The translations under genes and the position numbers were made by a program. Positions 1 through 31,357 of a stretch of 31,357 nt of DNA are shown here, in pieces (the first letter of the stretch is position 1; each line of letters starts with the position of its first letter). The notes under the pieces were generated by a model. It did not search any database. It saw only the letters and a list, made by a program, of their open reading frames with translations, and was not told the origin of the DNA. The DNA comes from a virus: the IMG/VR virus record IMGVR_UViG_3300025102_000155, positions 1-31,357 of that record. One strand, written 5' to 3'.

Positions 1-38
1 CCTTCTATTGTGGTATTTTCGTGCATAGTGTCTTCCAT
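1..38 (-). CDS. Start of probable scaffold or other virion-assembly gene (partial)
   Basis: A gene starts at the ATG at 38 and runs out of the window at base 1; only 12 codons and two bases are visible, beginning MEDTMHENTTIE. A Shine-Dalgarno sequence (CGGAGAAAATA before the ATG) supports the start. It lies 3' of the portal gene in the same direction, where tailed phages usually encode the scaffolding protein, and the visible start is acidic as scaffolds often are. The assignment to scaffold is positional inference only; the existence of a gene is well supported by the ribosome binding site. Confidence 0.45.
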   Translation of the reverse strand, partial: MEDTMHENTTIE

Positions 39-71
39 TATTTTCTCCGATTTCTTTTAATTTAGCATCAC

Positions 72-131
72 CTATTTAAAGATGTCTATAAAAGCAGAAC
101 CGGGTAACGTTCCCACTACTTCTGTTTTCAT
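72..131 (-). CDS. Possible 19-residue peptide coupled to the portal stop
   Basis: A 19-codon frame (MKTEVVGTLPGSAFIDIFK) starts with an ATG that overlaps the portal stop codon as TAATG, the same junction seen at 20814 and 29201 between real genes of this phage. It has no Shine-Dalgarno of its own and would depend on re-initiation after the portal. It fills most of the gap between portal and the next gene. I do not recognise it, and it may simply be a non-coding spacer. Confidence 0.25.
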   Translation of the reverse strand: MKTEVVGTLPGSAFIDIFK

Positions 132-2029
132 TAGCTTACAGCCTGAGTCTCTGAATCAACAATTCGTTTTAGATTATCAACCTGTACCTTGCTCTTAAAC
201 TTGGTATCATTTTGAATCTCATTAAGCCTGCTCTTGAACTTCTCAGTTTCAGCCCTCTTTCTTGAGCTAAGAGTTTCACGCTCTGCCGTTTGGAGGTCTC
301 CACTAAGTTTCTTGATTTGTGCTTCGAGTTGTTTAATATAAGACTGCATCTGAGCCATTTGGCCTTTCCGCTGTAAAACACCTTGTTTGTCAAAGATTTC
401 AGTTTTCTTTAAAACCTCGACATCGTCTACCAGATTCATTTTATACGCTTCTAGGTACATCTGATATTCAGCTACCCTATTAGAAGGTAATGTTGAACCG
501 GATATGATTCTCACGTCATAATGCCCGACGGTGATGTCATTTGTAATGGCATTAATTTCCTGACTTTTATTATCATACATATTTACCGTAAACTCCGTAA
601 TGTCGTTATTTGGCTGTACAATTCTAAACGTCTTTGCGTAAGTATAATGACCCTTAGCTAGGTTGTACAAATTTTTACCTAGCCTTGTCAAACTTCCTTC
701 GATATCTCTTAATTTAGATTTACCACGAGTCTCGCCCATCTCGGCAAGCATCGCAGTACCACGAACTGTTTCAGGTGCGGCTTCCTTGAAGCCTTGCATT
801 AGTTCTGGGATACCGAAACTTAAATCTATATAATGTTCTATTCTGCTCATTAAATTATAAAACTCTCCTGAGAGTGATTGTGGGGCAGGGAAGTGCGGTG
901 CACCAAACTCTGGGTTATAAGGTATAACAGCATTAGGTCTAGCCCAATCCTGTTCCAACTGCCCCAAATCATCTACGCTCCCCTCTGGAACCATTAGTTT
1001 TAGTCCAGCAGAGGCTTGAGCGTGTGAGAGAGTGAGAGAGAAAAGCTTGTTCAAAAGCCTTTGAGAGTCTTTGACTTTTGAGATATCAGACTTTGGATAA
1101 GGAGTTCCTGTCCATATATTAGGAACTGGTATTATCGGATATATGTCTGTATTTAATATTTGCTCATACAACAACACATCACCTGCTGTTGCTGAGACTT
1201 TAATTCTTGTTTGCGTTACTTCAACAATCTCAATCATTTCAGCTTCTATTAAAAGCTTTGCGTTTTCAGATTCTATGAAGTCATTATATTTTTCTATATC
1301 TAGGATAACTTCTGAGCCATCCTGTTTATTAAATATTCTATAGAAAGGAACCTTTACTTTTGTAAATCTTTCTAGTATTCTATACTTATTAATTCTATTA
1401 TACTCAGATTCGTATGCTACATCTGGAGTAAAGGATTGTGAAGAATTTTTTCTACCACCCTCAGGATAATCTTCTTCGTCATAATAAGTATCAATATCTT
1501 CTATAAAAGGCTCTACTTGAGGATACATATTAAGAAGTTGGTCTTCTGTAAGTATAGTAGATAGGATAATGCCAGATGCATCGTCAGCGTATCTATGTCT
1601 AGATGCTGGGTCTACATAAACTCTAAATGGGTCTAGGTAGGTATATTTAACCTCACCTCTGCCGTAATCAGCTTCTGGGTCTATGTAGGCGTATAAGTAA
1701 CCCATGCCCGCAGTAGCGTAGTCGTGTACTGCTTGTTTAAACTGCGTGTCACCATCAGATATATCCCATATGTATTCAAGGACAGTTCTCCATACATTGG
1801 ATATTCTGCTATCAGAATCCTCTCTACCAACCGCACTGTACTTAGGAGAGCGTGATGTAAGTAGAGATTTTAGTTTTTCTATTGCGGCATACACCCTATC
1901 AATAACAAAGTCACCTTGCCCTACTGCACGTAGAGCATCTGACTCTTCTTGAGAATAGTGGTTACCTAAAAAGAAATCTATAGAATCTCTTGCCTCCACA
2001 TCCCATTCGGCACGAGCATCCTTCCACAT
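131..2029 (-). CDS. Portal protein
   Basis: This encodes a portal protein, the dodecameric ring at one capsid vertex through which DNA is packaged and ejected. The 632 residues from the first ATG fit the length of P22/podovirus-type portals. The N-terminal pattern (eW..eArdsidFflGnhys) followed by a long alpha/beta stem domain and a Gln/Lys-rich helical C-terminus (from about residue 560) is typical, and its neighbour is the large terminase. The reading frame stays open for 23 more codons upstream, to an ATT at 2096-2098 that sits seven bases after a GGAAGG Shine-Dalgarno; the ATG used here has no properly spaced SD. The true start may therefore be the ATT. A promoter lies directly upstream. 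The stop overlaps a following ATG as TAATG. Confidence 0.85.
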   Translation of the reverse strand: MWKDARAEWDVEARDSIDFFLGNHYSQEESDALRAVGQGDFVIDRVYAAIEKLKSLLTSRSPKYSAVGREDSDSRISNVWRTVLEYIWDISDGDTQFKQAVHDYATAGMGYLYAYIDPEADYGRGEVKYTYLDPFRVYVDPASRHRYADDASGIILSTILTEDQLLNMYPQVEPFIEDIDTYYDEEDYPEGGRKNSSQSFTPDVAYESEYNRINKYRILERFTKVKVPFYRIFNKQDGSEVILDIEKYNDFIESENAKLLIEAEMIEIVEVTQTRIKVSATAGDVLLYEQILNTDIYPIIPVPNIWTGTPYPKSDISKVKDSQRLLNKLFSLTLSHAQASAGLKLMVPEGSVDDLGQLEQDWARPNAVIPYNPEFGAPHFPAPQSLSGEFYNLMSRIEHYIDLSFGIPELMQGFKEAAPETVRGTAMLAEMGETRGKSKLRDIEGSLTRLGKNLYNLAKGHYTYAKTFRIVQPNNDITEFTVNMYDNKSQEINAITNDITVGHYDVRIISGSTLPSNRVAEYQMYLEAYKMNLVDDVEVLKKTEIFDKQGVLQRKGQMAQMQSYIKQLEAQIKKLSGDLQTAERETLSSRKRAETEKFKSRLNEIQNDTKFKSKVQVDNLKRIVDSETQAVS

Positions 2030-2123
2030 TCTCCATAACTGTCTATTAACTTCTGAGTGTTGAGCTTCGTTCTTTTCTAACTCTCTAATACTAGAAATGG
2101 GTACACCTTCCTTTTTAGTGTTT

Positions 2124-2157
2124 AATATACCAAATTATATACATATAATGCAAGTAC
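2124..2157 (-). promoter_or_regulatory. Promoter for portal and downstream late genes
   Basis: On the minus strand, GTACTTGCAT carries a -35 box TTGCAT (2148-2153), followed by an 18-bp spacer and a -10 box TATATT (2124-2129). The upstream side is an A/T tract that could act as an UP element. The site lies between the terminase stop and the portal ribosome binding site. Four other sites in the window share the RTACTTG box and the exact 18-bp spacing. Confidence 0.6.
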
Positions 2158-2160
2158 TTT

Positions 2161-3753
2161 TTAAATTTTTTGTCCAGTTACCCAAGAGATAACTCTTTTC
2201 TTTGTTTCACTTACAGGCTTTACTACTTTGTTCTCTATGAAGTCAGTAGCATCAAACCTTTTACTAACAGGAGGTCTGGCTTTGTTTACAGCATACCAAA
2301 GTCCATCTAGTATATCATCATTTTTACCTTTTGGAAACTGATACATCTCATCTACAAGTGATGTATGAGACCTTTTTATAAACATTTTTTTTCTATTTAC
2401 TATTGGTGCTAATAAAGATTCTAATCTATCTTCTTTTTTTATACCACTAGGAGGTCTAACCCCCAACGCTATACCGGGGGCTACCTTTCTTTCTTTACCT
2501 GAAAGAGCATTAACAGCATCTTTAATTATACCCTGAGCTCCAACGTGTTCTACGTTTACACGTTTTACTGGCGAGAACTCCCTAGCGTACTCTAATATCT
2601 GCTCTGGCATATCGTACAAAGGTATATGCTCTCTCATATAGTCAACTACATAAATATTTCTATCGCTATCTATACCTATAACCATTATTATCTGATAGTC
2701 ACTTGACTCTGTAGCTTCATAGGCTAAGTCAACACCCATATAAATATTAACAGGAATAGCATCGTCTTTGTTTACAAGATATGCATATCCATCCCTGCTC
2801 TCAAACTCGTGGTCATAGTTTTGTAGTCTATCTGTTTTAAATTTAGCATTTTCTAAGTCTCTAGCCTCATTCAAATATTCTTGTGCGAACTTATGAGATA
2901 GCCCTACGTCTTCGAATCTTCTGCGTATATCTTGCAATTTTTCTTTACTAAAGTAACTAGGCCATAGTACATTACCATCTGAATCTATTGCTTTGTGATA
3001 CATAACATCCCAAGCATAACTTCTCTTATCTCTTTTAGCCTCTACGTAACCATCATATATACTCTGTAGAAATGAATCATAGTGGACTATAGTACCTATC
3101 ATCCATATAGAACCTTCATTATCTGCTGAGTTTTCCAATGCTGGTTCTACAGTAGACATAACCCACTCTTTAATTTCTTTTCTTCTATCTGGAGTTTTTG
3201 TATTCAGCTCAGATTCAAAGTCATCAAGAACTATCTTAGTATATCTTAAACCTAGTTGCGACCTACCACGAAGTCTTTGTGATGTGCCCTTAGCTATAAT
3301 CCTATCGCCTTTGCTAGTGGTAAACTCTTTCTCTGTCCACTTACTACCACGTATATCGCCAAAGTAGTAATTAAGTGCGGGATTGACCTCTATGTGGTTT
3401 TGTATATATTTAATGTGGTCTATTGCCTGAGATTGCTCTTCGGCTACCCAAGCTATAAATTCTTTCTTGCCTTCAGGATTAAAGTATAAATGATATAGTA
3501 GTGCTGTTTTAGCTAAGGTTGACTTACTGTGACCACGAGGAAGTATGATGCAGTTTCTTTTTTTAGAGCTATCTAATAATAATTCATTTAACTCATAGTG
3601 ATATGTAGCAGGAGAAGACTTCATAAAGTCCTCTGGTAGAAATAGTTGACCAAAAGCGATAATATCTCTCTTGGCTAATTCTAATACACGTTCTTTTTCA
3701 GATACGTTGTTTTTATTTATGTTCGGAGCTTTAGGCAATCTTCTGACATCCAA
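2161..3753 (-). CDS. terL: Terminase large subunit
   Basis: This is the packaging motor: an ATPase that pumps DNA into the prohead and a nuclease that cuts concatemers. The 530 residues are a normal length. The ATPase domain has a Walker A-like LPRGHSKST (about 72-79) and a Walker B IVLDDFE (about 174-180) with the coupling segment KTPDRRKEI just after. The RNase H-fold nuclease domain starts near GVDLAYEATESSDYQ (about 340-355), with a later acidic pair in DDILDGLW near 485. It overlaps the end of the upstream AIG2-like gene by 37 bases. The ribosome binding site is weak, so translation is probably coupled. Assignment is confident. Confidence 0.95.
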   Translation of the reverse strand: MDVRRLPKAPNINKNNVSEKERVLELAKRDIIAFGQLFLPEDFMKSSPATYHYELNELLLDSSKKRNCIILPRGHSKSTLAKTALLYHLYFNPEGKKEFIAWVAEEQSQAIDHIKYIQNHIEVNPALNYYFGDIRGSKWTEKEFTTSKGDRIIAKGTSQRLRGRSQLGLRYTKIVLDDFESELNTKTPDRRKEIKEWVMSTVEPALENSADNEGSIWMIGTIVHYDSFLQSIYDGYVEAKRDKRSYAWDVMYHKAIDSDGNVLWPSYFSKEKLQDIRRRFEDVGLSHKFAQEYLNEARDLENAKFKTDRLQNYDHEFESRDGYAYLVNKDDAIPVNIYMGVDLAYEATESSDYQIIMVIGIDSDRNIYVVDYMREHIPLYDMPEQILEYAREFSPVKRVNVEHVGAQGIIKDAVNALSGKERKVAPGIALGVRPPSGIKKEDRLESLLAPIVNRKKMFIKRSHTSLVDEMYQFPKGKNDDILDGLWYAVNKARPPVSKRFDATDFIENKVVKPVSETKKRVISWVTGQKI

Positions 3754-4088
3754 TCTTTTTTAGGTACTAATTCAAATACACCACCATTCTGTAGCAAAGC
3801 TGGGCCTATCGTATACATCCAAGCATCTACCTCATCATCTTTATTGTAGGCTTTAACCATTCTTCTTTCATACAATCCATAGGACACGCCTTCATATTGG
3901 TCATATCCTGCTAAATCCATATTATCTACGTCTATAACTTCTACAACCATTTCATTTTGGTTTTCATCAATAAATGCGGCTGGATAATTTCTGTGCCCGG
4001 GAAACACCAATGAGTAGCCATCTACCTTCCAAGTATCTCGCTCACCATTTCTAAGTGTTCCGTATACTGCTAACTTATTCGTCTTCAT
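3717..4088 (-). CDS. AIG2-like / gamma-glutamyl cyclotransferase family protein
   Basis: The protein (123 residues) has the hallmark N-terminal motif LAVYGTLRNG, then PGHRNYPAAFID, a VVEVIDVD strand and a D.YEG...YERR segment, the standard order of the AIG2/GGCT fold. Members of the fold release 5-oxoproline from gamma-glutamyl amines or peptides, so the likely substrate is a gamma-glutamyl-linked amine or peptide. It sits between the terminase subunits, overlapping the upstream small gene by 14 bases and terL by 37, so it is co-expressed with packaging genes. Its possible partners, two amidoligases and a GAT-II enzyme, are on the other strand (8747-13025). Family assignment is strong, the substrate is unknown. 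Confidence 0.85.
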   Translation of the reverse strand: MKTNKLAVYGTLRNGERDTWKVDGYSLVFPGHRNYPAAFIDENQNEMVVEVIDVDNMDLAGYDQYEGVSYGLYERRMVKAYNKDDEVDAWMYTIGPALLQNGGVFELVPKKDWMSEDCLKLRT

Positions 4089-4287
4089 TTAGGTCTTGTC
4101 TAAATTGCCAGTAATCACTTATGTCTCCCATATAACCACTATCAATAAAGCTAGAATAAACTTGACTTTCGTAAAACAGTTCATAGATTTCAGTAGCAAT
4201 GCTTTGTTTTGACATATCATCTTCTAATGACATACCATTATCGTCAGCGTGCTCAAGAACCTCCATCACTATTTCGTATAGATTCAT
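4075..4287 (-). CDS. Small acidic protein, unknown function
   Basis: A 70-residue acidic protein (MNLYEIVMEVLEHADDNG...) that I do not recognise. It looks helical, with acidic residues throughout and aromatic residues in the second half (YSSFIDSGYMGDISDYWQF). I start it at the ATG at 4287, which overlaps the stop of the small terminase gene as TGATG, indicating translational coupling; a TTG one codon upstream is possible but less likely. The 3' end overlaps the AIG2-like gene by 14 bases. Position suggests a packaging accessory role, but nothing in the sequence proves this. Confidence 0.7.
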   Translation of the reverse strand: MNLYEIVMEVLEHADDNGMSLEDDMSKQSIATEIYELFYESQVYSSFIDSGYMGDISDYWQFRQDLNEDE

Positions 4288-5042
4288 CAACTTTTCAATT
4301 CCCTTTTGGCACTTGCCAGTTTCTTATTGTTTCCACCAATAGCTTCTAGTTGCTCAGATGAGAATCCTTGGAATACAGTAACGGATTCAGATTTCTTTTC
4401 AGTATCTTTCATACCAGCTATAGAAACTAATTCTTTTAATAAGGACACTTTGTCGCTATCTCTAGAGGTAGTAGACTCTATAATGTCCTTCATTTTTTCT
4501 AAGATATATAATGGGGTTATTTCTGCCTCATTCATTATCTTATCTATTTCTTCACGTATCAAACTTTTTACCCTTTCAGTGTTCATTAAAAACTTAGCTT
4601 CTTTTTCTGCGTACTTCCTACTGTTTGCAGGAAAGGCATTTATAAAAGCATCTACTATGTCATCTCCCTTTGCAACGTACTTTGCAAACAAAAATTCATT
4701 TCTAGTTGGTTTCTTTCTATCTCTTTTTACCTTGTATGCACTATCATACTTAGGACTAAAGGTATATATGTTTTTTCTCATATTGCCAGAAATCTTATAA
4801 TTACCTGAGCATATGTATGTACCCATTACAGTTCTGATGTAGTCATCTTTTATAACACCATTCTTCTTAAGATACTTTCTTTTTAAAACCTGACACACTT
4901 TACCATCATCGCATAAAATCCAATCACCTTCAAAACCATCTCTCCAATTCTCAACTAACTCAGTGTTAGGCATAAACTGTTCAAACTCATTGACATCATC
5001 AAATAGTAGATGGTCTTTTTTATTTATGGTTCTACTTTGCAT
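4287..5042 (-). CDS. terS: Terminase small subunit-like protein
   Basis: The second half resembles small terminase subunits, which recognise DNA and start packaging. The segment RNEFLFAKYVAKGDDIVDAF, followed by a second helix and then KFLMNTERVKSLIREEI, matches the familiar small-terminase order of an F..aYv stretch, a helix-turn-helix and an ll.n..V...I stretch. It then continues into ITPLYILEKMKDIIES and a helical tail. The first about 110 residues are an additional domain with a DWILCDDGKVCQVLKRKY strand pattern that I do not recognise. At 251 residues it is longer than many TerS proteins because of this extension. It overlaps the phosphoesterase gene by 11 bases. Context one and two genes before terL supports the call. 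Confidence 0.7.
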   Translation of the reverse strand: MQSRTINKKDHLLFDDVNEFEQFMPNTELVENWRDGFEGDWILCDDGKVCQVLKRKYLKKNGVIKDDYIRTVMGTYICSGNYKISGNMRKNIYTFSPKYDSAYKVKRDRKKPTRNEFLFAKYVAKGDDIVDAFINAFPANSRKYAEKEAKFLMNTERVKSLIREEIDKIMNEAEITPLYILEKMKDIIESTTSRDSDKVSLLKELVSIAGMKDTEKKSESVTVFQGFSSEQLEAIGGNNKKLASAKRELKS

Positions 5043-5793
5043 TTAATACTTTACCATCGACAGTACTAACACCATTAACTATCTGGTGTATTGTAACATT
5101 AAAGTTTCCATTTTTATGGAAATCCACTATAGCAAATGCGTGTTGCCAATTATGTTGTCTATTACCAAGCCATTCGTTAGCTTCTGCACTCATATCCTTC
5201 AAGCACCCTATTGACCACGCTGATTTGACCCCATCAATGTGTGTAACAGAGCTTTGCTGAATATCATGATGGTGACCATACATAACATTACCACCGAGAC
5301 GAAGGAGATGATTACGAGTGTGACTAACTCCTGCAAAATGATGCCCGTGGTAAAAATTAATTTTACCAATCTTGAGCATTTTACCGAGCCTATGATACTT
5401 GTATCCACGCTCTTTGAGACGAAGAGCATTTTTAACGAGTATCTCTTTAGCCAAGTATGGATTCTCTTCAACAAATCTATTAAGCCAGTCTTCATGATTA
5501 CCCTCCACGAAATGACGTTCTTTAGTTCCTGCTTTATCAAGAGAAGCGTCTATAGTGTCCATACCCTTGTTTACAGCTTTTATTTCTTCATATACAAAAG
5601 GAAGCTGATACTCCAAAGGTGGTCTCTTTTTCTTTTTCCACTGCCAATGAGATACAGATTCCCATTCTCCAGTATCACCTAAGTCTATATATATATCGGG
5701 CTTTACAAGTTCTATAGCCTTGCATACTACCTTTATTGCTTTTTTGTCTTCATACGGAAAATGCTTATCTGGCGTTACGATAGCTCTCTTCAT
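5032..5793 (-). CDS. Calcineurin-like metallophosphoesterase
   Basis: This 253-residue protein has the five metallophosphoesterase motifs in order: D.H (PDKHF, near residue 9), GD (DLGDTGEWE, near 38), GNHE (near 118), a GH pair in FYHGHHFAG (near 150) and GHHHD (near 172). These bind two metal ions and hydrolyse phosphate mono- or diesters. Its length equals a bare catalytic domain. Phage members are found beside packaging or replication genes and may process nucleic acid ends or nucleotides; the substrate here is unknown. It starts with an ATGA overlap with the upstream membrane peptide gene. Its 3' end overlaps the small terminase gene by 11 bases. Confidence 0.9.
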   Translation of the reverse strand: MKRAIVTPDKHFPYEDKKAIKVVCKAIELVKPDIYIDLGDTGEWESVSHWQWKKKKRPPLEYQLPFVYEEIKAVNKGMDTIDASLDKAGTKERHFVEGNHEDWLNRFVEENPYLAKEILVKNALRLKERGYKYHRLGKMLKIGKINFYHGHHFAGVSHTRNHLLRLGGNVMYGHHHDIQQSSVTHIDGVKSAWSIGCLKDMSAEANEWLGNRQHNWQHAFAIVDFHKNGNFNVTIHQIVNGVSTVDGKVLNAK

Positions 5794-5900
5794 CTAACAA
5801 AACCTTTTATTGTTTTAATTAATAATACTATAGCTATGGCTTCTAGAAAAAACCAAAGCTTACCAGATATCATTGTTATAACTGCTACTGCTGTTCTCAT
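5790..5900 (-). CDS. 36-residue single-helix membrane peptide
   Basis: This short gene encodes MRTAVAVITMISGK followed by WFFLEAIAIVLLIKTIKGFVR, one predicted membrane helix with a basic C-terminus. A very good ribosome binding site (TAGGAGGAATAA before the ATG) supports it. It overlaps both neighbours by the four bases ATGA: its ATG with the upstream stop, and its TGA with the phosphoesterase ATG. Size and topology would allow a holin-like or membrane-anchoring role, but this is only a possibility. Confidence 0.65.
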   Translation of the reverse strand: MRTAVAVITMISGKLWFFLEAIAIVLLIKTIKGFVR

Positions 5901-6133
5901 TTATTCCTCCTAGACAATCTAGCAGACTGTCTTATTCTATCGTCTGTTATTCCCGGTATGACCACAGTATCAAAAAAATCACATCCTTCCTCTACTCTAC
6001 AAGACTTACCACTTAACTTAGAATCTAATGTAATAGATAACTTATCATCCTTTCTATTAAAAACACAGCCTACACATTTACCAGCATCCCAATTAGAGCA
6101 GTAACTTCTAGCTATGTTTAATACATTGGTCAT
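5897..6133 (-). CDS. Small Cys-rich protein, first gene of the leftward operon
   Basis: A 78-residue protein with cysteines at YCSNWDAGKCVGCVF (three) and SCRVEEGC (two), consistent with a small zinc- or disulfide-bound fold; function unknown. I use the ATG at 6133. A longer frame to 6175 would start with the TTG of the -35 promoter box and cannot be transcribed from that promoter. The -10 box ends only 12 bases before the ATG, so the transcript would carry a leader of roughly five bases with no Shine-Dalgarno, a leaderless-type start. The 3' end overlaps the membrane peptide gene by ATGA. Confidence 0.7.
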   Translation of the reverse strand: MTNVLNIARSYCSNWDAGKCVGCVFNRKDDKLSITLDSKLSGKSCRVEEGCDFFDTVVIPGITDDRIRQSARLSRRNK

Positions 6134-6145
6134 ATCTACGTTATT

Positions 6146-6178
6146 AATATAAAAACAAATAGATATATACGTCAAGTA
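6146..6178 (-). promoter_or_regulatory. Strong leftward promoter (TTGACG-18-TATATT)
   Basis: On the minus strand, ATACTTGACG contains a -35 box TTGACG (6170-6175), an 18-bp spacer and a -10 box TATATT (6146-6151), close to the sigma70 consensus. The A/T tract just upstream (6179-6195) could serve as an UP element. It should drive the operon from 6133 leftward. It shares the RTACTTG box and spacer length with four other sites in the window. Confidence 0.75.
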
Positions 6179-6203
6179 TTATTTTTTTAAAAAAAGTACT
6201 TGA
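6172..6203. repeat. Palindrome joining two divergent promoters
   Basis: TCAAGTA (6172-6178) and TACTTGA (6197-6203) are perfect inverted copies around a T7A7 tract (6182-6195). The outer arms are the -35 regions of the leftward and rightward promoters. The A-tract is likely bent DNA and may serve both promoters as a shared UP element, or the palindrome may be an operator allowing joint control. Confidence 0.7.
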
Positions 6204-6229
6204 TTTATATATGGTTTTATTAGTAACTT
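6197..6229 (+). promoter_or_regulatory. Rightward early promoter
   Basis: GTACTTGATT gives a -35 box TTGATT (6200-6205), an 18-bp spacer, and a -10 box TAACTT (6224-6229) inside TTAGTAACTT. The -10 match to consensus is moderate, but TTAGTA just before it is shared with the promoters at 6726 and 13425, and spacing is identical. A second possible promoter (TTTACT 6259-6264, 16 bp, TATATT 6281-6286) lies downstream and may be the stronger start for the gene at 6315. Confidence 0.5.
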
Positions 6230-6314
6230 ATACGGGCTTTAAGCACGAAACTACTTAGTTTACTTAGTAAAAGAAAGAAATATATTACTAACGTAATATA
6301 AAAAGAAAGAAAAG

Positions 6315-6473
6315 ATGAATGGCAAAGGTGATAAGGATAGAACCTCTGATATCAAGAGGTATAAAGATAACTACGAAAGGATTTTTGGTGGTAACCCTCC
6401 TATTGCAACAACTAGACCTAGACAAGATGTTCAAAGAGACAAGGTGGAAAGAGGTAGAAAGCGTAAAAGATAG
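6315..6473 (+). CDS. Small phage protein of the 'KGDK.R..D...Y..N...IFG' type
   Basis: A 52-residue basic protein starting MNGKGDKDRTSD, then RYKDNYERIFGGNPP and a basic tail VERGRKRKR. Short phage proteins with this KGDK...NY..IFG pattern are common and of unknown function. The ATG at 6315 is four bases before an ATG in another frame (6319). The SD is weak (AAAGAAAAG). Amino-acid composition and the recognisable pattern make this frame the better candidate for the first rightward gene. Confidence 0.6.
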   Translation: MNGKGDKDRTSDIKRYKDNYERIFGGNPPIATTRPRQDVQRDKVERGRKRKR

Positions 6474-6627
6474 TGGATATGAGGTAGAAAATATAACTGC
6501 AGTAGCTGGAGTACGTGGATATGAAGCAGAACACGAGATACTTAAATATCTTTATTATACAGTAGATACTAAAACGGGGCAAAATTCACTAAAAACTGGT
6601 AAACCCATACATATACTAGTAAAATAA
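6319..6627 (+). CDS. Overlapping open frame, uncertain
   Basis: A 102-codon frame in the +1 register relative to the gene at 6315, overlapping it for about 155 bases. The overlapped part looks like an out-of-frame translation, whereas the last 50 residues (ENITAVAGVRGYEAEHEILK onward) look protein-like. A separate gene starting at the ATG at 6427 (66 residues) is possible although no SD precedes it; so is a +1 frameshift extension of the first gene. I cannot choose between these. Confidence 0.35.
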   Translation: MAKVIRIEPLISRGIKITTKGFLVVTLLLQQLDLDKMFKETRWKEVESVKDSGYEVENITAVAGVRGYEAEHEILKYLYYTVDTKTGQNSLKTGKPIHILVK

Positions 6628-6725
6628 ATAATATCGCCATTAAAACACCAAATATCGCTAAATAACACTATGTTTACATTGCATACTTGCCTACTATTTA
6701 AAAAAATTACAATATATTTTTAAAA

Positions 6726-6758
6726 TACTTGTTCTTAATAACTTTTTGTTAGTAAATT
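6726..6758 (+). promoter_or_regulatory. Rightward promoter upstream of 6783
   Basis: ATACTTGTTC gives a -35 box TTGTTC (6729-6734), an 18-bp spacer and a -10 box TAAATT (6753-6758) preceded by TTAG. A further RTACTTG box is found at 6683-6689 with TATATT at 6713-6718 but a 20-bp spacer; it may be a second, weaker start. The rest of the 6628-6782 gap is AT-rich and holds a repeated AATATCGC (two copies near 6630 and 6650). Confidence 0.6.
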
Positions 6759-6782
6759 TAATAAATAAAAAAGGTTGAAAAA

Positions 6783-7016
6783 ATGAAAAGAAGATTTGAT
6801 AGAGCAATGTCTGATGAGTTTAGAGAGAATAGTAGTCACGAAAATATAAATGGAGCTATAAAACTAGCTATGGATATGAAAATTATAGATATTCTAGAGC
6901 CTACAAGTAAAACTATAGGTGAGTTAGCAGAGATAGTAAGCAGACTACAGAACGCAGATTCACTCGAAGTTATTGATATAGAGGTATTTACAAGTAAACT
7001 ACACTCCTATTCCTAA
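6783..7016 (+). CDS. Small unknown protein
   Basis: A 77-residue protein, basic at the N-terminus (MKRRFDRAM) and mostly helical (NINGAIKLAMDMKIIDILEP, then IGELAEIVSRLQNADSLEV). I do not recognise it. The ATG is preceded by AAAAAAGG and lies about 24 bases after the -10 box of a promoter, so it should head a transcript. The helix pattern would suit a small DNA-binding or dimerising protein, but no motif proves this. It immediately precedes the palindromic repeat array. Confidence 0.65.
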   Translation: MKRRFDRAMSDEFRENSSHENINGAIKLAMDMKIIDILEPTSKTIGELAEIVSRLQNADSLEVIDIEVFTSKLHSYS

Positions 7017-7024
7017 AAAAATAG

Positions 7025-7054
7025 CCGCAGATTGTGCGTGAGCCTTATTTGCGG
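7025..7054 (-). terminator. Hairpin with a U-tract on the minus strand
   Basis: CCGCA (7025-7029) pairs with TGCGG (7050-7054), with two or three extra inner pairs. Read on the minus strand the hairpin is followed by CTATTTTTTT, the form of an intrinsic terminator for leftward transcripts. Read on the plus strand there is no T-tract. No leftward gene is present here, so it would stop antisense or origin-derived RNA coming from the repeat array. Confidence 0.4.
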
Positions 7055-7058
7055 GATA

Positions 7059-7076
7059 CCCCCCTCCCCCCTTCCC
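7059..7076. other. C-rich tract, G-quadruplex motif on the minus strand
   Basis: Six C, T, six C, TT, three C in an otherwise AT-rich region. The complementary strand has G-runs of three or more in four positions and could fold as a G-quadruplex. It lies seven bases before the first palindromic repeat of the array at 7083. Confidence 0.6.
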
Positions 7077-7082
7077 TTTTGT

Positions 7083-7272
7083 TGAGATTGAGTCTCATTA
7101 GCTTTTTGACTTTTAGTTGAGATTGAGTCTCATTAACAATAGCCTAATTGATACTGAGTCTCATTAACATCTAGCTTAATAACTGAGATTGAGTCTCATT
7201 AGCATTAAATAGCTTATTGAGATTAGGTCTCATTATCATTTAACGGACTACTCTTATTGAGACTGAGTCTCA
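7083..7272. repeat. Array of six palindromic 15-bp repeats (iteron-like)
   Basis: Copies at 7083-7097, 7118-7132, 7149-7163, 7184-7198, 7218-7232 and 7258-7272. The last copy is a perfect palindrome around one base (TGAGACTGAGTCTCA); the commonest form is TGAGATTGAGTCTCA, and each is followed by TTA. Centre-to-centre spacings are 35, 31, 35, 34 and 40 bp, that is about three to four helical turns. Several spacers share a TAGC-TTAAT-like piece. All but the fifth contain GAGTC. Such an array is expected at a replication origin or as operator sites for a dimeric protein; the protein is not identified. Confidence 0.85.
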
Positions 7273-7283
7273 TTATCACAAAA

Positions 7284-7457
7284 ATGCTGGAATTTACGGC
7301 AAACAAAGTTTATATCCTAGCTTTTTTATTGACTATTTTTTTTGTACTTTATGGCGTGAAAATAGCACAAAATAAAGAAAACGCTCAAAACGCTCATTTA
7401 ATAGAAAGAATGAGAATAGAGAGCATAAAAGGAGTAGTAAATAATGAAAGTATCTAA
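7284..7457 (+). CDS. Small membrane protein
   Basis: A 57-residue protein with one clear membrane helix (VYILAFLLTIFFVLYGV) followed by a charged helical tail (QNKENAQNAHLIERMR). I choose the ATG at 7284; a longer frame to 7257 would begin with a TTG inside the last palindromic repeat and is unlikely. The SD is poor, so expression may be low or conditional on the adjacent repeat array. It overlaps the next gene by 14 bases. Function unknown; a Rz-like or small inner-membrane effector are possibilities only by topology. Confidence 0.55.
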   Translation: MLEFTANKVYILAFLLTIFFVLYGVKIAQNKENAQNAHLIERMRIESIKGVVNNESI

Positions 7458-7707
7458 CAAACAACTGCAAACCCTAATCTCTACGGGTATTATATCTACT
7501 GAACAAGGCGAGGAGATGATATCCAAAGGTCTAGCAAGTGGATTCAGTAGAGGTAAAATAGAAGTATGCAAGAATGTAGGTAATTTTCTAGAGATATTAA
7601 ATCAACTAGATGTCTGGTTTAGTACCTATGAAACTGAGATTAATGAGGAGATGTCTCTTAATGGACTTCCACCTGTCAAAAAGGTATCTATAAATATTGC
7701 CAAGTAG
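7444..7707 (+). CDS. Unknown 87-residue protein
   Basis: Begins MKVSNKQLQTLISTGIISTEQGEEMISKGLASGFSRG and ends in a hydrophilic segment with an NGLPPVKK loop. The first 40 residues look like two short helices separated by turns, possibly helix-turn-helix like, but I cannot assign it. A GGAG sequence ten bases upstream of the ATG supports the start. It overlaps the membrane protein gene, suggesting co-translation. Confidence 0.6.
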   Translation: MKVSNKQLQTLISTGIISTEQGEEMISKGLASGFSRGKIEVCKNVGNFLEILNQLDVWFSTYETEINEEMSLNGLPPVKKVSINIAK

Positions 7708-7724
7708 AGACCTAGCTAGTAAAT

Positions 7725-7748
7725 AGGGGCTGTAGAGATACAGCCTCT
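7725..7748 (+). terminator. Strong 10-bp hairpin with GAGA tetraloop
   Basis: AGGGGCTGTA (7725-7734) pairs with TACAGCCTCT (7739-7748) around a GAGA loop, with one G-U pair. GNRA loops are very stable. There is no T-tract after it, so it may be an RNA stability or processing element instead of an intrinsic terminator. It follows the gene ending at 7707. Confidence 0.5.
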
Positions 7749-7780
7749 ATGTGCTTAGACTGTTCTACAGACTTCGTATC

Positions 7781-7842
7781 TAGTAGATGCAAAAATAGTA
7801 GATGCGAATTTTATAGAAATAGTTAAATAGTAGGTGCAAAAA
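7781..7842 (+). repeat. Three copies of TAGTAG(A/G)TGC in a gene leader
   Basis: TAGTAGATGCAAAAA (7781-7795), TAGTAGATGCGAATT (7796-7810) and TAGTAGGTGCAAAAA (7828-7842). The third copy supplies the AGGTG ribosome binding site and the first base of the ATG at 7842. The first two have AGATG at the same place. This looks like tandem duplication of the ribosome binding region. Confidence 0.65.
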
Positions 7843-8300
7843 TGAGAGATGATATTATAGTAGATATGGCCAATCCTACACCGTTAGACCTATATAGGTT
7901 TAGTAGTAAGGGGTTAATACGAATTTACTTCTCTAAAGGTAGTTCTACTAAGTATAGTATAGAGATAAAAGATGATTCTACTGATGATATAGTATTAAAT
8001 GATATCTGTAATAATTTAGTACAATTATGGAATATAGTAGAAATACTTAGAAAGAAAGCTCGTAGCGAAAGTAAAACAGTAGATGTATATGATGTAGATT
8101 GTAGGACATCCTACAAAAAGATAACTCTAGCGACCACATTAGATAAAGAAGAGAGAGCAAAAGCCCTAGAGAGACAGATAAAGCGTACTAAGAGTGTTCG
8201 TAGAAGAATGGTAGTAGATAATAAATACCATAGTAGAAAGGGAAGAGTAGTTACGCCTAGAGTTCTACGACCTATATTAAGAGAAGAAAAGACTTGGTAG
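7842..8300 (+). CDS. Unknown 152-residue protein with basic C-terminus
   Basis: The N-terminal half is strand-rich (LIRIYFSKGSSTKYSIEIKD), then a helix (DICNNLVQLWNIVEILRKKAR), then a very basic tail (KRTKSVRRRMVV onward) suited to nucleic-acid binding. I do not recognise a family. The start is supported by AGGTG five bases upstream. It is the first gene after the leader repeats and lies upstream of the amidoligase cluster in the same direction, so it may belong to that operon. Confidence 0.7.
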   Translation: MRDDIIVDMANPTPLDLYRFSSKGLIRIYFSKGSSTKYSIEIKDDSTDDIVLNDICNNLVQLWNIVEILRKKARSESKTVDVYDVDCRTSYKKITLATTLDKEERAKALERQIKRTKSVRRRMVVDNKYHSRKGRVVTPRVLRPILREEKTW

Positions 8301-8342
8301 AAAGAATTAATAGAAACACCTTAACAGGTACCCGATTATTAG

Positions 8343-8367
8343 AAAGGAGGTAATACTAATGGAATAA
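8343..8367 (+). other. Two-codon minigene (Met-Glu-stop) with perfect Shine-Dalgarno
   Basis: A consensus Shine-Dalgarno AAAGGAGGT (8343-8351), a seven-base spacer, then ATG GAA TAA (8359-8367). It is the best SD in the neighbourhood but leads only to a dipeptide frame. Phage minigenes of this size exist (the lambda bar sites) and act through peptidyl-tRNA drop-off. It may alternatively be the remains of a deleted gene start. Confidence 0.4.
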
Positions 8368-8394
8368 CTAATAGAGATAGTTCTTTTAGAGATA

Positions 8395-8420
8395 TTGTAC
8401 TGCTCGGATAATAAGTACAA
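8395..8420 (+). other. 7-bp hairpin upstream of the tRNA-like element
   Basis: TTGTACT (8395-8401) pairs perfectly with AGTACAA (8414-8420) around a 12-base loop. It is separated by one base from the tRNA-like minihelix and may form part of the same RNA. Confidence 0.5.
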
Positions 8421-8421
8421 A

Positions 8422-8465
8422 AGCCTTGTATGGTATATACTAGAGTTCGATTCTCTAGCAAGGCT
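8422..8465 (+). ncRNA. tRNA-like minihelix: T arm plus acceptor stem only
   Basis: A canonical T arm (stem TAGAG/CTCTA, 8441-8445 and 8453-8457, loop TTCGATT) is joined to an acceptor-like stem GCCTTGT (8423-8429) with GCAAGGC (8458-8464), including one T-G pair. Only about 11 bases lie where the D and anticodon arms should be, so there is no anticodon and it cannot decode. No CCA is encoded. It may be a degenerate tRNA, a tRNA-mimic, or part of an attachment site matching a host tRNA 3' end. Confidence 0.5.
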
Positions 8466-8487
8466 CTAATAGATAAGGAGTCTGTAG

Positions 8488-8607
8488 ATGAGACGAAGTA
8501 AACTAGTAAAAATGGCTAAGAGAAAGAAAAATGCTCTACTAAAAGCAAATGGTAGAACACCTGCACAAATAGAAAGAGTCAAGCGTAGAAAAAGTAGAAA
8601 TAGATAA
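8488..8607 (+). CDS. 39-residue highly basic protein
   Basis: MRRSKLVKMAKRKKNALLKANGR continuing TPAQIERVKRRKSRNR: about 40 percent Lys and Arg, with a helical character. The SD ATAAGGAG lies eight bases before the ATG. Such small basic proteins in phages are often nucleic-acid binding or ribosome-associated, but I cannot assign it. It is followed nine bases later by another small gene with the same SD. Confidence 0.65.
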   Translation: MRRSKLVKMAKRKKNALLKANGRTPAQIERVKRRKSRNR

Positions 8608-8616
8608 GGAGATAGT

Positions 8617-8763
8617 ATGAGAGAGATACTTCATCACCTACTTGGTACTTGTGGAGAAAGTCACATTAGTGTACTTACTCTATACTACTTAGGAGTCTTT
8701 GTAATATACAAAGAACTTCTATTAGAAATAGCAAGAGAGGTGAAAAATGCTCTATTCAAATGA
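8617..8763 (+). CDS. 48-residue small protein ('HHLLGTCGE' type)
   Basis: MREILHHLLGTCGESHISVL followed by a hydrophobic helix TLYYLGVFVIYKELLLEI. Very short phage proteins with an H.L.G.CGE motif followed by a membrane-like helix recur in phage genomes; function unknown. A good SD (AAGGAGATAGT before the ATG) supports it. Its last 17 bases overlap the first amidoligase gene, so the two are probably translationally coupled. Confidence 0.7.
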   Translation: MREILHHLLGTCGESHISVLTLYYLGVFVIYKELLLEIAREVKNALFK

Positions 8764-10564
8764 AGTCTACTTAGTAAATAGTAGCTATGGTAGAGTAGTA
8801 GATAGTAATGTACTTACATTAAATGAAATAGATATAGAAAGTTCTTTACTAGAGTTTAATGATAGGATACATAGAGATAGAGTAGAAGGTTTTAGGGATA
8901 GGATATTCAAGTTAATAGATGTAGCACTTGTCTATAAACACAACGACCTAAACCTATTACTAGAAAGATACGATGGTCTAAAAGTTATATGTAGAGTGTC
9001 TGATGTTCTATTCACAGATACTAGACTAGTAACGATTACCTATAACGATGGGTATAATGTAAGTGTACCAAGAGTAGATGGTAGCGACTCTACATATATT
9101 AATTTCTGTGTAGATGAATATGATGTAGCTAGTTCATTAGAAGGTAATAGTAATGATACTACAATTTCCAATACTATATTCGACTTACTCCGTACGGCAA
9201 ATATTACCAAGGGGTTTGTAGATAAAACAGATACTAGAGAATTTGAATTTCGTAATAGATTCTTTCTAGATACAGACTCACTAGGTAAGGTTATGGCATA
9301 CTTAGATAATTGCGATATTCAAACTAATAGAGTAACTTATAATAGTTGCCATTTTTGCGAGTGTACTGTTACCTCTGGAAAGAATACATCTATTAAAGAT
9401 TGTGGAGAGGTATATGTTTGTAATCCTTGCTATACTACTGTAGAAGTGACTTGTGATTGTTGTTATGCTACTATTAAATTAGCTAATAGAATAAATACTA
9501 AAACTGCTAATGGCTATGCTTCTAAAGTGTTCCAAGAGAACGAGCTAGATAAAGTATGCTCAGATTGTTACGAACTTGCTATTAATTTCTGTTCTAGATG
9601 CAGATGTGTAGATATGGTAGACATAGACGAGTTAAGAGGAGTAGAGTTTCAAAAGACATACCTATTAAATTACTACAATGACGCTAAGTACAGAACTATT
9701 TTTAGTAAAAGGTATTGTCCTAGTTGTGCAGATATGACTCTAAATACATATCTAACTACACCATTTAACTATAGACCTTTACCTAGAGAGTTTACTACTA
9801 AAAGCGATTATAATAGATTTGTTGGTATAGAGAGTGAGGTTATAACAGAAAGTGGTAGTGCTAGTGATTATGTAGATGAAGATAGAACAATACCTAAGTT
9901 CTTCAGTGTAGTAGAAGATGGTTCTCTAAATGAAGGTGGTGTAGAGTTTGTAACTACTATGCCTATAATAGGTGATAATGTTAATATAGCACTAGATAGT
10001 CTACAAGAAGCTAATGAAGATGAGTGGAATACTGTAGATAGTAGTTGTGGATTACATATACATATGAACGCTCTAGATATGGGCTTTGTAGAGATAAAAT
10101 CACTACTAATGATTATGTCTAGAATACAATATAAGCTATATGAGAGTATCCCTGAGTGTAGAAGAGATACCTCTTATGCTAAGGAAATTGATTTAAGTCC
10201 TCTTGCGATATCTAGAATAGGTAGTCTTTCTGAATTGGTAGATAGCTACTATTCTATGGCAGAGACAAGAATAAGCGACCAAAAATATAACGACGCTAGA
10301 TATATAGGTACTAACATACATTCTAGATTCTACTTAGGTTCTATAGAGTTTAGATATCACGAAGGAGTAGCTAGTTCTAAACCTATAAAAGATTGGATAC
10401 TGTTTCTTAATAGTATAATGACAGCTTCTAAAGATTTATCTAGTAGGCCTAAGCTATACAGTAAAATAATTAATAGTAAATTTCAACCTATTGACATCAT
10501 AAGAGAAATATGTGGTGTTAGTGGAGCTGATTACATAGAAAGTAAAATAGACAATAACAAATAA
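8747..10564 (+). CDS. Amidoligase_2-family ligase with zinc-binding Cys region (long form)
   Basis: This 605-residue protein ends in a COOH-NH2 ligase domain of the glutamine-synthetase-like fold. Visible motifs are VGIESEV (about 359), EDGSL, GGVEFVTT, CGLHIHMN (434) and RYIGTNIHSR leading to GSIEFRYHEG (531), which supply the metal- and ATP-binding Glu, His and Arg residues of the family. Before it, residues 201-330 hold many paired cysteines (CHFCEC, CNPC, CDCC, CSDC, CSRC, CPSC), probably several zinc ribbons that bind the protein substrate. The first 200 residues are unrecognised. It is expected to join an amine or peptide to a carboxylate using ATP. The GAT-II gene follows after 17 bases, and a shorter paralogue is at 11895. 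The SD is GAGAGGTG. Confidence 0.85.
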   Translation: MLYSNEVYLVNSSYGRVVDSNVLTLNEIDIESSLLEFNDRIHRDRVEGFRDRIFKLIDVALVYKHNDLNLLLERYDGLKVICRVSDVLFTDTRLVTITYNDGYNVSVPRVDGSDSTYINFCVDEYDVASSLEGNSNDTTISNTIFDLLRTANITKGFVDKTDTREFEFRNRFFLDTDSLGKVMAYLDNCDIQTNRVTYNSCHFCECTVTSGKNTSIKDCGEVYVCNPCYTTVEVTCDCCYATIKLANRINTKTANGYASKVFQENELDKVCSDCYELAINFCSRCRCVDMVDIDELRGVEFQKTYLLNYYNDAKYRTIFSKRYCPSCADMTLNTYLTTPFNYRPLPREFTTKSDYNRFVGIESEVITESGSASDYVDEDRTIPKFFSVVEDGSLNEGGVEFVTTMPIIGDNVNIALDSLQEANEDEWNTVDSSCGLHIHMNALDMGFVEIKSLLMIMSRIQYKLYESIPECRRDTSYAKEIDLSPLAISRIGSLSELVDSYYSMAETRISDQKYNDARYIGTNIHSRFYLGSIEFRYHEGVASSKPIKDWILFLNSIMTASKDLSSRPKLYSKIINSKFQPIDIIREICGVSGADYIESKIDNNK

Positions 10565-10581
10565 AAGAAAGGAGATAGTAT

Positions 10582-11598
10582 ATGTGTGGTATCTTTGGGT
10601 TCGCTAAAACTAGTGGACGACAGAGTGATAATCAGTTAGATATACTCAAAAGAGTAGTAACTGAACTCACAGATGAATCATCTATAAGAGGCACTGATAG
10701 TACAGGTTTCTCTATTATAGATAAGGATAATAGGTATACCTACAAAACCTTAGTAGATTCATCAACTCTAGTAACTGAGCCAGATTGGGATATGTTACTA
10801 GATAAAGTAAGTAGAGACACTACAGTATTTATGGGTCATGTACGGCTTGCCACTACTGGTAGTGTAAAAGTAGAGAACGCTCACCCATTTAACATAGGTA
10901 ATGTTACAGGTGTGCATAATGGTATAATACATAACTACAATCAAGTATCTAAAGGACTAGGTAAAGATACTCCAGATGTAGATTCTCAAGTTCTATTCCA
11001 ATCTCTTAATAAGAGAGAAATGAGTAAGGCTTTTGAGGATATAGATGGAGACTTTGCTATAACTTGGGTGAAGGATAGTAATAGTAAGGTACACTTAGCA
11101 AGAGAAAGTGGTAGACCTATGGTAGTTGCCTATTGGAAGAAGGCTAGAGTACTACTATGGGCTTCTACTAGAGACATTCTACTAGATGCTATGACTAGAG
11201 CAGGGTTAGTACTACCTATAAAGAAAGTTAAAGAGGACTACATATACACATATGATACAGATATGTTTGATAGTAGGCCTAATGTAGATAGTGTAGAGTT
11301 TGAGACCTTGAGCCAACTAGATTATGGTTATAGAAACTATAATTGGAAACCTTATAGTGGAGGTACTGTACGATACTACCGTAACAATAGTAGTATGAGT
11401 CCTGCTACTAAATCACTATACGGAGCCAATACCTGCGACCAAGTCAATCAAGAGTTGTGCTACTTCTGTTTTGAGTATGCACCTTCAGAAGAGATAATAC
11501 CTAATGATGGTAGACCTATATGTGTTCAATGTGAAGTTGTAGAGTACAATGATACCTTTATAGATAGAGATAAAGGAGATAATGATGTCCCATTCTAA
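10582..11598 (+). CDS. Class II glutamine amidotransferase (Ntn-hydrolase) with zinc knuckle
   Basis: The protein starts MCGIFGF, so Cys2 becomes the N-terminal nucleophile after Met removal. RGTDSTGF (37-43), GHVRLATTG (85-93), AHPF (100-103), VHNGIIHNY (111-119) and VDSQ follow in the order of GAT-II domains, which release ammonia from glutamine or cleave gamma-glutamyl amides. No synthetase domain is fused, so the ligase partner should be the flanking amidoligases. The C-terminus has CYFC...CVQC (293-296, 314-317), a probable zinc knuckle, and ends GDNDVPF, like the tail of single-strand DNA-binding proteins. The SD AAAGGAG supports the start; the last 17 bases overlap the next gene and encode its SD. 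Confidence 0.9.
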   Translation: MCGIFGFAKTSGRQSDNQLDILKRVVTELTDESSIRGTDSTGFSIIDKDNRYTYKTLVDSSTLVTEPDWDMLLDKVSRDTTVFMGHVRLATTGSVKVENAHPFNIGNVTGVHNGIIHNYNQVSKGLGKDTPDVDSQVLFQSLNKREMSKAFEDIDGDFAITWVKDSNSKVHLARESGRPMVVAYWKKARVLLWASTRDILLDAMTRAGLVLPIKKVKEDYIYTYDTDMFDSRPNVDSVEFETLSQLDYGYRNYNWKPYSGGTVRYYRNNSSMSPATKSLYGANTCDQVNQELCYFCFEYAPSEEIIPNDGRPICVQCEVVEYNDTFIDRDKGDNDVPF

Positions 11599-11893
11599 GA
11601 AAGTAATACTGCTAGGGTTTCCGGACGCTATAAAATTAAAGTCTAAGAAGTATATTATAGAGACTTTATATAATAGAGCGAAAAAGAATCCCTTTCTAGC
11701 AGATAAGACATACGAAGAATACATAGAATTTTTATTAATACAGATAGATACTCTAGGCTCTAAAGACATAGAAATAGATATAGATGCAGAAGATATAGAG
11801 TCTAAGATATACGATGTGTTAAAAGAGATGAAGTGGCTAAAGGTAATAAATGCCTTTCTAATTGGAGTAATAACTACTAATATAGGAGTCTAG
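11582..11893 (+). CDS. Unknown protein inside the amidoligase cluster
   Basis: About 103 residues, starting at 11582 or at the second ATG three bases later (AAAGGAGATA upstream). The N-terminal part is basic and helical (KSKKYIIETLYNRAKKNPF, then TYEEYIEFLLIQID), the middle is acidic (EIDIDAEDIES), and the end is hydrophobic (VINAFLIGVITTNIGV). Its place between the GAT-II and second amidoligase genes, with overlaps or one-base gaps, makes it a candidate accessory factor or even a substrate of that system. I recognise no family. Confidence 0.65.
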   Translation: MMSHSKKVILLGFPDAIKLKSKKYIIETLYNRAKKNPFLADKTYEEYIEFLLIQIDTLGSKDIEIDIDAEDIESKIYDVLKEMKWLKVINAFLIGVITTNIGV

Positions 11894-11894
11894 T

Positions 11895-13025
11895 ATGCCA
11901 GTAGAGAGAGAAAACCAAGAGGTAGAAAGACTAGAGTGTGATTGTTGTGGTACTAACGAAGATGTAGCTGAGAGAAACCACAATACTACTTGTAATAGTT
12001 GCGATGAGGATTATTATAATTGTTTTAATTGTGGCTATAGAGAACATATAGATACCTCTTATACAGGAAACAATGATGAATACTACTGTGGTGATTGCTA
12101 TTATGAATACTATACTAATTGTAGTCGTTGTGGAGATGTAGTAGACAATGATTATGTTCTGTACTGTAATGATGATAGCTACTGTGAGCATTGTTGCCCC
12201 GACTATAGAGACACTATGGGTGTAGATGATAAGCTTGTACCTAGTAGCAGTAGGGTATCTGATACATTTGTTTACCCTATTCGTTCTTTAGTTGGACTAG
12301 AGATAGAGTGCATAACTCCTTACACAGAATCTATGGACACCCCTATGTACTGGGGTAATGTTTCAGACGGTTCTATTAATACAAATGGAGATGGTGCAGG
12401 AGTAGAGCTAGTATCTACCCCTGCTAATGGAGATTATCTAATGAATAATATAGACAACTTGATTAGGTGGAGAGATAATTACGAAGCTTGGGTTAATAGT
12501 AGTTGTGGTTTCCATGTACACTTCAACTCTATAGATAAATCTCCTAGAGAGGTTGCACATATAGCTATAGTGTATCAAAAATACCAAAATATACTTAAAG
12601 CTATGATGCCTAACTCTAGGCAATCTTCTAACTGGTGTAGAGATTCTGAGATGAATATCAATACACTTAGAAATGTAGACTCAGAAACTGATTTAATAGA
12701 TGAGTATTACGCATCAATGGGTAATGAGCCTTCTACAGATAAGTATAATGATGCTAGGTACTGTGGTATCAATATACATTCTAGATACTATCACGGAACA
12801 ATAGAGTTTAGGTTACACTCTGGCACTATTAATAAAAATAAGATAGTTAATTGGATATCAATACTTAATTGTATAATACTAAAAGGAGAAGAGATATCTA
12901 AGTTTAGTAATACGAACTTTGAGTCTTGGGTGAAATTAAGACCTAGTCTTGATATATTTGGGCAGACTCTAAAGTCGTATATGTGTAAGAGAATAAGTAA
13001 GTTTAAGCAACTAAGAGGAGAGTAA
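11895..13025 (+). CDS. Amidoligase_2-family ligase (short form) with zinc-binding N-terminus
   Basis: A 376-residue paralogue of the 8747 protein. Residues 14-100 carry paired cysteines (CDCC, CNSC, CFNC, CGDC, CSRC, CEHC) in a LIM/treble-clef-like rhythm, directly followed by the ligase domain: VGLEIEC (133), SDGSI, GVELVSTP, CGFHVHFN (204), and RYCGINIHSRYYHG leading into TIEFRLHSG (302). The two ligases share the YNDARY...NIHSR core almost word for word, so they arose by duplication or act on related substrates. The first Cys cluster is shorter and the unrecognised N-terminal domain is missing. The ATG is one base after the upstream stop with GGAG in range. Confidence 0.85.
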   Translation: MPVERENQEVERLECDCCGTNEDVAERNHNTTCNSCDEDYYNCFNCGYREHIDTSYTGNNDEYYCGDCYYEYYTNCSRCGDVVDNDYVLYCNDDSYCEHCCPDYRDTMGVDDKLVPSSSRVSDTFVYPIRSLVGLEIECITPYTESMDTPMYWGNVSDGSINTNGDGAGVELVSTPANGDYLMNNIDNLIRWRDNYEAWVNSSCGFHVHFNSIDKSPREVAHIAIVYQKYQNILKAMMPNSRQSSNWCRDSEMNINTLRNVDSETDLIDEYYASMGNEPSTDKYNDARYCGINIHSRYYHGTIEFRLHSGTINKNKIVNWISILNCIILKGEEISKFSNTNFESWVKLRPSLDIFGQTLKSYMCKRISKFKQLRGE

Positions 13026-13030
13026 AGAAA

Positions 13031-13231
13031 ATGGTAACAGAAAATGATATTATATTTGACGACCTATACGAAGATATAGCTGAAAAGTTAGACTCTATAT
13101 TAGACGAGGTAATAGCAGATATAGAAGAAGATTGGGGTATTAGCAGTGATATGATGATGAGAATAGTAGAGACTTGGTCTTCAGGGGTTTCTATTAGGCT
13201 TCCACTTACAATAACAAAGGAGGAAGAATAA
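13031..13231 (+). CDS. Small acidic protein
   Basis: A 66-residue strongly acidic protein (ENDIIFDDLYEDIAEKLDSI, then DEVIADIEEDWG) with a helix-forming pattern and a strand-like end (VSIRLPLTI). Not recognised. It starts five bases after amidoligase 2 with GGAGAG upstream, and its stop overlaps the next ATG (TAATG). Acidic small proteins at such positions may mimic DNA or serve as carrier-like partners; neither is shown. Confidence 0.65.
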   Translation: MVTENDIIFDDLYEDIAEKLDSILDEVIADIEEDWGISSDMMMRIVETWSSGVSIRLPLTITKEEE

Positions 13232-13419
13232 TGAGTAGTTACGAAACAGTAATAGTAGAACTAGCAGTTTATGTAGATGAAGATAACTATGTACATAAAA
13301 ATAAAACAGCTAGAGAAATTGTAGAAGAAGAACTAGAAGTAATAGAATGTGATACAGGTATATACATAGAAAGATTTATATCTGAAGATGAAGTTCTTGA
13401 TAATGGTGAAGAAAATTAA
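13231..13419 (+). CDS. Small acidic protein
   Basis: A 62-residue acidic protein (SSYETVIVELAVYVDEDNY, then KTAREIVEEELEVIE) with a strand-helix-strand pattern. A good SD (AAAGGAGGAAGA) precedes the ATG, which overlaps the previous stop. It is the last gene before the promoter at 13425 and so probably ends the amidoligase transcription unit. No family recognised. Confidence 0.65.
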   Translation: MSSYETVIVELAVYVDEDNYVHKNKTAREIVEEELEVIECDTGIYIERFISEDEVLDNGEEN

Positions 13420-13424
13420 AATAA

Positions 13425-13457
13425 TACTTGACTTGAATAATCATAAGTTAGTAGATT
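13425..13457 (+). promoter_or_regulatory. Promoter of the recombination/replication block
   Basis: ATACTTGACT gives a -35 box TTGACT (13428-13433), an 18-bp spacer and a -10 box TAGATT (13452-13457) preceded by TTAG. An A/T tract lies upstream. It is the only intergenic gap in this part, 63 bases, and precedes the nuclease gene at 13483. Confidence 0.7.
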
Positions 13458-13482
13458 AACTAAGAGAGAAAGGAGAAAATAT

Positions 13483-14367
13483 ATGCCATTGAAAGGGTTT
13501 AAGTATCCCGATGGGGAAGAAATAGAACTATCAGATGTTAAGATAGGCAAGGTAGATATAGATAGAATGCAAGTATCTCTACCCACTCTACTGCATATGT
13601 CAGCAGATAGAGACCCAAATAGAAAGCCATCAACAACAGAACTAATACAAGGTACTTGTCAATCGTACCTACAAAGAACAAAATACTACTACATATACCC
13701 AGATGATAATGCGTTCTCTTTAGCGGGTACTCTACATCATCTAAAACTAGAAGAGTCTTCTTCTGTACTAGATAGGCTATGTTCAGAGATTGCTCTAGAG
13801 TCAGATGGTATAACTGGTATCGTAGACTTATATGATAAAGAGACAAAGTCCTTAATAGACTATAAGTTTTCAGGTAGTTATAAAATAGCTAAGTGCATTG
13901 GTATACAAGTAAGACACGGATATCATCCAACAGAAGTATATAAGAGAAGTGGTAGATGGGGAAAGGCAGGTACTCCAAAGAGAGTAAAGGAGTTTTATAT
14001 AGATAAGGATACTGCTGATATGGAAGATTGGGGATGGCAAATAAACTTCTATAGATACTTACTAGAGCAGAACGGATACCCAGTAGACAATATGTATGTG
14101 CAAGCTACAGTTAGAGACGCAGGGTTACAGATAGCTAGAGAGAGAGGGATAGACAAGAAGATATATATGATAGAGGTTCCATATATAAATGATGAGCATC
14201 TATTAGATAAGTTTGAAACGCAAAGAGACGCTCTTGTCTGGGCGTTAGAGAATAATGAATTACCAGATAAGTGCACTAAAGAAGAAACGTGGGGAGGTAT
14301 TAAATGCAAGTCGTATTGTTCAGCAAGAGATATTTGCCCATACAATAAAGGAGATAACAATGAGTAG
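13483..14367 (+). CDS. RecB/Cas4-like PD-(D/E)XK exonuclease with Fe-S cysteines
   Basis: Residues 85-95 hold GTLHHLKLEE, the helix His of the RecB family. GIVDLYDKETKSLIDYKF (near 110-127) gives the catalytic Asp and the D-Y-K triad, and DWGWQINFYRYLLEQ (near 185) gives the Q...Y motif. The C-terminus has KCTKEETWGGIKC then CSARDIC, four cysteines suited to an iron-sulfur cluster as in Cas4 and AddB-type nucleases. The likely role is processing double-stranded ends to single strands for the annealing protein encoded downstream. 294 residues is a normal length. The start follows AAAGGAG, and a promoter lies just upstream. The end overlaps the next gene, whose SD lies within it. Confidence 0.85.
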   Translation: MPLKGFKYPDGEEIELSDVKIGKVDIDRMQVSLPTLLHMSADRDPNRKPSTTELIQGTCQSYLQRTKYYYIYPDDNAFSLAGTLHHLKLEESSSVLDRLCSEIALESDGITGIVDLYDKETKSLIDYKFSGSYKIAKCIGIQVRHGYHPTEVYKRSGRWGKAGTPKRVKEFYIDKDTADMEDWGWQINFYRYLLEQNGYPVDNMYVQATVRDAGLQIARERGIDKKIYMIEVPYINDEHLLDKFETQRDALVWALENNELPDKCTKEETWGGIKCKSYCSARDICPYNKGDNNE

Positions 14368-14575
14368 ATGGACAATAAAAGAAGAGAAAGATGATGGCAC
14401 TATTTGGTGGATGATTAGAGGTGGTGCTTTTTCTAATGTAATAAATAGAAAATACCCTAATAGATTATTTGATTCTAGGAAAGATGCTAGTATGTATTCA
14501 AGTAATATAAATAGGCTGTATGGAAGAAAAACAACAATAGTAGAAGTGGAGTATAAAGATGCCAAAGGATATTAG
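14360..14575 (+). CDS. Small unknown protein
   Basis: A 71-residue protein (MSRWTIKEEKDDGTIWWMIRGG) with a strand-rich start, an RLFDSRKDASMY helix and a basic, strand-like end. I use the ATG at 14360, eight bases after AAAGGAG; the frame is open further upstream but that part is inside the nuclease gene. The pattern could be a small phage DNA-binding or modulator protein, but I do not recognise it. It overlaps both neighbours. Confidence 0.65.
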   Translation: MSRWTIKEEKDDGTIWWMIRGGAFSNVINRKYPNRLFDSRKDASMYSSNINRLYGRKTTIVEVEYKDAKGY

Positions 14576-14756
14576 GAGACTTGAATATAGGGTTGAGCAG
14601 TTAGAGATTGCATTAATGAACTTAATGTTTGTAGTTGCTAACCAAGAAGAAGAATTGCCTTTATTCATAGACAATATAAGTAAAGCAGAGAAAATAGCTA
14701 ATAGGGATAAAGATATGATTTCCTTATTAGTAAATGAGGATAAAGCAGAGGCTTAA
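14559..14756 (+). CDS. Small coiled-coil protein
   Basis: A 65-residue helical protein. RRLEYRVEQLEIALMNLMFV shows a heptad of L, V and I residues typical of a short coiled coil, followed by an acidic segment. It starts inside the previous gene with a 17-base overlap and ends two bases before the next ATG. Small coiled-coil proteins of this kind are common fillers in phage replication blocks; function unknown. Confidence 0.6.
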   Translation: MPKDIRRLEYRVEQLEIALMNLMFVVANQEEELPLFIDNISKAEKIANRDKDMISLLVNEDKAEA

Positions 14757-14757
14757 T

Positions 14758-14952
14758 ATGAAAGGTAACAATAGAGAAATAATATCTCTGATAGAGGAAA
14801 GACTAGAGAAAGGAAAGCGTGAGTATAACCAAGAAGTAGATGTGTTTGATGGCAGAGAATGGGTTACGGAAGCCTTGGAAGAAATACTAGATGCTTGTGT
14901 ATATCTATCAGCAGAGATATTAAAAATAAAAAAGAGAGGTGAGAATGAGTAG
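14758..14952 (+). CDS. MazG-like small protein
   Basis: A 64-residue protein with IISLIEERLEKGKREYNQEV, a D-G-R-E-W turn and EALEEILDACVYLSAEILKI. The EALEE..DA..Y pattern matches the short phage relatives of the all-alpha NTP pyrophosphohydrolase (MazG) superfamily, whose Glu and Asp residues bind Mg. It is shorter than active MazG domains and may lack part of the site. I choose the ATG at 14758, preceded by AGAGG; an upstream ATG at 14734 has no SD. It overlaps the annealing-protein gene by eight bases. Confidence 0.55.
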   Translation: MKGNNREIISLIEERLEKGKREYNQEVDVFDGREWVTEALEEILDACVYLSAEILKIKKRGENE

Positions 14953-15559
14953 TGAGATGTCGCTATCAGAAAAGCTAAATGAAGACATTATTAGACAAGA
15001 TGCATTTAGTACAATAAGAGACCTGCACGAGAAAGTGTCTATGGAAGATACACCTAAGACATATGTTAAGAAGAAGATGGGTATGGATTATGTAGAGATT
15101 AGCTATATGAAGAGTGTAGCAGATAAGCACTATCCCGGTTGGTCTTGGACTATCATTAGTACAGAGATGTTAGGTAGTGAGGCGTTTATGGTACACGGAA
15201 GATTGAAGTGGTTTGAAGGTGGTATATGGAGAGAAGGAGATATGACAGCGGCTCATAGGATAATGAAACTCAGAGACAAGGAAGGTTTTGTAGACGTTGG
15301 TAACGATATTAAATCAGCTAATACAGATGCTATGAAGAAAGCATTTAATATGTATATGAATATCGCAGACGACGTGTATAGAAACAGAGTAGAAGATACA
15401 TCATTAAGTCAAGATGATATAGACTATATATACGAAGAGATGGAAGGTCTTAATGATGAATGGAAAGAAAAGATATCACTATCAATAGAGAACGGTGATA
15501 TAGAGAAAAACGATATAGCGAAAGTTATAAATAAAATAAATCAAATAAAGGAAAGCTAA
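14945..15559 (+). CDS. Rad52-like single-strand annealing protein
   Basis: A 204-residue protein with YVEISYMKSVADKHYPGWSW, FMVHGRLKWFEGG and then MTAAHRIM, followed by SANTDAMKKAFNMYMNIADD. This order (a Y.....v...d...pGw.W helix, a central strand pair, then a k.A.tDA.KkAf helix) is that of the Rad52/Sak group of phage annealing proteins. It would pair single strands during recombination-dependent replication, together with the nuclease at 13483 and the SSB-like protein next to it. I choose ATG 14945, five bases after AGAGG; a GTG at 14939 is too close to the SD. The C-terminal 60 residues are an acidic helical tail. Confidence 0.65.
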   Translation: MSSEMSLSEKLNEDIIRQDAFSTIRDLHEKVSMEDTPKTYVKKKMGMDYVEISYMKSVADKHYPGWSWTIISTEMLGSEAFMVHGRLKWFEGGIWREGDMTAAHRIMKLRDKEGFVDVGNDIKSANTDAMKKAFNMYMNIADDVYRNRVEDTSLSQDDIDYIYEEMEGLNDEWKEKISLSIENGDIEKNDIAKVINKINQIKES

Positions 15560-15560
15560 A

Positions 15561-16133
15561 ATGAGTAACTCAATAGATTCAGCGTTAGGTAATGTAATGG
15601 GAGGAGATTCTTATTACGACCCTTCACAAGATAAGCCTAGCGTAATAGTACCAGAGGGTGATTACTACGCACACGTAAAAGACTTCACCTCAAAAGAGGA
15701 TGTTGTTATACGTAGTAAGTATCTAGCAGACATATATAACTTGACATTCAAGTTAGCCAAAGAAAACTCCGATAAAGAGTTTGGTGAGCATAGTGGTAGT
15801 ATGTTTGTAGGTAAAACAATACGCTCTAAGGGTTTGTTTAGATTTAAAAACCCAACAGAGAATCACCTAGAGCCTAACTCTGGTGGCAATAGAGAGTTCA
15901 AGGAAGTGTGTGAGTCTTTAGGTATTAAGCCTGAGGAGAAGGAGATAGATGGTAATAAAGTATTCGTATTGCCAGTATTCACTCCTTCTAATTGCGAAGG
16001 TATGCCTGCTATAATAAAAGTAAAACACGAAACTTGGACTAATAGGGAAGGGGAAGAAGTTACATCTCCTAAGGCTGTTGGAATCTATAGTTGGAGCAAT
16101 GGTAAGCAGGACTTATCAGACCTTCCATTCTAG
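15561..16133 (+). CDS. Single-strand DNA-binding protein (SSB-like)
   Basis: The 190-residue protein ends QDLSDLPF, the acidic-Pro-Phe tail by which SSBs contact partner proteins. The body is strand-rich with charged loops (PEGDYYAHVKDFTSKEDVVI and later GSMFVGKTIRSKGLFRF), as expected of a divergent OB fold. It sits directly after the annealing-protein gene, one base apart, a normal place for a phage SSB. GGAAAGCTAAA precedes the ATG. Family details cannot be fixed from sequence alone. Confidence 0.7.
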   Translation: MSNSIDSALGNVMGGDSYYDPSQDKPSVIVPEGDYYAHVKDFTSKEDVVIRSKYLADIYNLTFKLAKENSDKEFGEHSGSMFVGKTIRSKGLFRFKNPTENHLEPNSGGNREFKEVCESLGIKPEEKEIDGNKVFVLPVFTPSNCEGMPAIIKVKHETWTNREGEEVTSPKAVGIYSWSNGKQDLSDLPF

Positions 16134-16382
16134 ATGAAAATAACAAACAATGAATACGACATCATTATTAGGTCTCTAAGTACTTTAATAAGCTATGGTA
16201 AGGAATTAGAATCTTACCATAGAGAAGCTGAGGTATTAAAGAGTAAGCTTATGAAGGAATACGATGAAATAGCAGAGAGAAATATGGCAGAAGGAATGAC
16301 GACAGACGAAGAAGAGATATACCCTAGTAGATTGAATACTGAATATGGAGGTAGCCCTAATGGAGATAAAAAAGTGGAATGA
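16134..16382 (+). CDS. Small unknown helical protein
   Basis: An 82-residue protein: NNEYDIIIRSLSTLISYGK, then a charged helix with coiled-coil character (LESYHREAEVLKSKLMKEYD) and an acidic, Gly-rich end. It starts immediately after the SSB-like stop, with no room for its own SD except within that gene, so translation is probably coupled. It overlaps the next gene. No family recognised. Confidence 0.6.
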   Translation: MKITNNEYDIIIRSLSTLISYGKELESYHREAEVLKSKLMKEYDEIAERNMAEGMTTDEEEIYPSRLNTEYGGSPNGDKKVE

Positions 16383-16578
16383 GATAGAGCATTCTTTCAC
16401 CACTAAGTTCGGATGGTATGATGGATTAAGACATATGACAGATATATCTAAGGACTTTACTAGAGGCGAGAGAAGTATCTATGAACTAAATGATAGAGAG
16501 GATTACCTCTTAATCAAGAGACTAAGAACCAAGTACAAAAAGGAAACAACATGGCACGTAAAAGAAAAACACAAGTAG
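16360..16578 (+). CDS. Small unknown protein
   Basis: A 72-residue protein (MEIKKWNEIEHSFTTKFGWYD) with a mixed aromatic and charged composition and a basic end (TKYKKETTWHVKEKHK). I choose the ATG at 16360, which has GGAGG seven bases upstream, over the ATG at 16345. It overlaps both neighbours by more than 20 bases, as many genes here do. No family recognised. Confidence 0.55.
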   Translation: MEIKKWNEIEHSFTTKFGWYDGLRHMTDISKDFTRGERSIYELNDREDYLLIKRLRTKYKKETTWHVKEKHK

Positions 16579-16754
16579 AGAAAGTAAGAGACTTTTTATT
16601 TACTGGTAAGAAGTTAACTGCAAAGACAGCTATCAGCAGGTTTGGAGTTTACAGACTAGCCGCTGTTATTTGGACATTGCGTAATACATTCAGTATGAAT
16701 ATAAATACTGATAATAGAAAAGGTTACGCAGTATATTCTTTAACTACTAAGTAG
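16551..16754 (+). CDS. Helix-turn-helix domain protein
   Basis: A 67-residue protein: QVEKVRDFLFTGKKLTAKTA, then ISRFGVYRLAAVIWTLRN and a short strand hairpin ending YAVYSLTTK. The LTAKTAISRFGVYRLAAVIW segment is a helix-turn-helix, and the whole has the size of a minimal winged-helix DNA-binding domain like the small phage HTH_39 proteins. It could bind the palindromic array at 7083 or the promoters, but nothing links them directly. Start SD is AAAGGAAACA. Confidence 0.75.
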   Translation: MARKRKTQVEKVRDFLFTGKKLTAKTAISRFGVYRLAAVIWTLRNTFSMNINTDNRKGYAVYSLTTK

Positions 16755-16765
16755 TGCAATGGCTA

Positions 16766-16787
16766 GGGGTGTGCCATAAAACACCCC
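16766..16787 (+). other. RNA hairpin 1, GGGGTGT/ACACCCC
   Basis: GGGGTGT (16766-16772) pairs with ACACCCC (16781-16787) around an 8-base loop. It is followed by AAAAATTTT, so it could also work as a weak terminator. The sequence GGCTAGGGGTGTGCC is repeated almost exactly in the next element. Confidence 0.6.
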
Positions 16788-16814
16788 AAAAATTTTGTTA
16801 GAGCAAGAAGGCTA

Positions 16815-16875
16815 GGGTGTGCCTTGAGGATTTGTCTTCGTATTCTTAACTCTCCTTTGCTCCTCTAAAACACCC
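16815..16875 (+). other. RNA hairpin 2, longer copy of hairpin 1
   Basis: GGGTGT (16815-16820) pairs with ACACCC (16870-16875), and inside it GAGGA (16826-16830) pairs with TCCTC (16861-16865). It starts with GGCTAGGGTGTGCC, a near copy of the start of hairpin 1. The inner loop contains CTCCTT, complementary to the AAGGAG ribosome binding site of the gene at 16895, so an SD-hiding alternative fold is possible. Confidence 0.55.
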
Positions 16876-16894
16876 AAAGAATTAAGGAGTGTAT

Positions 16895-17005
16895 ATGCCA
16901 ACACCATTTATGTGTCACGGATGTGATAAACCTACTATGAATAAGAGTGGGGTTTGTGATGATTGTAAAAAGAAAAGTAAGATAAAAGAAAGGAGTAGTA
17001 GATGA
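16895..17005 (+). CDS. 36-residue zinc-ribbon peptide
   Basis: The frame encodes MPTPFMCHGCDKPTMNKSGV, then CDDC and a basic tail. Two CxxC pairs spaced by ten residues form a minimal zinc ribbon. AAGGAG lies eight bases before the ATG. It follows the two hairpins at 16766 and 16815 and overlaps the next gene by ATGA. Too short to assign, but the Cys spacing and the SD make it a real gene candidate. Confidence 0.65.
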   Translation: MPTPFMCHGCDKPTMNKSGVCDDCKKKSKIKERSSR

Positions 17006-17136
17006 GATACTATTGGGAAGCATTGTTTAGCGTAGAATATTTTCCATATTGGGAGTTTTCTATGTTGATGATGCTAATGCTAGTGTTAAGTATTCTATGG
17101 AGGATTCATAGAATAGAAAAGAAAATAGATAGATAA
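17002..17136 (+). CDS. 44-residue membrane peptide
   Basis: MRYYWEALFSVEYFPYWEFS is followed by a strongly hydrophobic stretch MLMMLMLVLSILW and a basic end RIHRIEKKIDR: one membrane helix with the positive side likely cytoplasmic. AAAGGAG precedes the ATG, and its start overlaps the previous stop by ATGA. Holin-like or membrane-anchor roles are possible but unproven. A 9-bp inverted repeat lies near its 3' end. Confidence 0.65.
   Translation: MRYYWEALFSVEYFPYWEFSMLMMLMLVLSILWRIHRIEKKIDR
17091..17115 (+). repeat. 9-bp perfect inverted repeat with 7-base loop
   Basis: TATTCTATG (17091-17099) and CATAGAATA (17107-17115) are perfect complements around GAGGATT. It is inside the membrane peptide gene and 35 bases upstream of the structured RNA at 17150. 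It may mark an RNA processing site or a mRNA stability element. Confidence 0.6.
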
Positions 17137-17149
17137 GATATGGATTAAG

Positions 17150-17284
17150 TGTGGGGGATAATAACTTTAATAACTAAACCTGTGAGCAGAACACATAAGC
17201 TAGCAGGATTGAAATTGCGTATTGATTACTTATTTCGTTTAGTTGAAAAAGATTGACATATGGTTGGCTCTGTATGCCCCCACA
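17150..17284 (+). ncRNA. Candidate structured non-coding RNA, five helices
   Basis: In the gap between two genes (17137-17299) the sequence folds by eye into P1 TGTGGGGG (17150-17157) with CCCCCACA (17277-17284); P2 AACTAAAC (17172-17179) with GTTTAGTT (17237-17244); P3 CTGTGAGC (17180-17187) with GCTAGCAG (17199-17206), one G-A mismatch and one T-G pair; P4 GAAAT/ATTTC (17211-17215, 17232-17236) capped by GTA/TAC; and P5 CATATGG/CTGTATG (17257-17263, 17270-17276). P2-P3-P4 and P1-P2-P5 form two three-way junctions. P2/P3, P2/P4 and P1/P5 strands are flush, which favours coaxial stacking. It lacks a T arm and is not tRNA or tmRNA; I recognise no known class. Confidence 0.65.
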
Positions 17285-17299
17285 TTATCCTAATTAAAT

Positions 17300-17551
17300 A
17301 TGAAAAGAAAAAATAGTAAACCAACAAAGAGGACTATGCAGAATGATATAAACACTCTGTCTAGGTTAGTCCTAGCTAATAAGTCAGCAATAGATGTGCT
17401 TGGAGACTTCCTTTATAATTACCTAGATATGAAGGGAGAAACTGAGTTGTACACCAAATTTATGGAGGAAAAGATAGATGGATTTATTCAAGAAAATAGC
17501 AAGGGGGATGGAAGTATTTCTAGAGAGCCCCTTCAAGAAGAAGAGGAGTAA
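17300..17551 (+). CDS. Unknown 83-residue protein
   Basis: The protein begins basic (MKRKNSKPTKRTMQNDINTL), has a central helical segment (SRLVLANKSAIDVLGDFLYN) and ends in a strongly acidic tail (PLQEEEE). It starts 16 bases after the structured RNA with no clear SD, so the RNA could influence its expression. No family recognised; the layout resembles small phage helical adaptor proteins. Confidence 0.6.
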   Translation: MKRKNSKPTKRTMQNDINTLSRLVLANKSAIDVLGDFLYNYLDMKGETELYTKFMEEKIDGFIQENSKGDGSISREPLQEEEE

Positions 17552-17588
17552 AAAGCGTGCCATCAAAAAGCAAAGCAAAAGGAAATAG
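17478..17588 (+). CDS. Possible 36-residue basic peptide in an overlapping frame
   Basis: A frame inside the end of the previous gene and the start of the next encodes MDLFKKIARGMEVFLESPFK and a Lys/Arg-rich tail. GGAGG lies nine bases before its ATG. An amphipathic helix followed by a basic tail is plausible for a real peptide, but it overlaps coding sequence on both sides and could arise by chance from the acidic GAAGAAGAAGAGG stretch. Confidence 0.3.
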   Translation: MDLFKKIARGMEVFLESPFKKKRSKKRAIKKQSKRK

Positions 17589-17907
17589 GTTCGAAAGAGA
17601 AGTTGTAAACTTAGCTAAAGAGTATGGCTTAGAATCAAAGAGAGCGTGGGGTTCTGATGGTAGGTCACTAGGACTCCACCCTGAAGTAGACTTAACAATA
17701 GAAGAATACACCGTACAATGTAAGGTACGGAAAAGGATAGCAGAATGGTTGAAACCTTCGGAGCAAATAGGGGGATTACACCTCCAATGCGTAAAGGAGT
17801 CAAGGGGTCAGATATACGCTATAATATCAATGACGGATTTGATGAAGATTATGGTACGTTTAAAAACGCTAAATGGAGACTTGAAGCAAGAACAAGAGCA
17901 GGAGTAG
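17557..17907 (+). CDS. Hjc-like Holliday junction resolvase / PD-(D/E)XK nuclease
   Basis: The 116-residue protein has KGNRFEREVVNLAKEYG (motif Glu), PEVDLTIEEYTVQCKVRK (Asp ... Q-C-K) and a following helix and strand (IAEWLKPSE, QIYAIISMTDLMKIM), the order of archaeal-type Hjc and related resolvases. It should cut recombination or replication branches before packaging and fits beside the nuclease, annealing protein and helicase. The start codon is GTG with GAGGAG about ten bases upstream. It overlaps the next gene for 163 bases, unusually long. Confidence 0.75.
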   Translation: MPSKSKAKGNRFEREVVNLAKEYGLESKRAWGSDGRSLGLHPEVDLTIEEYTVQCKVRKRIAEWLKPSEQIGGLHLQCVKESRGQIYAIISMTDLMKIMVRLKTLNGDLKQEQEQE

Positions 17908-18158
17908 CTGACTTACAGCACTACTTAGGAGAAGATTGGATTGACTACGATACAGTTAACTACTATGTCAATGATAAAAAATCAAGAGATGGTGGTCAAT
18001 CAATGGTGGCTAGTAAGGTTTTAAAGTGCACTGATTGTAATAGAGCGTATGAGACAAGGGTAGTAGGTTCAAGGGGTACTTTTATTAATAGGTATTTACC
18101 AAACTTGGTGTTTAATAATGTGCCACTTGAGAGTGGAGAGTGCGGTATCTGTGGCTAA
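17745..18158 (+). CDS. Unknown protein with C-terminal zinc-binding cysteines
   Basis: A 137-residue protein containing GFDEDYGTFKNAKWRLEARTR and QHYLGEDWIDYDTVNYYVND and ending with two Cys pairs (KCTDC and ECGICG), probably a zinc ribbon. The ATG at 17745 has AAAAGGA seven bases upstream; the next in-frame ATG is at 17787. The overlapping 163 bases encode the end of the resolvase-like gene in another frame. Position before the helicase suggests a DNA-replication role. No family recognised. Confidence 0.6.
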   Translation: MVETFGANRGITPPMRKGVKGSDIRYNINDGFDEDYGTFKNAKWRLEARTRAGVADLQHYLGEDWIDYDTVNYYVNDKKSRDGGQSMVASKVLKCTDCNRAYETRVVGSRGTFINRYLPNLVFNNVPLESGECGICG

Positions 18159-18588
18159 GTGTCCTTTATGCGATGGAAAGATACTGAAGAAAGATGTATC
18201 TATAAGACTCAAGTCACTTAGATTATCTAGGTCTCCTAAGACTCTTAGAGAAATAGATAATATAGTTAATGATTTGTCTAAGCACTGGACTATAGATGAT
18301 GTACACATAGCTGGATTCTTAGCAGATATAGATAATATAGATGACAGCATAGTACTAGATTCTATTGCAAAGTTTAGAAAGAACAGTGGAATAGAGAAAG
18401 GCTTTAACATAAAGTATCTAGCAGGCATAATTAAGAACGAAAATAAAAGGTATAGGCTAAGACAAGACTACGAGAGGAGGTCTTTAGATAGGATACCTCC
18501 AAAACTAAAAGACGAACCTATTGTAATTGACGATATAGGACAAGTCTATAATCCTGAAAAAATCAAGGAGAATGATGAAGAGTATTGA
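18151..18588 (+). CDS. Possible replication accessory protein (helicase neighbour)
   Basis: A 145-residue protein starting at GTG 18151 (VAKCPLCDGKI, a CxxC knuckle), with an extended helical middle (LREIDNIVNDLSKHWTIDDV) and a segment GFNIKYLAGIIKNENKRYRL that recalls the end of DnaD-like or initiator domains. An ATG 33 bases upstream is also possible, but it lies inside the previous gene and lacks a good SD. It overlaps the helicase start by 17 bases, so a loader or initiator role is a reasonable guess, not more. Confidence 0.55.
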   Translation: MAKCPLCDGKILKKDVSIRLKSLRLSRSPKTLREIDNIVNDLSKHWTIDDVHIAGFLADIDNIDDSIVLDSIAKFRKNSGIEKGFNIKYLAGIIKNENKRYRLRQDYERRSLDRIPPKLKDEPIVIDDIGQVYNPEKIKENDEEY

Positions 18589-19906
18589 GTTAGAAAAAGC
18601 ACTATTAGGTTGTTTAATTTCTGATAGTGAATACATAGATTCAATAAGGCAATACATACCAGAAGATGATTTCTTTTACTCATCTTTTAATAAAGATGTA
18701 TGGAGAGCCTTAAGTAAGTTACGTAAAAACAATTCAAAGATAGACTTAGTAACTGTGTGTGAGGAGGTTGGGTCTACTAAGAATAGTACTACAGCAAAGT
18801 ATGAGATAGCAGGGTTTCTAGATTCTGTGGTATCCCCATCAAGTTCAGTAGAATATGCTAAGAGATTGCACTCGTATTACCTTAGGAGAATATTGTACAA
18901 TCAAATGCACGATATATCCAAAGGTATAAATGATGCTTCTTTAGAGACTAGTAATCTGCTAGAAGATGCACATACTACTATTGGGAACATTATAAAACTA
19001 CAGCCAAATCAAACCTTTGATATAGATTCGTTATTAGAAGATACTAAGGAGTCTATAGTTAATTCTACTACACAGATTCCTACTGGTATAGGGACTCTAG
19101 ATAGAGTTATTACTGGTATGACTAGAGGTGAGATTACTATAGTTGCAGGTAGACCCGGCAATGCAAAGACTACAGTGTCTGCCAATATAGCAAGAAATTT
19201 AGTACATAGAGGGTTAAAGGTTGCTATGTTTAATAGAGAGATGCCTAATACAGAAATGATGAAGAAGTTTCTAGCTATGGAATCTAAAGAATTACAATAT
19301 AGAAATCTAAGAAACAATGTAGGCATAGACCAAATAGAATTAGCTGATGTATCTGATAAGATATCTGAGATATATGGAGATAAGTTATTTATGTTTGATG
19401 ATGTTAGGGATATAGAGAGCACCTTTCGTGAGATAAAGGCAATAAACCCTGACGTTGTGATTGATGACCATATAGGTTTGATTGAACACCCTACTCACGA
19501 CAGACGTGACTTACGACTTAAGATAGGAGATGTTAGCCGTGGTTATAAGTGGTTAGCTAAGGCACAAGATATGTCTGTTATATTAGTATCACAGATGAAT
19601 AGAAATATGGAGCACAGAAACGATAGAGTACCTAGGTTATCTGACCTAGCAGAGTCTGGTAACTTAGAACAAGATGCAGAGATAGTAGTATTTACACACT
19701 ATCCTTGGGTATCAAGGTATGGAGATGATGGTAATAGTGATTGCTTTCTAGAGCTTATAGTAGCTAAGAATAGATATGGTAGTACTAACTCTTGTGAGGT
19801 AGGGTACCACGGTAACAGTTGCCTAGTTACTAATACAGAATCTGAGGCAGTAGAGTTAGCAAAGAGTAGAGGAGAGAGCGTAAGCGGTACACCTAAACCT
19901 TTTTAA
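18572..19906 (+). CDS. dnaB: Replicative DNA helicase, DnaB family
   Basis: A 444-residue DnaB-type hexameric 5'-3' helicase. The N-terminal domain begins IELEKALLGCLISDSEYIDS. The RecA-like ATPase domain has a Walker A AGRPGNAKTT (near 193-200), a Walker B DVVIDDHIGLI and the sensor VILVSQMNRNMEHR, followed by PRLSDLAESGNLEQDAEIVV with the arginine-finger region. The Walker A has Asn-Ala where most DnaB proteins have Met-Gly, but the Lys and Thr are kept. ATGs at 18572 and 18575 are both possible; the second is better spaced to AAGGAG. No primase is visible in the window. Its stop overlaps the stop of the opposing gene (TTAA). Confidence 0.9.
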   Translation: MMKSIELEKALLGCLISDSEYIDSIRQYIPEDDFFYSSFNKDVWRALSKLRKNNSKIDLVTVCEEVGSTKNSTTAKYEIAGFLDSVVSPSSSVEYAKRLHSYYLRRILYNQMHDISKGINDASLETSNLLEDAHTTIGNIIKLQPNQTFDIDSLLEDTKESIVNSTTQIPTGIGTLDRVITGMTRGEITIVAGRPGNAKTTVSANIARNLVHRGLKVAMFNREMPNTEMMKKFLAMESKELQYRNLRNNVGIDQIELADVSDKISEIYGDKLFMFDDVRDIESTFREIKAINPDVVIDDHIGLIEHPTHDRRDLRLKIGDVSRGYKWLAKAQDMSVILVSQMNRNMEHRNDRVPRLSDLAESGNLEQDAEIVVFTHYPWVSRYGDDGNSDCFLELIVAKNRYGSTNSCEVGYHGNSCLVTNTESEAVELAKSRGESVSGTPKPF

Positions 19907-20814
19907 ATAGGACTATTAGGATATGTAGGAGTCAAAAGCAACTTCATTATATTATTATAGTCTCTTTCATTTCGTATATCACTTGGATTCATCTTACCAA
20001 GTCTTTCTTTTGCTAAGGGGCTCTTTATAATTGGTATTTTAGACTTATTAAGTGCTTCTAATATTTTAAATAAGTCTTCAGATTTATTAGACATACCCCT
20101 AGGTAGTTGAATTAAATCTATTAGCTTAATATTTTCAGTAGGTATATACCCTCTAACTCTTTCTTCAAATTCAAACTTAGGATTCATTTGATATAAAGTT
20201 TTTTCTTTTCCGCTTTTTAATTTATCTATTAACTCTCTTGGCACAGAGTAGGATTTTTTAAAATTAGATTCAGTAAAAGGTTGAATCTTAAAACCTTTTT
20301 TTACAAGGTCATCTCTATCCATTACAAATCTTATATCTGTACCTACGTAGTGATGAGGTCTTTCTAAAAACATAGGGTCTCTAGTGATAGAAACAGCAGG
20401 AGACTTCGGGGAATGAGACCAAGGCACACCTTTCGAATCATCTAGAATAAGTGTACCCATCTCTTTCTTAAATGGTCTACCCGGGAACGCTCCCGATGCA
20501 CCTTTTATTGTTCCAGACTCTAGTATATCCTTAGCTGACTCACCTTTTGTAAAATGAGATACTGGGTTACGTAATCTAGTTTTTTCTATAAGTTCTTTAC
20601 CTACAGTACCAAGCCTCTTTAGTGTAAGTAGTGGGGATAAGGCTATATTCTCTACAACAGGGTCTACCCCACCTATGTACTTAGGTCTTTTATCTGCACG
20701 TATACTACCAGTTTGTGCAAATTTATCTAACTCAGCTTCTAATATTAGGTTATCTATATTATTATGTACGCCAGTAGATACAGGTTGGAAATATTTATTA
20801 ACAGTTCTAGGCAT
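19903..20814 (-). CDS. ADP-ribosyltransferase-like virion protein (ART-PolyVal type)
   Basis: This 303-residue protein carries a pattern expected of H-Y/S-E type ADP-ribosyltransferases: H87 in VSHFTKGESAKDILESG.I, a strand with S142-x-T-R in AVSITRDPMFLERPHH, then DIRFVMDRDDL and a Glu cluster FEFEERVRGYIP (213-218). Similar ART domains occur in phage polyvalent proteins and internal virion proteins delivered with the DNA. It would transfer ADP-ribose from NAD to a host target such as RNA polymerase, though the target is unknown. It starts in a TAATG overlap with the 1241-residue gene upstream, so both are co-expressed late. No transmembrane segment. Family call is from motifs only. Confidence 0.6.
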   Translation of the reverse strand: MPRTVNKYFQPVSTGVHNNIDNLILEAELDKFAQTGSIRADKRPKYIGGVDPVVENIALSPLLTLKRLGTVGKELIEKTRLRNPVSHFTKGESAKDILESGTIKGASGAFPGRPFKKEMGTLILDDSKGVPWSHSPKSPAVSITRDPMFLERPHHYVGTDIRFVMDRDDLVKKGFKIQPFTESNFKKSYSVPRELIDKLKSGKEKTLYQMNPKFEFEERVRGYIPTENIKLIDLIQLPRGMSNKSEDLFKILEALNKSKIPIIKSPLAKERLGKMNPSDIRNERDYNNIMKLLLTPTYPNSPI

Positions 20815-23800
20815 TATACGTCAGCCCTCTTCTTATGTTTCTGCATTTTTCTTTTTATAACAGCCTTATAGTTTATGTCTGTTACTAATATAGGGTACAT
20901 AGGGTAAGTGCTATTCCAGTTACGCATATCCTCTAGTGCCTGCTGGTAGGCTTCTGGGGTCTCAGATTTTATTATAGTATCTAATATAGCAGACTTTCTT
21001 CTACCTCTGAGGAACTCTATTCTACTTTGCTTTAAACCCTTTGTTTCTAATTGTTTTGCAAAGTCTTTTAATAAAGGACTACCAGTCATCCTCAATGCTC
21101 TAGAAGGAACTCTTCTTATGAAGTCTCCTTGGTAGTTCTTATAGTCTCTTTCTAATGCACCCATAAACTTAAACAACTCAGATACATCTGACATAAAAGG
21201 TGGCGATGCGAAGAATGCTAATGCTCTAGTGACACTTCTTCCTTCTTCTAACCCAGCCATCATAAAGTCACCCAAGAAACCAAAGGCTCCTATAGCGGCT
21301 ATGTTTTCTACTATCTCTTTAGCATCTGCCTCGAAGAATGTAGCAGGGTCGTATGCCTTTTCACCAGAGGCTAGTTGCTTCATAAGTTCTTTTGCTTTGA
21401 TAGCTAAAGCACCAGTAGCCATACCACCTGCGGCTAATCTAAGCATAGGCATAAAGTTACCCTGAGCTAAATCAAACTTCAATGTATCTATTATAAAATT
21501 ATACTGCCTAAGTCCAAATGATTTAAACTGTAGAAACGGCTTAGCTGATGGTCTATTTAGTATTAGTGGGTCTGATAGTATGTCTTTCTGCAACTGAGAC
21601 TTAACTGCAAATTTACCTATAGCATTAGTAACTGTAGACCTAGGTAGTTGACCATCTTTTATTTGAGCTGGGTCTATACCCATCTTCTGTAATGTATTAT
21701 TAGCCCACTTCTTTGAACCTATTCTACCTAAACCTATTCCTCTTTTACCTATTGATATAGCTACTAAATCATCTACTAAAACCCTAGCTGTTGCGGCGGC
21801 TAATATATTATTGATAGAGTTTATCCTATTGAACTGAGATATGTCAGTTAATCTACCTACAATACTCTTAGATATATCACTCTGTTGTGATATTCCCATC
21901 ATCTCGTTTATGTATTTATATAAGTTACCACCCGATGCATCTACTTGCTTTTTAAAATCTTTGTCAGTCATATACTTGTATGCACCCTTGGTAAACCTCC
22001 AGTACCCCGCAGATAAAGCAGAAGATATTGCAAACTGTGATAAGTTCATAGCTGTTGCAGTACCTAGTGCAATCTTAGTAGATGTCTCCCACTCCATAAC
22101 TTTCTGCATAAAGTCTTTGATTCCGGGATTAAGATTATATCTTTTATTGCGACCTATAGAACCCATAACATGGTTATGTAACTCCATCATAATAGGTAGG
22201 TCATCTACGTTAGCACCATTAAGTAACTCCTTGTATAGCTCTCCTTTTCTACCAAAATTTTTAACCTCTGCTGAACGCCTAGCAACATTGGATGAGTACA
22301 CACCTAGTAACTGCCTTATATCTCTCTCGTAAAATTTAGATGGAAGTTCGTATGTCCTAGCTTTTTCTAAGTTCCCATACTCCTTAAATACTTCACCGTA
22401 TGCAGTTCTACCCATAAGTGCCATAGCCTTAAAGGGGCTAAGTTCTTCAACACCTTCTTTCTTTCTAACTCCTTCTAGTATTGACTCATAAGCTTCCCTA
22501 GTTTCTTTTGATAGAGAAGGCATAGCTTTCTTTATAATTCTATTTAAAAACCTAGCTTCTCCACCTCTACTTTTAGCAAAAGCTTCTGGGTTATTCATTG
22601 ATTGTATTATTAAGTCTATATAGTCGTTTTTTAAATCGCTAACCAACATCTCCTCGCCCTTCTTAGCTGATTCTTTTGATATCATATCTGATATTTTGTA
22701 TATATCAGCAAATATTTTTTCAGCCAAACCTCTCTTAAGTATCTTCGGTATGTAGTTTTCTATATATCCAACATCAACTCCAGATTGACGAGCTCTATTA
22801 AAAAGAAAATCAGATATCTGTTTATAGCCCATGGTATCTGGTGTATTTATTCCTTGCTCAACAGCGTCAGATAAAAGCTCCCAATACCTCTTAGAAACAT
22901 CAGACTCATTCATCTTCATAGCCCTAGCCAAGCTTCTAACTTGTTCTTTAGTTGGTTTCTCAGTGTTTAATCCAAACTGAGACATAAGGTCAAATGTTTC
23001 TGATAATGTTTTTCTCTGGTCTACTACAAACTTATCAACTTTAGCAACATAAATTCTTCTTACTGGACTTACGCTTCCTTGATTTCTTGCTGGTCTAAAA
23101 ACGTCTAATAATTTATTAGCAGGAGCAGGTAGCATATCATCTAAGAATATACTAAACCTAGTTTTCTGTAAATCTATGCCATTCTTTTGCATATCTTCTA
23201 ATGCTTTTTTAGTATACTTTTCGACAGTTAACTTATCTCTTAGATTTCCTATCTCTTCATTAGTCTGGTCTTTTAATCTTTTTGGTAATTTTTCTCCACT
23301 TTTATCAGCTCTTTGCAAACCTCTATTAGTTTCTTTTACACCATCAGAATGACCTAATTCTTTTTCTAACTTCCTAATCTCACTTTCTCTCTTAACTCTT
23401 AATTCTTTTGGTGATATGTTTACATTTTCTGGTTTTCTGTAGTAAGTAAAAAACATATCTTTATTGATTGACTTTACTTCACCAGTATCCAAGAATCTTA
23501 CTTGAACATCTTTGTCATTAAAGCTGAGTATCTTAGCTTCCCTTTTGCCTTGCCTATCTGTTCGTATAGTTTCATGTAACTCTTCAGCGTAACTCCTCTT
23601 ACCTGTTAATTCAGCTTGTGTTTTTACATCAAAACCTTCCGGTATAGGTTGCTTAGATATCTCTGGCTCAACAATATATTTCTTTAATTTGCTTAGTTTT
23701 TCAAATCCTTTAGTAGCCGCCTTATTAACACCCTTAATACCTAATACCATACCGCCTGCATGAATCCAATCTTCAGGTGTAGGTGCTCTACCTTCTAGAA

Positions 23801-24539
23801 GTGGAGCCGCAGTACCGAACTGACCAACCTCTACAATAGTCCTGCCTAATACATTGACACCTTTATCTGTTAAGAATGCGTTTGTACCTCCTGTCATACC
23901 ACCTAGCACAACACCCTTAGCACCAGCCTTTACTACTTTGCCCGGAGTTATAGTCCCATCTGATAGGTATTCATTCAATGCCTCGCCAGCACCTGAGTAT
24001 AGACCTAATGCACCAGCACCAGTACCAGATTTAACTGCATAATCAAGTGCTTTATTAGCTGTGGTAGCCGCAACTTTTTTAGAAACATTATTATTTACTA
24101 GTTTTTTGAATACAAACTTTTTTAATGTTTGCTTACCACCAGCTTTAGCTAATACACCCCCTATACCACCACCTGCTACAGTAGTAGCAAAGTCTAGTGG
24201 TGTAAAAAACGATGCTACACCAGCCGCTACATCTGCAATTATACCCGGATGATAATCACCTAGGTCATATACTTGTTCCTTACCAGTAGCTATAGCTTCA
24301 GCCATACCTTGTAAAGACCTATTGTACCCATCTTTCCATATAGTACCTAGTTGGTCTATTATACCACTCTCGTCATTGGGGTTGTATTCTGACTGTTGAG
24401 AATCTAACTTATACTGAGGAAACTTTCTAGTTATAATCTTGTAAGCTAATTCATCGCTCATTGCATTATACTTAGGGTCAACAGCTCTGAAGTCATTGAC
24501 TAGCTGTTCCACTGTCATATTTGAATTAAATTGTGGCAT
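20814..24539 (-). CDS. Very large internal virion / DNA-ejection protein
   Basis: At 1241 residues this is the largest product in the window. The N-terminus (MTVEQLVNDFRAVDPKYNAM, SDELAYKIITRKFPQYK) is of the type seen in phage internal and polyvalent proteins. Gly/Ala-rich hydrophobic stretches follow (about 99-130 and 165-260, glycine-zipper like), then a possible small beta-barrel (AKILSFNDKDVQVRFLDTGE), then long helical segments with two more hydrophobic stretches near 1020-1090. This fits proteins that leave the virion and form a channel across the cell envelope for DNA, like the T7 gp14-gp16 group, though I see no sequence identity to these. The start has no good SD and lies eight bases after the previous stop. 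Confidence 0.6.
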   Translation of the reverse strand: MPQFNSNMTVEQLVNDFRAVDPKYNAMSDELAYKIITRKFPQYKLDSQQSEYNPNDESGIIDQLGTIWKDGYNRSLQGMAEAIATGKEQVYDLGDYHPGIIADVAAGVASFFTPLDFATTVAGGGIGGVLAKAGGKQTLKKFVFKKLVNNNVSKKVAATTANKALDYAVKSGTGAGALGLYSGAGEALNEYLSDGTITPGKVVKAGAKGVVLGGMTGGTNAFLTDKGVNVLGRTIVEVGQFGTAAPLLEGRAPTPEDWIHAGGMVLGIKGVNKAATKGFEKLSKLKKYIVEPEISKQPIPEGFDVKTQAELTGKRSYAEELHETIRTDRQGKREAKILSFNDKDVQVRFLDTGEVKSINKDMFFTYYRKPENVNISPKELRVKRESEIRKLEKELGHSDGVKETNRGLQRADKSGEKLPKRLKDQTNEEIGNLRDKLTVEKYTKKALEDMQKNGIDLQKTRFSIFLDDMLPAPANKLLDVFRPARNQGSVSPVRRIYVAKVDKFVVDQRKTLSETFDLMSQFGLNTEKPTKEQVRSLARAMKMNESDVSKRYWELLSDAVEQGINTPDTMGYKQISDFLFNRARQSGVDVGYIENYIPKILKRGLAEKIFADIYKISDMISKESAKKGEEMLVSDLKNDYIDLIIQSMNNPEAFAKSRGGEARFLNRIIKKAMPSLSKETREAYESILEGVRKKEGVEELSPFKAMALMGRTAYGEVFKEYGNLEKARTYELPSKFYERDIRQLLGVYSSNVARRSAEVKNFGRKGELYKELLNGANVDDLPIMMELHNHVMGSIGRNKRYNLNPGIKDFMQKVMEWETSTKIALGTATAMNLSQFAISSALSAGYWRFTKGAYKYMTDKDFKKQVDASGGNLYKYINEMMGISQQSDISKSIVGRLTDISQFNRINSINNILAAATARVLVDDLVAISIGKRGIGLGRIGSKKWANNTLQKMGIDPAQIKDGQLPRSTVTNAIGKFAVKSQLQKDILSDPLILNRPSAKPFLQFKSFGLRQYNFIIDTLKFDLAQGNFMPMLRLAAGGMATGALAIKAKELMKQLASGEKAYDPATFFEADAKEIVENIAAIGAFGFLGDFMMAGLEEGRSVTRALAFFASPPFMSDVSELFKFMGALERDYKNYQGDFIRRVPSRALRMTGSPLLKDFAKQLETKGLKQSRIEFLRGRRKSAILDTIIKSETPEAYQQALEDMRNWNSTYPMYPILVTDINYKAVIKRKMQKHKKRADV

Positions 24540-24547
24540 ACTTAAAT

Positions 24548-26038
24548 TTATCTAAAAGGAGCTTTGTATCCAAGTAAATCTAATGTTTGTTCAAGACCTT
24601 GTAACGTATTGTCAAATCCCTTGCTCATAGTGTTTTTAAAGTTATTAGATGCACTTTGTTCGTTAATATCTCCACCACTTTCATTATATAGACTAATTAA
24701 CCTAGCAAGTTCATTGCGACTCATTGAAGCACTTGACTTAGTTCTTTCTGTATACCTAGGGTCTATAGATAAAGAACCCTCGGAGCTGTCGTATATCTTA
24801 GAGAAGTCTTTCACAATAGATTTTTTTATTTTATCTATTTTATTATTTAATGATTTTTGTTTTTTCTCATTCTTAACAGGAGTTTTGTCTAGTTGTTCTT
24901 GAAATGAATCTAATTTATTTAATCTTGATGTAAAGTCAATAAGGGGAAGGAACTTAGAACGAGTTTTTCTTTTTGGTTTCTTATTTTCTTCTGCTTTAGC
25001 AGAGCTTAGTCCACTTAGTAAAACATCGGTAAAGTCTCCTGATGAAGGGATGCTTACATTCTCAACATCTTTTCCAGATGCATTTTTACTAGCCGCATCT
25101 ACAGCACTTTCAACTATATCTTCTCCATCTGAAAACAATACGTTATACATATCATCAGTATAAAATCCATCTTCGACTGCTAACGGACTAAGTACTTGGT
25201 CATTACCTAAGGGATTATCTAATGCATCTATGCCGCTATATGGGTCTCTACTAGAATCACCTCTTTGTGTATTAGGAGTCTGTAGTATGGAGTCTATTTC
25301 TCCTTGTAGATTTTGGATAACTATAGTATTTTGTGATAGTGCATCGGTAACATCCATACCGCTAGCTTGCTGTGTTAGTAAGTCTGCTTGTTGCTTTCTA
25401 AGTGCTGTCAACCTAGTTGTATTTGAATTTATTAAATATTTCTGTTCATCATTTAAGCTACCTTGCTTTAAATAATTACTAACTAAAAACTCATTATATG
25501 TATTATCGTCTCCAAATAAATCTAATGCTTCTGCTTTACTTATTTGACTATCAGCATCCTTTCCTTGATTATATAAATTCATTCTAGACGTAATTGTTTG
25601 TAACTGTCTTCTCCCTGACTTTTGAATATTGTTTGCATATTGTCTAGCTCTTGACTTAGCTCTTGGGTCTGCAACATCTATCAATAAAGAGTCTATATTC
25701 ATATTAGCTATGTCTTGTGCATTCATACCAGAAAAAGATTCATTTATATATTGCTTAGCTATTTCAAAATCAGAATTAGATTTTTCAATTTGAAACTTCT
25801 CTTTATTTATTTCAGCATTTTGAAACGCTATATTATTTTGAAACTTTTGTTGCCTTAGAGAATCTTGATACCTATCTTCATTCTCATTCATCTGCCTTTC
25901 AGATAGCTTTAATCTAGCATCAGCACGCTCTTGTTCTCTAAGAGACAACTGATACTGAGGACTAGCGTATTTAGATATCTCTTTTAAGAATACTTCTAAT
26001 CCGCTTTCTGGTTCTTGTAATACTATTCTTCTTGCCAT
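24548..26038 (-). CDS. Coiled-coil internal virion protein
   Basis: A 496-residue hydrophilic protein. Residues about 30-100 form a long helix rich in Gln, Asn and charged residues (ERQMNENEDRYQDSLRQQ, then FQNAEINKEKFQIEKSN), typical of internal virion or ejection proteins. A Ser/Asp-rich linker follows, then a basic helical part (KKQKSLNNKIDKIKKSIV). An AAGAGG site precedes the ATG. It lies between the repeat-bearing protein and the giant protein, so it probably forms part of the same ejection machinery. No enzyme motif is visible. Confidence 0.55.
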   Translation of the reverse strand: MARRIVLQEPESGLEVFLKEISKYASPQYQLSLREQERADARLKLSERQMNENEDRYQDSLRQQKFQNNIAFQNAEINKEKFQIEKSNSDFEIAKQYINESFSGMNAQDIANMNIDSLLIDVADPRAKSRARQYANNIQKSGRRQLQTITSRMNLYNQGKDADSQISKAEALDLFGDDNTYNEFLVSNYLKQGSLNDEQKYLINSNTTRLTALRKQQADLLTQQASGMDVTDALSQNTIVIQNLQGEIDSILQTPNTQRGDSSRDPYSGIDALDNPLGNDQVLSPLAVEDGFYTDDMYNVLFSDGEDIVESAVDAASKNASGKDVENVSIPSSGDFTDVLLSGLSSAKAEENKKPKRKTRSKFLPLIDFTSRLNKLDSFQEQLDKTPVKNEKKQKSLNNKIDKIKKSIVKDFSKIYDSSEGSLSIDPRYTERTKSSASMSRNELARLISLYNESGGDINEQSASNNFKNTMSKGFDNTLQGLEQTLDLLGYKAPFR

Positions 26039-26048
26039 TATATACCTC

Positions 26049-27551
26049 TTAAGTAAATTCTACCCCACCTTGAGTTTCTAGTTGAGTTAGATATGCTATT
26101 AATTCAGACATCTGCCTATCCTGTTCTGAGGAAGCTATGTCAGTAGCGGCTCTGTCTATTCCTGAGTAAGCACCAGTTCTTGCAGTTGATACGGCTTGTT
26201 GTCGACCCCCAAACCCTTCAAAGCCACCTCCATATTGCTGTACGCTGGGCATAAGACCAGTAAGGTTAGACCTATAGTCTCCTATCATATCTTGAACTTT
26301 TTCAGCTCCTACAGATGGGTCAAAGCCAAAAAGTTCTGTTACTCTATTTAATATAGCCGCATCCTCTGGTCTACCCCCATAAAGGTCAAAACCTTTTTGT
26401 AAAAATGAAGGGGTATAAGACTGTGCTGTACTTGTTCCAGACGGAGTTGAATACCCAGTGTCGCCACCCTCTAGGTAGCTTTTACTCTTTTCAAATGATG
26501 GTACCTTATTTTGTTCACGAGCCTTAAGTAACATCATTACTTGCTCCATAGCATCTTTAGGGTCTATCATATCAGCTTCACGCATAGAACTTAATGATTC
26601 TCTCTGCCTTGGGCCAAAGTTGTATCTATCTAACATAGCGGCTGTCTTTAATAAATCATCTATATTGCTAAACATTTTTCTAGATTTTCCTATTTCATTA
26701 ACTACACCTACAGAGCCACCATTTTGAAATTCCTCCATCATTTCCTTAAACTCTTCTGGTCTGTATCTGGGAAGTTCTGGCCTCATATTTAACTTTGGAG
26801 TCGTGCCTAATATTTCAGCTAAAATTTCCTGCTCTGGGTTATGTAAGCCTTGAATTTGTCTTATGTAAAGAGACATTGGATACGCTCCATCGTATTGTTT
26901 TTCATACGCCTGTATTAAAGCACCTAAGCTTTGAGGTTGTTCTAAAACCTCTGCTGGCAGTTCCGTACCGGTTCTTACTTTATACGATGGAGTGTATCCA
27001 AGAACCGGTAAAGTCTTACCACCATTTTTATAACCAGCTATACCGCCTTTCTGAAACTCTTCCATTTGTTCTTTAAATCTTTTCGGGTCATATCTAAAAA
27101 GGTCTGGTCTATCATCGGACAATGGAGTTCTGCCTAATATCTCAGCTAGTATATCCTGCTCTGGATTTTGCAAACCTTGAAGTTGTCTTATATAAAGACT
27201 CATTGGAACGTTTCCATCGTATTGATTTTTATACAATTGTATTAATTCATCTAAGCTTTGAGGTTGCTCTGAAACCTTTTTTGAAATCGCTTTACCACCT
27301 TCATTCATCATAGCTGAATCTCTAGTCATATCAACACTTCTTTGATTTGCTAGGGTATTTAGAGCCAGTAGTTCATCTATAGCTGAGTGCCCATGCTCTC
27401 CTTGAGGAACAAGACCTCCCCCTGCGTATCCTAATCTATCTGCGTTATTTATCATATCCATAGTATTCTTTCCTAATTTATCTACTGCTTCTTTGCGAAC
27501 TACATATTCTCCTGACTGTAGCATTGCTGGTATATTATCTGATTGAGCCAT
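26049..27551 (-). CDS. Virion-associated protein with an internal 76-residue duplication
   Basis: A 500-residue structural protein. The N-terminus SDNIPAMLQSGEYVVRKEAV followed by D-K-L-G is a motif found in phage tail and internal proteins, possibly binding or folding in the virion. Two copies of a 76-residue unit (EQPQSL..LIQ.Y..QYDG then PMSLYIRQ.QGL.NPEQ.IL, ending M.EFQ.GG) lie at about 95-170 and 204-279. Gly-rich loops and Gly/Gln-rich stretches follow. I start at ATG 27551, which overlaps the previous stop by one base (TGATG); a GTG three bases upstream is the alternative. Function within the virion is not clear. Confidence 0.65.
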   Translation of the reverse strand: MAQSDNIPAMLQSGEYVVRKEAVDKLGKNTMDMINNADRLGYAGGGLVPQGEHGHSAIDELLALNTLANQRSVDMTRDSAMMNEGGKAISKKVSEQPQSLDELIQLYKNQYDGNVPMSLYIRQLQGLQNPEQDILAEILGRTPLSDDRPDLFRYDPKRFKEQMEEFQKGGIAGYKNGGKTLPVLGYTPSYKVRTGTELPAEVLEQPQSLGALIQAYEKQYDGAYPMSLYIRQIQGLHNPEQEILAEILGTTPKLNMRPELPRYRPEEFKEMMEEFQNGGSVGVVNEIGKSRKMFSNIDDLLKTAAMLDRYNFGPRQRESLSSMREADMIDPKDAMEQVMMLLKAREQNKVPSFEKSKSYLEGGDTGYSTPSGTSTAQSYTPSFLQKGFDLYGGRPEDAAILNRVTELFGFDPSVGAEKVQDMIGDYRSNLTGLMPSVQQYGGGFEGFGGRQQAVSTARTGAYSGIDRAATDIASSEQDRQMSELIAYLTQLETQGGVEFT

Positions 27552-28585
27552 CACACTATTCTCCTGCCATAATTATTTGGATTAATTAGACCTCTAGAAA
27601 GACCCCCTCCCATATATCCCCTCAATTCCTTAAGGTACTGTCCTCTATTAAATCCAGTGCCTATCTCAGGGGATTGTCCTATAGTACGCCATAACATATC
27701 TAATAACTTTTCATCGGACACATCAAGTCCGGAACTCCCGCCTAATATAATTTCATCAGTCATAGGTGACTCACTAGGTCTATTAATCATTGAAGATACT
27801 GATGACTTTACATTTTCAAGTAAGTCGGGGTTTATAGGCCCAAATGTTGTAGGTGAAGGAGCTTCGATAATATTTCTTGCATCTGATAGTATGTCTTTAG
27901 ATGACTCTAAAGCCATTCTGCCCGTTGAGAAGTCTGATGGTATAGTATCTGATAATGAAACTTTACTTTCTGTTAGTGGCCCAGATGTTAAAAAGTTTTT
28001 TTCTCCTAAGCTTCTTTGTAATCCTAATTCTGGTTTTTCAATATCAAAAGCCATAGCTTTTTTAAGAGTTGGGTCTCCAACTGAAGCAGCTTGTTTTGAT
28101 TCTTTAATATCACCTAAAGCCTTAAAGCCTCCAGATAAAACAAAGTCAGTTAATGCAGTACTCCCGGCTTGACCCAATGCTCTCTCTCCGATGCCTTCAC
28201 CTAAGCTTTTTTGGTAATCTTTTAAAGTACTGAAATCTTTAGCTAGGAATCCTGTGCTACTTTCTGAAACATCTTCAGCTCCTATACCTCCAAGTGTTTC
28301 ACCTAAACCTCTTCCTAAACCAGCACCGGCTCCTTTAAGCAATGCTCCACCAACAAGGCCTACTGGCCCAAGAACCGCTGTTGCTAGAGCTGGTAACGCA
28401 TAAGTACCGGCAAAGCTACCTAAAGTGCCAGCCATTTTTCTAAAAAAACCTTCTTTCTCAGCTTTCTTAGCTTCTTCTTCCAATTCTTCCTGAGCTTCCA
28501 TTACACCACTGCCAATAAATGCTTGACCTAAGGCTCTTTTTGTAGCTCCACCTTCTTGATATTGTCTTATAGTATTATACTGCAT
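27551..28585 (-). CDS. Glycine-zipper virion protein
   Basis: A 344-residue protein with a charged helical start (EAQEELEEEAKKAEKEGFFR) and then a long Gly/Ala-rich hydrophobic region (about 50-100: SFAGTYALPALATAVLGPVG and LLKGAGAGLGRGLGETLG). Such glycine zippers are typical of phage ejection proteins that insert into membranes. The rest is a low-complexity Ser/Leu-rich region. The ATG is at 28585 with AGGTAGAG upstream. It ends in a TGATG overlap with the next gene. Co-expressed with the virion genes on either side. Confidence 0.6.
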   Translation of the reverse strand: MQYNTIRQYQEGGATKRALGQAFIGSGVMEAQEELEEEAKKAEKEGFFRKMAGTLGSFAGTYALPALATAVLGPVGLVGGALLKGAGAGLGRGLGETLGGIGAEDVSESSTGFLAKDFSTLKDYQKSLGEGIGERALGQAGSTALTDFVLSGGFKALGDIKESKQAASVGDPTLKKAMAFDIEKPELGLQRSLGEKNFLTSGPLTESKVSLSDTIPSDFSTGRMALESSKDILSDARNIIEAPSPTTFGPINPDLLENVKSSVSSMINRPSESPMTDEIILGGSSGLDVSDEKLLDMLWRTIGQSPEIGTGFNRGQYLKELRGYMGGGLSRGLINPNNYGRRIV

Positions 28586-28589
28586 ATCT

Positions 28590-29201
28590 CTACCTGTTTA
28601 ATGTATTATATTGCCAAACACATACAGCTCTTAAATGAGTTGGGTCACTAGAACATTGAACGCTAATAGATATTAGGTTTCCTTTGTCAAAACTATTTAA
28701 GTCAGAGAATATATACTCTAACGTGGTAGTTGAAGATAGTGACTGCGTTATTGTTTTTTGTGCTGTAGTGTTAGAATTTATATGTAAGCCAACTGCTGTA
28801 TTGCCACCAGATGCGTTACCATATAGTAAAATCTTTTTAAGTACACCATTGTATGGTGCTATCCAAGTTGTTGTATGGTCTATTGATGTATTCTTTGCTT
28901 TACCATTTACACCTAAATAGACCTTATCTGTTCCCGGACTTTCAACATTGTGGTTAGTGTACTCTAATTCATTACCTCTTATCTCTCCAGATACTTGTAG
29001 ATTTCTATCTACATACTGATTACCATCTGATGTCATAAAAGATTTAAATACTAAACCTTTATGCTTTCTGAGTACTGCTAGCCTACCGCCCTCTAAAGAC
29101 ACAGATACACCACCTTCTTGTAAAGAAGATGCTGGACTACCATTGCTAAAAGTTTGTGGCTGTTCAGTAAAATTAATTAATCTTCTTATGTCTCTAGACA
29201 T
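28590..29201 (-). CDS. Fibre- or tail-spike-like beta protein
   Basis: A 203-residue protein. After a short N-terminal part and a strand-rich segment (VSVSLEGGRLAVLRKHKGLV), the C-terminal half (TTTWIAPYNGVLKKILLYGN, and later FSDLNSFDKGNLISISVQCS) looks like the beta-sandwich end domain found on many phage tail and decoration proteins. It starts in a TAATG overlap with the large tail gene upstream, and its stop is four bases before the next start. A structural, surface-exposed role is likely; receptor binding is possible but not shown. Confidence 0.6.
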   Translation of the reverse strand: MSRDIRRLINFTEQPQTFSNGSPASSLQEGGVSVSLEGGRLAVLRKHKGLVFKSFMTSDGNQYVDRNLQVSGEIRGNELEYTNHNVESPGTDKVYLGVNGKAKNTSIDHTTTWIAPYNGVLKKILLYGNASGGNTAVGLHINSNTTAQKTITQSLSSTTTLEYIFSDLNSFDKGNLISISVQCSSDPTHLRAVCVWQYNTLNR

Positions 29202-31357
29202 TAAAATACCCTGTTCTGTATTACTCTATACTCTACTTGTATATCATTTATATGTAGCTTAGATGCGTTAGTAAGTGATGTCTCTATTTTAAAAGCCATA
29301 CTCTGACACCTGACACCTCTCCCATCTTCTAGTTCAAAAACAGCAACTCCATAAGATTCCCTAGAGCTAGTAGGCCTTACTATTATATCGTCTATGCTAC
29401 CTACAAAATCATTACTACATGATACCATAAGATAGCCATCGCTACTTGGTGCGAAAGACTCTGAGTAAGTACCATTAGCTGTCCTAGCTGTGCCAGATAC
29501 ACCACCTACATTTAGCTTCACATTACCTGCAGAATAGTCAGAAACTGTAAATTTAGTATTGTATGTTAAGCCACTATCTATTATCTCTTTATTTGTTAAA
29601 ACTATAGAAGGAGAACCAGTTGCTGTAAACTTAGCTTTTCTACCACCAGAACCATCAGATACGAAAGTCCAATCAGTTATTTCATTACTACTAGAATCAT
29701 TAAATATATCATTCCAACCTAACCAATACCTATCAAAATTTCCATTCCTAAGAACGTTCTCAGAGTTTTCCATACTTCCAGATGTTACATTCTTCCAACT
29801 ACCTCTTTGATTAGCTCTGTAATACACATTAGATTTAGTGATAGGTTCATTATATGCTATTCCATTATCTGAATGTGTGTACTTGTAATGAACATATATC
29901 TTATAAACTTTTTTAGTTCTGTGCGGTTCTGCAAAACTCAAGTCAGGAGTTTCTAGTTTATATATCTTATGATTACCTTCACCTTCGTTCCAAGCTGTAA
30001 AGTGTACTTTATTAGCACCTGCACTGCCTAAGTCTGTTGATTCAACGTCATAACCTACAATAAGCTTACCTATTGAGTCATTAACAAAGTTTGTTAATGG
30101 TGGCTTAAAAGAGCTTGTAGAATTTGGGCCTATAAGCTCAGATAATGTAAAAGAGTCACTTCTTAAATCATATATATAAGCATCTTCACTAACATCTGCT
30201 CTTTTCATAATTATAACTTGGTCTGTATTCCCAATATACCCAAGTGACATTGTATCTGATGATGAAAAAGTCTTCCATTCTGAGTCTTTTATTTTACCAT
30301 CTGTAACTTTCTTGACTGATGAACCATCATACCTGTAAACACCACTCGTATTTGCCCATATAACACCACCCCTGCCCTTACAAACTGAGTATGGATTTTG
30401 AACCCCACCTTCTTGTATTGTAGTTTCTAAGAACCAATTAGAAGTAGAAGGAGATGATATATTTAATATTTGCAGTGTTCTTTGTTTGTATGCTAGTAAT
30501 CTATCAGCATAAGACTCTAGCTTTACATAGTCTTCACCATCTCCTTTAACAACATCTATAAAATTAAAATTAGGAAACAAGTCATACTTACCTACTTCAC
30601 TAAACATTATCCTATCACCGTAGTGTTGAAACTCTGTATTGTCATCAGAGCTACTAGTAGCATTGTCATCATATAAAACGTTAGCTACAAAAGTTCTCCT
30701 ATTGGCAACTACTGCTGTTTTATAACCTGAACCTGTCTTACCAAATGCAATTTGTTTTGTATCATTTGGAGAATATCCATTTATACTTTCATATGTATCT
30801 ATATTAGGTCTCTGTGCAAATAAAACCCAATGATTATCAGCCGCTGTAGTACTAAAATCTCTGTCTCCAGCAGTTGTATTTTCAGTAATCCTAAACTCTC
30901 CCTCTCCGTCTTCAATCCAGCCTTTATATTCATCAACTAAAGATGCCCTAGCACCTCTTCTAATATCTATATCAGCTATTAAAACCCAAGGGTCTCTTGA
31001 CTCAGCCTCTCTGAAATATACCCTACCTCCAGTAACTCTTCTTGGGTATCTTGAGCTTCCATTATCTTGTGCATAAATATTAAAACATAGTTTTTTAAAA
31101 CCTTCTAGTGTTTTAGTGCCACTAGCCTTTTTTATTAAAGACTCTTGTTTACCATCGTATATAAATGTAGCACAAAACTCGTAATCACCGGGGCTAAATT
31201 CACCTTCTCCATTTGTTTCGTTTATTGCAAAACCCCAACCAGAGCCAGAGGTTGGAAATTCATCCGAACCGTTTATAGTTGTTTCTAGATTAAATTCAGT
31301 TGGGGGAGCTAAGTCATTATCTTCTTCATAAAAAGCAGGAGCTATTGTTCTATGTAC
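29201..31357 (-). CDS. Large tail/adaptor beta protein (5' end outside window)
   Basis: The frame is open without a stop from 31357 down to the stop at 29201, 718 codons, so the gene is longer than the part starting at the first ATG (30607) and its start lies outside the window. I translated the upstream part by hand and find continuous protein-like sequence (e.g. DPWVLIADIDIRRGARASL, DNHWVLFAQRPNIDTYESI and YGDRIMFSEVGKYDLFPNF). Repeated W/Y-G-D and strand-turn-strand units (YADRLLAYKQRTLQILNI, KGRGGVIWANTSGVYRYDG) suggest a beta-propeller, as in tail tube or head-tail adaptor proteins of podoviruses. The last 200 residues contain a jelly-roll-like segment. The exact role is inferred. Confidence 0.65.
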   Translation of the reverse strand, partial: VHRTIAPAFYEEDNDLAPPTEFNLETTINGSDEFPTSGSGWGFAINETNGEGEFSPGDYEFCATFIYDGKQESLIKKASGTKTLEGFKKLCFNIYAQDNGSSRYPRRVTGGRVYFREAESRDPWVLIADIDIRRGARASLVDEYKGWIEDGEGEFRITENTTAGDRDFSTTAADNHWVLFAQRPNIDTYESINGYSPNDTKQIAFGKTGSGYKTAVVANRRTFVANVLYDDNATSSSDDNTEFQHYGDRIMFSEVGKYDLFPNFNFIDVVKGDGEDYVKLESYADRLLAYKQRTLQILNISSPSTSNWFLETTIQEGGVQNPYSVCKGRGGVIWANTSGVYRYDGSSVKKVTDGKIKDSEWKTFSSSDTMSLGYIGNTDQVIIMKRADVSEDAYIYDLRSDSFTLSELIGPNSTSSFKPPLTNFVNDSIGKLIVGYDVESTDLGSAGANKVHFTAWNEGEGNHKIYKLETPDLSFAEPHRTKKVYKIYVHYKYTHSDNGIAYNEPITKSNVYYRANQRGSWKNVTSGSMENSENVLRNGNFDRYWLGWNDIFNDSSSNEITDWTFVSDGSGGRKAKFTATGSPSIVLTNKEIIDSGLTYNTKFTVSDYSAGNVKLNVGGVSGTARTANGTYSESFAPSSDGYLMVSCSNDFVGSIDDIIVRPTSSRESYGVAVFELEDGRGVRCQSMAFKIETSLTNASKLHINDIQVEYRVIQNRVF

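Follow-up and report, generated by a model that had tools for sequence, protein, structure and literature searches.

A new phage RNA family with a three-way junction and a conserved U-turn hairpin loop

Introduction

What is encoded in the 163-nt gap between two genes of a tailed phage (positions 17137 to 17299), where a preliminary description made from the letters of the DNA had drawn an elaborate fold? Positions are those of the window, the whole 31,357-base IMG/VR virus record that was analyzed, in which tailed-phage genes for portal, large terminase, DnaB helicase, RusA, and amidoligase were recognizable. All genes flanking the gap are on the + strand. Upstream lies a gene for a 44-aa membrane peptide (MRYYWEALF...; 17002 to 17136, +). 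Downstream lies the gene P83 (17300 to 17551, +), encoding an 83-aa protein with a basic N terminus, followed by a gene for a RusA-like Holliday junction resolvase (17557 to 17907, +; phrog_244, E = 2e-9). The downstream gene had been described as having no obvious Shine-Dalgarno sequence, and this holds for the open reading frame (ORF) at 17300, unlike the majority of + strand ORF starts checked in the window, which carry one. The 83-aa protein also has an acidic C terminus and a conserved YNYLDMKGDT-like core, and a PHROG search with it gave no match.

Results

Fold of the element. All stems drawn in the preliminary description are present, and the same fold is the minimum free energy (MFE) structure given by ViennaRNA (-35.9 kcal/mol; z = -3.08; 1 of 200 shuffles equally stable). 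The reverse strand of the element folds more weakly (-27.9; z = -1.97). The closing helix, P1, pairs UGUGGGGG (17150 to 17157, +) with CCCCCACA (17277 to 17284, +), the 8-bp stem with arms 119 nt apart that had been proposed; it is supported by the MFE fold, by about 60 differing P1 helices in relatives, and by a swap test. Outer pairs between GGAU (17143 to 17146) and AUCC (17287 to 17290) extend it, and this outer helix stops 9 nt ahead of the AUG at 17300. An A-rich linker, J1/2 (17158 to 17164, +; from a table of core segments), leads to P2, a fold-derived helix whose position varies in relatives. Its 5' strand is CUUU-AAU-AACUAAAC (17165 to 17179, +), and its 3' strand is GUUUAGUU-GAA-AAAG (17237 to 17251, +). 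The second proposed 8-bp stem, with arms 57 nt apart, is the AACUAAAC/GUUUAGUU pairing of P2 (17172 to 17179 with 17237 to 17244).

P2 encloses two hairpins. The first, CCUGUGAGC...GCUAGCAGG with loop AGAACACAUAA (consensus GAAnAmAUAA; about 17179 to 17207, +), is limited to one subgroup of relatives, the one containing the window, and the second, GAAAU/AUUUC (17211 to 17236, +), is peripheral and not conserved. The helices of the proposed inner junction exist, but C17179 has a possible partner both in P2 and in the first hairpin, and this second junction is therefore not rigidly defined. On the 3' side, J2/3 (17252 to 17259, +) carries a weakly conserved motif, UGRYA (UUGACAU in the window), and runs into P3 (17257 to 17276, +). 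P3, CAUAUGG-[UUGGCU]-CUGUAUG, sits flush on the 3' arm of P1, has a U-turn (YUNR) hexaloop, and is the most conserved part of the family.

Homologues and the shared architecture. Relatives were found in IMG/VR through the neighboring RusA and DnaB proteins, as loci with the same flanking genes, and further IMG/VR searches added groups with other neighbors. About 70 distinct copies were tabulated (71 distinct P3 contexts and 60 distinct P1 helices); they are phylogenetically related, and these counts are not of independent events. The RusA/DnaB-flanked intervals range from about 94 to 247 nt and are strongly diverged. In nearly all, the ends form a long closing helix, and GGUUGGC or one of its variants lies shortly before the 3' arm.

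Every copy has P1, an A-rich J1/2, a P2 arm whose size differs greatly, the weak J2/3 motif, and P3. P2 is no more than a short hairpin in copies of 72 nt, L117 and L241 among them, and grows to a large branched domain in others. The J2/3 motif, searched as TG[AG][CT]A, occurs in 31 of 58 relatives, versus a mean of 14.7 in shuffles. The claim of two nested three-way junctions stands in part, but these do not define the family: relatives share P1, a P2 of one form or another, and P3 with a YUGGY loop, whereas the inner junction is peripheral, altered or gone in relatives and absent from copies of 72 to 90 nt. The element is a + strand three-way-junction RNA composed of P1, a variable side domain P2, and P3, and compensatory changes preserve its P1 and P3.

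The window holds one copy of the GGTTGGC-type motif and one significant covariance model match; copy number was checked in the window and in pieces of relatives of up to about 15 kb. Because the interior is so freely rewritten, ordinary sequence search misses the family. A MAFFT alignment of diverse copies (A7) was unusable, since P1 cannot be aligned by sequence, and 15-mer matches in unrelated phages were mostly chance. A blastn search against sequenced phages matched nothing, and protein searches for cultured relatives gave distant DnaB and amidoligase matches only, with none for the 83-aa protein. Against cellular genomes, a 20-letter pattern had zero matches and a DnaB profile had one, at 26%, in a metagenome-assembled genome.

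Some copies have additional features in P2. A hairpin loop of AAGG(A) type, resembling a Shine-Dalgarno sequence, and a second, T-arm-like hairpin occur in L056, L077, L079, and L146. A tRNA-like elbow was also considered, since some relatives have a T-loop-like hairpin, and was rejected for lack of conservation in those loops.

Evidence that the structure is selected. In the swap test, the best helix within its own locus had a mean of 26.2, versus 18.5 (sd 3.5) for sides mixed between groups, a control that is conservative because several groups have G-rich P1 types in common. In an alignment of the L181 group (11 sequences, with ends fixed by conserved flanks), 98.4% of cells pair, versus 93.6% in shuffles (0 of 500). 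Double-sided compensations occur at 6 of its 23 pairs, no P1 pair is broken, and slid versions drop to 37 to 48% pairing. P1 changes here from UGCCCCGCA/UGUGGGGCA to UGCCCUACA/UGUAGGGCA and UGCCUCGUAAU/AUUGCGAGGCA. RNAalifold run on this group independently gave P1, the inner hairpin, and P3. A covariance model built from the group with the window left out (R1) matched the window at 17160 to 17286 on the + strand with 61.5 bits (E = 6e-11); its runner-up there had E = 0.32. The match skipped the differing P1 of the window and so rests on the inner hairpin and P3.

When every kind of mismatch in P1 is given the same score, G-U exceeds A-C by 10:1, which identifies the + strand RNA as the selected form. 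Fold z-scores of twenty distinct copies range from -1.7 to -5.9, and the + strand usually folds better. A DNA-level inverted repeat, such as a cruciform or operator, would be symmetric in DNA, and in a few copies the reverse strand does fold about as well, but the G-U over A-C asymmetry, the usual strand preference, and the swap and covariation tests contradict both such a repeat and chance, leaving this explanation hardly credible. The preliminary description had judged the two stems unlikely by chance and had pointed to uncompensated variation at paired positions of homologues as evidence that would count against them. In the homologues, the swap test, the G-U bias, and the L181 alignment with its compensations all upheld the pairing, and the R1 match agreed. 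We are nearly certain that a real RNA structure is maintained here by selection.

Comparison with known RNA classes. Rfam 15 gave nothing at the gathering threshold for the window or 13 relatives; the window element had no match up to E = 5, and L077 had chance-level matches only. ARAGORN found 0 tRNA or tmRNA genes; the element had been described as having no T arm or anticodon arm. The earlier author's inability to place the element in a known class is thus borne out by the Rfam scan, and covariation and the G-U bias support a structured non-coding RNA. It represents a new family of phage structured RNA that matches no catalogued family. Structured phage RNAs are thinly catalogued, and this family combines strong evolutionary evidence with the absence of an Rfam family.

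The closing helix is free in sequence and few unpaired bases are fixed, as could also be the case in a self-cleaving ribozyme or RNA-processing site. We regard this as very unlikely: no known ribozyme model matches the element or the relatives examined, and compact copies have only the P3 loop and the weak J2/3 motif in common. The manA and wcaG RNAs are structured domains in cyanophage genomes, located ahead of metabolic genes (PMC2864571). Our element is likewise a structured RNA domain in phage genomes, upstream of varied genes, but neither Rfam model matches the window.

The P3 loop. The hexaloop consensus is YUGG(C/U)N. The loop begins with UUGG or CUGG in all tabulated copies, most of them motif-selected, and the base after the invariant UGG core is C in all but one, which has U. 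Because most copies were collected via GGTTGGC or via RusA/DnaB proximity, the fixity of the loop and the operon position partly reflect how the sample was gathered. Copies found by synteny, and not chosen by motif, nevertheless retain YUGG(C/U) while the closing pair changes: GGU[UUGGCG]ACU in L105, GGA[UUGGCG]UCU in L136, AAG[UUGGCG]CUU in L104, GGG[CUGGCG]CUU in L137, and GGU[UUGGCG]ACA in L307. The closing pair alternates among G-C, G-U, U-A, and A-U round the fixed UGG core. As a rule, P3 and the 3' arm of P1 are flush; in some groups the P3 loop is longer by one to three bases, and when read in the simple hexaloop register, 17 of the 71 P3 contexts have no canonical pair closing the loop.

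Several candidate roles for the loop sequence were rejected. A promoter reading, in which GGTTGGC would be the -35 box and a TATAAT-like sequence would stand ahead of the start, was discarded because the distance from loop to start varies widely. A local target GCCAAC at the ribosome-binding site (RBS) of a MARKRK gene (AAGGAGCCAACATG in several relatives) differs in other relatives and in the window, and one at AUGCCAAC of the MPTPF gene differs in other relatives. The search for a loop partner covered phage sequence around the element; GCCAAC is not a conserved feature of start regions there, and several groups have no GCCAA nearby.

In T-box antiterminators, an exposed UGGN pairs with the NCCA end of tRNA, and the element likewise exposes a UGGN able to pair with such an end. 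A T-box-like sensor, in which the UGGC of the loop would pair with the free GCCA 3' end of uncharged tRNA, would fit the invariant UGG as the complement of CCA. However, the UGGC or UGGU lies in a hairpin loop instead of the T-box bulge, stem I and the specifier are absent, the Rfam T-box model does not match, and no aminoacyl-tRNA synthetase or amino-acid gene lies behind the element. Such a sensor appears distinctly improbable.

U-turn loops of the YUNR type start pairing in antisense and regulatory RNAs such as hok/Sok and RNAII/RNAIII of pIP501 (PMC6562991). P3 resembles these in that its stable stem is capped by a hairpin loop starting Y-U-N-R (UUGG) (PMC6562991). It differs in that they have a known complementary RNA target, none of which was found near the element, and the three-way-junction body has no counterpart among them. 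The loop stays constant while the helices are freely rewritten and the side domain can be lost, a combination that indicates recognition of a conserved partner instead of a ligand pocket. Because of this pattern and the fit of the loop to the YUNR rule (PMC6562991), we favor an operon-borne regulatory RNA acting via P3, to which we assign a probability of roughly 40%.

In this mechanism, P1 and P3 would form a rod with the U-turn loop at its tip, and P2 would serve as scaffold. The loop would be the working surface that touches the conserved partner, either an RNA with GCCA or a protein, and the contact would control gene expression in the phage or its host. The 83-aa protein is a possible RNA-binding partner. 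Rather doubtful is the more specific proposal that the invariant UUGGC loop engages a universally conserved host component, for example, tRNA 3' ends or an RNA-binding protein; if true, it would be a previously undescribed mode of phage takeover or sensing. A fixed loop on drifting helices indicates a conserved partner and makes its identity a directly testable question.

Genomic context. The element is on the coding strand in every copy, between co-directional genes. In the L181 and L046 groups the 5' arm of P1 overlaps the end of the upstream ORF, which leaves no room for a promoter of its own. Since several groups leave no such room ahead of the element, the RNA is probably made within the mRNA of an early or replication operon, where it may fold in place or be processed out.

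The genes behind the element differ, with about nine contexts, and some groups have no detected 83-aa gene. This argues for the P3-acting reading. Where the 83-aa gene is convincingly present, it directly follows the RNA, which counts against that reading and suits a role in cis. Two loci from the search with the 83-aa gene, L301 and L312, are without the element and may not be true relatives.

The main rival to the P3-acting regulatory RNA is accordingly a cis-acting leader or attenuator that controls the gene or genes directly behind it, through termination in copies with a terminator after the 3' arm of P1 and through ribosome access where P1 meets the start codon. The spacing suits it: the inner P1 helix ends about 4 to 16 nt ahead of the AUG in nearly all 83-aa genes without a Shine-Dalgarno sequence, and in those that have one, it falls between the 3' arm of P1 and the AUG. 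A terminator-like hairpin also stands between the 3' arm of P1 and the 83-aa gene in L038, L042, L044, L045, L046, and L154, and intrinsic terminators are otherwise rare within 6 kb in the relatives. Copies without this terminator mostly have an 83-aa gene lacking a Shine-Dalgarno sequence, with P1 ending close to the AUG. Against it, no one type of downstream gene recurs in all lineages as expected for a riboswitch or attenuator, alternative pairing of P1 or P3 with a terminator or RBS was not seen, and there is no metabolite-type conserved pocket beyond about 5 to 8 nt. We judge a cis role somewhat unlikely. For the earlier suggestion of a riboswitch-like leader or a stand-alone RNA, there is evidence on both sides: the differing downstream genes speak against a single-gene riboswitch, and the wedged position and the terminator group speak for a cis role. 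The family may reveal how SD-less genes or replication modules are controlled in these phages.

The put RNA of phage HK022 is an early-operon, sense-strand RNA that acts independently of the next gene; it consists of two hairpins and needs terminators downstream. A put-like RNA that modifies RNA polymerase while nascent, causing read-through in the replication operon, would share with our element the phage operon, the sense orientation, and the irrelevance of the next gene. RusA is encoded downstream in those groups that were checked, and one group (L038/L046) has a terminator immediately after the RNA. The element has a three-way junction instead, however, and lies mid-operon. In the 6 kb behind it, neither the window nor most of the relatives yielded an intrinsic terminator, so polymerase would usually have nothing to read through, and antitermination of this type seems improbable.

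Other features of the window. Two further structures occupy the gap before the MPTPF gene, which is zinc-finger-like. One is a hairpin, GGGGUGU-GCCAUAAA-ACACCCC (16763 to 16788), and the other is a larger structure closed by GGGUGU/ACACCC (about 16813 to 16873); both have RCCUU(G)A...UAAA beside the closing stem. Neither resembles an Rfam family above chance. Their stems co-vary in relatives, with GGGGCUC/GAGCCCC in L015 and GGGCGU/ACGCCC in L003. Elsewhere in the window (8747 to 13025), two amidoligase-like genes and a glutamine amidotransferase-like gene form a cluster of unusual phage metabolic genes.
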